Positions 1-64,000 of a stretch of DNA of 64,000 nucleotides are shown here, in pieces. Each line of letters starts with the position of its first letter. The first letter of the stretch is position 1. Below the pieces are notes generated by a model that did no database searches, was not told the origin of the DNA, and saw only the letters and a list, made by a program, of their open reading frames with translations. Source of the stretch: Bacteroidales bacterium (GTDB lineage Bacteria; Bacteroidota; Bacteroidia; Bacteroidales; UBA3663); contig JAFYZW010000046.1 in the NCBI GenBank assembly GCA_017548545.1, positions 1 to 64,000 on the forward strand. Direction: 5' to 3'. A program made the translations under genes and the position numbers.

Positions 1-22
1 CTAATCACCCGAACACTTCTTT
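1..22 (+). rRNA. 23S rRNA, 3' end only
   Basis: The window opens with ctaatcacccgaacacttc, which corresponds to the last bases of bacterial 23S rRNA (the ...GGTACTAAT... tail near the 3' end). The exact 3' end is an estimate from alignment by eye with the E. coli end. The 5S gene follows about 75 bases downstream, as expected in an rRNA operon. The bases between (23-96) show no tRNA or ORF. Confidence 0.7.
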
Positions 23-96
23 CAAAAGGAAATAATCTACCGATCTATTGAAGCTTTTCAAGTATGTCAAGAATACAGTCAACTGAAGACTTAAAA

Positions 97-207
97 ACAA
101 GGCGGTTATAGCACAAGGGCTCCACCTCTTACCATTCCGAACAGAGAAGTTAAACCTTGTAACGCCGATGGTACTGCGAAAGCGGGAGAGTAGGAAGCCG
201 CCACCTT
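97..207 (+). rRNA. rrf: 5S ribosomal RNA
   Basis: The segment contains the conserved 5S core tccacctcttaccattccg, followed by gaacagagaagttaa and gccgatggtactgc. The terminal helix can be drawn between ggcgg (101-105) and ccgcc (198-202), and the length of about 110 bases fits. The ends are estimated to within a few bases. It is the last gene of an rRNA operon whose 16S and most of 23S lie left of the window. Confidence 0.93.
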
Positions 208-212
208 ACATG

Positions 213-250
213 AGAGACCCGAGTTGCTATAGCTCGGGTCTCTTTTTTTA
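213..250 (+). terminator. rRNA operon terminator
   Basis: A perfect 11-bp stem (213-223 with 233-243) around a 9-base loop is followed by a run of seven T. This is a textbook intrinsic terminator placed directly after 5S rRNA. Confidence 0.93.
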
Positions 251-408
251 TTTTGTACTTTGACATTTCCTCTTTTATCATAGCCGATTTGCAGAGATTT
301 CTTTGCAAATCGGAATGTTTTTTTACAAAATCTATGTGAAATATTACATCAAACAACATTTATTATATGAAAATAACGTTTTTTTTCGATAATATGAAAA
401 TTTATTAT

Positions 409-416
409 TATCTTTG
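409..416 (+). promoter_or_regulatory. Bacteroidota -7 promoter element for the Na/Pi cotransporter
   Basis: TATCTTTG matches the Bacteroidota sigma(ABfr) -7 consensus TAnnTTTG. It lies about 33 bases before the ATG at 450, in an AT-rich region. The stretch 251-408 between the rRNA terminator and this element has no other feature that I can see. Confidence 0.7.
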
Positions 417-449
417 CACCGTAAAGAAATAACCAAACATTAAAACACA

Positions 450-2198
450 ATGTCTATCTGGATTATCCTTAAGCTCCTTGGCTCACTGGCCTTGTTGATG
501 TTCGGTATGAAGACCATGAGTGATGCCTTACAGAAGATGGCAGGTCCACAGTTGCGCCATGTTTTAGGAGCCATGACCACCAATCGTTTCACTGGAATGT
601 TGACGGGTATGCTAGTGACAGCCTCTGTCCAGTCATCAACTGCGACAACCGTGATGACGGTTTCGTTCGTCAATGCCGGTCTGCTCACCTTGGCTCAGGC
701 CATCTCGGTCATCATGGGAGCCAATATCGGTACTACGTTGACTGCATGGATCATGTCGGCAGGTATGTCGTTTGACATTACATCAGTCGTCTATCCAGCT
801 TTCTTCATCGGCATTATTCTCATCTACATGAAGAAGCATCGCTACTTTGGCGATTTCCTCTTTGGCTTGTCATTCCTCCTCCTTGGATTGGGAACACTGC
901 GTATGACGGGCACTGAGATGAATCTTGGCGAGAACGAGTCGTTGCTCAACTTCTTTGCTTCGTTCGATCCGACGTCGTTTCTCACCTCCATCGTCTTCCT
1001 GCTTTTGGGTGGTATCCTGACGTTCTGTGTGCAATCGAGTGCTGCTGTGATGGCCATCACGATGATTCTCTGTTCGAGTGGAGCTTTGCCCATCTATCAG
1101 GGTATTGCTCTAGTATTGGGTGAGAACATCGGCACGACCATTACGTCGAATCTCGCTGCCATGTCGGCCAATACCCAGGCACGTCGTGCAGCTTTTGCAC
1201 ACATGTTTTTCAATGTGTTCGGCGTTATCTGGATCCTCTTCGTCTTCCGCCCATTCATCAACATGGTTTGCGGTTGGGTAGGTTATGATGTCAACATGAC
1301 CAAGGATGCTGTCGATGCTTCCACATTTCTTGGTAATGCTGCCAAGCTAAGTTTCGTGCTTGCAGCCTTCCATACCACGTTCAATGTGATCAACACCCTT
1401 ATTCTTATCTGGTTTATTCCTCTGATTGAGAAGTTTGTTTGCTGGGTAATCAAACCCAAGCGCGTTGATGAGGAAGAGGATTTCCGTCTGCACTTCATCA
1501 CTGCTGGTTTCATGAGGACCCCAGAACTCTCGGTGCTTGAGGCTCAGAAGGAGATTTCATCGTTCTCGGAACGAATGCAGCGGATGTTCGGCATGGTAAA
1601 GGAACTGCTTTACCTCTCGTCGAGTGCTTTCAACGATGACAAGAATCGTGAGGCAAATCTCAACAAACTCTATTCGCGTATTGAGAAGTATGAAGGCATC
1701 AGCGACAATATGGAGCTCGAGATTGGTCAGTACCTTGAACAGGTCAGCGATGCACACCTCAGCGATGAGACGAAAGGCAAGATTCGTGCGATGCTTCGCG
1801 AAGTGAGCGAACTGGAGAGTATCGGTGACTCGTGTTTCAACATGGCACGTACCATCAACCGCAAGTTCGCCAACAAGCAGGAACACTTCACCGAGAAGCA
1901 GTATGAACGCTTGTATCAGATGATTTCACTCACTGACCAGTCGCTTACGTATATGAATCAGCTGATGTCTGGTCACAAGGAGGATTTTGACGTGAATCTG
2001 ACTTTCAATCTTGAGAACGAGATCAATAACTTCCGGAACCAATTAAGGGCACAGAATATCAACGACGTGAACAACCACGCCTACACCTATGCAGAAGGCA
2101 CGACTTACATCGACCTTGTGAACGAGTGTGAGAAACTGGCCGATTATGTAGTGAATGTTGTCGAGGCGCGCACCGGTGTTCGTCAACGTGATAAATAA
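450..2198 (+). CDS. Na/Pi cotransporter family protein with PhoU-like tail (paralogue 1)
   Basis: This 582-residue inner-membrane protein belongs to the NptA/PNaS (SLC34-like) family, which couples sodium entry to phosphate uptake or efflux. The N-terminal 340 residues are hydrophobic and hold the duplicated family repeat with QSS motifs (VQSSTATTVM near residue 60 and CVQSSAAVMA near residue 190). Residues about 365-575 are a helical PhoU-like domain. It stands alone between an rRNA operon and convergent dnaG, with its own TATCTTTG promoter and a shared terminator. A second copy of the family is encoded at 15114-16796. Ion and substrate are assigned from the family only. Confidence 0.92.
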   Translation: MSIWIILKLLGSLALLMFGMKTMSDALQKMAGPQLRHVLGAMTTNRFTGMLTGMLVTASVQSSTATTVMTVSFVNAGLLTLAQAISVIMGANIGTTLTAWIMSAGMSFDITSVVYPAFFIGIILIYMKKHRYFGDFLFGLSFLLLGLGTLRMTGTEMNLGENESLLNFFASFDPTSFLTSIVFLLLGGILTFCVQSSAAVMAITMILCSSGALPIYQGIALVLGENIGTTITSNLAAMSANTQARRAAFAHMFFNVFGVIWILFVFRPFINMVCGWVGYDVNMTKDAVDASTFLGNAAKLSFVLAAFHTTFNVINTLILIWFIPLIEKFVCWVIKPKRVDEEEDFRLHFITAGFMRTPELSVLEAQKEISSFSERMQRMFGMVKELLYLSSSAFNDDKNREANLNKLYSRIEKYEGISDNMELEIGQYLEQVSDAHLSDETKGKIRAMLREVSELESIGDSCFNMARTINRKFANKQEHFTEKQYERLYQMISLTDQSLTYMNQLMSGHKEDFDVNLTFNLENEINNFRNQLRAQNINDVNNHAYTYAEGTTYIDLVNECEKLADYVVNVVEARTGVRQRDK

Positions 2199-2217
2199 CT
2201 CTTTTTTGATAATATAC

Positions 2218-2255
2218 AAATAGAGCCACCCCAAGAAGGGTGGCTCTATTTATTT
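2218..2255. terminator. Bidirectional terminator between the cotransporter gene and dnaG
   Basis: A 14-bp perfect stem (2218-2231 with 2238-2251) has a 6-base loop. It sits in the 91-base gap between two convergent genes. The A-rich left edge and T-rich right edge let it act on both strands. Confidence 0.88.
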
Positions 2256-2289
2256 ATGCCTTTGACAGAAGCAGACAAAGACAGATGTT

Positions 2290-4368
2290 TTATCTGCGGC
2301 TAGGAATTATGACTCGTTCGCCCAGTTCCTTGTCGAAGGATTTCTTGATGACGATCTTTTCGTTGAGGGCTTTCATAAGTTCGTTGCTCTTGACAGGATC
2401 GGAGGTGTTACGGAGTTCTTGCGTAATGCTGTCGATTTGCTGCTCAAGGATGCAATTCTTAAGCTCGAGAATAGAGCGAGGGACGAGTATGTCGATGCGT
2501 TCGACATTTTGCGCAATACCGAGTGCATCATATCGATCCTGCATAAGGTTGATGGCCGTTTGCTGCACTTCGGGATCGTCGAAGATGTTGCTGAAGAACT
2601 TGACACTGTCCCACGGAACGTCCAAATTAGCCGATACATCGAGCGCTAGGTTGAACATCCGTGCATAAAGGGGGTGTTGGAAAATCACCTCGTCGGCGTG
2701 GAGTTCGTTGTAGATAAAGTCGATGACACGTACGTCAACATTTTCCTGTTTTTTCTCGGCCTCGTTGAAATAAGAAAATGTGAAGGTTTCGCCACCATGT
2801 CGTACAATATGCTTAATGATGTTGCGCTCGAAACGATCGGTGAGGCGGGAAACGTAGGAAGGACTTGATTGGGAAGGAGTAGGTTGAGGGCTCTCTGGTT
2901 TATCGGAATTCTCGGAAGACTCGGAGTAATCCGAGTTGTTTGAGGACACTATAACGTTGGGTTTCGTTACGCCGAGTTCTTCACGCTCGCGTGCTGCCTG
3001 TTCACGTCGCATTTCGACTTCCATCCGTCGAACCTCGGCCTGGTAGTTGTTCTGCTTGGCTTGGTTGACGTATCGCATGGTTTGCTGTTCGCTGAGCCTT
3101 AGGCTTTGAGCCACTCTTCCAACAAGAATGGAACTGGTGATAGGATCTGCAATGAGGGCTACGCTATTGCACACGCTTTGAGCCACTTTCGCCATGGCGT
3201 ATGGGTCTAAAGTGTTGACGTCCTTGAGCAGAGTCTTAATTTTGAATGAGATGAAGTCCTGCATGTTGGCCTTGAAATAAGCACTTACTTCTTCGCTCGA
3301 ATGCTTGCGGCAAAACGAATCGGGGTCTTCGCCTTCGGGCAGGGTAATAATGCTGACATTCATGCCTTCAAGCAGAAGGAGGTCGATACTCTTGATGGCA
3401 GCGGTGATGCCTGCATTGTCGGCATCGAACATGAGGGCACAGTTGCGTGTGAAGCGCTTGATGATGCGGATATGTTCCGAAGTCAATGCTGTACCCGAGG
3501 CAGCGATGACGTTTTGGAACCCAGCTTGCGACATACTAAGTACATCGACGTTACCTTCAACGACGTAACAGAGGTCCTGTCTCGCCATCTCGTTCTTGGC
3601 TTCAAAGAGGCCGTAGGGCAAGTCTGACTTGTGGTAGATGGCCGATTCGGGTGAATTGACATATTTCTTGAAGGCATGATCGACACGCTGGAGGATACGC
3701 CCACCGAAGGCGATACATTTGCCCGAAAGGGAATGATGAGGGAAGATGACGCGACCGGCAAAACGACAGATGGGCGTTTTTCTGGGGTCGTCGCCGTAAC
3801 AAAGGCCCACGCCCGTTCCATCAAGCAGATATTCGCGTTTATGGCCGCGCTCTAAAGCGCGGCGTGCAAAATTATCCTTTGCTTCAAGAGCATAACCGAG
3901 ATGATAGCGATGGATGGTGGCGTCCTGGATGCCGCGTTCGCGGAAGTATGCAAGCCCAATGTTTCGACCCTCGGGCGTATTGAAGAGATCTTCCTCGAAG
4001 CACTTTTGGGCGAATTCGTTGAGATTGAACATGCCTTCGCGGTCGGTTTGCTGCTGCCGTTCCTCATCATTCATCTTTTTGTCTTCTACCTCGATGCCAT
4101 ATTTCTTGCCAAGCCAACGGATGGCCTCGTAGAAGGTCATTTGCTCCTTCTTCATCAGGAAGGTAACGGGAGATCCCCCTTCGCCGCACGAGAAGCACTT
4201 GCAGATATTCTTGGCAGGCGAGACGTTGAAAGATGGCGACTTGTCGGGGTGGAAAGGACACAAACCGATATAGTTGACTCCGCGGCGCCGTAGCGTCACG
4301 AAATCTGAGACAACATCGACAATCTGGGCGGTGTCGATGACTTTGTCGATGGTTTGTTGGTCAATCAT
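2290..4368 (-). CDS. dnaG: DNA primase
   Basis: DnaG makes RNA primers for lagging-strand DNA synthesis. The 692-residue protein has the CHC2 zinc-binding domain at the N-terminus (CPFHPDKSPSF ... CKCFSCGEGG, about residues 38-65). The catalytic core follows, with a TOPRIM fold showing VVEGNVDVL and the acidic LMFDADNAG motif. A C-terminal helical helicase-binding region comes after a low-complexity Ser/Pro/Asn linker. The length is typical. The start overlaps the end of rsmA by 8 bases, so the gene is the distal member of a minus-strand operon. Both key metal-binding motifs are intact. Confidence 0.97.
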   Translation of the reverse strand: MIDQQTIDKVIDTAQIVDVVSDFVTLRRRGVNYIGLCPFHPDKSPSFNVSPAKNICKCFSCGEGGSPVTFLMKKEQMTFYEAIRWLGKKYGIEVEDKKMNDEERQQQTDREGMFNLNEFAQKCFEEDLFNTPEGRNIGLAYFRERGIQDATIHRYHLGYALEAKDNFARRALERGHKREYLLDGTGVGLCYGDDPRKTPICRFAGRVIFPHHSLSGKCIAFGGRILQRVDHAFKKYVNSPESAIYHKSDLPYGLFEAKNEMARQDLCYVVEGNVDVLSMSQAGFQNVIAASGTALTSEHIRIIKRFTRNCALMFDADNAGITAAIKSIDLLLLEGMNVSIITLPEGEDPDSFCRKHSSEEVSAYFKANMQDFISFKIKTLLKDVNTLDPYAMAKVAQSVCNSVALIADPITSSILVGRVAQSLRLSEQQTMRYVNQAKQNNYQAEVRRMEVEMRREQAAREREELGVTKPNVIVSSNNSDYSESSENSDKPESPQPTPSQSSPSYVSRLTDRFERNIIKHIVRHGGETFTFSYFNEAEKKQENVDVRVIDFIYNELHADEVIFQHPLYARMFNLALDVSANLDVPWDSVKFFSNIFDDPEVQQTAINLMQDRYDALGIAQNVERIDILVPRSILELKNCILEQQIDSITQELRNTSDPVKSNELMKALNEKIVIKKSFDKELGERVIIPSRR

Positions 4369-5230
4369 TTTTTAATCGAACCGTTAGGTCGATGAAATCC
4401 TGTACGGAGAGCTGTTCAGCACGCTTGTCGAAGAGTGGGTCCTGCAAGATGTCGGCAAAGTTGTCGGGTTGCCATTCTTGGACGAGGGAACGCAGACAGT
4501 TGCGGAGGGTCTTGCGTCGTGTGCCAAAAGCATTCTTGACAAGGGTGCGAAAATCCTTTTCGTCACAAGGTAATTCCTTTACGCTATTTCGAGTCATCTT
4601 GATGACGGCGCTTTGTACCTTAGGAGGAGGATTGAACACGCCAGGTGGAACGGTGAAGCAATATTCGATGTCGTACCACACTTGGATAAGCACAGAAAGC
4701 ACACCGTAGGTCTTAGATCCGGGCTTGGCAGCTAGGCGCTCGGCTACCTCCTTCTGTATCATGCCCGAACAGATGGGAATGAGGTCGCGGTAATCGACCA
4801 CGCGGAAGAAGATTTGCGAGGAAATGTTGTATGGATAGTTGCCGATGAGTGCAAAAGGCTGACCATCGAAAACTTCGGGGCCGTCGAGAGGAAGCTTGAG
4901 GAAATCGGCTTCGATTATCCGTTTGTCAAGCGAACTGGGATAATGGAGGCGCAGGTAGGTTACCGATTCTCCGTCGAGTTCAACTACTTTCAAGTTGTAG
5001 CCTTTCTGGATTAGGAACTGCGTAAGCACACCCATACCTGGACCTACCTCAAGGACGGGAAGTCGCCGATGATCCTGCAGTGTGTCGGCAATACGTTCGG
5101 CGATGGAGAGGTCAGTGAGGAAATGCTGTCCGAGGTTCTTCTTGGCATGGACCTTGTCGTTGTAGGACATTGGACCCACTTGTTCGGAACGTTTAGCGTG
5201 CTCGGTATAGCGACGATTCTTATGGTTCAT
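4361..5230 (-). CDS. rsmA: 16S rRNA dimethyladenosine transferase
   Basis: RsmA (KsgA) dimethylates two adjacent adenosines at the 3' end of 16S rRNA during 30S assembly, using S-adenosylmethionine. The sequence shows the SAM-binding LEVGPGMGVLT motif and the catalytic NYPYNISSQ motif (NLPY class). The ORF gives 289 residues, about 20 more than usual. The family-like part begins at the internal Met21 (MSYNDKVHAKKNLGQHF, start at 5170), so either start is possible. The longer start overlaps the epimerase stop by 11 bases, which would suit translational coupling. Downstream, the stop overlaps the dnaG start. Confidence 0.94.
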   Translation of the reverse strand: MNHKNRRYTEHAKRSEQVGPMSYNDKVHAKKNLGQHFLTDLSIAERIADTLQDHRRLPVLEVGPGMGVLTQFLIQKGYNLKVVELDGESVTYLRLHYPSSLDKRIIEADFLKLPLDGPEVFDGQPFALIGNYPYNISSQIFFRVVDYRDLIPICSGMIQKEVAERLAAKPGSKTYGVLSVLIQVWYDIEYCFTVPPGVFNPPPKVQSAVIKMTRNSVKELPCDEKDFRTLVKNAFGTRRKTLRNCLRSLVQEWQPDNFADILQDPLFDKRAEQLSVQDFIDLTVRLKND

Positions 5231-6254
5231 AGATTCCTAATCCCGGTTCAGTTTGTAAAGTGACTCTGCCATTGATGACCTGCATGCCTCCTTGGAACGG
5301 ATCGTTGGAGATGAGCAGGTTGCCGTCGAGGTCAAGATAATCAGCACAAGGGGCTAACTGTGCAGCCGCGGTGACAGCACATGAGGTTTCAGTCATACAG
5401 CCGAGCATCACCTGCATACCCAGCATTCGTGCCAACTGAATCATCAGACGAGCAGGGGCAAGACCACCACACTTCATCAGCTTGATATTGATGCCATGAC
5501 AACAACCTTTCAGGCGGATGACATCCTCAGGACCTTGTACACTTTCGTCGAGAATGATGGGTAACGGGGAGCGTTCGGTAAGCCATTGTAACCCGTCGAG
5601 ATCATGTTTGGGTAAGGGTTGCTCAACCATGATGACACCCTGTGTGGCGAGCCATTCGATTTGTTCGAGAGCCATCTCGGGTGATGACCATCCTTGGTTG
5701 GCATCGACGGTGAGTGGAAGGTCTGACACTTCACGAATCGACTCAATGAGACGGCGGTCGCCCTCAATACCCACCTTGACCTTCAACCGTCCAAAGCGTC
5801 CCTCCACTTCACGAACTTTCTGCCTGACCACGTCGGGGGTATCGATGCCGATGGTGTAGGTGGTGTAGGTGCAATGTTCGGGAGAGAGGCCGAAGAGTCG
5901 CCAAATGGGTTGTCCGAGCAGACGTCCTGCCAAATCGTGGAGCGCAATGTCGATGGCCGCCTTGGCTGCGTAATTGTGAGCGCCAGGTTCCCCGTCGTCG
6001 AGATGCATCACATACGAGAGGATATCGTCGGTACGTAATGGGTCATCGAACTGAAAAAGATCGACACGCGCAAGGAAAGCACATACGCTCTCGATACTCT
6101 CACCGAGGTAGGGGGGCATGGATGCTTCGCCATAACCTGTGACCCCTTGATGTGTGATGGCTATAAGAACATCAGGTGTCTGGCTGCGTGAGCAACCAGA
6201 CACTGTGAATGTATGCTGCAATTGCAGCGGATAAGGATGATATCGGAGCTGCAT
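5220..6254 (-). CDS. Dipeptide epimerase, probably L-Ala-D/L-Glu epimerase
   Basis: This 344-residue enolase-superfamily protein is of the muconate-lactonizing subgroup. Visible catalytic features are the KVK pair (K158, K160), metal ligands D184 (VDANQGW), E211 (VEQPLP) and D236 (ILDES), and the second base K258 in NIKLMKCGG. The C-terminal DLDGN motif is the one that binds the dipeptide amino group in L-Ala-D/L-Glu epimerases. That activity recycles murein peptides. The ATG overlaps the stop of the phosphofructokinase gene (TGATG), indicating coupled translation. Family membership is firm. Substrate is inferred from the motif set. Confidence 0.9.
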   Translation of the reverse strand: MQLRYHPYPLQLQHTFTVSGCSRSQTPDVLIAITHQGVTGYGEASMPPYLGESIESVCAFLARVDLFQFDDPLRTDDILSYVMHLDDGEPGAHNYAAKAAIDIALHDLAGRLLGQPIWRLFGLSPEHCTYTTYTIGIDTPDVVRQKVREVEGRFGRLKVKVGIEGDRRLIESIREVSDLPLTVDANQGWSSPEMALEQIEWLATQGVIMVEQPLPKHDLDGLQWLTERSPLPIILDESVQGPEDVIRLKGCCHGINIKLMKCGGLAPARLMIQLARMLGMQVMLGCMTETSCAVTAAAQLAPCADYLDLDGNLLISNDPFQGGMQVINGRVTLQTEPGLGIYEP

Positions 6255-7918
6255 CAGAGTTTGTCACTCTGCTCAAGGGTAAGTGTTGCCGTTGGACGGT
6301 CGCAAACCTCTGTCGGGCCGAAATACTGGATAGGACCAGGATAAACGAACGAAGTGTTGCGCGACCATTCGGTGCGATGGCGAACGAAGTACTTGTAGGG
6401 CTTGCCCGTAAGTTCGACGAGGGCCTTCTTGATTACAGGCTTCATCTTGCCATTGCGCCTTTCCATGTTCATCATCATGGTGATGGGGATACCACCGGCG
6501 ATCCATTCGTCGGCAGGACGGAAGGTGTTCTTAATGGATGACATGTAACCGGTCTTTCCAGCAGCAATAAGCATAGCTGCATTGTAGCCAAGGCTATAGC
6601 AGTAGTCGGCATCCCAGTTGGATGGAGCGGCGCAGCGGCCTTCGTATCCGAAGAAGTGGTGCTGGGTAGCGAACTTGCCCGTGTAGATACCATCACGCTT
6701 CCAATCGGCAAGTTTCTTGCCAACCATCTCAGCGAGGAGCTGTTCGGTCTCGATGAGCGATACCTGTACGTTGCCGTGTGGGTCGCGCTCGAGAGCGAGC
6801 TGACGGCTAACTGAGAGAGGCAGCGAGCGGAAGAGAGCTGCATTATCGTCGGAGAGGTGTGCCAGCACGTAATCGATCTTCTTGTCATCGGCCACAAGGT
6901 CGAAGTCTGCCTGGTTGGCAGCGAGCATGTCGTTAAGTTCGGCGATGAGTCGCTTGATGGCGGGGATAAACTCGATGAGTCCTTCAGGAACAAGGACAAC
7001 GCCATAGTTCATACCGAGGTTGGCACGATCGGTGACAACTTCTGCAATGTAGGTCACGATGTCGTCGAGGGTCTGGTTCTTGGCCTCAACCTCTTCTCCG
7101 AGCAGTGTTACATTTGGATGTGTTTGGAGGGCGCATTCGAGGGTGACGTGGCTTGCGCTACGACCCATGAGTTTCACGAAGTGCCAGTACTTCTTGGCAG
7201 AATTGCAGTCACGCATGATGTTGCCGATCACTTCAGAATAAACCTTGGTAGCGGTGTCGAAGCCGAACGATGCTTCAATCTCGCTGTTCTTGAGGTCGCC
7301 ATCGATGGTCTTTGGGCAACCGATGACCTGTACGTCAGCGCCGATTGACTTATAATACTCGGCCAGCACGCAGGCGTTGGTGTTGGAGTCGTCGCCACCA
7401 ATGATGACGAGCGCCTTGATGTCGAGGGCATTCAGAATCTCGAGGCCCTTGTCGAACTGGTCCTTCTTCTCAAGCTTGGTACGACCGGAACCGATGATGT
7501 CGAAACCACCTGTATTACGGTACTCATCGATGATATTGCCGGTGAGTTCCATGTAGTTATGCTCAATAAGGCCGGCAGGGCCGAGGATGAAACCGTAGAG
7601 ACGGTTCTTTGGATTGAGACTCTTGACACCGTCGAAGAGGCCGGAAATCACATTGTGGCCGCCAGGAGCCTGACCGCCAGAAAGGATGACACCGACGTTG
7701 ACCGAAGCTGAATGCTTGCCACCTTCCGATGGTTCGAAATGTACGTATGGCATACCGTAGGTATTGGGGAAGAGCTTTTCGATCTCCTCCTTGTCGGCTG
7801 CCGACTGGGTAGGTTCACCTTCTACGAGGGTAAGAGGACCGCACAGAGCACGCGGCATCTTGGGACGATACGCAGAGCGTGCAATTTCCAATGCGCTTTT
7901 TTCAACAGTTGTTTCCAT
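6254..7918 (-). CDS. pfp: Pyrophosphate-dependent 6-phosphofructokinase
   Basis: The enzyme interconverts fructose 6-phosphate and fructose 1,6-bisphosphate using pyrophosphate in place of ATP. The 554-residue length is that of the long PPi-PFK clade. GGQAPGGHNV is the substrate-binding loop. GGDDSN (Asp where ATP enzymes have Gly) and PKTIDGDL (Lys where ATP enzymes have Gly) are the residues that mark pyrophosphate dependence. It lies 54 bases after the AICAR transformylase gene and is coupled to the epimerase start. I see no -7 element in the 54-base gap, so it is probably co-transcribed from 9188-9195. Confidence 0.96.
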   Translation of the reverse strand: METTVEKSALEIARSAYRPKMPRALCGPLTLVEGEPTQSAADKEEIEKLFPNTYGMPYVHFEPSEGGKHSASVNVGVILSGGQAPGGHNVISGLFDGVKSLNPKNRLYGFILGPAGLIEHNYMELTGNIIDEYRNTGGFDIIGSGRTKLEKKDQFDKGLEILNALDIKALVIIGGDDSNTNACVLAEYYKSIGADVQVIGCPKTIDGDLKNSEIEASFGFDTATKVYSEVIGNIMRDCNSAKKYWHFVKLMGRSASHVTLECALQTHPNVTLLGEEVEAKNQTLDDIVTYIAEVVTDRANLGMNYGVVLVPEGLIEFIPAIKRLIAELNDMLAANQADFDLVADDKKIDYVLAHLSDDNAALFRSLPLSVSRQLALERDPHGNVQVSLIETEQLLAEMVGKKLADWKRDGIYTGKFATQHHFFGYEGRCAAPSNWDADYCYSLGYNAAMLIAAGKTGYMSSIKNTFRPADEWIAGGIPITMMMNMERRNGKMKPVIKKALVELTGKPYKYFVRHRTEWSRNTSFVYPGPIQYFGPTEVCDRPTATLTLEQSDKL

Positions 7919-7972
7919 AAAGTAAGTCTTTAAGTGATGTTTATTGGATGAATATTTTGCTTTGTAATCAAA

Positions 7973-9154
7973 TCAATGGTGGAAGAGACGTACGCCTGTG
8001 AAGACGCACACCATGCCGTACTTGTCGCAGGTGGCAATGACGTTGTCGTCGCGCACCGAACCGCCGGCCTCTGCGATATACTGAACACCCGACTTATGAG
8101 CACGCTCGATATTGTCACCGAAGGGGAAGAAAGCATCAGAGCCAAGAGCTACACCGGAGAGTTGCTGGAGCCACTCCTTCTTCTCGGCCAGTGTCAGAAC
8201 TTCGGGACGTTCGGTGAAGAAGTTCTGCCATGTGCCCTCACGTAGCACATCGTCGTGCTCTTCCTCGCTGATATAGACATCGATGGTGTTGTCACGATCG
8301 GCACGCTTGATTCCCTCCTTGAACGGCAGAGCCATAACCTTCGGATGCTGACGCAACCACCAAATGTCGGCTTTGTTGCCGGCGAGGCGGGTGCAGTGGA
8401 TGCGGCTTTGCTGACCGGCACCAATGCCGATGGCCTGACCATCCTTTACATAACATACCGAATTGGACTGGGTATATTTGAGTGTGATGAGTGCAATCAC
8501 CAGATCACGACGCGCCTCGGCTGGAAGTTCCTTGTTCTGAGTGGGAATGTTGGCGAAGAGTGCATCATCGTTGAGGTTGATTTCGTTACGGCCTTGTTCG
8601 AAGGTAATGCCATAAACCATCTTGCGCTCTACAGGAGCGGGACGGTAGGCAGGATCCATCTGGATGACACAATAGGTGCCCTTTCGCTTTGCCTGCAGGA
8701 TCTTCAATGCCTCAGGTTCGTATCCTGGAGCAATGACGCCGTCGCTCACCTCGCGGTTGATAAGACGGGCAGTAGCCACATCGCAGACATCCGAGAGAGC
8801 GATAAAATCGCCGAACGAAGACATGCGATCAGCACCACGTGCTCGGACATAAGCAGAAGCTAATGGGGTAAGTTCATAATCATCGGTAAAATAGATCTTC
8901 TTCAAGGTCTCTGTGAGCGGCAATCCTATCGCAGCACCCGCTGGCGACACATGCTTGAAACTAGTGGCAGCAGGAAGACCTGTATCAGCCTTGAGTTCGC
9001 AGACAAGCTGCCAACTGTTGAATGCATCAAGAAGATTAATGTAGCCCGGACGGCCATTGAGAACGGTGATGGGCAGTTCTCTGTCGCCCTCCATGAAGAT
9101 TCGTGACGGCTTCTGATTGGGATTACAGCCGTACTTTAGTTCGAGTTCTTTCAT
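7973..9154 (-). CDS. purH: Phosphoribosylaminoimidazolecarboxamide formyltransferase, free-standing
   Basis: AICAR transformylase catalyses the formylation of AICAR to FAICAR in purine synthesis. The 393-residue product matches the stand-alone form without the IMP cyclohydrolase domain (ELKYGCNPNQKPSR start, SFKHVSPAGAA active-site region). The start was set at the ATG at 9154. An upstream in-frame TTG at 9190 lies inside the promoter -7 element and so cannot be transcribed. It heads the operon that continues with pfp. The cyclohydrolase step must be supplied elsewhere in the genome. Confidence 0.93.
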   Translation of the reverse strand: MKELELKYGCNPNQKPSRIFMEGDRELPITVLNGRPGYINLLDAFNSWQLVCELKADTGLPAATSFKHVSPAGAAIGLPLTETLKKIYFTDDYELTPLASAYVRARGADRMSSFGDFIALSDVCDVATARLINREVSDGVIAPGYEPEALKILQAKRKGTYCVIQMDPAYRPAPVERKMVYGITFEQGRNEINLNDDALFANIPTQNKELPAEARRDLVIALITLKYTQSNSVCYVKDGQAIGIGAGQQSRIHCTRLAGNKADIWWLRQHPKVMALPFKEGIKRADRDNTIDVYISEEEHDDVLREGTWQNFFTERPEVLTLAEKKEWLQQLSGVALGSDAFFPFGDNIERAHKSGVQYIAEAGGSVRDDNVIATCDKYGMVCVFTGVRLFHH

Positions 9155-9187
9155 ATTTAAATATTGGTACTGACATAATAGTCGCTG

Positions 9188-9195
9188 CAAATTTA
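9188..9195 (-). promoter_or_regulatory. -7 promoter element of the purH-pfp-epimerase-rsmA-dnaG operon
   Basis: Read on the minus strand this is TAAATTTG, matching TAnnTTTG, about 34 bases before the purH ATG. It rules out the upstream TTG start at 9190. It diverges from the plus-strand element at 9259. Confidence 0.7.
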
Positions 9196-9258
9196 GTATT
9201 TTTTGGTGAAAAAAACAAATAATTGGAAGCTATTTTTGTTTTTGTAAAATTATTTTCC

Positions 9259-9266
9259 TATATTTG
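9259..9266 (+). promoter_or_regulatory. -7 promoter element of the glycosidase-like lipoprotein gene
   Basis: TATATTTG followed by CACC lies 20 bases before the ATG at 9287. An upstream TTTG (9241-9244) is near the spacing expected for the -33 element. This would leave a very short 5' untranslated leader. Confidence 0.7.
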
Positions 9267-9286
9267 CACCCGCTAAATATCAAGAT

Positions 9287-11461
9287 ATGCAAAATTCAAA
9301 TGTCATTACAGTTAGAATAATGAGCTTCGCAGCAGTTGCTGCTATGCTTGTTTCGTGCAATAGAAAGGCCGATGTGCCTATCGACCGAGTAGCTCTTTTG
9401 GAGCGTAACAACCCCGTGGTAACGTCTCTCGATACCATGGCATCTTTGACCGTGGGCAATGGAGATTTTGCGATGACTGTCGATGTTACAGGTTTGCAAA
9501 CCTTCCCCGAGAAGTATAGCAACGGCGTGCCTCTTGGAACTATGTCGAGCTGGGGATGGCACAGTTTTGACAACCCCGAGAAATACGATCCTAAGGAAGT
9601 GCTTGTGGCCTACGATTTCGGTACGGGCAGCAAGGAGGCGCTCTATTCGCAGCAAGTCAACCCCAAGAAGGATGTTCGCAAGGCCGCTGCCTCTGATTGG
9701 CTACGTGCCAATCCCCACCGTTTGCATCTGGGCAATTTGGGACTCTTCATCGACGAAGGAGAGAATCCCGAGTTCACCGATATCAACCAGAAACTCGACC
9801 TGCTGACGGGCATCGTTACTTCTGACTACAAATACAATGGAATGCCGATGCATGTTGTGACGGCTTGCGCTCCCGAGGCAGACATCATTGGTGTGACCAT
9901 CGAAGCCGAGCAACCTATGCCGCTTGTACTGCGCATACCTGGTCCAACGGGCAAGCATTCCGACGATGCGAGCGACTGGCTCAATACGCCCGATTGTCTG
10001 CTGCGCGACAAGTCGTTCATCGTGCCCTATGGCTTCACAATCGATATCGAGGGAGGTGAAGGCTGTGCACTTGAACAGATTGACAACAACAAAGTGCTTA
10101 TCGAACCCCGAAAGAATGAGACCGGTTGCTACAACCTGACTTTCCGCTGGCGTCCCGACACGTTGCAAAACGTTCCTGCCATGATGAATACAGCTGAAGT
10201 CATTGCTGCCAGTGAAGCTCATTGGAAAACCTTCTGGACCGAAGGCGCTGCCGTCGATTTCAGCGAATGCACCGATCCGCGTGCTAAGGAGATGGAACGT
10301 CGTGTGGTGCTCAGCCAATATCTGTTGGCGGTCAACAGCGCTGGTCACACGCCTCCCCAGGAGACAGGCCTGACTTATAACTCTTGGTTCGGAAAATTCC
10401 ATTTGGAGATGATTTACTGGCATCAGGCATGGCTTCCTTTGTGGGGACACGGCGAATTGCTCGATCGCACCTTGTCGTGGTACAAGCGGCCTGAACCACA
10501 CGCTTTAGCCCAGGAGATTGCCGAGCGTCAGGGCTATAAGGGCGTGCGTTGGATGAAGATGACCGACCCAAGCGGCATGGAGGCGCCTTCGAAGGTGGGC
10601 AGTTTCTTGATCTGGCAGCAACCTCATCCCATCTACTTGGCTGAGCTTTTGCGCCGTAACGATCCGTCGGTGGTAGATCGATATTACGACATAGTGATGG
10701 AGACTGCCACCTTCATGGGAGACTTTGCAGTTTTTGTACCCGAGCAGAACCGTTTTGTACTGAAGGGTAATATCCCTGCACAGGAGACATTACGTGCCGC
10801 CGAGGTGGTCAATTCACCCTACGAACTTTCCGAATGGCGTACGGTGCTCCAGATGGCCCAGCATTGGCGCGAAATAAAGGGTGAAGAGCGTGTTGCCCGC
10901 TGGGACTCCATCATTGACCTCATCTCACCTTTGGCATGGAAGGATGGAGCCGCAGATGACTCGGAATTCAACGTCGATAAGAACAAGAAATATGGCAAGG
11001 TCTATCTAGCTTGCGAAACGACTCCTGACACCTACACTGATCGTCGTCTGACCAGCGATCACATGGCCGTGCTCGGCGCACTTGGTATCTATCCCGACTC
11101 GCGTCTCATCAACGACACCATCATGAGTAATACCCTTTCGTGGGTGATGGACAACTGGAATTGGAATCACACCTGGGGCTGGGATTACCCGATGACGGCG
11201 ATGTGTGCTGCCCGGTTGAATCGTCCGGACGATGCAGTATCAATCCTACTCAACAAGGAACGTACCAACACCTACCTCCCCAACGGTCACAACTATCAGG
11301 ACCAGCGTCTTCGCTGTTATTTGCCAGGCAATGGTGGCCTATTGACCGCCGTTGCCATGATGTGTGCTGGTTGGGACGAGTGTGAGTTGGGTAAGAATCC
11401 CGGTTGGCCCAAGGATGGTAAGTGGAATGTGCGTTGGGAGGGTTTGAAACCTTTGCCATAA
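9287..11461 (+). CDS. Secreted six-hairpin glycosidase-like lipoprotein (GH65/GH95-like)
   Basis: The product has 724 residues. The N-terminus has a hydrophobic stretch ending in MLVSC, a lipoprotein signal. Residues 40-330 look like the beta-rich N-terminal part of GH65/GH95 enzymes. The rest is Trp-rich and helical, like an (alpha/alpha)6 barrel (FHLEMIYWHQAWLPLWG near 370-385; WDNWNWNHTWGWDYPMTA near 620). I do not recognise a characterised member, so the substrate is unknown. No SusC/SusD genes adjoin it, so it is not in an obvious polysaccharide locus. The next gene starts 9 bases after its stop. Confidence 0.7.
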   Translation: MQNSNVITVRIMSFAAVAAMLVSCNRKADVPIDRVALLERNNPVVTSLDTMASLTVGNGDFAMTVDVTGLQTFPEKYSNGVPLGTMSSWGWHSFDNPEKYDPKEVLVAYDFGTGSKEALYSQQVNPKKDVRKAAASDWLRANPHRLHLGNLGLFIDEGENPEFTDINQKLDLLTGIVTSDYKYNGMPMHVVTACAPEADIIGVTIEAEQPMPLVLRIPGPTGKHSDDASDWLNTPDCLLRDKSFIVPYGFTIDIEGGEGCALEQIDNNKVLIEPRKNETGCYNLTFRWRPDTLQNVPAMMNTAEVIAASEAHWKTFWTEGAAVDFSECTDPRAKEMERRVVLSQYLLAVNSAGHTPPQETGLTYNSWFGKFHLEMIYWHQAWLPLWGHGELLDRTLSWYKRPEPHALAQEIAERQGYKGVRWMKMTDPSGMEAPSKVGSFLIWQQPHPIYLAELLRRNDPSVVDRYYDIVMETATFMGDFAVFVPEQNRFVLKGNIPAQETLRAAEVVNSPYELSEWRTVLQMAQHWREIKGEERVARWDSIIDLISPLAWKDGAADDSEFNVDKNKKYGKVYLACETTPDTYTDRRLTSDHMAVLGALGIYPDSRLINDTIMSNTLSWVMDNWNWNHTWGWDYPMTAMCAARLNRPDDAVSILLNKERTNTYLPNGHNYQDQRLRCYLPGNGGLLTAVAMMCAGWDECELGKNPGWPKDGKWNVRWEGLKPLP

Positions 11462-11470
11462 CAAATTGGA

Positions 11471-12289
11471 ATGAATCAATTAGGTAAATTATTGTTCCGA
11501 GCCACTATTTGGCTTGAAAAGAAATATTATCGACTCAGTTTTTGGCCCCGACATGTCATAGGAATCCTGCTGGCACTTTCTTTGCTAGCAGGGGTGGCAG
11601 GCATCTGCTATGGGGGCTATTGCGGAGTGAAGGCATGTGTTGAGTTTGTCGTCTCAGTATTCAACAATGCCAAAGATTTTTTTGAGGAAGAGGTCGAAGA
11701 CGAATACTGCTGGAGTTCGAAACATCATGCAGAATTCCCCGTTCCCGAAGATAAACGCCATCCGAAGCGTGTGCCGAACTTTGCGAGGGATTTCGCCTTT
11801 GTCAACGACGTGCATCTCACGGCAGCCACCGAATTGGGTATCACGCCTGTTGAGGATCGGGAAATACTGTTTCAGATGAAGGAAGAACTTGTGGAACTGA
11901 AGGACACGCGTTACTTCAAGGTCTTACCGTTGACCAGTTCATCGCCCTTTCTCGTGCCGCGTGCTGCCGACTTCTTGACCGAATTGGGTCGACTAATGCA
12001 GGAATATAACGGCACAAAGTCGCGCTTCCTCATTTCGAGTGTGTTGCGTACGCAAAGTGATGTGCAGAAGTTGAACCGAGTGAATGTGAACGCTACTACT
12101 AACTCGACACACTGCTATGGGACGACCTTCGATATCACGTACAATCGTTTCGACATTCACGGTAAAACGTGGGAGGGAAAGCTCAAGGAAGACCTCGCTC
12201 GTGCACTATACGACCTGCAGTCGATGGGGTATTGTTATGTAAAGTACGAAATAAAGCAGCCCTGTTTCCATGTGACAGTTCGGCCTTGA
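11471..12289 (+). CDS. DUF5715-type membrane-anchored protein with M15 peptidase-like zinc motif
   Basis: The 272-residue protein has one transmembrane segment at about residues 27-50, then an acidic linker and a C-terminal globular domain. That domain carries LISSVLRTQSDVQKL (185-201), STHCYGTTFD (212-221) and CFHV (265-268). Together these match the M15 (VanY/DD-carboxypeptidase) pattern S-x-H-x2-G-x3-D plus a late His, giving H214, D221 and H267 as probable zinc ligands. I infer a periplasmic peptidoglycan peptidase. The gene follows the glycosidase-like gene by 9 bases and is probably co-transcribed. I recall the family as DUF5715. The enzymatic role is inference from motifs. Confidence 0.75.
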   Translation: MNQLGKLLFRATIWLEKKYYRLSFWPRHVIGILLALSLLAGVAGICYGGYCGVKACVEFVVSVFNNAKDFFEEEVEDEYCWSSKHHAEFPVPEDKRHPKRVPNFARDFAFVNDVHLTAATELGITPVEDREILFQMKEELVELKDTRYFKVLPLTSSSPFLVPRAADFLTELGRLMQEYNGTKSRFLISSVLRTQSDVQKLNRVNVNATTNSTHCYGTTFDITYNRFDIHGKTWEGKLKEDLARALYDLQSMGYCYVKYEIKQPCFHVTVRP

Positions 12290-12319
12290 AGAACAAATCC
12301 TTTCATTTCCCATATAGAG

Positions 12320-12428
12320 TATTTCAAACGTGTAAAATGATAGATTTGAAATTTTTTTGCAGTTTGAAACAATAAAATTCATAGGCACACGTTTTATATT
12401 TGAAACCTTTAAAAAACGTGTGCCTATG
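12320..12428 (+). promoter_or_regulatory. Regulatory region with 16-bp inverted repeat around a -7 element
   Basis: A perfect 16-bp inverted repeat (12380-12395 and 12413-12428) flanks a 17-base spacer. A TATATTTG -7-like element at 12395-12402 begins on the last base of the left arm and runs into the spacer. The right arm ends on the ATG of the small ORF at 12426. A second TAGATTTG lies at 12341-12348. The motif TTTGAAA or its complement recurs at 12322, 12344, 12363 and 12400, and ACGTGT recurs near 12328 and in both arms. This looks like an operator-promoter or a leader hairpin. No factor can be named. A -33 element at proper spacing is not evident. Confidence 0.45.
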
Positions 12429-12587
12429 AAGCATAGATTTACATCCTTATTATCTTCTATACCAGGTCCTCGTCGAGAAACCATTCACAAGCTGCAGATG
12501 TTGGCTCGCTGTTATAACCCGAGCAATGTAGAAAGTCTAAAAGATCGATGGTTCGACGAACATGCGCTGACCGGCGAAGCCTTCTAG
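12426..12587 (+). CDS. Small 53-residue protein, function unknown
   Basis: The ORF runs from the ATG at 12426 to a TAG, giving a product that starts MKHRFTSLLSSIPGPRRET and is hydrophilic with a basic middle. It resembles a class of roughly 50-residue Bacteroidales proteins of the pattern IPxPxxETLxxLxxxARxY that I recall without a function. A longer in-frame version begins upstream at a TTG/ATG-like codon near 12357, but the -7 element at 12395 argues for 12426. Its last 51 bases overlap the 3' end of the convergent minus-strand gene. It could be a spurious ORF. The inverted repeat over its ATG is the main reason to keep it. Confidence 0.4.
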   Translation: MKHRFTSLLSSIPGPRRETIHKLQMLARCYNPSNVESLKDRWFDEHALTGEAF

Positions 12588-14519
12588 GTCTGCGAGACTG
12601 ATGCCCGAAAGGATATGCAGCATCTCGAGCGATGAAGGTTCGGACCCCACAATCTGTGGTCCGAGTTGGCCCTCGCATTCTGGAGCGATCAACAGGTATT
12701 GTTCTTTATGTCCGCCGTTTCCCTTTAGTTTGAGGGAGATGGCGGCATCTTTTTTCAACTGATTGACAAAGCCCTTCAGTCCACCTTTTTCTTCGCCATA
12801 GAGCCCAGCGATGCGGTTCACAATGCTCACATCAAGGATGGGAGGCAAAGTGCCATCCTCGATACGCTGGTGAATATAGCTGTCGATGTCGATGTTGAGC
12901 TCATCGCGTAGCCGCTGCAAAAGGTTTTCGGCATGGAGAGGGGGCATTTCCCCATAGAGCATCTTGGATACCAGATGGTAATCTTGTCGGAGTTGTGCCG
13001 TATCTAGCTGGATGGCTTGAACGGTATCGACGATAGGCTGTACTGGGAAGGTGGAATAGAGTCCCGAAGGCGGATTGTCGTCGAGATAATGCTGAGTAGT
13101 TTCGAAGGCCTCCTGACAAACTTGCACCAGATGTTCCGCTTGACTGTCCAAGGCCGATACCTGGGGAATGAATTCGTTAAGCAACTTGGTAGCGAATTCT
13201 GCTCCTTCGAATCTTGTGCGATCGATATAATATTGGGTAATCGTCGTGCGATATTCATCGAAAAGTGTCTTGTCCTTCCCACGCATGCGGTCGAAGAATC
13301 CGAATTTTTCCCACCTTTGTGTAATGTCCCTAATTTTCCCATCGGCCTGCTCCAGAGCTTTGCTCAGTTCGGAGTGTTGTCTGCCGAAATACAGTGTCAG
13401 CAATTGCAGATGGTTAATGATGGAGCGCGCTATGTCTTGACTCGTCTCTGGGGGATAGATAGCATTGAGAAGGGTTTGTCGTAGCCCATCCTTCAGCGTG
13501 CATAGTAGAGCAAGGCAATAGTCTTGCGTTTTTTTCTTTTCTTGACGATAATAGTATTCGACGCCCAAATTGCGATAGCGAGTCTGATAATCAACATCAA
13601 GGTTACTGCGCAATTGTTTTACCCATTCGTCGCGCGGTTTGTCCAGCATGTCTTGCATTATTCTCTCCACGGCTTGCTGCCAGTAGTCATCGACACATTG
13701 CCATCTGGATTCCGATGACCAACTGATATCGAGGAAATGGTCGCCTGTGAGGTCGGTGAGTTCTTCGGAAAGGGGCAATTGGGAAAGGAGTTCGCTCACG
13801 TGCTCGTTGCATTGCTCCATGCTGATAGGATTATACGACGGGCGACTCAACCTGAGCAAGGCGTTCAGGTAGGTCTGTTGTAAGTAGAAATGTATCTCGT
13901 CCTCAGGATAGCTGATGCCAGCGACGTTGAATGAACTGAAGATGGCTGGGAATTCCACCTTGAAAACAGTTTCGCTGGTCTTGGGTCGGCGAAGCTTGTT
14001 GAGGTAACCATATCGATCGACTAGGTCAAGTGCCTCGGCCTCTTGAGTGATGTCGAAGAGAAAATGAGCGAGAGATACTTGTGAAGTGTCGTGATAGAGG
14101 AAACAGTGCGAGAGGAGTTGTACGTCGGGGTAGTCGGTGATGCCGTTATTTATCGCAACGAGGCAATTCCATGCATCTTTTTTCTGTTGCTCAGTGCAGT
14201 TGTCGAGGTCGGGCAGAAGGGCATAGACATTTGATGGCACATCGTACAACCGGCGAATCATCGTGATGGCCTGTATGATTTGCTGACCCATTGTGGGGTC
14301 ATCCAGTGTAGCACAAATGTGAAAACCGAGTTCACTAGGCATATCTTCCCTACGCCGCAAGTCGTACACTTCATGTACAAGCTCACGCTCCTCCAGTTGT
14401 CGTGACTGGAAGAGCAGAGCCGTATTGCGCCCAATGAGCGGAGCTTGTATAAACCGGCGATAGACGGGATGTTGGATACGCGATTGGTTGTATCCCAAAA
14501 AGATAATGATGTGTTTCAC
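12537..14519 (-). CDS. Unrecognised 660-residue cytoplasmic protein coupled to tdk
   Basis: I do not recognise this protein. The GTG start at 14519 overlaps the tdk stop (GTGA), and the protein then begins VKHIIIFLGYNQ. A longer upstream reading runs out of frame through tdk and was dropped. There is no signal peptide or membrane segment. Residues 80-150 have an alternating beta-alpha pattern (FHICATLDDPTMGQQI, NVYALLPDLDN). The middle is mainly helical and possibly coiled coil. The C-terminus ends in SSLEMLHILSGISLADLEGF. The pattern faintly recalls bacterial tubulin-like proteins but lacks a clear GGGTG loop. It is the last gene of a six-gene operon. Confidence 0.75.
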   Translation of the reverse strand: MKHIIIFLGYNQSRIQHPVYRRFIQAPLIGRNTALLFQSRQLEERELVHEVYDLRRREDMPSELGFHICATLDDPTMGQQIIQAITMIRRLYDVPSNVYALLPDLDNCTEQQKKDAWNCLVAINNGITDYPDVQLLSHCFLYHDTSQVSLAHFLFDITQEAEALDLVDRYGYLNKLRRPKTSETVFKVEFPAIFSSFNVAGISYPEDEIHFYLQQTYLNALLRLSRPSYNPISMEQCNEHVSELLSQLPLSEELTDLTGDHFLDISWSSESRWQCVDDYWQQAVERIMQDMLDKPRDEWVKQLRSNLDVDYQTRYRNLGVEYYYRQEKKKTQDYCLALLCTLKDGLRQTLLNAIYPPETSQDIARSIINHLQLLTLYFGRQHSELSKALEQADGKIRDITQRWEKFGFFDRMRGKDKTLFDEYRTTITQYYIDRTRFEGAEFATKLLNEFIPQVSALDSQAEHLVQVCQEAFETTQHYLDDNPPSGLYSTFPVQPIVDTVQAIQLDTAQLRQDYHLVSKMLYGEMPPLHAENLLQRLRDELNIDIDSYIHQRIEDGTLPPILDVSIVNRIAGLYGEEKGGLKGFVNQLKKDAAISLKLKGNGGHKEQYLLIAPECEGQLGPQIVGSEPSSLEMLHILSGISLADLEGFAGQRMFVEPSIF

Positions 14520-15097
14520 TTCTTTTCCTGCATCATTTCGGCGTAGCAGCAGCGACACAGAGGCATATATTCCTGTTTGGCTCCTATCATCACCTGCTCG
14601 CTGGCGCTGGAGATTCGATACGAGAAATTGGCAAGATGGCCACATTTCATGCAAATGGCACGACACTTATAAACGTCGTCCGCCAAAGCCATAAGGTCGG
14701 GCATTGGGCCGAAGGGTTGGCCAAGATAATCCATGTCGAGTCCTGCAATGATGACGCGCTTGCCTTTGTCGACTAGTTCACGCACTACATCAAGGACGTT
14801 CTCGTCGAAGAACTGAGCCTCGTCGATGGCTACCACTTCGGTGTCGGGTTCAACGAGATTACTGATCACACGCGCATTCTGCACGGGGATGGCCTCACTT
14901 GTGTTGTTCGAGTGACTGACAATGTCGGTCTTGCTGTAACGACTGTCGATGGTGGGTTTGAAGATCTGGATTTTGCGCTTGGCAATCTTCACACGGTTGA
15001 TACGACGGATGAGCTCTTCGGTTTTACCCGAAAACATGGAGCCGCAAATCACTTCAATGCTACCGCATTGGCGTAAGTGGATATTTTCTAGGTACAT
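14516..15097 (-). CDS. tdk: Thymidine kinase
   Basis: Type II thymidine kinase phosphorylates thymidine to dTMP in the salvage pathway. The 193-residue product has the P-loop GSMFSGKTEELIRR (about residues 20-33), the Walker B-like VVAIDEAQFFD, and the C-terminal zinc-ribbon cysteines (MKCGH ... CRCCY). The length is normal. It starts 16 bases after the Na/Pi cotransporter gene and its stop overlaps the start of the next gene by 4 bases, so it lies within one operon. Confidence 0.96.
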   Translation of the reverse strand: MYLENIHLRQCGSIEVICGSMFSGKTEELIRRINRVKIAKRKIQIFKPTIDSRYSKTDIVSHSNNTSEAIPVQNARVISNLVEPDTEVVAIDEAQFFDENVLDVVRELVDKGKRVIIAGLDMDYLGQPFGPMPDLMALADDVYKCRAICMKCGHLANFSYRISSASEQVMIGAKQEYMPLCRCCYAEMMQEKK

Positions 15098-15113
15098 TAT
15101 TTTGTATTTTGGT

Positions 15114-16796
15114 TTATTCGCTTGCTGAAGAAATAACGTTGATCACGTAGTCTCCGATCTTTTCACATTCATTGATGATGTGCATGAAGAAGGAATGCTG
15201 ATAATAATCGATCTTCTTGCGGTCGAGTGAATCGAAGATTTCGTTGCGCAACTGATTTCTGAGATTGTTGATCTCGTCTTCGTGGTTGTAGGCCTTGTTG
15301 AGTGCACTTTGTGGCACCTGGTCCATAGCCAGCACTTTGAGCATGTGGGACAATGCAATGTCGATGAGCGATATCATCCTCGCGAGATTATTGTTCATCT
15401 CGGGGGTGAATCGCACCCTCTGTTCATACTTCTGATAGAGCACCATCGAGATATGGCAGATGGCATCGGCAATAGATTCCAATTCATCTACTTCCTTGTA
15501 GAGGTTACGGCTTATCTGTTCGCCCGAATAGGAGAGGGTCTTGGGAGAGATGCTATTGAGGAACTGTGCTATCTCGAGCTCAGCACTGTCGCTGTCCTCC
15601 TCTAGACGAAGGATACGCTGATGCAGTTCGAGCTGTTTTTCTGAGCCCATTTGCTCGTCGAGCATTGTTTGTATCAACCCGAACATCTTATATACTTCAT
15701 CGCCGTAACGTGAAACCTCCTTTTGCACTTGCACGAGGGCCATCTCGCTCGATGCAGTCATAAAGCCCGTATTGATGTACTGTAGCTTGAAATCCTTGTC
15801 TAGATCTTCCTTGTCTGGGAAAAGGCGTGACAAGAAGTGAGCCATCTGCGTAGTGATCGGCGACATCAGGATGAGGCTGATGAGATTGAACACAGTGTGA
15901 AACAACGCCAATCCTAGCGCAACATTGTCAGCCTCGTGAGGATCGCCTATTCCGAGGTGGATGCAAAGGTAACTGATGGCGTGGCAGAAATAATAGAAAA
16001 TTGCCAACGCCCAGATCATGCCCAATACATTGAACAAAAGGTGACCCAAGGCAGCTCGTTTGGCCATCGTATTTGCCGAAAGGGAGGCAAGCATGGGGGT
16101 GAGGCAAGTGCCGATGTTGGAGCCAAGAACAAGGGCACATCCCATCTCGAACGTGATCCAGTGATTGACGCACATCAACAGAGCAATGGCGAACGTGGCA
16201 CTCGAAGCTTGGATTACCATAGTGAGCAACATGCCGATCGTGACGTAAATGAGGATGGAGGGATAGCCCATTGAGCTCGAGTCGCGAAGCATGTCGGTGA
16301 CTGTCGATAGTTGTGCAACAACAGGTATCAGGTGTTTCAGTTCTTCTAAGGCAAGAAAGAGTAGCGCGAAACCGATGATGAATTCTCCCCAGGCGATTCT
16401 GAGGCTGCTGTTGGAATTGAAGAATGGCAGAGATAAGGCAATGATGGGGAAGACGAGTAAGGTGATATTGAATTTGAAACCGAATAGTGCAATGATCCAC
16501 GCTGTCAGTGTGGTCCCCACATTGGCTCCCATGATTACAGCTATCGATTGAGCCAGCGTGACCAGACCACTGTTGACAAACGATACGACGATTACCGTAG
16601 TGGCCGACGACGACTGGATGAGGGCAGTAATCAGTACACCCATCAGCATCGCGGCAAAGCGGTTGCTGCGCATGGCAGATAGTGCCTTACGGAGGTTGTC
16701 GCCAACCACTTTCTGGAGGCCTTCGCTCATCAGTTTTAATCCATAAATGAACAAGCCGATGGCCCCAATCAAGGTCAATACGTCAATCCATGTCAT
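15114..16796 (-). CDS. Na/Pi cotransporter family protein with PhoU-like tail (paralogue 2)
   Basis: This 560-residue protein has the same plan as the protein at 450-2198: a hydrophobic NptA-like core with QSSSATTVIVV near residue 62 and QASSATFAIAL near residue 197, then a PhoU-like helical domain from about residue 345. It shares the opening KLMSEGLQKVVGDNLRKAL style with its paralogue, but the two are clearly diverged. It sits 13 bases after a LytTR response regulator gene and 16 bases before tdk. Regulation by that regulator is possible but not shown by the sequence. Confidence 0.92.
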   Translation of the reverse strand: MTWIDVLTLIGAIGLFIYGLKLMSEGLQKVVGDNLRKALSAMRSNRFAAMLMGVLITALIQSSSATTVIVVSFVNSGLVTLAQSIAVIMGANVGTTLTAWIIALFGFKFNITLLVFPIIALSLPFFNSNSSLRIAWGEFIIGFALLFLALEELKHLIPVVAQLSTVTDMLRDSSSMGYPSILIYVTIGMLLTMVIQASSATFAIALLMCVNHWITFEMGCALVLGSNIGTCLTPMLASLSANTMAKRAALGHLLFNVLGMIWALAIFYYFCHAISYLCIHLGIGDPHEADNVALGLALFHTVFNLISLILMSPITTQMAHFLSRLFPDKEDLDKDFKLQYINTGFMTASSEMALVQVQKEVSRYGDEVYKMFGLIQTMLDEQMGSEKQLELHQRILRLEEDSDSAELEIAQFLNSISPKTLSYSGEQISRNLYKEVDELESIADAICHISMVLYQKYEQRVRFTPEMNNNLARMISLIDIALSHMLKVLAMDQVPQSALNKAYNHEDEINNLRNQLRNEIFDSLDRKKIDYYQHSFFMHIINECEKIGDYVINVISSASE

Positions 16797-16809
16797 GGGT
16801 TTCCAATAT

Positions 16810-17502
16810 CTATTTTATTGCTTTTATCGCCTGTCTGAACGATTCACGGTAGGTTCGGCCAATTGCCAACTCTTCACCAGTGGTCAGCGACACCACGGCA
16901 GCGCTGTAATTCTTGACGTGCCTGAGACCCACTAGACAACTGCGCTGAATGCGGGTGAAGAGCATGTCTGGCAACTGTTGCTCGAATCCTACCAGTGTGT
17001 TGGCTGTCATAAGCTTTTGCCCATCTGTGAGCGTGAACTCCGTGTAGTCCTTCTTAGCAGCTAGACTCACAATGTCAATTATTCGGATGGGTACGTTTCG
17101 TCCTTCAACACGAATGTTGATCACAGGCTCAGGACGAACCTTGGCCATTGCCTGGCGAAGGCGTTCTAAGGTGTAAGGTTTGAGCAGGTAATCGGTCACG
17201 CCGAAGTTGAATCCGTCAACGGCATACTGGTCGTAGGCCGAGGTGATTATCACCTTGAGGTCCGCATTCCTGAGCTTTTGGTCTTGCTTCTGCCATTGCT
17301 TAAGCACCTCGATACCGGTCAGTCCTGGCATTTGGATATCGAGAAAGAGCAGGTCGGGTGTGGCCATGATCTTTAGGGCTTCAACAAGTGCTGTGCCATT
17401 GTCAAATATAGTGATGTTCTTGTTTTTTTCTCCAAGCTTTTGCAAGAAGAACTGCAGCTTTTGGGCAGCCAGAGGTTCATCTTCGGCGATAAATATACGC
17501 AT
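16810..17502 (-). CDS. LytTR-family response regulator, no adjacent sensor kinase
   Basis: The 230-residue protein has a receiver domain with the phospho-acceptor Asp in LLFLDIQMPGLTG (about residue 55) and the conserved Lys in LLKPYT (about 108). A LytTR DNA-binding domain occupies residues 130-230 (DIVSLAAKKDYTEF ... MLFTRIQRSCLVGLRHV). Such proteins bind imperfect direct repeats upstream of target genes. The partner is normally a LytS-type membrane histidine kinase, but none is encoded next to it. It sits mid-operon between a GT9 glycosyltransferase gene and a phosphate transporter gene. Confidence 0.93.
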   Translation of the reverse strand: MRIFIAEDEPLAAQKLQFFLQKLGEKNKNITIFDNGTALVEALKIMATPDLLFLDIQMPGLTGIEVLKQWQKQDQKLRNADLKVIITSAYDQYAVDGFNFGVTDYLLKPYTLERLRQAMAKVRPEPVINIRVEGRNVPIRIIDIVSLAAKKDYTEFTLTDGQKLMTANTLVGFEQQLPDMLFTRIQRSCLVGLRHVKNYSAAVVSLTTGEELAIGRTYRESFRQAIKAIK

Positions 17503-17514
17503 AGTCTTCTAACT

Positions 17515-18546
17515 TCATGAAGTGAGTATTTCTATGATCCTTTGGGTCACAGTAGCGGGTTCGATCTGGGTCAGACAACGATAGTCGCCGAACTTGCAGG
17601 GTTTATTACCATAGATCGAACATGGACGACATGGTAGCAGCTGTTCGATGCAGTCGTCTTCGCGTTGTTTGTAACCAAGGAATCCGGCATAGCGATGGGT
17701 GGCACCCCAGATGGAAAGGCAACGCAGTCCCACAAGAGATGCCAGATGCATGTTGGCGGAGTCCATTGATACCATAAGCTTAAGGTTAGCCATACAGCGG
17801 AGATCGTCCTCGATAGTCTGTTGTCCGGCTAGGTTGACGATGTTTTTAGGATTTTCGGCAGCCCATGTGTCGAGTGCAATCTTCTCGTCGGGCCCTCCGA
17901 AGAGGTAGATTCTGACTTCAGGAAGTTTTTCAACCAATAGGCTTAACGTCTGACGCATCAAAGCTTCAGGATATACCTTTCCCCGATGTTGAGCAAAGGG
18001 TGCTATTCCAACCGACAGGGTGTCGGGCGCCACGGCGCAAGGTTTGTCGCGCAGTGTTGCGGCATGTGAGGCTCCGTCGTAATCAATTGAAAAGTCCATG
18101 CCCAAAGCAGCAAATACCTGTCGGTAGCGTTCCACACTTGTCAGCAGCTGCTTTTTGATAGCTCCCGTAGTCAATGCTTTCTTCTCGGTACGACCCTTCT
18201 TTATCCGCTTTACTGGCTTACCAGCTAGACGAAAACGCAGATCCACCCATTGGGTCCTCAATACGTCGTGCAAATCGGCCACGGCATCAACCTGCAGCGT
18301 TTTCAACTCACGGTAAAGCATATTTAGGCCTGTGATGCCTTTATAGTCGCTCTTGTTGATGGCCTTCACCGTGAGGTTAGGACTTTGGAGCACAGTTCCA
18401 GCAACAACAGCTCCTGCCTTCGAGGTCAATAGCGTGAATTGAATGTCAGGAAAGGCACGAACAGCACTGTCGAGCACGGGCAAGGTCATGCAGATGTCTC
18501 CAAGCGCACTCAAGCGTATGGCTAATATTTTCCCGAAGGGTTTCAT
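17515..18546 (-). CDS. Glycosyltransferase family 9 (heptosyltransferase-like)
   Basis: This 343-residue GT9 protein starts KILAIRLSALGDICMTLPVL, the family's N-terminal signature. It has the C-terminal nucleotide-sugar binding region (SMDSANMHLASLVGLRCLSIWGATH). GT9 enzymes add heptose or related sugars to the lipopolysaccharide core at the cytoplasmic face of the inner membrane. The acceptor is unknown here. It begins 4 bases after the DUF4254 gene, a pairing I know from other Bacteroidota, and precedes the LytTR regulator gene by 12 bases. Confidence 0.92.
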   Translation of the reverse strand: MKPFGKILAIRLSALGDICMTLPVLDSAVRAFPDIQFTLLTSKAGAVVAGTVLQSPNLTVKAINKSDYKGITGLNMLYRELKTLQVDAVADLHDVLRTQWVDLRFRLAGKPVKRIKKGRTEKKALTTGAIKKQLLTSVERYRQVFAALGMDFSIDYDGASHAATLRDKPCAVAPDTLSVGIAPFAQHRGKVYPEALMRQTLSLLVEKLPEVRIYLFGGPDEKIALDTWAAENPKNIVNLAGQQTIEDDLRCMANLKLMVSMDSANMHLASLVGLRCLSIWGATHRYAGFLGYKQREDDCIEQLLPCRPCSIYGNKPCKFGDYRCLTQIEPATVTQRIIEILTS

Positions 18547-18550
18547 CGTG

Positions 18551-19156
18551 TCACTTGTTTCCGTAGAGCACGGGGTTCAGATTTGGGTCGTTGTACATCT
18601 TCATCTGCTTGTACACCTTCATATATTTACGTCCGGCAGAGATGTCATCCAACAGTTGGTCAATAGCGGTGGTCAGGTCAGTGCGTTGGGTAAGCAGCAC
18701 ATCGAGCTTTTGGGCACACTTGTCATGGTGTTCTTGAGTGACGTCGGTGCGATCCACCTCAACCTGCATGTGATAGATCTTCAGATAAAGAATCGACAGA
18801 CGATCTATCGCCCATGCCGGCGATTCGGTATTGATGGTGGCATCGGGCAAAACTTTCACGTCCTTGTAGGTGTCGAGGAAGTAGCTGTCGATCATCTCCA
18901 CCAGATCAGTACGATCCTGGTTCGACTTATCGATACGTCGTTTCAACACCAAAGCCGCCTCGGGATTGATCTCAGGATCACGGATGATGTCCTCGAAATG
19001 CCACTGCACGGTGTCGATCCAGTTCTTCAGATAAAGGAAAAATTCGATTGTCCCCTTGTCGTAGGGGTTCTCGATAGGGGTATCTACATTGTCGGTCTTG
19101 TGATAGTCGGCAATGGAACGCTTGAAGATGCCATCGCAAAGCGCTGTAAATTTCAT
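18551..19156 (-). CDS. DUF4254 domain protein
   Basis: This 201-residue soluble helical protein matches the DUF4254 family, found mostly in Bacteroidota beside glycosyltransferase genes. Its function is not known. It lacks a signal peptide and is rich in charged helices (DTVQWHFEDIIRDPEINPEAA). It heads the six-gene minus-strand operon running to 12537, with a TATCTTTG -7 element about 31 bases upstream. The 4-base gap to the GT9 gene suggests a joint role in core glycan assembly, by association only. Confidence 0.85.
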   Translation of the reverse strand: MKFTALCDGIFKRSIADYHKTDNVDTPIENPYDKGTIEFFLYLKNWIDTVQWHFEDIIRDPEINPEAALVLKRRIDKSNQDRTDLVEMIDSYFLDTYKDVKVLPDATINTESPAWAIDRLSILYLKIYHMQVEVDRTDVTQEHHDKCAQKLDVLLTQRTDLTTAIDQLLDDISAGRKYMKVYKQMKMYNDPNLNPVLYGNK

Positions 19157-19186
19157 AGATTTCGGTATTAAAAACTAAATTTGCCG

Positions 19187-19194
19187 CAAAGATA
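19187..19194 (-). promoter_or_regulatory. -7 promoter element of the DUF4254-GT9-LytTR-Na/Pi-tdk operon
   Basis: On the minus strand this reads TATCTTTG followed by CGGC, an exact match to TAnnTTTG, about 31 bases before the DUF4254 ATG. It is divergent from the plus-strand element at 19238. Confidence 0.75.
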
Positions 19195-19237
19195 ACATTT
19201 TTTTCTGAATTATAGCATAACTTTCGCAAAAAATCTT

Positions 19238-19245
19238 TATCTTTG
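19238..19245 (+). promoter_or_regulatory. -7 promoter element of topB
   Basis: TATCTTTG followed by CACG matches the consensus. It leaves a leader of roughly 75 bases before the ATG at 19328. No riboswitch-like structure is obvious in that leader. Confidence 0.7.
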
Positions 19246-19327
19246 CACGCGATTTTTTCCAAAATAAGGTGTTTTGGCAATCATCACATCTAATAATTCT
19301 TAGTAAGCATCATCCGAAAACAGAATC

Positions 19328-21463
19328 ATGAAGGTTTGTATCGCCGAAAAACCGAGCGTAGCGCAAAGCATAGCACAGATACTTGGAGCTACCCAAGGTG
19401 GTCCCCGTCAGGGCTATTGGGAGGGCAATGGCTATCAGGTCACATGGACCTTTGGTCACCTTTGTGAGCTGAAGAACCCCGACGAATACGACCCGAAATG
19501 GAAGGCGTGGAGCATCGTTTGGCTCCCTATCATCCCGCAAAAGTTCGGCATCACACTCAAGGATGACGACGGCGTCCGTAAGCAGTTCGAAATCATCAGC
19601 CATTTGTATGAGAATGCCGAGTGCATAATCAACTGCGGCGATGCTGGTCAGGAGGGCGAACTTATCCAGCGATGGGTCATGCAGAAGGCTGGCGCCATCG
19701 AACGCGAGCGTGCTGGCAAAATCCCTATCTATCGCCTGTGGATCAACTCGATGACCGACGAAGCAATTCGCGAAGGATTCCAACATCTTGAGCTTCAGGC
19801 GAAGTACGATCGTCTCTATATGGCTGGCCTTAGTCGAGCCATCGGCGACTGGCTTTTGGGCATGAATGCCACCCGTCTATATACCTTGCGCTACGGTCAG
19901 ACGGGACAAGGTCAGGTGCTCTCTATCGGGCGTGTCCAAACGCCTACTTTGGCCATGATTGTAAAGCGTCATTTCGAGATTGTCAACTTCGTCCCACAGC
20001 AGTACTGGGAGCTCAAGACTCTCTATCGCGATGTCACTTTCAACAGCACTAAGGGTCGTTACGATAAGCTCGAGGAGGCGCAGACTGCCCTCGAAGCCAT
20101 CAAGGATAGTCTGTTCACCATCACCGATGTACAGAAGAAGTCGGGTAAGGAGAGCCCCAAACGACTCTATGACCTCACCTCTCTGCAAGTCGATTGCAAT
20201 CGCAAGTTCGGTTTCAGTGCAGAGCAGACTCTGCAACTTATACAAAGTCTCTACGAGAAGAAGGTGACTACATATCCCCGTGTCGATACCACCTATCTGC
20301 CCGACGACGTCTACACAAAATGCCCTGGCATACTCAAAGGTCTTCGTGGTTACGAGCAATTCACAGCGACCTTGCTTGAGCCCAATAAGAAGCTCCTGAA
20401 GTCGAAAAATGTCTTCGACAATTCCAAAGTCACCGATCACCACGCCATCATTCCTACAGGCTTTCCAGCCAACAACCTGAGCGCACAGGAACGACAGGTC
20501 TATGACCTCGTCACCCGTCGGTTCATTTCTGTCTTTTATCCTGATTGTAAGTTCAATACCACTACGGTGTTGGGCGAGGCTTCTAAGGTGGAATTCAAGG
20601 CCACTGGCAAACTCATTGTAGATCCTGGTTGGCGTGTAGTTTATGCTGGTGAAAAGGACGATGACGACGACAAGGAAGGTGCCTCTATTCTGCCCGAATT
20701 CACGGTAGGGGAGAGTGGTCCGCATACACCCTCGTTGCTCGAAAAATGGACACAACCACCCAAGCCCTATACCGAGGCCACCTTGCTTCGAGCCATGGAA
20801 ACGGCGGGTAAGCAATGTGAGGACGAGTCATTGCGCGAAGCGATGAAGGAGAACGGTATAGGCCGACCATCCACTCGTGCTGCCATTATCGAAACGCTAT
20901 TCAAGCGGCGTTATATTCGAAAGGAGAAGAAGAACCTCATAGCTACACAGACGGGTATCGATGTTATTCAGGTCATCCATGAAGAACTCCTCAAGAGTCC
21001 CGAATTGACGGGCCAGTGGGAGCGTAAACTGCGTATGATTGAGCGTGGTGAGTACGAGGCCGGTCAATTCATTTCTGAACTCAAGCAGATGGTTATCGAC
21101 ATCATCCATAGCGTCATGTCTGACCAGTCCAACCGACAAGTGGCCTACGTCACTCCCGAGGAAGAAAAGAAACATGCCGCTGCCGAAAAGAAAGCCACAG
21201 CTGCCGAAAAAAAGGTTGCCCCCAAGCGCACCCCAGCCCCTAAAAAGCCCTCCTCTTCCAAGCGCCCCTCAGCTCCAACCAGCGCTCCCACCCCCGTGTC
21301 GCCACCCCCGTCCCCGTCGCAGCCATCTATGGCTGCCTCCCCCATCCCCGCCAAATGCCCCCTCTGCGGCGGCGCTGTCATCAAGGGACGCACTGCCTAC
21401 GGATGTGCCAACTGGCGCACAGGTTGCACTTGGAGACTTCCTTTTGACGTTTCCAACTCATAA
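19328..21463 (+). CDS. topB: Type IA DNA topoisomerase III
   Basis: The enzyme passes single strands through transient breaks to resolve recombination and replication intermediates. The 711-residue product has the TOPRIM start (MKVCIAEKPSVAQSIAQIL), the GQVLSIGRVQTPTL motif, and the active-site region VTTYPRVDTTYLPDD, whose first Tyr (near residue 315) is the likely nucleophile. A Lys/Ala/Pro/Ser-rich linker (about residues 615-675) leads to a C-terminal zinc ribbon (CPLCGGAVIKGRTAYGCANW). Part of the linker is encoded by a copy of the 27-bp palindromic repeat at 21310-21336. The linker length is probably variable between strains. Confidence 0.95.
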   Translation: MKVCIAEKPSVAQSIAQILGATQGGPRQGYWEGNGYQVTWTFGHLCELKNPDEYDPKWKAWSIVWLPIIPQKFGITLKDDDGVRKQFEIISHLYENAECIINCGDAGQEGELIQRWVMQKAGAIERERAGKIPIYRLWINSMTDEAIREGFQHLELQAKYDRLYMAGLSRAIGDWLLGMNATRLYTLRYGQTGQGQVLSIGRVQTPTLAMIVKRHFEIVNFVPQQYWELKTLYRDVTFNSTKGRYDKLEEAQTALEAIKDSLFTITDVQKKSGKESPKRLYDLTSLQVDCNRKFGFSAEQTLQLIQSLYEKKVTTYPRVDTTYLPDDVYTKCPGILKGLRGYEQFTATLLEPNKKLLKSKNVFDNSKVTDHHAIIPTGFPANNLSAQERQVYDLVTRRFISVFYPDCKFNTTTVLGEASKVEFKATGKLIVDPGWRVVYAGEKDDDDDKEGASILPEFTVGESGPHTPSLLEKWTQPPKPYTEATLLRAMETAGKQCEDESLREAMKENGIGRPSTRAAIIETLFKRRYIRKEKKNLIATQTGIDVIQVIHEELLKSPELTGQWERKLRMIERGEYEAGQFISELKQMVIDIIHSVMSDQSNRQVAYVTPEEEKKHAAAEKKATAAEKKVAPKRTPAPKKPSSSKRPSAPTSAPTPVSPPPSPSQPSMAASPIPAKCPLCGGAVIKGRTAYGCANWRTGCTWRLPFDVSNS
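21310..21336 (+). repeat. 27-bp palindromic repeat, copy A (inside topB)
   Basis: The copy is gtccccgtc followed by the palindrome gcagccatctatggctgc (21319-21336). It lies in frame in topB and encodes SPSQPSMAA of the linker. The same element occurs five more times between genes from 26609 to 31388, always in this orientation. Confidence 0.8.
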
Positions 21464-21542
21464 AAAAGCAAAAATTCTCTCGCTTTTCGCGCGTATATGC
21501 AAAAAAGTGCGGCAAAGGTTTGGCAAAATCGAAGAAAATGCC

Positions 21543-21550
21543 TAACTTTG
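21543..21550 (+). promoter_or_regulatory. -7 promoter element of the lptD-like gene
   Basis: TAACTTTG followed by CCGC matches TAnnTTTG. It shows that upstream in-frame ATG codons (from 21497) are not used, and it places the start at 21566 or later. Confidence 0.65.
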
Positions 21551-21565
21551 CCGCGTTTTTTAATA

Positions 21566-24427
21566 ATGCAGACGTTTTTCAGACGACATATAAACAAGGG
21601 CAATGCTCCAATAATGTTTGTAATATTCATCCTGCTGGCACCCATGTGTCTCAGGAAGAACGTCTATGCCAATTCCTTGTCAATACCCGTCCTCGATTCT
21701 TTGTTGGAATCTACCGATTCGCTTGCTCTCCCCATCGCCCCATACGATACCCTTTCCCTCGATTCTTTAGCCTTTCCACCCGATAGCTTGGCCCTCGATT
21801 CCCTCTCTGTAGATTCCGTTTCAACCAAACCTGTGGGAGGCGGTCTGACAGCTGTTGTGAACTACAAGGCACAGGATTCGCTGGTCTTCGCTGCGGGTAA
21901 TATGGCATGGCTCTACGGCTCTTCGCAAGTCACATACACCGACATCACCCTCGATGCTGAGCGTCTTCAGCTTTCCCTCGACAGTTCTCTGGTTCATGCC
22001 AACGGCGTGCTCGACACCATCACCGGCCGACTCACCGGCAAACCAGTCTTTAAGGACAACTCAGGCGAATACGAGACGCGAACCATGTCCTACAACTTCA
22101 AGACGGCCAAGGGCTTCATCTGCGACGTCACCTCTCAGCAGGGCGAAGGATACGTTACGGGTGGTATTACTAAGAAGATGCCCAACAACGACATTTATCT
22201 TGAAAACGGACGTTACACCACCTGCGACCAAACCGAGTGCCCTCACTTTTACATCGAACTCACCAAAGGCCGTTTGCGTCCGAATAAGAACATTGTAACC
22301 GGCCCGGCATATCTCGTTGTGGCTGATGTGCCATTGCCCGTGGCTATTCCCTTTGGTTATTTCCCGTTCACCAAGTCCTATTCAAGTGGTGTCCTCGTAC
22401 CTACTTATGGTGCTGACCAAACCAAAGGTCTTTATTTGCGCGAAGGCGGATACTACTTCGCCATCAACGATTATGTCGATTTAGCCCTTCGTGGTGAGAT
22501 TTACACCAAGGGTTCCTGGGGACTATCAGCTGAGAGCCGCTATGCTATTCGCTATAAGTTCAAGGGTAATTTCGCATTCAGCTATATCGTGGCCAAGACG
22601 GGTGACAAGGGGCTTTCGGACTATGTCGAACAAAAGAATATGAAGGTCACTTGGAGTCACTCTCAGGATTCACGATTCAACCCTAATCTCAGTCTCTCGG
22701 CCAACGTCAACTTTACGACCTCAGGTTATGAGCGTAGCAACACTACTTCGATCTACAGCTCCGACCTCACCACTTCTACTAAGCAATCCACCATCAACGC
22801 AGGGTACAAGATTCCAAACACCAAGTGGAACCTTTCGGCATCGGCCAGCATCACCCAGCGCACCACTGACTCCACTCTCGTTGTCTCTTTGCCCCAGTTT
22901 ACTGCTTCCATGAGCACCTGGTACCCTTTCAAGCGAAAGCAAAAAAGTGGCTCTGACCGTTGGTATGAGAAGATCTCGATGACCTACAACATGAACATGA
23001 TCAATAAGATCACGACCAAGGAAAGCGAATTTGGGCAGAAAAACCTCCTCCGCGACTGGGAGAACGGCATCAAGCACTCTCTTCCCATTGGTGCCACTTT
23101 TACTGCTGCGAAGTACATCCAGATTTCGCCTCGCATCAATTTCACCGACCGTATGTACAGCCATAAGACCATTCAATACTACGATCCCTCTCTGGTCAAC
23201 TCCAATGGCTCTTATGGTGGTATCGCAAAGGACACTGTCTATGGTTTCTACAATTCCTACGACTTCAGCACTTCCTTGAGTTTCTCCACCAAGCTATATG
23301 GTTTCTTCAAACCCTTGTGGAAGAAATCCCGTCTCTTTGCCGTTCGTCATGTGCTCTCACCCAATATCTCTTTCAGCTACACGCCTGATTTCAGCGAGAA
23401 GAAGTATGGCAGTTGGGGTACATATTATGTCCCCGACAGTACGTCGGTGACAGGTCGTCGTGAGGTAAGGTATAGCTATTTCCAGGGTTATTCTCAAGGT
23501 GGCGCACCACAAGGCCGTAGCGGTTCCATCTCGCTGTCGTTCGACAATAACATCGAGGCTAAGATCCGATCCGATAAGGATTCCACTGGCTATCGCAAAA
23601 TCTCCCTCATCGATAAGCTTTCCACTAGTATCTCCTACAACATGGTGGCCGACTCTATGCGTTGGAGTACCACTGTCCCCATAAATGCAACCATCAAGAT
23701 GGGCAAGAACTCGTCGATGAACCTCAATACTACATGGGACGTTTATAAGTATGACGAAAATGGTCGTCGTTACGACAAACCGCGTTGGGAGGATGGCCAG
23801 TTCCTTCGTCTCATGTCCACGGGCTATTCCTTCAGCTATTCTCTAAACAACGACAAGTTGGCCAAGCTTTTCGGTCGAGGAGGGGATGACGACGATGACG
23901 ACGAAGACGAAGGCTTCGATCTCGACAGCGAAGATGGTTATGTCGAGGAGGACCTCGATCCGACCAGTATCGAAGGCATGCAGCGCGATGCCGAGAAGCG
24001 GAAACGTAAGGAGAAGAAACGTACAGGCACCTACGATGATGACGGTTACCTTATCTGGACCGTCCCTTGGACACTCAACGTCTCCTATTCAATGCGTTAT
24101 CAATACAAGACGTTCAATAAGGAGAAGCGCGAGTTCGACCGCGGTATTGTCCATAGTGCCACCTTAAGCGGCACATTCCAACCCACCAAGGGGTGGAACT
24201 TTTCGTTTAATGCGTCCTACGACATGAACCTCAATAAGGTCACCTTCATGAACATCAATGCAAGTCGCGACATGCATTGCTGGATGCTTACGGCCTCGCT
24301 CAACCCATTAGGCAGATATGCATCGTTCAATGTCAACATCGCCGTCAAGAGTTCCATGCTCTCCGACCTCAAGTATCAGAAGTCGAGCGTTTCGCGCAGC
24401 AACAAGATTCAATGGTATAACGATTAG
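21566..24427 (+). CDS. lptD: LptD-like outer-membrane LPS assembly protein
   Basis: LptD inserts lipopolysaccharide into the outer membrane together with a lipoprotein partner. The 953-residue product has a signal peptide (hydrophobic segment MFVIFILLAPMC, residues about 17-28, so an ATG at 21614 is also possible). A DSL-rich repeat region follows at about 40-90, then a periplasmic OstA-like beta-jellyroll (VTYTDITLDAERLQL) and a long beta-barrel with alternating aromatic strands. An acidic insert with seven or more consecutive Asp/Glu lies near residues 770-800. The start at 21566 is set by the promoter at 21543. hisH begins 3 bases after its stop. Confidence 0.85.
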   Translation: MQTFFRRHINKGNAPIMFVIFILLAPMCLRKNVYANSLSIPVLDSLLESTDSLALPIAPYDTLSLDSLAFPPDSLALDSLSVDSVSTKPVGGGLTAVVNYKAQDSLVFAAGNMAWLYGSSQVTYTDITLDAERLQLSLDSSLVHANGVLDTITGRLTGKPVFKDNSGEYETRTMSYNFKTAKGFICDVTSQQGEGYVTGGITKKMPNNDIYLENGRYTTCDQTECPHFYIELTKGRLRPNKNIVTGPAYLVVADVPLPVAIPFGYFPFTKSYSSGVLVPTYGADQTKGLYLREGGYYFAINDYVDLALRGEIYTKGSWGLSAESRYAIRYKFKGNFAFSYIVAKTGDKGLSDYVEQKNMKVTWSHSQDSRFNPNLSLSANVNFTTSGYERSNTTSIYSSDLTTSTKQSTINAGYKIPNTKWNLSASASITQRTTDSTLVVSLPQFTASMSTWYPFKRKQKSGSDRWYEKISMTYNMNMINKITTKESEFGQKNLLRDWENGIKHSLPIGATFTAAKYIQISPRINFTDRMYSHKTIQYYDPSLVNSNGSYGGIAKDTVYGFYNSYDFSTSLSFSTKLYGFFKPLWKKSRLFAVRHVLSPNISFSYTPDFSEKKYGSWGTYYVPDSTSVTGRREVRYSYFQGYSQGGAPQGRSGSISLSFDNNIEAKIRSDKDSTGYRKISLIDKLSTSISYNMVADSMRWSTTVPINATIKMGKNSSMNLNTTWDVYKYDENGRRYDKPRWEDGQFLRLMSTGYSFSYSLNNDKLAKLFGRGGDDDDDDEDEGFDLDSEDGYVEEDLDPTSIEGMQRDAEKRKRKEKKRTGTYDDDGYLIWTVPWTLNVSYSMRYQYKTFNKEKREFDRGIVHSATLSGTFQPTKGWNFSFNASYDMNLNKVTFMNINASRDMHCWMLTASLNPLGRYASFNVNIAVKSSMLSDLKYQKSSVSRSNKIQWYND

Positions 24428-24430
24428 CTT

Positions 24431-25036
24431 ATGAGAGTAGCAATCATCAAATACAACGCAGGCAACATCTACAGTGTATATTGTGCTTGCCGACGTCTCG
24501 GATGCGATGCTGTCATCACCGACGACCCCGCGACCATTCGTGAGGCCGACCGTGTCATCTTCCCGGGTGTGGGCGAAGCGAAAGCTGCGATGGAGTATCT
24601 CAATCAAAAAGGACTCGCCGATCTCATCCGTAGTCTCACTCAGCCCGTACTTGGCATCTGCATCGGTATGCAGCTTCTCTGCAGCCACAGCGAGGAGGGC
24701 GATGTCGATTGCCTCGGTATCTTCGATGTTCCTGTCATTCGATTCCGTCCATCGTCCAAGGATTTCAAGGTCCCACAGATGGGATGGAATACCATTGAAC
24801 GATTCCTGCAGGATGAAGGAAATACCAACTCTTTGTTTGTCAACCTGCACGAAGGCGACTATGTCTATTATGTGCACAGTTATCACGTTCCCCTTTGTGC
24901 TTACACAATAGCCCAAACCGACTACGACGGTTTCTATAGCGCAGCCCTCCACAAGGGTAACTTCTGGGCTACGCAGTTCCATCCCGAGAAGTCGGGTTCG
25001 GTAGGCGAACAGATTTTACGTAACTTTTTATCATGA
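24431..25036 (+). CDS. hisH: Imidazole glycerol phosphate synthase, glutaminase subunit
   Basis: HisH hydrolyses glutamine and channels ammonia to HisF in histidine synthesis. The 201-residue protein shows the class I amidotransferase nucleophile in LGICIGMQLL (Cys near residue 77) and the His-Glu pair in FHPEKSG near the C-terminus. It is the first of four histidine genes and starts only 3 bases after the lptD-like gene. Its stop overlaps the hisA start by 4 bases (ATGA), giving coupled translation. Confidence 0.97.
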   Translation: MRVAIIKYNAGNIYSVYCACRRLGCDAVITDDPATIREADRVIFPGVGEAKAAMEYLNQKGLADLIRSLTQPVLGICIGMQLLCSHSEEGDVDCLGIFDVPVIRFRPSSKDFKVPQMGWNTIERFLQDEGNTNSLFVNLHEGDYVYYVHSYHVPLCAYTIAQTDYDGFYSAALHKGNFWATQFHPEKSGSVGEQILRNFLS

Positions 25037-25785
25037 TTGAAATTATCCCAGCCGTTGACATCATCGACGGTAAACTCGTTCGTCTCACGAAAGGCGATTA
25101 CGAGACGAAGAAAGAATACAGTCAGGACCCGCTTGAGACGGCCCGTCAGTTCGAAGCCATCGGTATCCGTCGTCTTCACCTTGTTGATCTCGATGGTGCC
25201 AAGGGTGGTCATATTGTCAACCACCATATCCTCGAACAAATAGCTTTGTACACCAACCTCATCGTCGATTTCGGCGGTGGCCTTAAGAGCGACGACGATG
25301 TCCGTATCGCCTTCGAGAGTGGTGCACAAATGATCACCAGCGGCTCAATCGCTGTTCAGCGTCCTCAGCTTTTCCTGTCTTGGCTCGAACAGTATGGTCC
25401 CGATCGAGTGATTCTTGGCGCCGATATCAAGGACGGTCGCATTGCCATCCAAGGCTGGCTCGAAGAGAGCGACGCACGATGGCAGACGTTCCTAGAGAGC
25501 TATACTGCACGTGGCGTCAGCAAGGTGATCTCTACCGATATCTCCCGCGATGGCATGATGGCAGGACCCTCCACCGAACTCTACAAGGACATGATGGAGG
25601 AATTCCCAGGGCTCTACGTCATCGCTTCCGGTGGTGTCAGCTGCATGATGGATGTGCTCCAACTCGAAGCGGCCAACGTGCCAGCAGTCATCATTGGAAA
25701 GGCCATCTACGAAGGTCGCATCACCTTCAATGAACTTGATCGCTATCAGCAAAACAATTGTTCCTCTAAGATTGATAATTGTTAA
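25033..25785 (+). CDS. hisA: ProFAR isomerase
   Basis: HisA isomerises ProFAR to PRFAR, the step before HisHF. The 250-residue TIM barrel shows the half-barrel repeats with the catalytic Asp residues (IPAVDIIDGKLVRL at the start; VISTDISRDGMMAGP in the second half). The last ten residues (NNCSSKIDNC) are unlike the family and come from DNA that runs into the heptamer repeat at 25776, which also supplies the TAA stop. The tail is probably neutral. hisF follows after 28 bases. Confidence 0.97.
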   Translation: MIEIIPAVDIIDGKLVRLTKGDYETKKEYSQDPLETARQFEAIGIRRLHLVDLDGAKGGHIVNHHILEQIALYTNLIVDFGGGLKSDDDVRIAFESGAQMITSGSIAVQRPQLFLSWLEQYGPDRVILGADIKDGRIAIQGWLEESDARWQTFLESYTARGVSKVISTDISRDGMMAGPSTELYKDMMEEFPGLYVIASGGVSCMMDVLQLEAANVPAVIIGKAIYEGRITFNELDRYQQNNCSSKIDNC

Positions 25786-25810
25786 TTGTTCATTGTTAAT
25801 TGTTAATTGA
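25776..25810 (+). repeat. Heptanucleotide tandem repeat between hisA and hisF
   Basis: Five consecutive 7-base units of the form TAATTGT (two exact, then TCATTGT, TAATTGT and TAATTGA) run from inside the end of hisA to 3 bases before the hisF ATG. A partial sixth unit (TCAATG) contains the start codon. No ribosome binding site is visible besides this repeat. Confidence 0.8.
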
Positions 25811-25813
25811 TCA

Positions 25814-26572
25814 ATGTTAGCCAAACGCATCATACCCTGTCTTGACGTCAAGGATGGCACCACCGTCAAGGGCGTTCAGTTTATCAATTTCCGCGATGCA
25901 GGCGATCCCGTCGAACTCGGCAAACAATACAGCCTGATGGGGGCCGACGAACTGGTTTATCTCGACATCACCGCTTCGCACGAAGGTCGGCGCACCTTTA
26001 CCGATCTTGTACGTCGCATCGCTGCCGAGGTCTCCATCCCCTTCACCGTAGGGGGTGGCATCCACGAACTTGCCGACGTCGAGCGCCTTTTGGCAGCTGG
26101 AGCCGACAAGGTGTCGGTCAATTCGTCCGCCTTGCGCCGACCTGATCTCATCACCGAGATAGCCGAACGTTTTGGCCGACAGGAGTGTGTCTGCGCTATC
26201 GATGCCCGCCTTGAAGACGACGGCCAATGGCGCTGCTATCTCAACGGAGGACGTATCCCCACCGACCGCTTTCTTTTCGAATGGGCTCACGAGGCCCAGG
26301 AGCGTGGTGCTGGCGAGATACTATTCACCTCGATGAATCACGATGGGTCAAAACAGGGCTTCGCCAACGAGGCGCTGGCCCGTCTCTCCGACGAGTTGAC
26401 CATCCCCATCATCGCATCGGGAGGAGCAGGTTTCCGCGAACACTTCCTCGATGTTTTCACCAAGGGCCACGCCGATGCTGCCCTCGCCGCCTCAGTCTTC
26501 CACTTTGGCGAGATTCCCATCCCTGCCCTCAAGCACTACCTCGCCGACAACGGCATCAACGTCCGCTTGTAA
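25814..26572 (+). CDS. hisF: Imidazole glycerol phosphate synthase, cyclase subunit
   Basis: HisF uses ammonia from HisH to form imidazole glycerol phosphate and AICAR. The 252-residue TIM barrel has the catalytic Asp in [15 protein letters not shown] (D11) and the second Asp in [14 protein letters not shown]. The N-terminal phosphate loop GGGI ([10 protein letters not shown]) is intact. AICAR released here feeds the step catalysed by the purH product in this window. The length is normal. Confidence 0.97.
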
Positions 26573-26608
26573 AGGCCCCTTACTACCGCCATCTCGCCGC
26601 TTCTTCTT

Positions 26609-26635
26609 GTCCTTGTTGCAGCCATTTATGGCTGC
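26609..26635 (+). repeat. 27-bp palindromic repeat, copy B (hisF-hisIE gap)
   Basis: The copy is gtccttgtt followed by gcagccatttatggctgc (26618-26635), and gccccgttccctc comes after it. It lies in the 101-base gap between two histidine genes and has no T run, so it is not a standard terminator. Confidence 0.8.
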
Positions 26636-26673
26636 CCCGTTCCCTCTAAACCCAATAACCCCACTATAAACGA

Positions 26674-27288
26674 ATGCAAATCGATTTCGACAAACTTCAG
26701 GGCTTAGTCCCTGCTATCATCCAGGATGCAGTTACGAGCAAAGTGCTCATGCTCGGCTTCATGAACCGCGAAGCCTACGACAAGACGGTTGAGACCGGAC
26801 TCGTGACCTTCTGGAGTCGCACACGCAACTGCCTTTGGCCCAAAGGCGAGACTTCGGGCAACGTGCTCAAGGTCGTCCAGATCTTCAACGACTGCGACAA
26901 CGACACCCTGCTCATTAAGGTCAATCCCGCAGGTCCAGTCTGCCATACCGGTGCCGACACCTGCTGGAACGAGACCAACGAACGCAATCCATTGCTCTTC
27001 CTTACCGAGCTGCAGGACTTCATCAACAAGCGCCACGAAGAGATGCCTGAGGGCTCTTACACCACCAGCCTCTTCAAGGACGGTCTCAACCGAATGGCAC
27101 AGAAGGTGGGAGAGGAGGCACTCGAACTCGTCATCGAGGCTACCAACGGCACCAACGAGCGCATGATTTATGAAGGTTCCGACATGCTATACCATCTTAT
27201 CGTTCTCCTCACCAGCAAAGGTCTCCGCATCGAAGACCTCGCCGCTGAGCTAGCCACCCGCCACAACCCCACTTGGCGCAAGCATTAA
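26674..27288 (+). CDS. hisIE: Bifunctional phosphoribosyl-AMP cyclohydrolase / phosphoribosyl-ATP pyrophosphatase
   Basis: The 204-residue fusion carries out the second and third steps of histidine synthesis. The HisI part (residues 1-105) has the zinc-binding Cys pair in [11 protein letters not shown] and the [17 protein letters not shown] motif. The HisE part (about 110-200) has [18 protein letters not shown], the MazG-like metal site. It is the last histidine gene of the cluster, so hisG, hisD, hisC and hisB must lie elsewhere. Confidence 0.97.
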
Positions 27289-27312
27289 CACCCTGCCCCT
27301 TAATCCTTCATC

Positions 27313-28113
27313 ATGATCCTATACAAAAACGTCACCATCGCTCGAGGCGAAAACGTCCTCGTTCGTAATATGGACCTCTCCGTCGGAGAGGGCGAGTTCG
27401 TCTATCTCATCGGCAAGGTAGGTGCAGGCAAATCGTCGCTCTTGAAGACGATGTACAAGGACCTTGACATCCAGGAAGGGGAGGAGGCCCGTATCTTCGA
27501 CGAATACAACCTCCTCGCCCTCAAGCCCAACCAAATACCCTATCTACGCCGTAAGGTCGGCATCATCTTCCAGGACTTCCAACTTCTCACCGACCGCTCT
27601 GTCGAGGCTAACCTCGACTTCGTTCTCCGTGCCACAGGCTGGAAGGACATCGAAAAGCGACGCCAACGCATCACCGAAGTCCTCGATCTCGTCGATATGG
27701 TCGGCTGCGAAAAACGTATGCCCAACACCCTCTCGGGTGGTGAGCAGCAACGTATAGTCATCGCAAGAGCTCTTCTCAACAGTCCACGTCTCATCCTCGC
27801 CGACGAGCCTACTGGCAACCTCGACCTAGAGACAGGACAACGTATCGTGAGCCTCCTCTACAAGATATGCAAGGAGCAACATTCCACGGTCATTATGTCA
27901 ACCCATAATCTGGCTTTCCTCAACGACTTCCCCGGTCGAGTGATCCACCTCACCGACAATCAACTCGTCGAGGTAGGTGGCACCGATGAGCCCGATACCA
28001 TCGAAGATGTCATCGCTGTGTCAACACCGGATAGCTTGGAATCTCTGGAAGGAATTCCCAGCGATTTGCTTCACGGTTCAGATGACAGCAATAATGTTGA
28101 ATCCCATTGCTGA
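27313..28113 (+). CDS. ftsE: FtsE-like ABC transporter ATP-binding protein
   Basis: This 266-residue ATPase is most like FtsE, the partner of FtsX that controls cell-wall hydrolases at division. It has Walker [10 protein letters not shown], the signature [15 protein letters not shown], Walker [13 protein letters not shown] and the switch His in MSTHN. No ftsX gene lies in the window. The core ends near residue 225. The last 40 or so acidic and Ser-rich residues overlap, by 104 bases, the 3' end of the convergent gene at 28010-28474. LolD/MacB-type ATPases are alternatives. Confidence 0.85.
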
Positions 28114-28474
28114 CCACCAGCCAATCCACCTGCAGAGCGATGTTGTAGCGACTCACTTGGTCGAAAACATCCTGCGTGAGCCGTACGCTCGTGGCCTTGT
28201 ATTCCACAATCATCAGCGCCTCGCCTTCATCGCCGAACACTACGCTGTCGCACCTCCGCTCCAATTGTCCCACCCGGATGCACACCTCGTTGCCAATCCT
28301 TCCTGAAGGATAGCCCATCACCTCTATCAGGAAATGTACAAAATGCTGACGCACCCACTCTTCAGGAGTGAGCTTTACCCAACGGCGACGCTGTGTGTCC
28401 CAGATCTCCTGCTGAGAGTTCTTGGGATTCTGTCGGGTGCGTACATCAAAGGTAGGAAGATTCAGTATATCCAT
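28010..28474 (-). CDS. HSDR_N-type nuclease-like domain protein
   Basis: The 154-residue protein resembles the N-terminal domain of type I restriction R subunits (HSDR_N). It stands alone, without helicase or methylase genes. The nuclease core is visible: RRCDSVVF supplies the Asp and MIVEYKAT the E-x-K of a PD-(D/E)xK site. Solitary copies beside holA are, as I recall, usual in Bacteroidales, so this is probably not a defence operon. It converges on and overlaps the ABC ATPase gene and diverges from holA. Its role is unknown. Confidence 0.8.
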   Translation of the reverse strand: MDILNLPTFDVRTRQNPKNSQQEIWDTQRRRWVKLTPEEWVRQHFVHFLIEVMGYPSGRIGNEVCIRVGQLERRCDSVVFGDEGEALMIVEYKATSVRLTQDVFDQVSRYNIALQVDWLVVSNGIQHYCCHLNREANRWEFLPEIPSYPVLTQR

Positions 28475-28494
28475 TTTTCAGCGATTTATCGCCG

Positions 28495-28502
28495 CAAAGA
28501 TA
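28495..28502 (-). promoter_or_regulatory. -7 promoter element of the HSDR_N gene
   Basis: The minus-strand reading is TATCTTTG followed by CGGCG, about 21 bases before the ATG at 28474. No clean matching element is seen for holA on the plus strand; TATTTG at 28510-28515 is only a partial match. Confidence 0.7.
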
Positions 28503-28517
28503 CAAAAAATATTTGAC

Positions 28518-29549
28518 ATGGCAAAGAAATCTGACGATTTTCAGCGCATCAAGACCCAAATCGAGCAACGTCAGTTCGCTCCGGTCTATCTCCTGCACGG
28601 TGAAGAAGCTTTCTTCATCGATCAGCTCACGACCCTTCTGCTCGATACGGTTCTCACCGAAGACGAGAAGGATTTCGACCTGGTTCAGTTTTTTGCAGGT
28701 GCTGGCGAGTTCACGATGGGCGATGTCATCTCATCTTGCCGTCGATTCCCCATGGTGGCCGAAAAACAGCTCGTCCTTCTTCGTGAAGCTCAGGCTCTCG
28801 ACAAGCGTTCCAACAAGCTTGACGACCTCTGCCTGTATCTGAAGCAGCCCAGCCCAAGTACCATCCTTGTAATCACCTACAAGACGGCAAACATCACCGG
28901 CGCCTCAGAATTGGTCAAACTTTGCAAAAAGACCGGCGAAGTCTATCAGAGTGACAAGGTGCGAGATTACGAGCTGCCTCGTGTCCTCCCTGGCTTCCTC
29001 GAATCTTTGGGCGTCACTGCTGAACCCAAGGCTATCGATATGCTCCAGAATTTCATCGGTGCCGATTTCAGTCGTCTAACTCACGAAGTTGATAAGCTCC
29101 GACTCTCTCTGCAGGGCCGAACCAACATCACAGCTCAGGATGTCGCTGACCATGTCGGCATCTCCCGCGAGTTCAATGTCTTCGAGCTCGTCGAAGCCCT
29201 CGCTCGCAGAGATGCCCAGCGTGTCGAAATGATTCGTCTCTATTTTGCACGCAATCCCAAGGCAGGCCCAGTGCCCATGGTCATCTCTACGCTCTTCAGC
29301 TTCTTTCAGAACATGATGCTCGCCTTCTATTCCCAGGATCGCAACATCAACGGAATCATGAAGGAGGTGGGCTGTAGCTATCCCCAAGCCAAGTGCGTCG
29401 TCGATGGCATGCGTCACTACAACGCCCGCGCTGTGATGCGAAACATCTCCATCCTCCGAGAGTTCGATGCTCGCAGCAAAGGTGGCCGTCCCGCCTCCAC
29501 CCCCGATCCCGACCTCCTTCAGGAACTCTTCTACCAGCTCACCCATTAG
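28518..29549 (+). CDS. holA: DNA polymerase III subunit delta
   Basis: The delta subunit opens the sliding clamp within the clamp loader. The 343-residue product has the family opening (FAPVYLLHGEEAFFIDQL), the RRFPMVAEKQLVLLREAQ segment and the C-terminal helical collar domain. The start is the ATG at 28518 (MAKKSDDF); upstream in-frame codons have no similarity to the family and run through the divergent promoter. The ugd gene follows after 57 bases that contain palindromic repeat copy C. Confidence 0.93.
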   Translation: MAKKSDDFQRIKTQIEQRQFAPVYLLHGEEAFFIDQLTTLLLDTVLTEDEKDFDLVQFFAGAGEFTMGDVISSCRRFPMVAEKQLVLLREAQALDKRSNKLDDLCLYLKQPSPSTILVITYKTANITGASELVKLCKKTGEVYQSDKVRDYELPRVLPGFLESLGVTAEPKAIDMLQNFIGADFSRLTHEVDKLRLSLQGRTNITAQDVADHVGISREFNVFELVEALARRDAQRVEMIRLYFARNPKAGPVPMVISTLFSFFQNMMLAFYSQDRNINGIMKEVGCSYPQAKCVVDGMRHYNARAVMRNISILREFDARSKGGRPASTPDPDLLQELFYQLTH

Positions 29550-29561
29550 GTTAGCCCCCAT

Positions 29562-29588
29562 GTTCCAGTCGCGGCCGATTTTGGCCGC
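29562..29588 (+). repeat. 27-bp palindromic repeat, copy C (holA-ugd gap)
   Basis: The copy is gttccagtc followed by gcggccgattttggccgc (29571-29588). This is the GCGGCC variant of the palindrome, in the same orientation as the other copies. Confidence 0.75.
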
Positions 29589-29606
29589 CCATCATACCCA
29601 TCAACA

Positions 29607-30983
29607 ATGCATCCATTCTCAGAAATAACTATCGCAGTAGCCGGCACAGGCTACGTTGGCCTTTCCATAGCCACGCTTCTTGCCCAGCATCACAAGGTAA
29701 TAGCCGTCGATGTCGTCCCCGAAAAGGTGGACAAGATCAACCAGGGCATCAGCCCCATCCAAGACGAGTACATCGAGCGCTATCTCACCGAAGTCCTTCC
29801 TGCTCTTCGCCAACAAGGCAATGGCGGTGATCTTACTGCCACCCTCGATGGCCCTGCTGCCTACCGACAGGCCGACTACGTCATCATCGCAGCACCCACT
29901 AACTACGACCCTGTCAAGAACTACTTCGACACCTCCCACGTCGAGGAGGTCATCGACCTCGTCATCGCCAACAACCCCGATGCCGTGATGGTGATCAAGA
30001 GTACCATCCCCGTAGGCTATTCGCGTTCCCTCTACGTCAAGTATGCTTTGCAGTTCCTCTACAAACCCGAGCTCAAAGGCAAGAAGTTCAACCTCCTCTT
30101 CTCGCCCGAGTTCCTCCGCGAATCCAAGGCGCTTTACGACAACCTTTATCCCTCGCGCATCATCGTGGGTTTCCCCAAGATTATCAACATCGATGAGAAG
30201 AACTTCACTGAAGAGAACGCCGCCATCACAGCCATCGGCAACCCGAAGGCCGAGGAGTATGCCCACACTTTCGCGGACCTCCTTGTCGAAGGTGCTTTGA
30301 AGGAGGACATCCCCACGCTCTTCATGGGCATGAAGGAGGCCGAGGCGGTCAAGCTTTTCTCCAACACCTATCTCGCTCTACGCGTGAGCTACTTCAACGA
30401 ACTCGACACCTATGCCGAGGTCAAAGGTCTCGATACTGCATCCATCATCAATGGTGTCGGCCTTGATCCACGCATTGGCACCCATTACAACAACCCATCG
30501 TTCGGCTATGGTGGTTACTGCCTCCCTAAGGACACCAAGCAGCTGCTGGCCAACTATCAGGACGTCCCGCAGGAAATGATGACTGCCATCGTGCAAAGCA
30601 ACCGCACCCGCAAGGACTTCATTGCCGACGCAGTACTCAAGATGGCAGGGTGGTACGACTACAGCAGCAACAATCAGTATGGCGTCAACGACCCGAAGGC
30701 CTGCGTCATCGGTGTCTATCGTCTCACGATGAAGTCCAACTCCGACAACTTCCGCCAGTCGGCCATCCAGGGCATCATGAAGCGCATCAAGGCCAAGGGC
30801 GCCGAGGTGATCATCTACGAGCCCGCTCTTCCCGATGGCAGCACCTTTTTCGGCAGCAAGGTCATCAACGACCTCCAAGCCTTCAAGCAGCAGGCCCACG
30901 CCATCATCGCCAACCGCTACGACACCTCCCTCGACGACGTAGCCGACAAGGTCTATACCCGCGACATTTTCCGCCGCGATTAA
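29607..30983 (+). CDS. ugd: UDP-glucose 6-dehydrogenase family protein
   Basis: The enzyme oxidises a UDP-sugar (probably UDP-glucose to UDP-glucuronate) with NAD for surface polysaccharide synthesis. The 458-residue product has the Rossmann motif [17 protein letters not shown], the STIPVGYS motif, and the catalytic Cys in [15 protein letters not shown] (near residue 295). The UDP-binding domain is at the C-terminus. It is somewhat longer than the compact 388-residue Ugd form. No capsule genes adjoin it. The close neighbours are holA upstream and an ACT-domain gene downstream, each separated by a palindromic repeat. Confidence 0.9.
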
Positions 30984-30987
30984 CACT

Positions 30988-31014
30988 GTCCCCGTCGCAG
31001 TCATCTTTGGCTGC
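30988..31014 (+). repeat. 27-bp palindromic repeat, copy D (ugd-ACT gap)
   Basis: The copy is gtccccgtc followed by gcagtcatctttggctgc (30997-31014). One arm has a G:T mismatch relative to the perfect palindrome. It begins 5 bases after the ugd stop. Confidence 0.75.
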
Positions 31015-31035
31015 CCATCTAAAAAAATAATCACT

Positions 31036-31308
31036 ATGAACCGCACAGTCATCACAGTAGTAGGCAAAGATACCGTAGGTATCATCGCCGCCGTTTGTAC
31101 CTATCTTGCCGAGAACAACGTCAACATCCTCGACATCAACCAATCCATCCTTCAAGGTTTCTTCACCATGATGATGATTGTTGATATCAACAACTGCAAC
31201 GTCCCCTTCAGTGAACTCCGCGATGGACTCACCGCCGTCGGCGAATCGAAGGGCGTCGAAATCAAGTGCCAGAAAGAGGAGATCTTCAACCAAATGCACC
31301 GCATTTAA
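31036..31308 (+). CDS. ACT domain protein (UPF0237 family)
   Basis: The 90-residue single ACT domain (MNRTVITVVGKDTVGIIAA) is of the kind that binds small ligands such as amino acids. Members of this family are regularly found next to the DUF711/UPF0210 gene, as here (95 bases apart). The two are presumed to work together, but the function is unknown. There is no signal peptide. The gene lies between palindromic repeats D and E. Confidence 0.92.
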   Translation: MNRTVITVVGKDTVGIIAAVCTYLAENNVNILDINQSILQGFFTMMMIVDINNCNVPFSELRDGLTAVGESKGVEIKCQKEEIFNQMHRI

Positions 31309-31321
31309 TCCGCCCCCTCGT

Positions 31322-31348
31322 GTCCCCGTCGCAGCCGTTTTTGGCTGC
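31322..31348 (+). repeat. 27-bp palindromic repeat, copy E
   Basis: The copy is gtccccgtc followed by gcagccgtttttggctgc (31331-31348). It lies 13 bases after the ACT gene stop and 13 bases before copy F. Confidence 0.75.
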
Positions 31349-31361
31349 CCCTTTCCCCAGC

Positions 31362-31388
31362 GTTCATTTCGCGGCCATCTTTGGCCGC
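31362..31388 (+). repeat. 27-bp palindromic repeat, copy F
   Basis: The copy is gttcatttc followed by gcggccatctttggccgc (31371-31388). It ends 15 bases before the ATG of the DUF711 gene. Copies E and F together form a tandem pair of two sequence variants. Confidence 0.75.
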
Positions 31389-31403
31389 TAAAATCACCTT
31401 CCT

Positions 31404-32771
31404 ATGATCAACGTCCATGAGGTCCTCGAGACCAACAAAATGATAGACCAGGAGCATCTCGATGTCCGTACCATCACCATGGGCATCTCGTTGCTCGACT
31501 GCTCCACCGAATCCGTATTGCAGACCTGCCAGAACATCTACGACAAGATCCTGCGCTATGCCTCCAACCTGGTACGCACAGGTGAAGCCATCTCGCGTGA
31601 ATACGGCATCCCAATCGTCAACAAACGCATCTCCATAACTCCCGCAGCCATTGTCGGAGCCTCCTGCTGCAAGACCACGCACGACTTCGTCAAGATAGCC
31701 AAGACGCTCGACCGAGCCGCCCACGACGTCGGCGTAAACTTCATAGGCGGTTATTCGGCAACCGTCCAGAAAGGCATGACTCGTGCCGACGAGCTCCTCA
31801 TCCGCTCCATCCCCGAAGCGTTGAAGCGCACCGAACTTGTCTGCTCCAGCGTCAACGTTGCTTCCACCAAGACCGGTATCAACATGGATGCTGTCCGACT
31901 CATGGGCGATGTGGTGAAGGAGACAGCCGAAGCCACCAAGGAATCCGACTCCCTGGGATGCGCCAAGCTCGTCGTATTCTGCAATGCCCCCGACGACAAT
32001 CCCTTCATGGCTGGTGCCTTCCACGGTGTGTCCGAAGCCGAAGCCATCATCAACGTTGGCGTATCGGGCCCTGGCGTGGTGAAATATGTGCTCGAAAACC
32101 TTCCTGAAGGTACCAACTTCGAAGTGCTCTGCGAAACCATAAAGAAGACCGCGTTCAAGATCACGCGTGTCGGACAGCTCGTTGCACAGGAAGCCTCACG
32201 TCGTCTCGGTGTACCCTTCGGCATCATCGACCTCTCCCTGGCTCCAACACCCGCCATTGGTGACTCGGTAGCCGACATCCTTCAGGCCATCGGATTGGAA
32301 CGCACAGGTGCCCCAGGCACCACAGCGGCCCTTGCCTTGCTCAACGACCAGGTGAAGAAGGGTGGCGTGATGGCAAGCTCCTATGTGGGCGGTCTCTCGG
32401 GCGCCTTCATCCCCGTCAGCGAAGACCAGGGCATGATCGATGCCGTCAATGCTGGAGCCCTCACCATCGAGAAGCTCGAAGCCATGACCTGTGTATGCTC
32501 CGTCGGCCTCGATATGATAGCCATCCCGGGCGACACTCCCGCCACCACTATCGCCGGCATTATCGCCGACGAAGCCGCCATCGGCATGGTCAATCAGAAG
32601 ACCACCGCCGTGCGAGTCATTCCCGTCATCGGGAAGGGTGTGGGCGAAGTGGTCGAGTTTGGTGGCCTTCTGGGCTATGCGCCCATCATGCCTGTCAACA
32701 AGTTTGCGTGTGACGTCTTTGTCAACCGAGGCGGACGCATCCCTGCGCCCATCCACAGCTTCAAGAACTAA
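31404..32771 (+). CDS. PFL family protein (DUF711/UPF0210)
   Basis: This 455-residue protein belongs to a family with a pyruvate-formate-lyase-like barrel fold and no established reaction. Typical conserved segments are visible: [12 protein letters not shown] near residue 30, [15 protein letters not shown] near 75, and [15 protein letters not shown] near 335. Together with the preceding ACT protein it forms a widely conserved pair. The length is normal and the stop is followed at once by a CTCTCCA heptamer tandem repeat leading into the next start codon. Confidence 0.93.
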
Positions 32772-32779
32772 ACTCCACA

Positions 32780-32814
32780 CCCTCAACTCTAAACTCTCCA
32801 CTCTCCACTCTCCA
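32780..32814 (+). repeat. Heptanucleotide tandem repeat before the MG2 protein gene
   Basis: Five 7-base units are present: CCCTCAA, CTCTAAA and then three exact CTCTCCA. They end 3 bases before the ATG at 32818. The placement directly before a start codon mirrors the repeat at 25776-25810, although the unit sequence differs. Confidence 0.8.
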
Positions 32815-32817
32815 CCA

Positions 32818-34587
32818 ATGCGATCGCCACTCATCCTTTGCATATCCTTACTCCTCAGCTTGGCTGGGGGGCAGGGTGTAGCCGACACCATCATCGACCC
32901 GCTTGCCCACAAGCTCATCGTTCAGCGAAGCATCTTTCCGCAAGAGAAAGTGCACGTCATGACCGACCGCGAACTCTATCAGCCGGGCGACACAGTTTGG
33001 ATGCGTGCTTGGGTGGTCGATGGCGAAACACTGATACCCCGTGTCGTAGGCAGTCGCTATGTTTATGTGGAGATACGTGATGGCATCGATTCTCTTCGTC
33101 AATGTGTCAAGCTTATCGAACGCGAAGGTCGTTTCGTCGGTCAGTTGGTTCTTCCTCAGGCCTTGATTTCTGGCGATTATACGCTTGCCGCTTTTACCTA
33201 TTATAATTTAAGTGGAGCTGAAGACTTCCTGTTCAAGAAGATTATCCATGTCATCACGCCCTCCGATGCAAAGAGAGGATATACTGCACGCGCGCTTTTC
33301 GAAGGTTTCAAACCCGATGCTCCCGTACTTGATGCCGATCCCAATCGCCCTTATTACTATCATCACAGCGACACCCTCATGCGTGTCACCTTCAGCGTGC
33401 CCGACTCGACTTGGCTCTCCATCTCTCTCACCGACGATTGTCTTACCCCTACCGATACCACCGTTACTCTTGCGCGGAGGCTACCTGCTATTCCCGACCT
33501 CTTTACGACCGAAAACCTCTTGCCCGATTCCCAATATTATCGTCCCATCATCAATTTCGAACGTCGGCAGGGAATCGCAGGCCAGGTGAGTAATGTATCC
33601 AACAGGCAGGTCAACACCATTCTGATGATCGACATGAACAAGCCTGCTATCTATACTACCTATGCCGACAATCATGGCAATTTCAGCTTCCACGACAACA
33701 TTTCTTTTCTCGACAGCACCTTGTTTGCTTTCGTAGGATATACTCACAACGGCGGTATGATTTCCAACATTCAAGTTGCCGATTATACCTTGCCCAAGAA
33801 AGTCCATCATTTGCCCTCCGATCTCAAGAAATACTTTGTGAATCGGTATCGTGAGGACATCTCTCTACCCACTTCATCCAACGTATCAACAATCGACAAA
33901 AAGAAGGACAGCGTCAAGCTCGACAAGAAACTCAAGGAAATACTCGATGCCAGGAATCTCGACGACATCTACATGCGTCTGAGCAACGAGTCAAGGTACA
34001 CCGCCAATCTGTCTGATTACAAATTTCACAAGCTCAAGGAGATGGTCCTTAAGTTCGACGGCATCTATTTCGATGGCGAAGTCGCTATGTATAAGGAGGA
34101 AGGCTTCGAACCATCCCCCGTCCGATTTGTGGTTCGTAACAAGGAATTCCCTATCGAAAAGGACAAAGACGGCAAATACAAGCCACAGACCGCCTTAAAG
34201 TTCCCAGTCGAAGTAATCTATGCCGTCGATTTTATCGATCCCGATAGAGCATCATCCTTGGGCAAAACCAATTATCCCGATTCTCCCATCATCCGCCTCG
34301 ACTTGAAAAATGAATCTGAACTCATTTGGGAAGCAACCAGTAACCCATTTGTCCAGATTCTACAGCCCCTCGGTTACGTCAAGCCTTTGACCTTCCCCAA
34401 TCTTCGTGTTGTTCATAAGCCCGTGCCCACCCGCTATTGGAATCCCGCAGTCTATACTGGGCGTTCCGGACAGGTCACCCTCGAACTTCCCATTCCCACC
34501 GACTATCACACCACCTACACCCTCCGAGCCGAAGGTTTAACTCCTCACGGAGAGCTTGTTTCGATCATCTATCGCATCGAAAAATGA
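32818..34587 (+). CDS. Secreted MG2/alpha-2-macroglobulin-like beta-sandwich protein
   Basis: The product has 589 residues. A signal peptide (SPLILCISLLLSLAGGQG) is followed by VHVMTDRELYQPGDTVWMRAWVVDG, typical of the MG2 macroglobulin domain found in many exported Bacteroidota proteins. Further beta-sandwich regions follow, and a final Ig-like segment (SGQVTLELPIPTDYHTTYTL). No thioester motif or TonB plug is seen, and it is shorter than the usual forms. The ATG at 32818 was chosen because the upstream extension runs through the DUF711 gene out of frame and the heptamer repeat. Its role is unknown. Confidence 0.8.
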   Translation: MRSPLILCISLLLSLAGGQGVADTIIDPLAHKLIVQRSIFPQEKVHVMTDRELYQPGDTVWMRAWVVDGETLIPRVVGSRYVYVEIRDGIDSLRQCVKLIEREGRFVGQLVLPQALISGDYTLAAFTYYNLSGAEDFLFKKIIHVITPSDAKRGYTARALFEGFKPDAPVLDADPNRPYYYHHSDTLMRVTFSVPDSTWLSISLTDDCLTPTDTTVTLARRLPAIPDLFTTENLLPDSQYYRPIINFERRQGIAGQVSNVSNRQVNTILMIDMNKPAIYTTYADNHGNFSFHDNISFLDSTLFAFVGYTHNGGMISNIQVADYTLPKKVHHLPSDLKKYFVNRYREDISLPTSSNVSTIDKKKDSVKLDKKLKEILDARNLDDIYMRLSNESRYTANLSDYKFHKLKEMVLKFDGIYFDGEVAMYKEEGFEPSPVRFVVRNKEFPIEKDKDGKYKPQTALKFPVEVIYAVDFIDPDRASSLGKTNYPDSPIIRLDLKNESELIWEATSNPFVQILQPLGYVKPLTFPNLRVVHKPVPTRYWNPAVYTGRSGQVTLELPIPTDYHTTYTLRAEGLTPHGELVSIIYRIEK

Positions 34588-34650
34588 AACGAATTTTGTA
34601 TAGGTCAAGCATTGTTAATTAAGTTTTATCTAGTATAATTGAATATCAAC

Positions 34651-34696
34651 TATCAAAGAAGGCGAAAAATGGATCCACTTTTCGCCTTCTTTGATA
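34651..34696. terminator. Bidirectional terminator between the MG2 gene and argS
   Basis: A perfect 18-bp stem (34651-34668 with 34679-34696) encloses a 10-base loop. It lies in the 155-base gap between convergent genes. The stem has AAAA/TTTT next to the loop, but the U-tract after the stem is weak. Confidence 0.8.
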
Positions 34697-34742
34697 GAAT
34701 GAATCTTAGTCCAGACATATTGAATGAAGAGGGGCCAAAAAC

Positions 34743-36608
34743 CTACATCCTTTCGGGAACCTCGATGCCGAGGAGATCCATGGCTGTCTTGATGACACGG
34801 GCCACGCAGGTGCTGAGGACGAGACGGAACTGGCGCTTGCGGGCATCCTCCTCTTTGAGAATGGAGGTGTCGTGATAGAACTGGTTGTACTCCTTGGCGA
34901 GGTCGTAGGTGTAGTTGGCGATGAGCGCGGGGGAGTAGTCGGTGCCGGCACGCTTGACGACCTGTTCGAAGTCGAGCAGCTTCTGGACGAGGGTCTGCTC
35001 CTTTTCGGAAATCTCGACACCTTCGAGACCCTCGCCGGTAAGCTCTTCGGGAGCAGCCTTGCGGAGCACCGACTTGATGCGGGCGTGGGTGTATTGGATG
35101 AAGGGGCCGGTGTTGCCGTTGAAGTCGATTGACTCGGCGGGATTGAACACCATGTTGTTGACAGGATTGACCTTGAGGAGGAAATACTTGAGCGCACCGA
35201 GGCCGATGATGCGATAGACGTTCTGCTTCTCCTCATCGCTCAGGTCGGCCAGTCGCTCGGAGCTTGCCTCACGTGCATCGTCGATCATGGCGGCCATCAG
35301 GTCGTCGGCATCCACGACGGTGCCTTCACGGCTCTTCATCTTGCCGTTGGGCAGCTCGACCATGCCGTAGGAGAAATGCACGAGGTCCTTGCCCCACTTG
35401 AAGCCGAGGCGGTCGAGGAGGAGCGAAAGAACCTGGAAGTGGTAGTTCTGCTCGTTGCCCACCACGTAGATCATCTTGTCGATGGGGTAGTCCTGATAAC
35501 GGAGTTTGGCCGTGCCGATGTCCTGCGTCATATAGACCGAGGTGCCGTCCTTGCGGAGCAGGAGCTTCTGGTCGAGACCTTCGGCAGTGAAGTCGGCCCA
35601 AACGGAACCATCAGCCTTGCGGAAGAAGAGTCCCTTATCGAGACCATCGAGCACAAGTTCCTTGCCTTCGAGGTAGGTGTTCGATTCGTAGTAAATCTTG
35701 TCGAAGCTTACGCCCATCATGCGATAGGTCTCGTCGAAACCGGCATAGACCCATTCGTTCATCTTGGCCCAAAGCGCACGCACCTCGGGGTCGCCGGCCT
35801 CCCACTTGCGGAGCATTTCGCGTGCCTCCTTCATCAACGTGGATTTCATTTCGGCCACGGCTTTGCGTGTTTCGGCGGTACGCTCCTCATCTTCGGGCAA
35901 AGTGCCGTCGGGCAGTTGGTCCTTGAAGACGTGGATGCCTTGAATCTCGGGGTCGTTGGCGAGCAGGTCCTTGAGTTCGGCCTTGTAATGCTTGTCGAAA
36001 GCCACATAGCAGTCGCCGATCAGATGGTCGCCCTTCTTGCCCGTGCTTTCGGGTGTGGCGCCATCGAACCACTTCTGCCATGCCAGCATCGACTTGCAGA
36101 TATGGATGCCGCGGTCGTTGACGATATTGGTCTTCACCACCTTGTTGCCGCAAGCTGCCACAATCTTCGAGAGCGACCAGCCGAGCAGGATGTTGCGCAG
36201 ATGGCCAAGGTGAAGGGGCTTGTTGGTGTTGGGCGAGGAATATTCGATCATCACGAGCGGCGCATTTTCGCCGACGGGCTGTATGCCGTAGTTCTCCTTG
36301 CTGTAGATGCCCTGAAGCTTCTCGACCCACGAACCAGCGTTGATGCTGAGATTGAGGAAGCCCTTGATGACGTTATATTTGGCGACGAGTGGCTCGTTTT
36401 CGACCAACCATTGGCCGATGGCCTGCCCAAGTTGCTCAGGATTGCGGACGGGTGTCTGCTTCATGAAGGGGAAAACCATGAGGGTAAGATGCCCTTCGAA
36501 CTCCTTGCGGGTGGGGCTCAATTGAACCTGCTTATCGGCAAGTTCGATATCGTAAAGTGACTTGACTGCTGCCTTGATGGCGGTCGATAATTGCTGTTCG
36601 ATTTCCAT
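34743..36608 (-). CDS. argS: Arginyl-tRNA synthetase
   Basis: ArgRS charges tRNA-Arg. The 621-residue class I synthetase has the HIGH-type motif in NKPLHLGHLRN (about residues 129-139) and the KMSKS-equivalent NGKMKSREGTVV. It also has the N-terminal Add1 tRNA-binding domain and the C-terminal anticodon-binding DALR domain ending in MDLLGIEVPERM. It is slightly longer than most. It is monocistronic, with its own TATCTTTG promoter and a strong hairpin after the stop. Confidence 0.97.
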   Translation of the reverse strand: MEIEQQLSTAIKAAVKSLYDIELADKQVQLSPTRKEFEGHLTLMVFPFMKQTPVRNPEQLGQAIGQWLVENEPLVAKYNVIKGFLNLSINAGSWVEKLQGIYSKENYGIQPVGENAPLVMIEYSSPNTNKPLHLGHLRNILLGWSLSKIVAACGNKVVKTNIVNDRGIHICKSMLAWQKWFDGATPESTGKKGDHLIGDCYVAFDKHYKAELKDLLANDPEIQGIHVFKDQLPDGTLPEDEERTAETRKAVAEMKSTLMKEAREMLRKWEAGDPEVRALWAKMNEWVYAGFDETYRMMGVSFDKIYYESNTYLEGKELVLDGLDKGLFFRKADGSVWADFTAEGLDQKLLLRKDGTSVYMTQDIGTAKLRYQDYPIDKMIYVVGNEQNYHFQVLSLLLDRLGFKWGKDLVHFSYGMVELPNGKMKSREGTVVDADDLMAAMIDDAREASSERLADLSDEEKQNVYRIIGLGALKYFLLKVNPVNNMVFNPAESIDFNGNTGPFIQYTHARIKSVLRKAAPEELTGEGLEGVEISEKEQTLVQKLLDFEQVVKRAGTDYSPALIANYTYDLAKEYNQFYHDTSILKEEDARKRQFRLVLSTCVARVIKTAMDLLGIEVPERM

Positions 36609-36628
36609 ATTCAGTTATTATTTTTCGG

Positions 36629-36636
36629 CAAAGATA
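36629..36636 (-). promoter_or_regulatory. -7 promoter element of argS
   Basis: The minus-strand reading is TATCTTTG followed by CCG, about 21 bases before the argS ATG at 36608. The plus-strand element at 36700 diverges from it. Confidence 0.72.
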
Positions 36637-36699
36637 ACGAATTTTTTGAGAAGAAGACACATTTTAAATAAAAAAAGCGGGCATATCAGTTTTTTTTAT

Positions 36700-36707
36700 T
36701 ATCTTTG
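36700..36707 (+). promoter_or_regulatory. -7 promoter element of the Fe-S factor / lpxH operon
   Basis: TATCTTTG followed by CGGCC matches the consensus. An in-frame ATG at 36705 lies inside it, so translation must start at the ATG at 36729. Confidence 0.72.
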
Positions 36708-36728
36708 CGGCCGAAAATTATAGTAAAT

Positions 36729-37049
36729 ATGACAGAAAACGAAGTTTTAGAAATACAAAAACAGGTTGTTGACGTGTGCAAACTGGTCTATGACCCTGAG
36801 ATACCCGTGAACATCTATGACCTCGGCCTCATTTATGGCGTCGAGGTGGAGGAGGGCGGCCACGTACACATCAAAATGACGCTGACGGCTCCCACCTGCC
36901 CCGAGGGCGATTTCCTGATGGAGGATCTGCGCATGAAGGTGGAGGGCCTGCGCGAGGTGTTGTCGTGCGAAGTCGAGCTGACCTTCGAGCCCGAGTGGAA
37001 CCAGGATATGATGACTGAGGAAGCCAAGCTCGAACTGGGGATGTTGTAA
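36729..37049 (+). CDS. MIP18/DUF59 metal-sulfur cluster assembly factor
   Basis: The 106-residue protein belongs to the SufT/PaaD/MIP18 family that helps mature iron-sulfur proteins. The family pattern is clear: YDPEIPVNIYDLGLIYGV, then LTAPTCPEGDFL with the conserved reactive Cys (near residue 57). There are no suf genes nearby. The start at 36729 (MTENEVLE) is fixed by the promoter at 36700. Its TAA stop is in the same frame as the following lpxH gene, 18 bases before that gene's first possible start. Confidence 0.92.
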   Translation: MTENEVLEIQKQVVDVCKLVYDPEIPVNIYDLGLIYGVEVEEGGHVHIKMTLTAPTCPEGDFLMEDLRMKVEGLREVLSCEVELTFEPEWNQDMMTEEAKLELGML

Positions 37050-37067
37050 TGGTTCATTTTCACGAAT

Positions 37068-37874
37068 TTGAGAATAATTGTGGGAAAGATATATTTCATC
37101 AGCGACTGCCACTTGGGCGCGGGCACTCTCGAGAACCCGATGGATTACGAACGGAGGGTAGTGCGGTTCCTCGATGCCATCGAGGATGACTGCGAAGAGC
37201 TCATCCTGCTGGGCGACATCATCGACTATTGGTTTGAGTTCAAGGAGGTGGTGCCCAGAGGTTTCACCCGCTTCCTGGGCAAGCTTGGCATGATGGCCGA
37301 CAAGGGTATCAAGATACACTGGTTCACGGGCAATCACGACATCTGGATCTTCGACTATCTGCCTGAGGAGATCGGCTGCACCCTGCATACGGGGCCCGAG
37401 CTGTTTGAACGGCGCGGACGCAAGCTCTATCTGGCGCATGGCGACGGCCTCGGTGAGGACTCGAAGGCGCTTCAATTCATGACGGGCTTCTTCCACAATC
37501 GGATTTGTCAGAAGATGTACCGCTGGATTCATCCTGACCTTTCGACCGCCTTTGCGCACTGGTGGAGCCGCAAGAGCCGATTGTCGGGCAATGAGTTCCC
37601 CGATTATATGGGCGAAGACAAGGAACACCTTGTTCAGTTCGCCAAGAAGAGAATCAAGGAGGGCTTCGAACCCGATTACTTCATCTTTGGTCATCGCCAT
37701 ATCATGCTCGATTTGATGCTGAACCACAAGAGCCGTTTGATGATTCTTGGAGATTGGATCACGCATTTCTCCTATGCAGTGATGGACGAGAACGGCGACA
37801 TGATGCTCGACCAATTCGAATATGGCGAGGTGGAGGAGGAGACACGCGACGGCGTGAGCATCGCGATAATGTGA
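37068..37874 (+). CDS. lpxH: UDP-2,3-diacylglucosamine diphosphatase
   Basis: LpxH cleaves UDP-2,3-diacylglucosamine to lipid X in lipid A synthesis. The calcineurin-like metal motifs are all present: SDCHLG, GDIIDYW, GNHD, HGDG and GHRH. There is no ATG: the in-frame codons after the preceding stop offer TTG at 37068 or GTG at 37080, the latter giving VGKIYFISDCHLG. The product has 264-268 residues, a little longer than the E. coli enzyme. It is followed 1 base later by a nucleotidyltransferase gene. Confidence 0.9.
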   Translation: MRIIVGKIYFISDCHLGAGTLENPMDYERRVVRFLDAIEDDCEELILLGDIIDYWFEFKEVVPRGFTRFLGKLGMMADKGIKIHWFTGNHDIWIFDYLPEEIGCTLHTGPELFERRGRKLYLAHGDGLGEDSKALQFMTGFFHNRICQKMYRWIHPDLSTAFAHWWSRKSRLSGNEFPDYMGEDKEHLVQFAKKRIKEGFEPDYFIFGHRHIMLDLMLNHKSRLMILGDWITHFSYAVMDENGDMMLDQFEYGEVEEETRDGVSIAIM

Positions 37875-37875
37875 T

Positions 37876-38607
37876 ATGAATGCAATGATATTTGCAGCGG
37901 GCCTCGGCACAAGACTGAGACCGCTGACCGACGATAGGCCGAAGGCGCTGGTAGAGGTGAACGGCATGACCTTGCTGGAGCACAACATCACCAAGCTGAA
38001 AGACGCAGGCTTCGACCATCTGGTGGTGAACGTCCATCACTTCGGCGAGCAGATCATCAGCTTCCTCGATGCACACAATAATTTCGGCATCGACATCAAG
38101 GTGAGCGACGAACGCCAGATGCTGCTCGATACCGGCGGAGGTCTCAAGCGCGCTTTCCCATTGTTCTCCGAGCCCGGCCCCATCCTGGTGCATAACGTCG
38201 ATATCATCTCGGACATCGACTTGAACGAACTCTACCGGAAGCATGTGAGCAACGTCGGCAAAACGCAGGGGCTGGGTGCCACCCTTGCCATCCACGAGCG
38301 TACAACCTCGCGCTATCTGATGTTTGATGACCAGAAGCACCTCTGCGGATGGACCAACGTCAAGACCGGCGAGGTGAAGGGTATGGTGGGAGAGATGTTC
38401 GCCTACGCGGGAATACAGGTCATCGACCCGAACCTCTTCCCCTACCTGAGCGCGAAAGAAGAGAATACCTTCCCCATCATCGGTTTCTATCTGGACATCT
38501 GCCAAAGCATAGCTCTCGCCGGCGCAAACGTCTTCGGGAAAGCATGGGTTGATTGCGGCAAGCCCGAAGCCCTGGAAAAGGCCGCCCGATTGTTAGAAAA
38601 TTCCTAA
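37876..38607 (+). CDS. Sugar-1-phosphate nucleotidyltransferase (MurU-like)
   Basis: The 243-residue protein has the NTP-transferase signature MIFAAGLGTRLRPLTDDRPKAL, a GGGLKRAFPLF substrate segment and the metal-binding HNVDIISDID. Its size and motifs are closest to the MurNAc-1-phosphate uridylyltransferase group, which recycles cell-wall sugar. Other sugar substrates are possible. It starts 1 base after the lpxH stop, so the two are almost certainly co-translated. It lacks the C-terminal hexapeptide-repeat domain of GlmU. Confidence 0.85.
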   Translation: MNAMIFAAGLGTRLRPLTDDRPKALVEVNGMTLLEHNITKLKDAGFDHLVVNVHHFGEQIISFLDAHNNFGIDIKVSDERQMLLDTGGGLKRAFPLFSEPGPILVHNVDIISDIDLNELYRKHVSNVGKTQGLGATLAIHERTTSRYLMFDDQKHLCGWTNVKTGEVKGMVGEMFAYAGIQVIDPNLFPYLSAKEENTFPIIGFYLDICQSIALAGANVFGKAWVDCGKPEALEKAARLLENS

Positions 38608-38622
38608 CTCAAAGGTTTTCAA

Positions 38623-38630
38623 TATCTTTG
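38623..38630 (+). promoter_or_regulatory. Possible -7 promoter element before the DUF5686 gene
   Basis: TATCTTTG lies only 9 bases before the ATG at 38639. If it is used, the transcript would be nearly leaderless. A -33 element at normal spacing is not evident, so read-through from the upstream operon is an alternative. Confidence 0.45.
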
Positions 38631-38638
38631 TCATTATA

Positions 38639-41239
38639 ATGAAGCAAGTAATACGTCATTTACATCTTTTCGTATTCATCCTCCTCCTGTGGGAGACGAT
38701 GCCTGCAACCTTAATTGCACAAAGCAAAACGCCGACACGTATCACGGTGCAGGGCACGGTTTTGGACAGCATCACCGGTTTGCCCCTCGACTTCGTGAAC
38801 ATTGCCGAGAAAGGTACCACCAACGGCACGATCACCAATACACAGGGCGACTTCCAGATGCTAGCCCGTCCAGGAAGCATCATCCAGTTCAGCTATCTCG
38901 GCTATGACACCAAGACGATAGTGGCCGGCAACCGCCGCATGAACGTGACCATCAAAATGGTTTCGCAGGACGTGCAACTGAGCGAGGTGGTGGTGAAACC
39001 CAAGCGCGAACGCTATCGCCGCAAGGAGAACCCTGCCGTGATCCTGATACGCAACGTCATCGACCACAAGAACGATAATTCGCCCAAGAGCAACGACTTC
39101 TTCAGCGAAACCCGCTACGACAACATGACCTATTCGCTGAACAACTTCAGCGACAGCCACTTGGAACGATGGAAGAAGAAGTTCAAATTCATCGAAAACT
39201 ATATCGACACAGCCATCGTGACGGGTACGCCCGTGCTGCCCGTTTCGACCGACGAGCGCGTCGAGAAGCATTACTGGAGGAACGCCGGCAACCTCAACCG
39301 CACCGTCACCGAGGCCGAATTGCACGCCGGTATGGACGACATGATGCCTGAACAGCTGGTGGCCCTCCTCAAGACGGAAGTATTCCCCGAGATGGACCTC
39401 AACGAAGACAACATCTACCTCTATCGCAAGAAGTTCGTTTCGCCCGTCTCGTCGTTCGGCCCTACGTTCTACAAGTACTACATCCTCGACACACTCAAGC
39501 TCGATGACGGCCTCGATTACATCGACCTAGGCTTTGCCCCCGCCATGCCGCAATCGTTCGGCTTCGTCGGTCACCTGTACGTCAGCCTCGACAGCACCTA
39601 TTGGGTGAAGCGCGCCGAACTGAATATCCCACCCGACATCAACCTCAACTTCGTGCGCAATCTGCATGTGGAATTCGAAAACGGACGGTTGCCCGACAGC
39701 ACGCGTGTCGTTCTGGGCAAGAGCTTCTATTCGGAGTTGAACGTGACGGCAGGTTCGCTGGGTCTCTATGCCCAACGCATGATACGCTACAGCGACTTCA
39801 GCGACGCTCCGCTCGACAAGGCAATCTTCGGCGCCGCGCCCAAGAGCGATTCGCCCCAACTGGCCTTCAATTCGACCGACTTGAAGTATTGGGATGCCCA
39901 TCGACCCACAACGGGTTATAATCCCGACAAGTCGGTTCTCGCCATGATGAACCAGATGCGCACCGTACCTTTCTACAAATATGGCGAAAAGGTTTTGACC
40001 TGGCTCTTCAAGGGCTTTGTACCCATCGACGACAAGATTGAGGAGCGCGCCAAGTTCCTCTATGGCCCCATCAACACCTCCGTATCGTGGAACAGCCTCG
40101 AACACATCCGTCTTCGTGTGGGCGGCATCACCACGGCTAATCTCAACCATCACCTCTTCGGATCGGGATACGCCGTCTATGCCATCGAAGACCACAAGTG
40201 GAAATACGATGCGGCTCTCGAGTATTCGTTCCGCCGCAAAAAGAGGTACGCCAACGAGTTCCCCATTCATTCGCTCAAGTTCGAAAGCACCTATGACTCG
40301 AAGGAACTGGGCCTCGTACTAGAAACAAACCGCGACAACTTCGTCACCTCGTTCCGCAAGGCCGACCAGCCGAAGTTCATCTACGTACGGAGCAATTCGC
40401 TGCTCTACACGCTAGAATTCTGGAATCATGTTAGCCTAAAACTTAAGGCCGATATGCGTCGTGAGTACCAGACACGCCTCGGCAAGTTTGAACTTGCTGG
40501 TACAGGATTGGAGCAGGAATACTACGATCTTGCTATGGCCACCGCCTCACTGCGATGGGCACCCCATGAGGCCTTTGCTGAAAACAAGACTTCGCGTGTA
40601 CGTGTTGATCATCGTCACCCAGTCTTCGAACTGACACATAAGATGGCCAGTAGCGGATTCATGGGTACTGACTTCGACTATCAGGCTACTGAATTCTCGT
40701 TCGAGAAGCGTTTCTGGCTCAACGTGCTCGGTCACGCCACCGTTAACATCGACCTTGGCAAGATTTGGACAGGGGACACACCCTATACGCTGCTCTATAT
40801 GCCTAACGCCAACACTGGCTATACCATTCAGCTCGGCGCGTTCTCGCAACTCCAGTCGATGGAGTTCGTTTACGACCAGTATGCCCATTGGAACGTGGCT
40901 TGGCGCATGCTCGGCCTGATGTTCAACAACATCCCCTACGTGTGTCACCTGAAGTGGCGTGAGGTTGTGACCTTCCGTGGCGTCTATGGAAACCTCTCGG
41001 AGAAGAATGACCCTGATGCGCTCAATCCCGACGGCACGCTGATGAACCCCAACCTCTTCCGCCTGCCCAGCAACGGCACCGTCTATCGCCTTGGCAACAC
41101 GCCTTACATGGAGGTGGCTTTCGGCCTCGAAAACATCTTCAAAGTGTTGAGAATAGAGTACATACGTCGTCTGACCTACCTCGACCATCCGGGCATCCGA
41201 AAGAATGGCGCACAGGCCACTATCGTGCTGAGTTTCTAA
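38639..41239 (+). CDS. DUF5686 outer-membrane protein with carboxypeptidase-like domain
   Basis: The product has 866 residues. A signal peptide (HLFVFILLLWETMPATLIAQ) is followed by a CarboxypepD_reg-like beta domain (ITVQGTVLDSITGLPLDFVNIAEKGTTNGTI, residues about 34-110). Then comes a long DUF5686 region that ends in beta-barrel strands and a terminal aromatic residue (GAQATIVLSF), as in outer-membrane proteins. The family lies in the outer membrane of Bacteroidota and has no known function. The lipid A and nucleotide-sugar neighbours are in line with an envelope role. Confidence 0.88.
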   Translation: MKQVIRHLHLFVFILLLWETMPATLIAQSKTPTRITVQGTVLDSITGLPLDFVNIAEKGTTNGTITNTQGDFQMLARPGSIIQFSYLGYDTKTIVAGNRRMNVTIKMVSQDVQLSEVVVKPKRERYRRKENPAVILIRNVIDHKNDNSPKSNDFFSETRYDNMTYSLNNFSDSHLERWKKKFKFIENYIDTAIVTGTPVLPVSTDERVEKHYWRNAGNLNRTVTEAELHAGMDDMMPEQLVALLKTEVFPEMDLNEDNIYLYRKKFVSPVSSFGPTFYKYYILDTLKLDDGLDYIDLGFAPAMPQSFGFVGHLYVSLDSTYWVKRAELNIPPDINLNFVRNLHVEFENGRLPDSTRVVLGKSFYSELNVTAGSLGLYAQRMIRYSDFSDAPLDKAIFGAAPKSDSPQLAFNSTDLKYWDAHRPTTGYNPDKSVLAMMNQMRTVPFYKYGEKVLTWLFKGFVPIDDKIEERAKFLYGPINTSVSWNSLEHIRLRVGGITTANLNHHLFGSGYAVYAIEDHKWKYDAALEYSFRRKKRYANEFPIHSLKFESTYDSKELGLVLETNRDNFVTSFRKADQPKFIYVRSNSLLYTLEFWNHVSLKLKADMRREYQTRLGKFELAGTGLEQEYYDLAMATASLRWAPHEAFAENKTSRVRVDHRHPVFELTHKMASSGFMGTDFDYQATEFSFEKRFWLNVLGHATVNIDLGKIWTGDTPYTLLYMPNANTGYTIQLGAFSQLQSMEFVYDQYAHWNVAWRMLGLMFNNIPYVCHLKWREVVTFRGVYGNLSEKNDPDALNPDGTLMNPNLFRLPSNGTVYRLGNTPYMEVAFGLENIFKVLRIEYIRRLTYLDHPGIRKNGAQATIVLSF

Positions 41240-41258
41240 CAAGTTAAGAAAGATTCTG

Positions 41259-42359
41259 ATGTCAAAAACAGCAGTTATCATACTCAATTGGAACGGCGAA
41301 CAGAAAGGCCTGCTGCGACGTTACCTGCCTTCGGTGGTCAAGAACACGCCTGAGGAACTTGCCGAGGTGGTGGTGGCCGACAACGGATCGACCGACAAGA
41401 GCCTCAAGCTTCTGGGGGATGAGTTTCCTTCGGTGAAAGTCATCAAGCTCGACAAGAACTTTGGCTTTGCTGAAGGCTACAACCAAGCCATCGACATCAT
41501 CACGGTGCTCAAGCAGGAAGAACGGCGGAGCCCCACAGGCAACGTCTTTGAGGTACACCGAATGGATTCGCCCGACTATGCCATCCTGCTCAACGACGAC
41601 GTGAAGGTGACCGAAGGTTGGCTCGAACCGATGATCCGCTATATGGACAGTCATCCGAATTGCGCAGCCCTGCAACCCAAAATTCTCAAGGACGGCGACG
41701 AGAAGATGTTCGAATATGCAGGCGCTTGCGGCGGATACCTCGACAACCTTTGCTTCCCCTATTGCCGTGGCCGTATCTTCGACACGGTGGAGGAGGACAC
41801 AGGGCAATATGACCTGCCCGACGGCCAGGCGTGGCCCGTGATGTGGGCTTCGGGAGCGTGCCTTATGATACGAACAGAACTCTATATGAAAGCTGGCGGC
41901 TTGGATCGACGCTTCTATGCTCACATGGAAGAGATTGACCTTTGTTGGAGACTCCGTCGTATGGGTTACGACATCGCTTGCGTAACCCAGTCGAAAGTGT
42001 ATCATCTGGGAGGTGCCAGCTTGCCGCAAGGCAATCCGAAAAAGACTAAACTCAATTTTCGCAACAGCATAGTGATGATGTGGAAGAATTTGCCTTCCGA
42101 CCGCTACCGTCATCTCATCCGACGACGCAAGTTGCTCGATGGAGTAGCGGCTGCCAACTTCCTCCGACGTGGAGAGTTCCGAAACTTCAAAGCCGTATAT
42201 GACGCTCACCGCGAAGCTGAGCAGATGATTGAGAGTCAATACACTGTAGGCGAACTTGTGGGTTTCGGAACGGCCAAGAGCTTCCTGCAGCAGCAGTTCA
42301 GCATCGTTTGGAAATACTACAAGAAAGGAATCAAGAAATACAGCGACCTTGGACTTTGA
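41259..42359 (+). CDS. Glycosyltransferase family 2
   Basis: The 366-residue GT-A protein begins TAVIILNWNGEQ. VVVADNGSTDKS gives the nucleotide-binding Asp, and YAILLNDDVKV contains the DxD-type metal site. EEIDLCWRLRRMGYDIACV is the family's C-terminal acid region. It resembles rhamnosyl-type transferases. The donor and acceptor are unknown. It lies 19 bases after the DUF5686 gene and 11 bases before the protease gene. Its C-terminal 60 residues are basic (WKYYKKGIKKY), possibly for membrane association. Confidence 0.92.
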   Translation: MSKTAVIILNWNGEQKGLLRRYLPSVVKNTPEELAEVVVADNGSTDKSLKLLGDEFPSVKVIKLDKNFGFAEGYNQAIDIITVLKQEERRSPTGNVFEVHRMDSPDYAILLNDDVKVTEGWLEPMIRYMDSHPNCAALQPKILKDGDEKMFEYAGACGGYLDNLCFPYCRGRIFDTVEEDTGQYDLPDGQAWPVMWASGACLMIRTELYMKAGGLDRRFYAHMEEIDLCWRLRRMGYDIACVTQSKVYHLGGASLPQGNPKKTKLNFRNSIVMMWKNLPSDRYRHLIRRRKLLDGVAAANFLRRGEFRNFKAVYDAHREAEQMIESQYTVGELVGFGTAKSFLQQQFSIVWKYYKKGIKKYSDLGL

Positions 42360-42370
42360 GAAAACTATTT

Positions 42371-44479
42371 ATGAAAAGACTATTAACGATTCTGATGTTG
42401 TGCACCATCGTCCTGACAGCGATGGCACAAGTGAAACTCACTCCTCAAGCTCAGTTGAAAATCGCTCAACACAAGGCAAGAGCAGAGAAGGTGAGCCATG
42501 GCAAAACCATGGTTCCCGCCAAGCAATCCATGAGATTAGTGGTGAAAGTGGCCGAGCAGAACGCACGCGAAACCTACGCCCAGCTTCGTGAGGCTGGTGC
42601 CACGATTCAAGGCAAAATCGGCCAGCAAGCCATCATCAACATTCCAGCCGACCAAGTGGATGCCCTCAGCAAGATAGAGGGAGTGGTACGCATCGACAAC
42701 GGCCACAAGGGCAAATGGAAGACCGACGTGACGCGCCGTGAGACGGGTATCAACCTTATCAACGGCACCTCTGCCACCATTGAGACACCCTATACGGGGC
42801 GTGGTGTCTCCGTCTGTGTATTCGACGGCGGCATAGACTTCCAGCACCCAGCGTTCAAGGATGCCGATGGAAACACGCGCATCAAATGTGTCTTCTTGAT
42901 TGGAGACTACAACGGCAACAAGTTCACCATCGAAGACCCTGAGGCCGGCACGATCGAATTCCCAGGCTCCGTTTATGACACTCCCGAACTCATTGCCACC
43001 CTGACCACCGATGCCCCCGATGAGTATCATGGCACGCATACCGCAGGCATTGCCGCAGGCTCCCTCACGCCTATGGGATTCGGCGGCATGGCGCCCGAGG
43101 CCGATATCGTATTTATCGGCATTAACGAAGAAGTTGATGAAGAGGAGTTGGCCGAGTATATTGACGATGAGAACGATGTCATGGAACTCGTCCTCGCCTT
43201 TGCTACGGCTTACGCTCAGAAGAGTGGTCAACCACTGGTGTTCAGCGGCAGCCTCAACAGCCATAGTGGTCGGCACAACGGTACGGGAACCGTGCCCGAA
43301 GCCATTCAGGCTGCATCAAACACCATCATTCCCGTCTTTTCAGCTGGCAACGAGGGCGGCTATCCCATCCATCTTTATCGACAATTCACCGAAAACAGCT
43401 CTTCGTTCAAGACCCTTCTGGCACTCATTCAGGATGAGAACGGCGACTATGTCATCACTGACGATGCAGTTGGCTACACCCGCTGCGGCGAGCGTGTGAG
43501 CGTTAAGGTCAGCCTGCTCACCGTCAATCAGTTTTCAGGTAGGCTCCGCGAGGTGTGGAGCAGCGAAGAATGCGTGGCAACCTTGGGCGGCGAGACACAG
43601 TATATCACTCTCAACGATGGCGACGACGCCACCCTGTCGTCCTATTTCAGCGGCGAGGTGGGTCTCATCGCCTGTGACAACGGCGACGGCACGCTGAGCA
43701 TCGCTACTTATACCGATGGCACATTCAAGAGCCTTTGCCTCTTCATGCTCACCGTTTCCGGCTCAGCCGGCACAGAAATCGACATGTGGGACAACCTCGG
43801 CGGCTTCAATATCTTCGAATTCCCGGGCTACGTCATAGGCGATAGCGAGATGTCGGCAGGCGACTGGACATGCATCCCCGGCGTCATCAGTGTAGGTGCC
43901 TATTGCGCCAATACCGAATACCGCAGCTATGACGGTTCAACACTAGAAGACGAAGAAGAAGAGGAATACACCCTCAACGACTACGCTTGGTTCTCGAGCT
44001 ATGGCACTTCATTCAACGACATCACCCAGCCGGTGGTAAGTGCTCCTGGTGTCAACGTCGTTTCGTCGTGGAGCCACTACTGCTTGTCTCCGAGTGAAAC
44101 CGTACTCGATGAAATGCAATGGCAAGGCTATCCTTATGGAGCCGAGAGCGGCACTTCGATGGCATGTCCCGTGGTGAGCGGCATTGTAGCTTGCTGGTTG
44201 CAAGCGAATCCCAACCTTACCTTGGAAGACGTGAAGGAAGTCATCCGCCAATCATCGGTCAACGACGACTTCACCGCCCACGATCCCATCCGCTGGGGCT
44301 ATGGTAAGATCAATGCCGCCCAAGGCATCGAATACATCCTTTCACATTCAGACCTTAGAGGTATTCATTCGACCCCCGACAATCGCGCCGATGAAATCTT
44401 CGACCTGCAAGGCCGCCGCATAATGTCTCCATCTCACGGCATCTATGTCAAGAACGGACGGAAGTATTTCGTGAGATAA
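42371..44479 (+). CDS. Secreted subtilisin-like (S8) serine protease
   Basis: The 702-residue product has a signal peptide (LLTILMLCTIVLTAMAQ) and a propeptide-like region. The S8 catalytic triad is intact: Asp in VFDGGIDFQHP (about residue 151), His in YHGTHTAGIAAGS (about 221) and Ser in GTSMACPVVSG (about 596). A roughly 300-residue insert lies between His and Ser. The C-terminus has the short tail IFDLQGRRIMSP ... GIYVKNGRKYFVR, seen on many secreted Bacteroidales proteins. The ATG at 42371 was chosen because the longer form has no signal peptide at its N-terminus and overlaps the GT2 gene. Confidence 0.92.
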   Translation: MKRLLTILMLCTIVLTAMAQVKLTPQAQLKIAQHKARAEKVSHGKTMVPAKQSMRLVVKVAEQNARETYAQLREAGATIQGKIGQQAIINIPADQVDALSKIEGVVRIDNGHKGKWKTDVTRRETGINLINGTSATIETPYTGRGVSVCVFDGGIDFQHPAFKDADGNTRIKCVFLIGDYNGNKFTIEDPEAGTIEFPGSVYDTPELIATLTTDAPDEYHGTHTAGIAAGSLTPMGFGGMAPEADIVFIGINEEVDEEELAEYIDDENDVMELVLAFATAYAQKSGQPLVFSGSLNSHSGRHNGTGTVPEAIQAASNTIIPVFSAGNEGGYPIHLYRQFTENSSSFKTLLALIQDENGDYVITDDAVGYTRCGERVSVKVSLLTVNQFSGRLREVWSSEECVATLGGETQYITLNDGDDATLSSYFSGEVGLIACDNGDGTLSIATYTDGTFKSLCLFMLTVSGSAGTEIDMWDNLGGFNIFEFPGYVIGDSEMSAGDWTCIPGVISVGAYCANTEYRSYDGSTLEDEEEEEYTLNDYAWFSSYGTSFNDITQPVVSAPGVNVVSSWSHYCLSPSETVLDEMQWQGYPYGAESGTSMACPVVSGIVACWLQANPNLTLEDVKEVIRQSSVNDDFTAHDPIRWGYGKINAAQGIEYILSHSDLRGIHSTPDNRADEIFDLQGRRIMSPSHGIYVKNGRKYFVR

Positions 44480-44520
44480 ATCTTGCACTATTACGGAAGA
44501 CGCATTATGACGTGCGAGAT
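44480..44520 (+). terminator. Hairpin after the S8 protease gene
   Basis: A 9-bp stem with one wobble pair (44480-44488 with 44512-44520) begins directly after the protease stop. There is no T run, so termination is uncertain. The rest of the gap to 44617 is AT-rich and featureless. Confidence 0.35.
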
Positions 44521-44616
44521 ACTGCTTGATACTAAACTCTTTTGCATATTCTCGTAATAAATCATCTTTTCCCTATTATTATTTACTATATAAAACAATA
44601 ATATAAATCATTTATT

Positions 44617-45357
44617 ATGAGTCTGAACTTTATGGATATCGCCAAGACGATAGTCAATATGCCGGGTGGTAGTAAAGAGGCTACGAAGAACCTTGAGGAC
44701 TTGGCCAAGAGTTTCGATGAATTCAAGAAAACGGCGTCGGTAGCGCAAGATGAGAAACAGGAAGAGAACCCTGAGTCCATCATCGTTAATGGGCATAACT
44801 ACTCAGTCAAGAAGAAAGAGAAATCGGTGCTCGTTTCGTTCACTACTTTTCCTTCCAACTCGAGAGAATTCAAGCAGGTTTATCAAGATTTGTTGGGAAA
44901 AAACGAGTACACCGTGCCAGCCCTCATTCCGATGGCGCTGGAAATCTTTGCAAGGAATCAGCAGGAAGGGGAGAAGTGTATCGAAACTTTCTGCAGCTTT
45001 ACTGCAAAGAGTGAGATGATACACATCCTCAAGGACAAGTTCGGACATCCGAACGACCCTTATTGCCAGCGTTATCTTCCCGCTGCTTTGCTTCAAGGTG
45101 CTTCGAACAAGAATGCCTATGTACCCAATCGACCCTATACAGTACGCATCGAGCATGCAACTACGGAGGATGAGGAGTCGGAAATGTATAATGGAAAGTT
45201 TTATTACCTCATGATTATCGCAGAGGGTTGGGATTCTCAACAGCGCGGTGTCCAGGTCCTCAAGCAAAATGATAAAGAGCTCTTCTTCGTAAACGGCTGT
45301 CCCGCCACCTACACGAACTGCAAACCCTTCCACGGTACTTGGGCAGGACTTGAGTGA
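44617..45357 (+). CDS. Unknown protein, possibly DUF6935-like
   Basis: The 246-residue protein has no signal peptide and no transmembrane segment. The first 70 residues are charged and helical. The remainder (residues 75-240) is an apparent single globular domain with LVSFTTFPSNSREF, VPALIPMALEIFARNQQEGEKCIETF and a C-terminal FVNGCPATYTNCKPFHGTW. It reminds me of DUF6935 proteins of Firmicutes and Bacteroidota, whose function is unknown, but I cannot confirm this. It stands alone, with a terminator after it. Confidence 0.65.
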   Translation: MSLNFMDIAKTIVNMPGGSKEATKNLEDLAKSFDEFKKTASVAQDEKQEENPESIIVNGHNYSVKKKEKSVLVSFTTFPSNSREFKQVYQDLLGKNEYTVPALIPMALEIFARNQQEGEKCIETFCSFTAKSEMIHILKDKFGHPNDPYCQRYLPAALLQGASNKNAYVPNRPYTVRIEHATTEDEESEMYNGKFYYLMIIAEGWDSQQRGVQVLKQNDKELFFVNGCPATYTNCKPFHGTWAGLE

Positions 45358-45367
45358 TATTGTTTTG

Positions 45368-45397
45368 GCTGGATCCTTTGATGGGTTCAGCTTTTTC
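45368..45397 (+). terminator. Intrinsic terminator
   Basis: A 9-bp stem with two G:U pairs (45368-45376 with 45383-45391) and a 6-base loop is followed by TTTTT. It lies 10 bases after the unknown gene's stop. Confidence 0.8.
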
Positions 45398-45456
45398 TCT
45401 TCGATTTCTCTTGCCAAGAAGTGGAGAATAACAGAATGTAGATAAAACAAGAAAAG

Positions 45457-46527
45457 ATGAGAACAGAAGCACAAATGAGAGTTTTCAAAATATTCTATAT
45501 GGTGTCGATGGCAACCTTTGTGTTAACGGCATGTAATCGACAAGTTCAGTCAACAGCACCAGTAGACGAGAATGAGGAACTTGGTAAGGTGGTCGTTGGC
45601 TATATCACTTCGTGGAGTGACAGAATGCCCTCCTCTGAATTGTTGACACACCTCAATTATGCATTTGGACATGTGACGGACAGTTTTGATAGCGTCCGAA
45701 TTGATAACCCCGAACGGTTGCGTTCAATTGTAGCTTTAAAAGCGTTGAATCCGCATTTGAAAGTGCTTGTCAGCATCGGAGGTTGGGGAAGCGGAAACTT
45801 CTCAGAGATGGCGGGGAACGATGAGCGACGTCTTGCGTTTGCCCGCAACTGCCTAAAGACAATAGAGTATTATTCCCTCGATGGTATTGACATTGATTGG
45901 GAATATCCGACGTCGAGTCAGGCGCGCATATCATCATCGCCAGACGACACAAAGAACTTCACGCTACTGATGCGAGATTTGCGTAAGGCTATCGGTCCTG
46001 ATCGTTTGCTTACTTTTGCCGACTATGCTGATACGACTTATGTCGATTATCCTGATGTCTTGCCCTTTGTTGATTTCATCAACCTGATGACCTACGATAT
46101 GGCAGATCCTCCGTATCACCATTCCGCTTTATTTCGCTCAAGCATAGCTGCGCAACTCTGTGTGTCGGAAGCTGTAGACCATCATCTTGAGGCAGGAGTT
46201 CCTCTCTCGAAGCTTGTCTTGGGTATGCCTTTTTATGGGAGGGCAAGTAAGGACTACAAAAAGCCTCGCGACTTTGGCAAAATGAAGGTCGAAAGCCCAT
46301 ATTCGGAGCGATGGGATTCGACCGCCCTTGTTCCCTATCTTGTCGATACGAATGGGGATATGGTGTTGGCTCATGAGAATGTGAACTCCATCGGCTACAA
46401 GTGTGACTTTATCATCGAGAAGGGTTTGCGGGGTGCCATGTATTGGGATTGCGACAACGATGACGAATTCTTTACGTTAAGTAGGACGGTATGGGATAAG
46501 GTTGGAAGAATAGTCAAAGGGGATTAG
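45457..46527 (+). CDS. Glycoside hydrolase family 18 lipoprotein (chitinase/ENGase-like)
   Basis: The product has 356 residues. A lipoprotein signal ending in LTAC is followed by a GH18 TIM barrel with SIGGWGSGNFSEM and the catalytic DxxDxDxE motif DGIDIDWEYP (residues about 142-151), whose last Glu is the acid. GH18 enzymes cut chitin, chitooligosaccharides or the core of N-glycans. The substrate cannot be chosen from the sequence. The start could also be the ATG at 45475, which leaves a shorter n-region. There is no acidic surface-export motif after the Cys, so the protein may face the periplasm. Confidence 0.9.
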   Translation: MRTEAQMRVFKIFYMVSMATFVLTACNRQVQSTAPVDENEELGKVVVGYITSWSDRMPSSELLTHLNYAFGHVTDSFDSVRIDNPERLRSIVALKALNPHLKVLVSIGGWGSGNFSEMAGNDERRLAFARNCLKTIEYYSLDGIDIDWEYPTSSQARISSSPDDTKNFTLLMRDLRKAIGPDRLLTFADYADTTYVDYPDVLPFVDFINLMTYDMADPPYHHSALFRSSIAAQLCVSEAVDHHLEAGVPLSKLVLGMPFYGRASKDYKKPRDFGKMKVESPYSERWDSTALVPYLVDTNGDMVLAHENVNSIGYKCDFIIEKGLRGAMYWDCDNDDEFFTLSRTVWDKVGRIVKGD

Positions 46528-46619
46528 AAAATACGATACCTTCCCCATTTCGAAACTTGACGGTATAAAACAAACGTCAATTAATAAACCTACTTATTCC
46601 AAAAAGCTTTTTGAAATAT

Positions 46620-47831
46620 ATGAGTTATCTTGAAAAACGAAATGTTACCATAGATCTGCTTAGGGCACTAACTATGGCTGTGATGTTGGTGGTCAATGAT
46701 TTCTGGTCGGTTTCGGGCATCCCGCATTGGATGGGACATGCCGCAGGGAATGAGGATATGCTCGGGTTCTCGGACATCATTTTCCCCTCATTCCTTTTTT
46801 GCGTGGGGCTTTCCATCCCATATGCTATCTCGGCAATGCGGCGCAAAGGGAAGAATGATGGGGATGTGATACGTCATATTCTCTCACGTTCCTTCGCTCT
46901 GATTTTGATGGGCGCGTTCATTTGTAATTATGAATCGGGAATAGACCCAAATATTGGCTACGACCGCAATATCTATTGCTTACTGATGGCCGTTGCTTTC
47001 TTCCTTGTCTTCAATCGCAATCAGCAATTGGGATGGATTGTACGTCTTTTGAAGGTGATAGGATGGAGCATCCTTCTGTTCCTCCTCATCACGTCTCGAA
47101 GTCCTGAGGGCAGGACATTTTACCCCTATTGGTGGGGCATCCTCGGATTAATCGGCTGGGCTTATCTTTTCTGTGCTCTGGTCTATGCACTTTCGAAGGA
47201 TATTATTCCACAAATAATTGCGTGGGTTTCGCTCTTTGTCATCTGCCTCTGCTGTACACAAACGGTTCCTTACTCGTTTCTCCAAGGACAGCCAATCCTT
47301 TCGATGCCCCAACCGAATATTGTAGAGCTTGTTCTTTCGACGTTGCATATTGGGAATGCTTCGAGTCATCTTCTTGTTATGAGTGGCGTGATGTTCTCGG
47401 GTCTTTATCTCAAAAAGACCGAGTCGTTTTCATGGTCGAAGCAGGCTGGTACCACAATTGTCCTTGGAGTGGTCTGCATCGTGTTGGCAATCATCTTTCA
47501 CCAGTTGTTCATCACTTCCAAAATTATCGGCACACTACCCTGGATTTTTTATACTTTGGGTATCGATTTGATTCTTTATGTTGTGATCGATTGGCTTGTG
47601 GCAAAGGGGAAGTCCGGGTGGATGTCATGCCTCAAGCCTGCCGGTATTGCAACGCTGACCTGTTATATTGTGCCTTATCTTCTTTATCCGTTGATCTCTA
47701 TGTCTGCAGGATGGGATTGGTCGTACGCCATCCCCGAGCCTTTCGGCATTGTTAAGTGCATCCTTTTCTCAGCAATCTGTATCTCCATCACCTGGCTTTT
47801 CGGCAAATGGTCGATTCGTTTGAAAGTATGA
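46620..47831 (+). CDS. DUF5009 / heparan-glucosaminide N-acetyltransferase-like membrane protein
   Basis: The product has about 403 residues and roughly ten transmembrane segments. The N-terminus is typical of the family: EKRNVTIDLLRALTMAVMLVVNDFWSV and FSDIIFPSFLFCVGLSIPYA. The human relative HGSNAT acetylates terminal glucosamine across a membrane using acetyl-CoA. Bacterial members are uncharacterised. The start is the ATG at 46620; a TTG nine bases earlier is less likely. It lies 92 bases after the GH18 gene, hinting at a joint role with amino-sugar glycans. Confidence 0.85.
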   Translation: MSYLEKRNVTIDLLRALTMAVMLVVNDFWSVSGIPHWMGHAAGNEDMLGFSDIIFPSFLFCVGLSIPYAISAMRRKGKNDGDVIRHILSRSFALILMGAFICNYESGIDPNIGYDRNIYCLLMAVAFFLVFNRNQQLGWIVRLLKVIGWSILLFLLITSRSPEGRTFYPYWWGILGLIGWAYLFCALVYALSKDIIPQIIAWVSLFVICLCCTQTVPYSFLQGQPILSMPQPNIVELVLSTLHIGNASSHLLVMSGVMFSGLYLKKTESFSWSKQAGTTIVLGVVCIVLAIIFHQLFITSKIIGTLPWIFYTLGIDLILYVVIDWLVAKGKSGWMSCLKPAGIATLTCYIVPYLLYPLISMSAGWDWSYAIPEPFGIVKCILFSAICISITWLFGKWSIRLKV

Positions 47832-47863
47832 ATTGTTATGTTCTATTTACGTGTAAGGCGACA

Positions 47864-50800
47864 TTATGGTACCATGACTTTATAAGCAGTGCCTTTGCTG
47901 CGTACGATGTAGACACCCGATGGCAGCTTTTGGGAAAGAGGACCATGACCTTGGCAAACCATGCTGCCGCTCATGTTGTAAACGATGTAATCGTTGTCCC
48001 AAACGTCATCGGGGAGAATCTGCTGGATGGCACTCTCTGTCGGTTGGGCGTATGGAGTACTGTAGGAACTATATTGATTAGTCTTTTCGATGGTGGAACG
48101 CGTCAGACGATAGACGTTGCGGGAAGCGTCGGGATAACGGCCAACAGTTTCGGTATGAAGGTGGGAACAGTATGTGAGAGTATCATGCCATGATCCATCA
48201 GAGGCTGAAAGGATGATATGATTCTGATCCTCGTTCTCCAACTTAAATGGGGCATGAAGGTCCCAGATGCCATCCTCCTTATCACACCAGATAATACGAT
48301 AGCCATGCGCAGGGATAATCGTCGAAATTGGGTCATCAGTCGAGAGCCCTGTACCAATCTTCCATTTATCAGGTTTGTTTACCTTATCTGATAAATACAT
48401 CCCACTAAGGTCGATGTCCTTCGACGTGGTATTATAGAGTTCTATCCAATCTGCTTTATTCTGCAAATCGTTGATATATATGTTGTTATTGGCGCTTACC
48501 TCGTTGATGACGACAGGAGGAAGATTGGCGCTACCCGTGGAAACGCGTTCGAAACAAGCGATGTATTTGCCACCGGTCGATGCAGGAAGCTTATATTCGA
48601 CATCGTTGCATACAAGGACGCCACCCGATGCGGAGGTGCTGTTCAGTGAAGCGCTCCAATAGATGTCGGTTGAACTTCCTGAGTTATTGTGAACCTCTAC
48701 GGCGATTACATTATCACCCTTTTGGAAGAGCGATGCATCAAGTTTCATATTTCCACTGTCGGGATTGTTGGGAGCGTAAGTTGTGGCGTATGTATTGAAA
48801 GTTACATTGCCCGACGGCATGTTGTAGCGCCCTGCCTCCTGGCCGTTCACATAGACAATCATGCCATCGTCCACAGTGAACGCCAGGGATATGGTTTCAT
48901 TCTCTTTAGGCTCATCTGCTAAGGTGAACGAGGTTCGGAAATAGTAGGTGGGATACTTGTTGTTCACGTTCGAGCCATACCCAATGGTGGTCTTGTAATA
49001 GCGGCTGCCTCCCACGTAGTATCCCAGGGGAGCGCCACCCGATGCCCAATTGGAGTCGTTGAAGTCGGCAGCATACCAGTTTGTTCCGTCGAGTGAACCT
49101 TTGTCATAGTATTTCCAAGTCTGATAGGAAGGAAAGTGTTCGACGGAGTTTTCGACAAGTTCTTTCCACCCCTGGAATCTATAACCAGAGGGGGCTTCAG
49201 CCTTTACGGTTATTGGGGCATAAAGTTGACCAAAGAATTTGCCTGTCGGAATCGGCATGTCATTGACCAATATGCGGGCCTCGTCGATATCTGATTGGAG
49301 CGAGTATGTTTGAGGTGTCTGTGACGTCAGCTTCATTCGGCTATAGGTCTTCAACAGTCGCATTAAGGTGGATTGCCTTGAAGACGATAGTGAAGAGATA
49401 AGCGAGTTGGCTGTACCCCATGGAGATTCGTTGTTGTAGAGAGACTGCGTATGAGCAACTCGCTCGGCAATGGCATTGCAGATTTCGGCACAACGAGTGG
49501 GTTCGAATACGGAATATGTTACAAGACAGAATGTGTCGATAAACTTTTTTCGGAAATTGTCATTGTTGAGCAGATTAAGGAAAATGGTAACCATTTCGAT
49601 CTCCTTTGTGTATCTACTTACTGACTCGCCATACAACTGATTGAAAGCATAGGTCTGTTTGTTAGCAAAGGTGTAGAAGGGCGAGTCGGTCCAATCGAAG
49701 GCATCGAGGTCATAAAGAACGAAACGGAACTTGCCGTTTTCGAGTCGAGGGCGCCAACCTTTTAGGTTGTTCTGCGGCCAGTCGCTGTTGCGGATATAGA
49801 ACTGCACAGCCATATAATTGCAGAATTCGTCTATATCAAGTAGATTACAAATCTGGCTATAAGATTCTTCAGAAGATGCTGATTTAGAGAGTGTAAGAAG
49901 CTGTTGCATAGCATCGTAGTTGCCGCATTTTTGGCAATATCCCGAGTCGGGCGACATTTCGAACTGATCAATCTCATAATCCTTATAGCCGTAGTTCGAA
50001 TATACGAAGTGCTTGTTGTTTGGCTCGCGCAGATTGATGGCCCCTTTCCAAACGCCATTGATAAAGTGGGCAACTGGTTGGTAAGCTTGATAGTCAATAT
50101 CAATGCCCGAAGTGGCCACAATGCGCTGGAGGATGGCATCCTTCACTCGGCATCCGTTGTCGTTGCCACCATTGCGGATTTGAAGGGTCTTGTGTTTTAG
50201 ATAGGGTTTTTCGTCGAAAAAGGGATAAAGCAAGTATTGTTCACCTTCGTAGCGCTTGTTTGCTTTAATTTTAAAAGAGGCGGGTGACCATGCACGACTC
50301 CATCCCCCGCAACGTTCGATGCCAGCTTCTTGAGCGAAGAGTAGTTCACCCTCGGCCGTGAAGTATTCGAACACCGAGGGACGTTCCCAATCCATGTTGT
50401 AGTTACATTTGCTGCTTTGTCCATTGCCTGGTCGACCATTAACACCCTTGACGAAGATGCCCAGTGAGTCGCCATAGAAATTGTTCTGGGTGCCCGTGAT
50501 GGAGAGAATGGGAAGATCTATGTCGCGCGAACTCCTGATAAAAGTACGTGTAACGACGCGGCTAGGGAGATAGCCGTCGCGGAAGAGGCGGAAACGGAAC
50601 GTACGGGTAACGGTGGTGGAAAAGATGCCGGTAAGCGAAGTGGTACCGTTCTTCTCTGTGGGTGCGCTTCCGTCGGTGGTGTAGCGTAAAGTACACCCTT
50701 CAGGAATGGTGACTTGAAGGTTGATGGTGCCAGATGCAAACGTCTGCGATGGGATGTCAACCTCAGGCTCATCAAGACGCTCACTAGCGAATTTGCTTCC

Positions 50801-51313
50801 TGCATTGGTTTTGCTAGGGGTAGGGGTGGCACAATAGCTCCACGTTGTGCTGCCATCAGTCGTACGAGCCCACGAACAACGCGAGATGGCTTCTGGATAT
50901 TCGAGCGATGTGATGAGATTGCCACTGCCATCGCTGAGGTAGAGCGAACCGCCATCGCAATCGAGTTTCATGTCGATGGTCTTCTTCGACCATTTGCTGT
51001 AATGGTCGAACCATAGTGTGCAGTATCCGTTTGCAGGAACGTAGTTGGTCTGTGTAATTTGCGCTTTCTTCAGTTTGTTCGGGTCATCACTCAGGTACCA
51101 GCCTGTGACATAGATGGTAGTTGACGTGGGATTGTATAGTTCCACCCACCCTCCGTAATTGAAGGAAGGATCAACCCACTGGTCGATGTTCGATGGGCAG
51201 ATCTCGTTGAAGAGGATGGACGAAGACTGAGCAGATGTAACGCTTGCTGTAAAAAGGGTTGAAGCAAGAAGAGCGGCTTTCTTTATTTGCATTATAGATA
51301 TTTTTATAGCCAT
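47864..51313 (-). CDS. Large secreted lamin-tail / CotH kinase protein
   Basis: The product has 1149 residues (or 1142 from the ATG at 51292), with a signal peptide (AALLASTLFTASVTSA). An N-terminal lamin-tail domain (ILFNEICPSNIDQWVDPS ... WVELYNPTS) is followed by a chitobiase C-terminal-like beta domain (YTTDGSAPT). A CotH-like kinase fold lies at about 280-620 (GAINLREPNNKHF; FVLYDLDAFDW with the acidic pair). A beta-sandwich follows, then a second lamin-tail domain (VVINEVSANNN ... WIELYNTTSKDIDLSG). A C-terminal sorting-like tail (GVYIVRSKGTAYKVMVP) ends it. The target of phosphorylation, if any, is unknown. It converges on the DUF5009 gene with a 32-base gap. Confidence 0.88.
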   Translation of the reverse strand: MAIKISIMQIKKAALLASTLFTASVTSAQSSSILFNEICPSNIDQWVDPSFNYGGWVELYNPTSTTIYVTGWYLSDDPNKLKKAQITQTNYVPANGYCTLWFDHYSKWSKKTIDMKLDCDGGSLYLSDGSGNLITSLEYPEAISRCSWARTTDGSTTWSYCATPTPSKTNAGSKFASERLDEPEVDIPSQTFASGTINLQVTIPEGCTLRYTTDGSAPTEKNGTTSLTGIFSTTVTRTFRFRLFRDGYLPSRVVTRTFIRSSRDIDLPILSITGTQNNFYGDSLGIFVKGVNGRPGNGQSSKCNYNMDWERPSVFEYFTAEGELLFAQEAGIERCGGWSRAWSPASFKIKANKRYEGEQYLLYPFFDEKPYLKHKTLQIRNGGNDNGCRVKDAILQRIVATSGIDIDYQAYQPVAHFINGVWKGAINLREPNNKHFVYSNYGYKDYEIDQFEMSPDSGYCQKCGNYDAMQQLLTLSKSASSEESYSQICNLLDIDEFCNYMAVQFYIRNSDWPQNNLKGWRPRLENGKFRFVLYDLDAFDWTDSPFYTFANKQTYAFNQLYGESVSRYTKEIEMVTIFLNLLNNDNFRKKFIDTFCLVTYSVFEPTRCAEICNAIAERVAHTQSLYNNESPWGTANSLISSLSSSRQSTLMRLLKTYSRMKLTSQTPQTYSLQSDIDEARILVNDMPIPTGKFFGQLYAPITVKAEAPSGYRFQGWKELVENSVEHFPSYQTWKYYDKGSLDGTNWYAADFNDSNWASGGAPLGYYVGGSRYYKTTIGYGSNVNNKYPTYYFRTSFTLADEPKENETISLAFTVDDGMIVYVNGQEAGRYNMPSGNVTFNTYATTYAPNNPDSGNMKLDASLFQKGDNVIAVEVHNNSGSSTDIYWSASLNSTSASGGVLVCNDVEYKLPASTGGKYIACFERVSTGSANLPPVVINEVSANNNIYINDLQNKADWIELYNTTSKDIDLSGMYLSDKVNKPDKWKIGTGLSTDDPISTIIPAHGYRIIWCDKEDGIWDLHAPFKLENEDQNHIILSASDGSWHDTLTYCSHLHTETVGRYPDASRNVYRLTRSTIEKTNQYSSYSTPYAQPTESAIQQILPDDVWDNDYIVYNMSGSMVCQGHGPLSQKLPSGVYIVRSKGTAYKVMVP

Positions 51314-51323
51314 TATAGAAGAA

Positions 51324-51364
51324 CGATAGCCCTTCTAGCCTATTTGTGGCTATCGGGGCTATCG
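51324..51364. repeat. Two-tier inverted repeat between clpC and the CotH gene
   Basis: An outer 9-bp inverted repeat (cgatagccc at 51324-51332 with its complement at 51356-51364) encloses an inner 5-bp one (51336-51340 with 51348-51352). The motif TAGCC or its complement recurs about six times. There is no T run on the minus strand after it, so it may be a processing hairpin or a weak terminator after clpC. Confidence 0.5.
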
Positions 51365-51367
51365 CTA

Positions 51368-54031
51368 CTAAATGTTTGCTTTCTCGAAAACGGCGATGGT
51401 GGAGTCTTTATCGGGGTCTTTATCGATGGTGATGCGGACGCCCGATTCGCCTTGATGTTCGAGCATCTTCTCGCAGAGCATATCCTCTACATACTGCTGC
51501 ACAGCACGCTTCAGTGGACGGGCTCCGTATTGTTTGTCGTAACCCTTCTCACCAAGAAATTCCTTGGCGGCATCGGTGACCGTGAAGTCATAACCGAGAC
51601 CCGTGAGGCGCTTGATAACAGCGTTCAGTTCGAGATCCACAATCTTACGTATCTCGTTCTTTCCGAGTTGGTTGAAGTTGACAATGTCGTCGATGCGATT
51701 AAGAAATTCGGGAGCAAAGGTCTTGCGCAAGGCCTTCATGACAATTGACTGAGCGACCTCGTTCTCCTCTTTGTCACTTCTTGACGAGAAGCCTATTCCG
51801 GTGCCAAACTCCTTAACTTGGCGACTACCCACGTTGGAGGTAAGAATAATAATGGTGTTCTTGAACGACACCTTATGACCAAGTGAGTCGGTGAGGTGGC
51901 CTTCGTCGAAAATCTGCAACATCAGATTGAACACGTCAGGGTGTGCCTTCTCGATCTCATCGAACAGGACCACGGAGTAAGGGTGACGACGTACACGCTC
52001 TGTTAACTGACCACCCTCGTCGTAGCCTACATATCCAGGAGGCGCACCGATGAGTCGAGAAACGCTATATTTCTCCATGAACTCGCTCATATCCACACGG
52101 ATTAGGCTATCCTTGGTCGAAAACATCTCTTCGGCCAAAATCTTGGCTAGATAAGTCTTGCCCACACCCGTAGGACCGAGGAATAGGAATGTACCGATGG
52201 GCTTGGCAGGGTCCTTCAGTCCAATACGGTTGCGCTGGATGGCACGTACTACCCTGTCGATGGCGGCGTCCTGGCCGATGACCTTACTCTTCATGATGTC
52301 CTTGAGAGCGAGGAGCTTCTGTCCTTCGGTCGAAGCGACTTTCTGCACAGGGATGCCGGTCATCTTGGCTACACATTCGGCAATAATCTCTGCGGTGACC
52401 TCGGTGCGATTGTTCTTCTGCTCTTCGGCCCACTTACGGCGTTCTTCCTTAAGATGCTGCTCGAGTGTGCGCTGGCGGTCACGGCAAGAAGCAGCCACTT
52501 CGAAGGTCTGGCTGATGATAGCCTCGTCCTTCAACCGCTTGGTTTCCTCGATCTGTGCCTCGAGTTCAGCAAAGATTGTGGGCTGGTTGGCCGAATAGAG
52601 GTGCATACGAGAACCTGCTTCGTCCATGGCGTCGATGGCCTTGTCGGGGAAATTGCGGTCGGTGACGTATCGGTCGGTGAGCCGCACACACGCCTCAAGA
52701 GCCTCGTCGGTAAAGTGAACGTTGTGGTGCTCCTCATAGCGGTCGCGGATGTTACGAAGGATGGTGAGTGTGTCTTCGGCCGATGTGGGTTCAACCATGA
52801 CCTTCTGGAAACGACGTTCCAGCGCACCATCCTTCTCGATAGTCTTGCGATATTCGTCGATGGTGGTCGAACCAATACATTGTATCTCACCACGACTGAG
52901 GGCGGGTTTAAGCATATTGGCGGCATCCATCGAACCCTGGGCATTGCCAGCGCCTACCATGGTGTGAATCTCGTCGATATAAAGGATGATGTCCTTATTG
53001 TCCTCCAATTCCTTGATGACGGCCTTGAGTCGTTCCTCGAACTGTCCGCGGTACTTGGTGCCAGCCACGAGCCCGGCCATATCAAGACTGATGACGCGCT
53101 TATCGGTAAGCAACCAGGATACTTTCTTCTCGACGATGCGCTGTGCAAGGCCTTCAACGATGGCGCTCTTGCCCACACCTGGTTCACCGATGAGAATAGG
53201 ATTGTTCTTCTTGCGGCGCGAAAGAATCTGTGTAAGTCGCTCTATTTCGTCTTGACGACCTACCACTGGATCGAGTTTGCCATCCTTGGCGGCCTGTGTA
53301 AGATCGAAGCCAAACTTGTCGAGAGCAGGTGTGCTCGATTCTGTCTGCTGTCCCTGCTTGCGCTGACGAGTGCGAGAACGCTGACCGCCTATCGGGCCGT
53401 CGTCGTCGTCGTCTTCCATATCGTCGTCGTCGAAACTCTCGCTGTACATGTCGTCGTTGTCCTCATCGACGGGACCTTGAGATGTTTTACCTCGTTGCTC
53501 ATCGTCACGTGCCAACCCATGGGCTCGTGCATTATTCTGTTCGCTGGGGTCGATATGTCCGATTTCGGCGACCTGTTTATAGTACGACGAATAATCCACA
53601 TTATACTGCATGAGCAACTGGCTGACTACACTGCGATCGTCCTTCAGCATGGCCAGTATCATGTGCTCGGGAGCCACACTCTGTTCCTTCATCATTCGTG
53701 CCTCAAGTTGGCTTAGCTTCATTGTGCGGTCACATTCCCTCGACAAGTGCTGTTCGTTTTCGTCGAGGGTATCGGTGGCGCCACTTTCAGCAGTCGGCAC
53801 ATTGTCGAAACTGTCGCTGGTGGTATTGTATAGGCTTTGTTCTATATTCATGCGCAGACGAACAAGATCGACACCATGGCGAACCAAAGCTTCGACACCG
53901 CGTCCCTGTCCGTCGCGAAGAATACCAAGCATGAGATGCTCGGTCTTGATGAGAGGACTATGAAAACGTTCGGCCTCTTCCTGGCTGTACTGCAGGATCT
54001 GCTTCACGCGTGAGTTGAATTTGTTTGTCAT
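51368..54031 (-). CDS. clpC: ClpC-type AAA+ chaperone ATPase of the Clp protease
   Basis: The ATPase unfolds proteins for ClpP or acts as a disaggregase. The 887-residue protein has paired Clp_N repeats, then an acidic low-complexity linker (about residues 180-230, Asp/Glu/Gln/Arg-rich). Two AAA modules follow (Walker [10 protein letters not shown] and [12 protein letters not shown]), with a UVR-like coiled middle between them. The ATG at 54031 ([10 protein letters not shown]) is used. The TTG ten codons upstream adds residues unlike the family. Its promoter diverges from that of the HU-like gene. Confidence 0.95.
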
Positions 54032-54080
54032 TTCTTTGTCAAAAATAAAACAATGGGACAAAAAGTCCTATATTTTGATG

Positions 54081-54088
54081 CAAAAATA
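54081..54088 (-). promoter_or_regulatory. -7 promoter element of clpC
   Basis: The minus-strand reading is TATTTTTG followed by CATC, about 50 bases before the clpC ATG. No CIRCE-like inverted repeat is visible near it. Confidence 0.65.
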
Positions 54089-54173
54089 AGAATAATTTTT
54101 GAGAATATACTCTTTTTTAATAAAAAATTCACAATTATTACCCAAAAATGTCATAAGATTGGAGAAAAATCAT

Positions 54174-54181
54174 TATTTTTG
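54174..54181 (+). promoter_or_regulatory. -7 promoter element of the tandem-HU gene
   Basis: TATTTTTG followed by CACACC lies 21 bases before the ATG at 54202, with the typical short leader. Confidence 0.68.
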
Positions 54182-54201
54182 CACACCAATATATTATAAT
54201 T

Positions 54202-54726
54202 ATGACACAGAAGGATTTTCTTGCTTATTTGCAAAAGTCGTGCCACTTTGATCGCCAACATTGTGCCATATTGCTGAACGCTTTGAGCCGGCTGATGGCA
54301 AAGGCAGGCGTCGAACAAATCCCTGTAACCTTACCTGGCCTTGGCACCTTCTCTTCGCATAAGCATCCGGAATATATCAAGGAGGACCCCGCTACGGGAA
54401 AGCAGACGCTTTATCCACCTCGAATCACTTACCGCATGCAGGGCGAGAATGGGAATGCCAAACAGGATTGGCTCGACAAACAGTTAGCCGCTTCGACCAA
54501 GATTTCTGACGAGGAAGTCGGTCGCTTCGTGGAAGCTTTGGCAAAGAGTATCCTTTCGATACTAGCTCTAGGCGAAGAGGTAAATATTAAAGGCATCGGT
54601 ACTTTCTGTGTTATCAATTCTAACCAGGGCGAGATTCAGCGTGTGGCCTATACGCCTGATGAACAAATGAAGGAGTTGGTCAACGCACCATTCAACTGCT
54701 TCGAGCCCGTAACAATCAATCAGTAA
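54202..54726 (+). CDS. Tandem HU/IHF-like DNA-binding protein
   Basis: The 174-residue protein appears to contain two HU-like units. The first (residues about 1-80) has helices, then VTLPGLGTFSSHKHPEYIKED and YPPRITYRM. The second (about 100-174) has EEVGRFVEALAKSIL, then VNIKGIGTFCVINS. The GxGTF motif at the HU turn occurs in both (46-50 and 131-135). A single HU protein has about 90 residues and acts as a dimer, so this may be a covalent dimer. It starts the cluster with DUF1599, DoxX and tpiA. Confidence 0.82.
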   Translation: MTQKDFLAYLQKSCHFDRQHCAILLNALSRLMAKAGVEQIPVTLPGLGTFSSHKHPEYIKEDPATGKQTLYPPRITYRMQGENGNAKQDWLDKQLAASTKISDEEVGRFVEALAKSILSILALGEEVNIKGIGTFCVINSNQGEIQRVAYTPDEQMKELVNAPFNCFEPVTINQ

Positions 54727-54751
54727 TATAAGTCTGTACTATATTTTCCCA

Positions 54752-55348
54752 ATGACAACAAACGAAGAACTACAAACCGTCACCCGTCTCTGTCGTGACG
54801 TGTTTACGAAGAAGACTTACGACTATGGAGCATCGTGGCGTATCATGCGCCCAACTTCGGTAACCGATCAACTGCTTATCAAGGCTACCCGCATTCGTTC
54901 GCTTCAGATTAAGGGCGAATCGAAAGTGGGAGAGGGCATCCTGCCTGAATTCATTGGTATCGTGAATTATGGTCTGATGGGATTGATACAGCTCGAATTC
55001 GGACCCGCGTGTGGTGTCGATATGGATGCCGACAAGGTCATCGCGCTTTATGACAAGTACCTCGATAAGACCCTCAAGTTACTTGAAGCCAAGAACCATG
55101 ATTACGACGAAGCTTGGCGACTGATGCGCATCTCGAGCTATGTGGATCTTATCCTGATGAAACTTGAACGAACTAAGCAGATCGAGGACCATAAGGGACA
55201 TACGCTCATCAGCGAAGGCATCGATGCCAATTATATGGACATGGTTAACTATTCGCTCTTTGCCCTCATCAAACTCGTTTGCGAAGGCGAGGGTAAGGAA
55301 GTCAGCGAAAGCAGGCAGGCTCCGGATACCGAGACCCAGTTGGCATGA
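54752..55348 (+). CDS. DUF1599 domain protein
   Basis: The 198-residue cytoplasmic protein has an internal duplication: KKTYDYGASWRIMRPTSVTDQLLIKATRIRSLQ and later AKNHDYDEAWRLMRISSYVDLILMKLERTKQIE. Each half has a Tyr-Asp-Tyr-x2-x-Trp-Arg pattern. DUF1599 proteins are common in Bacteroidota with no known function. The stop overlaps the DoxX gene start by 4 bases (ATGA), so they are co-translated. Confidence 0.9.
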   Translation: MTTNEELQTVTRLCRDVFTKKTYDYGASWRIMRPTSVTDQLLIKATRIRSLQIKGESKVGEGILPEFIGIVNYGLMGLIQLEFGPACGVDMDADKVIALYDKYLDKTLKLLEAKNHDYDEAWRLMRISSYVDLILMKLERTKQIEDHKGHTLISEGIDANYMDMVNYSLFALIKLVCEGEGKEVSESRQAPDTETQLA

Positions 55349-56640
55349 AGATTGTTGTACGAATCGTCCAGCTACTCTTCGCCATTCTGTTCATATTCAG
55401 TGGTTTGGCCAAATGTGTCGATCCGATAGGTACTTCGATTAAGGTAACCGAATATCTTCAGTACTTCGGCTTCGACATGTTGACCGACCTGTCGATGGGC
55501 ATGGCGTGGATGTTGTGCATCGTGGAGTTTCTCTGCGGTGTAAACTTGTTATTGGGACATGCTCAACGTCTTACCCTTGTTGTCAGTACACTATTGCTAC
55601 TCTTCTTTACTCCGCTGACCCTCTGGCTGGCAGCCACTAATGCAATAAGCGAGTGCGGATGCTTCGGAGATGCTGTTCATCTGACCAACTGGCAGACGTT
55701 TTCGAAGAATTTGCTTCTCGACGCGATGTTGATCTTATTATGGGTCAAACGTGAGCTTATGTACAAGCTAATGGGGCGCACTTTCTATGTGTTCTACATC
55801 TATTGGGCTTTTGGATGTGCTGTATGGCTTTGCTGGCTTGGAACTTGGCGCGAACCCTTTATTGATTTCCGACCATACAAGCACGGCACAAATCTGAAAG
55901 AGGCAGTGATGGGAGAGGAGCATGCCCAATCGTCGGAAGCAGGTACGGAGTATATATGCATCTATCAGCGCAATGGTGTCAGCACAGAGTTTCCTCTCGA
56001 CAGCCTTCCCGACGAAGCAGAGGGTTGGGAATTTGTCGAAACAGTCGAACGTAATATCAAGGGCAAGGAAGCAGACAAAGCGAACAGGAATGTCTCCAGT
56101 CACATAGATTTCTATGTGAAATTGGCCGACGGTGAAATCATCACCGACGAATTATTATCGAGGCCAGGATATACACTTCTGTTGCTGAGCCATTCGCTTG
56201 ATAAGGCATCTCAGCACGACATTGATCGCATCGAGCTTCTTTCGGAATATGCTGAGGACAACGACTATGCATTCCTTTGCCTGACAGCACGAGACGAGAA
56301 GCAGTTGGAGCGATGGATATTCAATACGGGTGCCGAATACCGCTTTGTGTTCACCGATGCTTCGATCATCGAGACGATGTGCCGTTCAAATCCAGCCGTC
56401 ATGCTGCTTCGTGATGGGATCATTTGTTGGAAACAACCCCTTTCGATACTCGATGCACAAGAACTCACAAGTGGCAAGTTAGATGAACAAACAAGTGGAG
56501 ATATTGAGGAAATTAACGGCCAAAATAGAATTTTATTTGTTTTATTTTTGTTGTTTGCACCATTATTTTTATATTTGCTCGTTGAAATACTACAAAAAAT
56601 TCATAATCAATCACTAAAAAAATATTCAAAAAATGCGTAA
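55345..56640 (+). CDS. BT_3928-type DoxX family membrane protein
   Basis: The product has 431 residues. The N-terminal 170 or so residues form a DoxX/MauE-like bundle ([28 protein letters not shown]) with a CGCFGD motif (residues near 104-109) that suggests a redox or quinone-linked role. A hydrophilic region follows (about 180-395) with a possible thioredoxin-like fold lacking an obvious CxxC. It ends with a transmembrane helix ([21 protein letters not shown]). Its start overlaps DUF1599 and its end overlaps tpiA by 8 bases. The conserved linkage to tpiA is familiar from other Bacteroidales, but the function is unknown. Confidence 0.88.
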
Positions 56641-57388
56641 GAAAATCGTTGCCGGTAACTGGAAGATGAACACCACTCTCCAGGAAGGCGTAGCACTTGC
56701 AGAAGGTCTTAAAGAGGCTCTTGCAGGCAAGAAAGTCAATTGCGATGTTGTCGTTTGTACTCCATTCATCTCGGTGGCTTCGGTGGCAAAGGCTGTCGAG
56801 GGAAGCGTTATCGGCGTGGGTGCCGAGGATTGCTCTGCTCACGAGAAGGGTGCTTACACCGGCGAGGTTGCAGCTAATATGATTGCTTCAACGGGTGCCA
56901 AGTATGTTATTTTGGGTCACTCCGAGCGTCGCCAGTACCATGGTGAGAACAACGAACTGCTTGTGGCCAAGCTTCAGCAGGCTCTTGCCAATGGCCTTAC
57001 CCCAATCTTCTGCGTGGGTGAGGTGAAGGAGGAGCGCGTAAATGGTACTTACAAGGAGGTCATCGAAGGTCAGATGGAGGCTCTATATACGCTTTCGGCC
57101 GACGACTTTGCCAAGTGTGTGGTTGCTTACGAGCCAGTATGGGCCATCGGTACAGGCCTGACCGCTACAAGCGAGCAGGCTGAAGAGGTTCATGCTTTCA
57201 TCCGTGCATCCATAGCCAAGAAGTATGATGCAGTTGTGGCTGATGCCACCAGCATTCTCTATGGCGGCAGTTGCAAGGGTTCCAATGCTCCCGAACTCTT
57301 TGCTCAGCCCGATATCGATGGTGGCCTGATCGGTGGTGCTGCCCTTAAGGTTGATACCTTTATGCCTATCATCGAGGCTTGGAAGTAA
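56633..57388 (+). CDS. tpiA: Triose-phosphate isomerase
   Basis: The enzyme interconverts dihydroxyacetone phosphate and glyceraldehyde 3-phosphate in glycolysis. The 251-residue TIM barrel has the catalytic Lys in GNWKMN, the electrophilic His in LGHSERR and the catalytic Glu in [10 protein letters not shown]. The phosphate loop GGS (YGGSCKGSN) is intact. Its start lies within the last codons of the DoxX gene. A hairpin without a T run follows. Confidence 0.98.
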
Positions 57389-57403
57389 TTACTAATTATC
57401 TGT

Positions 57404-57439
57404 CACGAAGGGTGAACAGCTATGTTTTCGCCCTTCGTG
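57404..57439 (+). terminator. Hairpin between tpiA and the SPOR gene
   Basis: An 11-bp stem with one wobble pair (57404-57414 with 57429-57439) ends 10 bases before the SPOR gene start. The poly-T is poor, so it may attenuate or stabilise rather than terminate. Confidence 0.5.
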
Positions 57440-57449
57440 GCTTTCATTC

Positions 57450-57914
57450 ATGATGAAAAGAATCCTTATCTCCCTCTTTTTCATTTTTTTATTCGCTTTT
57501 GCCTACGGGCAAGAGTCTCAGGATATCTGTACCTATTTGCAGGAAACGGGACGTGTGACTATCATGCAGGATGGTCGTCTTACGGAACTCCTTGGAAGTC
57601 AGCCTCGTACATACTATGCCAATGGTACACGTTCGGGCGAAACCCCACAGAATATTATGGGATATCGTATCCGTGTATTTTCGGGTAACCAGCAGACGGC
57701 ATCAAAGAATCGTTGCTATTCAATCCAATCCTATATCAATCAGGAAATGCCAGAACTGCCCACCTATGTGGCTTTCAAAACGCCCAATTGGCGTGTGTCT
57801 GTAGGTGATTTCCGTACTTCGGAGGAAGCCAGTTCAATGTTAGCTAAATTGCGTAAGGCGTTTCCAGGCTATGCCAAGGATATGTTTATCGTCAAGGAAA
57901 AAATCAATCTTTAA
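57450..57914 (+). CDS. SPOR domain protein, exported
   Basis: The 154-residue protein has a signal peptide (ILISLFFIFLFAFAYGQ) and a C-terminal SPOR domain of about 75 residues (GYRIRVFSGNQQTASKNRCYS ... NWRVSVGDFRTSEEA). SPOR domains bind denuded glycan strands of peptidoglycan at the division site. The adjacent Met codons at 57450 and 57453 are both possible starts. It follows tpiA in the same conserved cluster. Confidence 0.88.
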   Translation: MMKRILISLFFIFLFAFAYGQESQDICTYLQETGRVTIMQDGRLTELLGSQPRTYYANGTRSGETPQNIMGYRIRVFSGNQQTASKNRCYSIQSYINQEMPELPTYVAFKTPNWRVSVGDFRTSEEASSMLAKLRKAFPGYAKDMFIVKEKINL

Positions 57915-57966
57915 CCTGGGACAATGTCTTCCGAAAAAAGACCTTGTTCTTTAAAAACTTAATAAC

Positions 57967-58995
57967 ATGGATCTAAATGGACGCCGTGAGAGCGGCAATG
58001 TAGAAGATCGTCGTGGTCAATCGAGCGGCGGTGGTTTCGGTGGTTTTAGCACCGGAGGTGGAGGTTTCAATCTTCTCCAGCTTTTACTTCAACTATTCTT
58101 GATGAAACGAGGTAGTAGTTCTGGCGGCACCAACAAGGCCTCTGGCGGAGGTCAGGGCGGATGTGGTTGCCTTATCATCGTTCTCGTTCTTCTCGTTTTG
58201 TTCTTCCTCTTAGGAGGTATGGGCGGAAATAGTGGTTGCAGCGATATTCTCGGCGGCATGTTGTCGGGCGGAGGTGCAGGTGCTACCTACGGCGATGACG
58301 ATACGACCACTGAAACGCCATATCAGGGAACCGAACAGGAAGAGGAACTCGCAACCTTCACAAAGAAGATTTTGGCTGGCACTGAGGATGTGTGGACAGC
58401 TTATTTCCAGAAGATGGGTAGAACCTATCAAGCTCCCAAACTGGTGCTTTTCACCAATGCCGTTCGTTCGGGTTGTGGCGCTGCTTCGTCGAGCACAGGA
58501 CCTTTCTATTGCTCAGCTGATCAAACCGTTTACATCGACCTTTCATTCTTTATGAGCATGAAGCAACAGATTGGTGCTGATGGTGACTTTGCTTACGCTT
58601 ACGTGATTGCCCATGAGGTTGGCCACCATGTACAGAACTTGCTTGGCACTCTCGACAAGGTTCATAATCAGATGGCCCGCTACGGTCAGGATAGCAAGGA
58701 GTATAACCAGCTAAGCGTTCGTCTCGAATTGCAAGCCGACTTCTATGCAGGCGTTTGGGCACATCAGGATAACAAGATGTTTGGCTCGTTGGAGGATGGC
58801 GATATCGAGGAGGGCTTAAATGCCGCTTCAAAGATCGGCGATGATTATCTGCAAAAGAAAGCTCGCGGCTATACCGTTCCTGAGTCGTTCAACCATGGTA
58901 CTAGCGCCCAGCGCAGCAAGTGGCTGAAGCTCGGCATCTCGACTGGCGATATCACGAAGGGTGATACGTTCTCGCCAAGATATGAGAACCTTTGA
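57967..58995 (+). CDS. Neutral zinc metallopeptidase (YpfJ/KPN_02809 family)
   Basis: The 342-residue membrane protein has a short cytoplasmic Gly/Ser-rich N-terminus (about residues 20-60), one transmembrane segment (CLIIVLVLLVLFFLLGGMGG) and an extracytoplasmic peptidase domain. The zinc motif is HEVGHH (near residue 218), with a further acidic region at LELQADFYAGVWAH that supplies the third ligand. The physiological substrate is unknown for the family. A good terminator follows. Confidence 0.92.
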   Translation: MDLNGRRESGNVEDRRGQSSGGGFGGFSTGGGGFNLLQLLLQLFLMKRGSSSGGTNKASGGGQGGCGCLIIVLVLLVLFFLLGGMGGNSGCSDILGGMLSGGGAGATYGDDDTTTETPYQGTEQEEELATFTKKILAGTEDVWTAYFQKMGRTYQAPKLVLFTNAVRSGCGAASSSTGPFYCSADQTVYIDLSFFMSMKQQIGADGDFAYAYVIAHEVGHHVQNLLGTLDKVHNQMARYGQDSKEYNQLSVRLELQADFYAGVWAHQDNKMFGSLEDGDIEEGLNAASKIGDDYLQKKARGYTVPESFNHGTSAQRSKWLKLGISTGDITKGDTFSPRYENL

Positions 58996-59016
58996 TGATT
59001 CGATAACTATTAATTG

Positions 59017-59046
59017 GCCCTGAACAGTTTAGTTCAGGGCTTTTCT
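59017..59046 (+). terminator. Intrinsic terminator after the metallopeptidase gene
   Basis: A 9-bp GC-rich stem (59017-59025 with 59032-59040), a 6-base loop and TTTT lie 21 bases after the stop codon. Confidence 0.88.
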
Positions 59047-59301
59047 ATTATTTTAGGTCAAATTGTAGCTTTTTATCGTTTCTTTTATTTTACCCATACC
59101 AAATAAATTGGATAAGTCCTATATTCGACATAGCTAATCGGGATTATGTTAAGTTGATTTATGGATTATTTATAAGGCTTCTCCCCTTGAATATTCATAT
59201 CCAATATTATTCAAGATGTGTTTCATTAAGATAGAGTTACTATTTGAATCAGAAGTACTATTATAATATTGCGTTTCAATGCATATAATAAACAAAAAAC
59301 A
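59047..59301. other. Non-coding AT-rich gap
   Basis: About 255 bases lie between two terminators of convergent genes. I find no ORF of useful length, tRNA, repeat or promoter motif in it. Confidence 0.6.
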
Positions 59302-59335
59302 GAGTGGCAATAATCAATTCAATTAATTGCCACTC
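59302..59335 (-). terminator. Terminator of the DUF2271 gene
   Basis: A 10-bp stem (59302-59311 with 59326-59335) lies 20 bases after the minus-strand stop. On that strand it is followed by TGTTTTTTGTTTATT. Confidence 0.85.
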
Positions 59336-59354
59336 AGTTTTACTGTTTAGATTA

Positions 59355-59933
59355 TCATTTTGTGATTCCCGTCACGTTGCTGATCATGTTCTTGTGTTCC
59401 TCGTCCTCTTTAGTAAGTGTTTCTGTGAATGTGAGGCTCTTGTTGATTTCGTCGTCAGTTGAGAATTTGGCTTGGTACATGACTACGCTTTCGAAGAAGA
59501 GTGTTGCCTCAATGTTAATCGTGTAAGTACCTTTGGGGACAACAGCTCCATTCTGATCTTTGAGATCCCAAGTGAAAGTCTGAATGCCGTTACTCTCTGG
59601 CGTTGCACCTGTGAATACATCTAGTTCTTCATCGATTAAATCGTTGGCATTCACCGTTTTAACCCATGAAGGAACGCAATTGGGACGTTTGATGTAACCA
59701 CGAACAAGTTCCTCATCGCCACGAGCACGACCTTTCGTGGTATATGAGGTGACGAAGAGTGTGCGAACCACTTCTCCCTGGGCATTTTCAACCCAAATTG
59801 CATACTGGTTCGAACCAGGTCCATCCTGTCGTTCGTAATTGAATGAAACCTCGACACTTGTGGATTTTTGAGCACAAGAGGTTGCAGCGAAAAGAGTGGC
59901 CGCAACCATCACTAAGGAAATAAATCTTTTCAT
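59355..59933 (-). CDS. DUF2271 domain exported protein
   Basis: The 192-residue protein has a signal peptide (FISLVMVAATLFAATSCAQ) that could be a weak lipoprotein box. The mature part is a beta-sandwich with QYAIWVENAQGEVVRTLFV and TWDLKDQNGAVVPKGTYTINIEA, the pattern of DUF2271 / FlgD-Ig-like domains. The family is periplasmic and its function is unknown; it is often found near flavin-transfer or iron-reduction genes, which are absent here. It is monocistronic, with its own promoter and terminator. Confidence 0.88.
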   Translation of the reverse strand: MKRFISLVMVAATLFAATSCAQKSTSVEVSFNYERQDGPGSNQYAIWVENAQGEVVRTLFVTSYTTKGRARGDEELVRGYIKRPNCVPSWVKTVNANDLIDEELDVFTGATPESNGIQTFTWDLKDQNGAVVPKGTYTINIEATLFFESVVMYQAKFSTDDEINKSLTFTETLTKEDEEHKNMISNVTGITK

Positions 59934-59966
59934 TGTATTTATATTTTATGTATTAATAAAGCGGTA

Positions 59967-59974
59967 CAAAGATA
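59967..59974 (-). promoter_or_regulatory. -7 promoter element of the DUF2271 gene
   Basis: The minus-strand reading is TATCTTTG followed by TACCG, about 34 bases before the ATG at 59933. Confidence 0.7.
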
Positions 59975-60058
59975 GCAAAAAAAGATAATAAAGGCAAAGA
60001 CTGTGGTAAAAAATATGTTTTTTTTGACAAAATGTGTTCAATTCATAGAAAAAAACAC

Positions 60059-60066
60059 TATTTTTG
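60059..60066 (+). promoter_or_regulatory. -7 promoter element of the ThrE gene
   Basis: TATTTTTG followed by TACCC lies about 55 bases before the ATG at 60121. Confidence 0.65.
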
Positions 60067-60120
60067 TACCCGAAAATAATAAAATAGACACAAAACAATC
60101 ATTCGTCATTTTGTTTTCCA

Positions 60121-61365
60121 ATGAAAAAGAATGCCTTGGAAGTTGCCAGCCAGGCTGGACATATTATGCTCGAGAATGGGGCTGAGATTTCGCGAGTAGA
60201 AGAGGTTATGCAACGTATATCCGCTTGTTATGGCGTAAGTTCGAGCAACTTTTTCGTGCTTAGCAATGGCATCTTCACTACGGGTCAAGGCTATGCGAAT
60301 GTGGAGTTTATCCCGTTCCATGGCACTCAACTAGATAAGGTGGTTGCTGTCACCCAGCTCTCGCGTGACATCGAGTCGGGCAAATATACGCTTGAGGAGG
60401 CAAGTAACGAGCTTCAGCGTATTCGCACACTCCCGCCCCACCCTGCATGGGAACAGATTGCTGCATCGGCGGTCGGTTCTGCAGGATTCTGCGCCATTTT
60501 CGGTGGCGGCTTGATCGATTGTGCCATCTCCTTCTTTTCGGGCATCTTGCTTTGGTGTTTTGTACTTTTCTTCAGCGCACCAAACTTCTCAAAGGTTACT
60601 GCCAACATTTTAGGAGGAGCATTAGTCACCGTGTTCTGCATCATGGCACACCATTTGGGCATTGGTCATCTTGGCAACATCATGATTGGGGCAATTATTC
60701 CACTCATCCCTGGTGTTCCATTCACTAATGGTATCCGCGACTTGGCTGCCGAAGATTATATTGCAGGTGCTACTCGATTGCTGGATGCACTGATGGTCTT
60801 CTTGTGTATTGCCGTTGGTGTGTGTATTACCTTTCTGGTCGATAGTCATATCGAAGGAAGGATGATTGAACTACATGGCATGCTTACCGATTCATTTACA
60901 GCTAACTGGCTCTTTCAAATCGCTGCAGCCTTTTTCGGAACGGGCGCCTTTGCTGTTCTTTTCGGTGTGCCTCGTCGTTATTATGTAGCATGTGGCATCA
61001 GCGGTATGATGGGATGGATCGCCTACCTTTGTTTGACCCGCCTCGCTGGAGCCAGTGCCGTCGAGTCGACATTCTTTGCCACGATCGCAGTGGTGCTTTC
61101 GGCCTACGTCTTTGCATATCGGCTCAAGTGTCCGGTCATCGTTTTCTTGGTGTGCGGCATTTTCCCATTAGTGCCAGGTGCAGGCGTTTTCTGGACAAGT
61201 TACAATATCGTTAGCGATCAGTTGGCCGCAGCCCTGCAAAGTGGTTTTCTGGCGATGAAGATTACCGTTGCCATCGTCTTCGGCATCATCATAGTGACCG
61301 AAATTCTCAGACGTTTAAGCAAGGCCACAAAGAACAATGTTATTAATCAAGAATTAGAAAACTAG
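60121..61365 (+). CDS. Threonine/serine exporter family protein
   Basis: The 414-residue ThrE-like protein contains both halves of the family. The N-terminal soluble and helical part (MLENGAEISRVEEVMQRI) and first membrane block are followed by the ThrE_2-type block (about 260-400, VIVFLVCGIFPLVPGAGVFWTSY). About ten transmembrane segments can be seen. The conserved LIPGVPFTNGIRDLAAEDY segment is present. Relatives export threonine and serine by proton antiport. It is followed 7 bases later by the HD-MsrA gene, apparently in the same operon. Confidence 0.92.
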   Translation: MKKNALEVASQAGHIMLENGAEISRVEEVMQRISACYGVSSSNFFVLSNGIFTTGQGYANVEFIPFHGTQLDKVVAVTQLSRDIESGKYTLEEASNELQRIRTLPPHPAWEQIAASAVGSAGFCAIFGGGLIDCAISFFSGILLWCFVLFFSAPNFSKVTANILGGALVTVFCIMAHHLGIGHLGNIMIGAIIPLIPGVPFTNGIRDLAAEDYIAGATRLLDALMVFLCIAVGVCITFLVDSHIEGRMIELHGMLTDSFTANWLFQIAAAFFGTGAFAVLFGVPRRYYVACGISGMMGWIAYLCLTRLAGASAVESTFFATIAVVLSAYVFAYRLKCPVIVFLVCGIFPLVPGAGVFWTSYNIVSDQLAAALQSGFLAMKITVAIVFGIIIVTEILRRLSKATKNNVINQELEN

Positions 61366-61372
61366 AGAATCT

Positions 61373-62311
61373 ATGCATCCAATAGATATCGCGCTCAAGA
61401 TTGCTACCAATGCCCATGAAGGGCAACTTGATAGGGATGGTTATCCTGTTATACTTCATCCGCTTACCGTTGGTTTGATGGGCCACACTGACGAGGAGAA
61501 GATGGCTGGATTCCTCCATGATGTGGTCGAAGATAGCGATTATACCTTCGACGATTTATTAAGCGCGGGTATTCCTATGGGAGTGGTCAATGCCTTGCGC
61601 CTTCTCACCCACCGGAAGGACTTACCTTACTTCGAATATGTCCAAAGTATTATCGATTCGGGCAATCCCATTGCTTTACAAGTGAAATATAACGACTTGC
61701 AGCACAACTTCGCACGTGGTAAAGCTTATCCTGAACTGCAAAAGAAGCATGGCGCGGCATTGGAAATGGTTCGTAAGGCAATTGAGGATTGTTCGCGGGT
61801 GGATCTTTACGTGGTACCCGAAGACCCTGACATCGAAGTGGCTATCTTTGCTTGCGGGTGTTTTTGGGGCGTACAACAACAGTATGACAAGGAATCTGGA
61901 GTCCGACGCACTTTGGCTGGTTATACGGGAGGTTGCGAGAAGTATCCGAGCTATGCGGCCGTGCGCGACCACAAGACCCATCATGTCGAGGCGATCATCG
62001 TGGAGTACGATCCGAGGATAACGACCTATGAGAAACTATGCCAGGTGTTTTTCGAGATTCATGATCCCGCACAAACAGATGGCGTGGGTCCCGATATTGG
62101 TCCTCAATATCGTAGCTGCATATTCTATCGCAATGAAGCGCAGAAGACGACGGCCGAAAGCGTCATCCATTATCTCAGAAATCTTGGCGACGAAGTGAAC
62201 ACCCTGCTCCTCCCCGCTCAGAAATTCTACATCGGCGAGGCATACCACCAACGTTATTACGAAAAGACAGGTGGCGAACCCTATTGTCATCTTCGCGTCA
62301 AGAAGTTTTGA
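61373..62311 (+). CDS. msrA: HD-domain / peptide-methionine (S)-sulfoxide reductase fusion
   Basis: The 312-residue protein joins two domains. Residues 1-145 are a SpoT/MESH1-like HD phosphohydrolase with H15, H29, the HD pair H49-D50, E53-D54 (FLHDVVEDSDYT) and N107-D108 (VKYNDLQHN). Relatives hydrolyse (p)ppGpp or related nucleotides. Residues 155-312 are MsrA with the catalytic C163 in GCFWG and YTGG ... HVEAIIVEYDP. There is no frameshift between the halves and the linker is short, so this is a true fusion. Whether the HD half acts on ppGpp is inference. Confidence 0.9.
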   Translation: MHPIDIALKIATNAHEGQLDRDGYPVILHPLTVGLMGHTDEEKMAGFLHDVVEDSDYTFDDLLSAGIPMGVVNALRLLTHRKDLPYFEYVQSIIDSGNPIALQVKYNDLQHNFARGKAYPELQKKHGAALEMVRKAIEDCSRVDLYVVPEDPDIEVAIFACGCFWGVQQQYDKESGVRRTLAGYTGGCEKYPSYAAVRDHKTHHVEAIIVEYDPRITTYEKLCQVFFEIHDPAQTDGVGPDIGPQYRSCIFYRNEAQKTTAESVIHYLRNLGDEVNTLLLPAQKFYIGEAYHQRYYEKTGGEPYCHLRVKKF

Positions 62312-62321
62312 TTATAAGAAA

Positions 62322-62362
62322 AGGTGCTGATTCAATGGTCAGCACCTACACACCCTCTTTTT
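62322..62362. terminator. Terminator between msrA and the YARHG gene
   Basis: A 9-bp stem (62322-62330 with 62339-62347) with an 8-base loop lies between convergent genes. A CTCTTTTTG tract follows 10 bases later on the plus strand, and a TTTTC tract lies on the minus strand side. Confidence 0.7.
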
Positions 62363-62396
62363 GATTATCAATTACGTAAAGCGGTATTGGAGTTGC

Positions 62397-63515
62397 TTAA
62401 TACGACAGATAACTCCTGTCAACATCGGTGAAGTCACTTTGGTCATCTTGATAGTTGGGATCGGGCATATACCACCAGAGGTTTTGGAAATAAGCTTTGA
62501 GTACAGGATCCTTGAAGACGTGTCCTCGATTGGCGTATGGCAGATTGTGTGCGATACGAGTGCGAAGCTTATCATCGACACTATTCTGCTCAGAATAGTA
62601 CAGCGCAAAGCTGCTATTTCGGTCATAGAAAGAGCCAAAAGCCGCATTTTCGTTAAAATTATAGATTCGGTCTGCTGATGTGATTACAAGCTCATGCTTG
62701 GGAGTGAAGTTGTTCTTGTGCCATGTGAATGCACCATTGCGCAACGAGAACTCACGAAAAGGTGAGTCATAATAATCAGTAACACGCTGCTTTCCAAACC
62801 CTTCGGTCAACATCCATGGAGCCATATTGAAGGTCTCTTCGTCTATGATGTAATGCTTTGCCGTATTGTCGGCACGAATGACCAGCGTGAAATCATCAAT
62901 TTGATGATTGGCCCAGCGTGCGGCAGGCGTAAGTTTGTATTCCACTTCGAAGGTAGTACCTATCTGCATGGAACGAGTGTACTGATAGGTATGGTGAACC
63001 TTGTTGAGGCCTGGTTTGAATGTGGCCTCGAAGTAATATACATACGCAAAATCTATATAGAGCGTATCATTGCCCTTGGGATGCACAGTGGTAACTGTCT
63101 CTCCTACCTCGTACTTGGTCATGTCAAGAGGCTTGAGTCCATCGAGATTATTCACTTCGCACACAGCATTCTGATACGACAGCTTCTTGCCGTTCATCTC
63201 GACGGTGAAGTCAATTATCGAGGGATGCTTGCCATCGGCATGGAACTCATAATCATCGTTGTACGAAGGGTCGGCCTCAAATCCCATCAGCACAGTCTTG
63301 TCGGATGTGCCGGGATTGAAGAATTCGTAATATACATCGACATGAGCATTGCCATCGTCTTGAAGGCCGATGGTCAGCACCTCTTTTCGAATACTGATGT
63401 CGGTTTCAAGGAGCGGGATAAGCTGATTGCCTGAAGTGAAATATACTCCATCGTTGGCTAACGTGCTGCTTAAGCCGAGCATCGCAAGCATGATTGAAGT
63501 GATACTTTTTTTCAT
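62397..63515 (-). CDS. Exported YARHG-domain protein (DUF4424-like)
   Basis: The 372-residue protein has a signal peptide (ITSIMLAMLGLSSTLA). Most of the mature part is beta-rich, starting NDGVYFTSGNQLIPLLETDISI, and resembles DUF4424-type extracellular domains. The C-terminal 55 residues form a YARHG domain (RIAHNLPYANRGHVFKDPVLKAYFQ ... WWYMP), thought to occur at the cell surface in peptidoglycan- or wall-related proteins. The function is unknown. It lies 51 bases downstream of the AAA ATPase gene on the same strand. Confidence 0.8.
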   Translation of the reverse strand: MKKSITSIMLAMLGLSSTLANDGVYFTSGNQLIPLLETDISIRKEVLTIGLQDDGNAHVDVYYEFFNPGTSDKTVLMGFEADPSYNDDYEFHADGKHPSIIDFTVEMNGKKLSYQNAVCEVNNLDGLKPLDMTKYEVGETVTTVHPKGNDTLYIDFAYVYYFEATFKPGLNKVHHTYQYTRSMQIGTTFEVEYKLTPAARWANHQIDDFTLVIRADNTAKHYIIDEETFNMAPWMLTEGFGKQRVTDYYDSPFREFSLRNGAFTWHKNNFTPKHELVITSADRIYNFNENAAFGSFYDRNSSFALYYSEQNSVDDKLRTRIAHNLPYANRGHVFKDPVLKAYFQNLWWYMPDPNYQDDQSDFTDVDRSYLSY

Positions 63516-63566
63516 AGTCTTTAGAATATAGAATGTTTCTTATTTTTCGAAGTTTGGATGTGAGGT

Positions 63567-64000
63567 TTACTGCAAAACAGCGTTGTAGGCTTTCTCAACA
63601 TCCTCTTTGGTAAGCTGTTGGAGTTGCTGTTTGGTGGGTTGGCTGATGCTGCTCAAACGTGAGGCCTGATAGGTGACACAGCTCTCGAAGAGGTTGCGCA
63701 CATATCGTCCGTTACCAAAATTGCGGTTCTTGTGCTCCACTACCCCATTTAACTGCTCTTGAAGATAGGCATCGGCATCTTCATCGAGTTTGTAGCCATA
63801 TTTGTTGGCTCGCATCAGATAGATTTTGTAAAGCTCTTCGCCAGTGTAATCGGGGAAATCGATGAAGCGGGTGAAACGTGATCGCAATCCAGGGTTGGAA
63901 TCGACGAAACGCTTCATTTCATCCTTGTACCCAGCCACGATGACCACAAGATTATCGCGGTCATCCTCCATACGTTTTAGCAACGTCGCGATAGCCTCCC
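63567..64000 (-). CDS. CbbX/SpoVK-like AAA ATPase, C-terminal part
   Basis: This fragment runs off the right edge. The reading frame stays open to base 64000 (EAIATLLKRM before the first internal Met), so the 5' part is missing. The visible 144 residues contain NLVVIVAGYKDEM with the sensor-1 region, the arginine-finger segment NPGLRSRFTRFIDFPDYTGEEL and a sensor-2 motif FGNGRYVRNLF. These are diagnostic of the CbbX/SpoVK AAA family. The partner and role cannot be judged without the rest of the gene. Confidence 0.88.
   Translation of the reverse strand, partial: EAIATLLKRMEDDRDNLVVIVAGYKDEMKRFVDSNPGLRSRFTRFIDFPDYTGEELYKIYLMRANKYGYKLDEDADAYLQEQLNGVVEHKNRNFGNGRYVRNLFESCVTYQASRLSSISQPTKQQLQQLTKEDVEKAYNAVLQ

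Follow-up and report, generated by a model that had tools for sequence, protein, structure and literature searches.

The window, by which we mean the whole 64,000-nucleotide stretch of DNA that was analyzed, carries a gene in which an N-terminal HD domain is followed in frame by a methionine sulfoxide reductase A (MsrA) domain, with an exporter gene just upstream (Table 1). The initial annotation had read this gene as an HD domain and an intact MsrA within one protein, which was borne out by the single ORF and by its relatives, and the residues that it had singled out (H49-D50, E53-D54, N107-D108, and C163) were all found where it had placed them; the first metal ligand, H29, was missing from its list. 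AlphaFold2 modeled the full-length protein with confidence (pLDDT 90.3, pTM 0.84), and in this model the linker between the two domains was well ordered. Ser141 and Tyr146 of the linker, which were specific to the fusions and were each present in 29 of 30 of them, suggest that the domains may meet at a set interface rather than being joined by a loose tether.

Table 1. Positions in the window of the fusion gene, its upstream neighbor, and the domains and residues discussed in the text.
Feature	Position	Strand	Basis or conservation
ThrE-type threonine/serine exporter	60121..61365	+	PF06738, PF12821; 7 bases upstream of fusion gene
HD–MsrA fusion gene	61373..62311	+	312 aa plus stop; single uninterrupted ATG ORF
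Predicted HD domain, small-alarmone-hydrolase type	61373..61807	+	aa 1–145; 7smg match, Foldseek, tree
Asp20, replaces guanine-stacking Arg of RSH/SpoT	61430..61432	+	Alignment
Val26, replaces catalytic Tyr51 of SpoT	61448..61450	+	Alignment
His29, metal ligand	61457..61459	+	Invariant in 30/30 fusions
Met36, sole internal methionine almost invariant in fused HD	61478..61480	+	29/30 fusions
His49-Asp50, HD metal motif	61517..61522	+	Invariant in 30/30 fusions
Glu53-Asp54, catalytic acid pair	61529..61534	+	28/30 fusions; lost in L092, L094
Asp108, metal ligand	61694..61696	+	Invariant in 30/30 fusions
Inter-domain linker	61793..61837	+	aa 141–155; Ser141 and Tyr146 conserved, fusion-specific
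MsrA domain	61832..62308	+	aa 154–312; PF01625, TIGR00401
Cys163, catalytic cysteine (GCFWG)	61859..61861	+	Invariant in 28 fusions; aligns with E. coli MsrA Cys51
Cys305, putative resolving cysteine	62285..62287	+	Invariant in 28 fusions; aligns with E. coli MsrA Cys198

The same domain order was recovered elsewhere, as the initial annotation had suggested looking for, both in related genomes and in a genome-wide scan (full-length homologues L003–L010 and L066–L094). Ten of the 15 genomes in our 'genus' group, which was identical to our 'family' group and may be a loosely defined set, contained the fusion at 70–100% identity, with one copy ending at a contig edge. The scan covered GTDB-representative genomes and used motifs of the HD half only, so its outcome was independent of MsrA; it returned 30 loci (some of them in genomes of the 'genus' group), every one of which ran in frame into MsrA. 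Together, these two sets exclude an assembly artefact. One scan locus (L095) ended at a contig edge and another (L085) had unread bases and a frame break, and because the motifs were specific, more distant fusions could have been missed. By title, all 30 loci came from Bacteroidales, including Segatella copri, Leyella stercorea, Muribaculaceae, several Candidatus genera, and uncultured Bacteroidales. Within the window's order, the matches listed for 393 genomes placed the full-length fusion in the window's group only; in the family to which the S. copri genome belongs, 10 of 251 sampled genomes had it. Such genome counts are not independent, owing to relatedness. Pairwise dN/dS, where computable, was 0.03–0.13 for the HD half and 0.04–0.09 for the MsrA half. 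Both halves are under purifying selection, which for the HD half is indicated by its low ratio.

The nearest solved structure to the HD half was PDB 7smg, titled 'a (p)ppApp hydrolase from Bacteroides caccae', which it matched by sequence with an E value of 2.6e-19 and on which its predicted model superposed in Foldseek with a TMt of 0.87 and an rmsd of 1.9–2.0 Å over ~140 residues (~31% identity). The match to the RelA/SpoT model was weak (1.4e-9). Because the score against Pfam HD_4 (PF13328) was 15.8 bits, under the gathering cut-off of 27.2, annotation at the level of Pfam hides the HD domain and would display MsrA alone. In a tree that set the fused HD domains among a broad range of unfused small alarmone hydrolases (SAHs) and long RSH domains, they clustered with SAH/Aph1-type proteins, apart from long RSH (SH-aLRT 100). 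A larger tree, in which exact HD placement is approximate, put a very long RSH branch (3.8) beside the fusion group, a position that we took to be a long-branch effect. These matches and groupings identify the HD half as a predicted SAH domain of a divergent, Aph1-like kind. With Aph1 of B. caccae (7smg) and the SAH family it has in common the HD fold, the metal ligands, the ED pair, and an Asp where RSH proteins have the guanine-stacking Arg; the fusion protein differs in having MsrA, in having the Tyr51 equivalent replaced, and in carrying His111 where Aph1 has Asp. With the hydrolase domain of long RSH proteins (Rel/SpoT) it shares superfamily and metal site, but it lacks their base-pocket Arg and Tyr and falls in a separate clade; the fusion protein contains no synthetase domain, only a single hydrolase domain, but one that is joined to MsrA. 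Two characterized SAHs, those of Xanthomonas (which has no toxic partner; PMC9765508) and Methylobacterium (SAHMex, which prefers (p)ppApp; PMC7644958), are single-domain proteins without a redox-repair fusion.

The MsrA half scored above the cut-offs of both models for its family (PF01625, E = 1.2e-49, 169 bits against 23.7, aa 157–306; TIGR00401, 148.7 bits against 108.1). All of the catalytic residues of MsrA were present: Cys163, Glu206, Asp241, Tyr246, and Cys305 aligned with those of E. coli MsrA and are shared among the fusions. It differs from plain MsrA, which includes its nearest relatives of ~160–190 aa, in the N-terminal HD domain. The fusion was the sole MsrA in the window genome and in 30 of 30 fusion genomes of the scan (in G422 the fusion gene lay in two pieces), and the four 'genus' genomes that lacked the fusion had no MsrA whatever. 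MsrB (PF01641) was absent from 15 of 15 'genus' genomes and gave no match above cut-off in 30 of 30 fusion genomes; it was present in 238 of the 393 genomes of the window's order. Many of these genomes are incomplete MAGs, but gaps are unlikely to account for the absence of MsrB from every fusion genome. One fusion genome had a sub-threshold MsrB-like stretch with an internal stop (G415:C8:5654-5830, L096), possibly a remnant of MsrB.

The family to which S. copri belongs also has unfused relatives of both halves; in it, unfused MsrA proteins were 60–65% identical to the fused half, with no MsrB motif within about 2.5 kb, and unfused HD proteins were 48–62% identical to the fused HD. The fused MsrA halves formed one clade (support 100/100, and 90 in a second tree) whose sister was unfused MsrA, and the fused HD halves likewise formed one clade (97), nested among unfused HD proteins. 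The simplest reading of these trees is that two resident genes were joined once and the product then inherited. We had also considered that an HD domain replaced the MsrB of an MsrB–MsrA protein, an idea based on a match to PRK05550 and on the missing MsrB. The MsrA half and overall length do resemble those of the bifunctional proteins (PRK05550, NF004042), but the fusion has HD rather than MsrB at its N terminus, its full-length score was 192 against a cut-off of 330, and the bifunctional proteins are not its sister group; we rejected the replacement because the sister is unfused MsrA without a nearby MsrB motif.

Other MsrA fusions were encountered along the way. In the S. copri family, type-2 MsrA was fused to various partners (L171, L173–L177, L183, and L186), namely creatininase (checked with Pfam for L173 and L177), a C_GCAxxG_C_C redox protein, a DUF6016/cupin-like domain, and MsrB. 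A 552-aa ORF elsewhere (L168:2275-3933, G857:C16) combined an HD domain of SAH type with an MsrA of a different kind (type 2) and a domain for DNA-alkylation repair, and is possibly an independent HD–MsrA fusion. As convergent support we gave it little weight, as type-2 MsrA joins unrelated partners and this ORF was known from a single 4.3-kb contig. MsrA has many unrelated fusion partners in this bacterial group, so that being fused is in itself a weak argument for a shared pathway.

Conservation of the HD site among fused homologues, whose failure the initial annotation had named as a ground for refutation, was largely though not fully borne out: the metal ligands H29, H49, D50, and D108 were present in 30 of 30, and E53 and D54 in 28 of 30. 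The two exceptions, L092:4001-4939 and L094:3953-4921, sit on long branches and have degenerate HD sites (HDAVAVG and HDSILYG) in which the metal ligands are retained and the ED pair is gone, with MsrA intact; some lineages, at least, can therefore manage without HD catalysis. HD-site residues were also lost from L137, a close unfused HD relative. The window protein retains the equivalents of SpoT E82-D83 and N147, and the ED pair, metal ligands, and Asn112 are kept in 28–30 of the 30 fusions. The base pocket is another matter. At the position of SpoT R45, Asp was found in all 30 fusions, 8 of 8 close unfused relatives, and 29 of 29 other SAHs, with Arg in 18 of 18 RSH proteins. The position of SpoT Tyr51 was Tyr in 29 of 29 other SAHs but something else in 26 of 30 fusions (Val in 21, Ala in 3, Thr and Arg in 1 each, with Tyr in the remaining 4). 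The fused HD thus has its Asp in common with the Aph1-like group and departs further through loss of the Tyr, and its His111 is RSH-like rather than Aph1-like.

These substitutions bear on the substrate. In Acinetobacter baumannii SpoT, alanine at the guanine-stacking R45 abolishes hydrolysis, which also requires Y51, E82, D83, and N147 (PMC9974481), and the R44Q substitution abolishes hydrolysis by RelSeq (PMC13299517). The ppGpp specificity originally suggested for the HD half is not supported, given its grouping with SAHs (SH-aLRT 100) and the change of Arg45 to Asp20 and of Tyr51 to Val26. With both SpoT residues replaced and the ED pair lost in 2 of 30 fusions, (p)ppGpp is a poor guess, and a base pocket so unlike that of a (p)ppGpp hydrolase makes an adenine nucleotide, such as (p)ppApp, the best single guess; Asp20 may favor adenine over guanine. 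We accordingly regard (p)ppGpp as unlikely and (p)ppApp or another adenine nucleotide as likelier. Activity on some 3′-phosphorylated nucleotide seems more likely than not, (p)ppApp can be named only tentatively as the main substrate, and (p)ppGpp would be an improbable one. The substrates of known SAHs vary: SAHMex hydrolyzes (p)ppApp with negligible activity on (p)ppGpp and no activity seen on NADPH (PMC7644958), a Treponema SAH accepts both (p)ppApp and (p)ppGpp, and the Xanthomonas enzyme (XccSAH) also takes NADPH, turning it into NADH in vitro and affecting it in vivo (PMC9765508). RelA_SpoT synthetase domains were present in 31 of 31 genomes tested; the genomes have long RSH proteins, and some have short synthetase-like ORFs too. 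Besides the fusion, the window genome encodes three other RelA/SpoT-domain proteins: an RSH-like protein of 633 aa (G000:C3:334-699), whose HD domain is accompanied by a synthetase domain that matched only weakly, and two further ORFs of 744 and 651 aa.

The gene neighborhood offered little guidance. The upstream exporter had been taken to fit an amino-acid or stress theme; the amino-acid theme did not survive comparison. Only the closest relatives have ThrE upstream, and no neighbor was conserved across the 30 loci, in which neither a toxin nor any other recurring neighbor gene was found. Spread by phage or plasmid, or a role in defense, was rejected: no relative turned up on a viral contig, no plasmid record spanned 80% of the query, and PADLOC gave no match.

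The explanation that best fits the whole, to which we assign a probability of about 0.5, is that an MsrA and an Aph1-like SAH were brought together by a single joining that paired two stress-reversal activities. The C-terminal half would be a working thioredoxin-dependent methionine-S-sulfoxide reductase, probably the only one in the cell. The N-terminal half would be a metal-dependent enzyme (probably using Mn2+) that removes a 3′-linked phosphate or pyrophosphate from a nucleotide. The joining of two separate genes took place once, in an ancestor that these gut Bacteroidales share, and the fusion was retained thereafter, the most likely gain being that the two activities are co-expressed and co-located. 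We infer that both halves are enzymatically active. Against this explanation stand the frequent loss of the Tyr51 equivalent, the missing ED pair of L092 and L094, the RSH-like His111, and the many unrelated fusion partners of MsrA.

The first two of these observations would also suit an HD half that is a weak enzyme or none, and that instead binds a nucleotide or metal and has a regulatory or structural role, in which it tunes, stabilizes, or oligomerizes MsrA. We regard this as a possibility deserving some weight: L092 and L094 have lost the acid pair yet keep their metal ligands, 26 of 30 fusions have lost the Tyr, and the conserved, ordered linker suggests a fixed interface. A purely structural domain, however, would have no need of the acid pair that nearly all fusions keep alongside the metal ligands and Asn112, and the strong purifying selection on the HD half extends across diverged species. 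It is also possible, if rather doubtful, that the fusion arose merely because the genes were adjacent, and that each half works alone with no joint function. MsrA is joined as well to MsrB, creatininase, C_GCAxxG redox, cupin-like, and DNA-alkylation-repair partners, SAH domains are joined to a nucleotidase or a short helical tail, and unfused relatives of both halves exist; but no re-split member was seen, the fusions form one clade in both trees and span many genera, and the linker is conserved.

Two further readings give the HD half a different substrate. MsrA depends on NADPH through thioredoxin, so an HD half that acts on NADPH or on 3′-phosphoadenosine-5′-phosphate could bear on the supply of reductant to MsrA or on a side product of sulfur metabolism. 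The NADPH activity of XccSAH and the preference for adenine that Asp20 may confer fit this reading, but on NADPH the efficiency of XccSAH is ~40 times below that of Mesh1 (PMC9765508), SAHMex showed no activity on it, nothing in the fusion hints at a nicotinamide site, and consumption of NADPH would work against MsrA; we find the reading unlikely. Less likely still is an HD half that hydrolyzes (p)ppGpp and so ties oxidative repair to the stringent response. Membership of the superfamily that includes the HD domains of SpoT and RelA is in its favor, as is the acceptance of both bases by XccSAH (PMC9765508) and Mesh1 (PMC7644958), and against it are the replacement of the essential Arg45 and Tyr51 of SpoT (PMC9974481), with Asp20 universal in the group, the three other RelA/SpoT-domain proteins in the genome, and the unconserved linkage to the exporter. 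More broadly, the coupling between alarmones and oxidative damage that the initial annotation had proposed is unsupported by the sequence evidence; MsrA has many different partners in this group, and the link to oxidative repair is so far a physical one. A more specific coupling would involve Met36, whose equivalent is methionine in 4 of 8 close unfused relatives and 5 of 29 other SAHs: oxidation of Met36 might alter how the HD domain hydrolyzes an adenine alarmone, and the MsrA tethered to it might undo that oxidation, which would make the protein a self-repairing redox switch. We consider this a long shot; if it were true, methionine oxidation would directly set nucleotide signaling in major gut commensals.

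An SAH-type domain is fixed to the sole MsrA of Segatella copri and other abundant gut anaerobes. To our knowledge, few physiological roles are known for bacterial SAHs outside toxin–antitoxin loci, and we know of no established regulatory role for (p)ppApp. A fusion that is conserved across genera without a conserved toxin neighbor therefore offers a tractable place to ask what an SAH does in normal physiology. The architecture, built of two known families and widespread, is apparently undescribed: our literature search returned no paper containing both 'alarmone hydrolase' and 'methionine sulfoxide reductase', and Atkinson 2011 makes no mention of methionine or sulfoxide.

Two other arrangements of SAH-type HD domains were noted. 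At L139–L146 the HD domain carries a conserved C-terminal tail that is small and helix-turn-helix-like (PWT.EDD...L...GAI.SRIKKL); the tail of L145, the only one of these scanned, had no Pfam match. At L148:2665-3852 and L150:2815-3849 an SAH-type HD domain is fused to a 5′-nucleotidase (NT5C, PF06941), which suggests a nucleotide pathway for such HD domains, and L150 has a further HD gene, itself unfused, immediately upstream.
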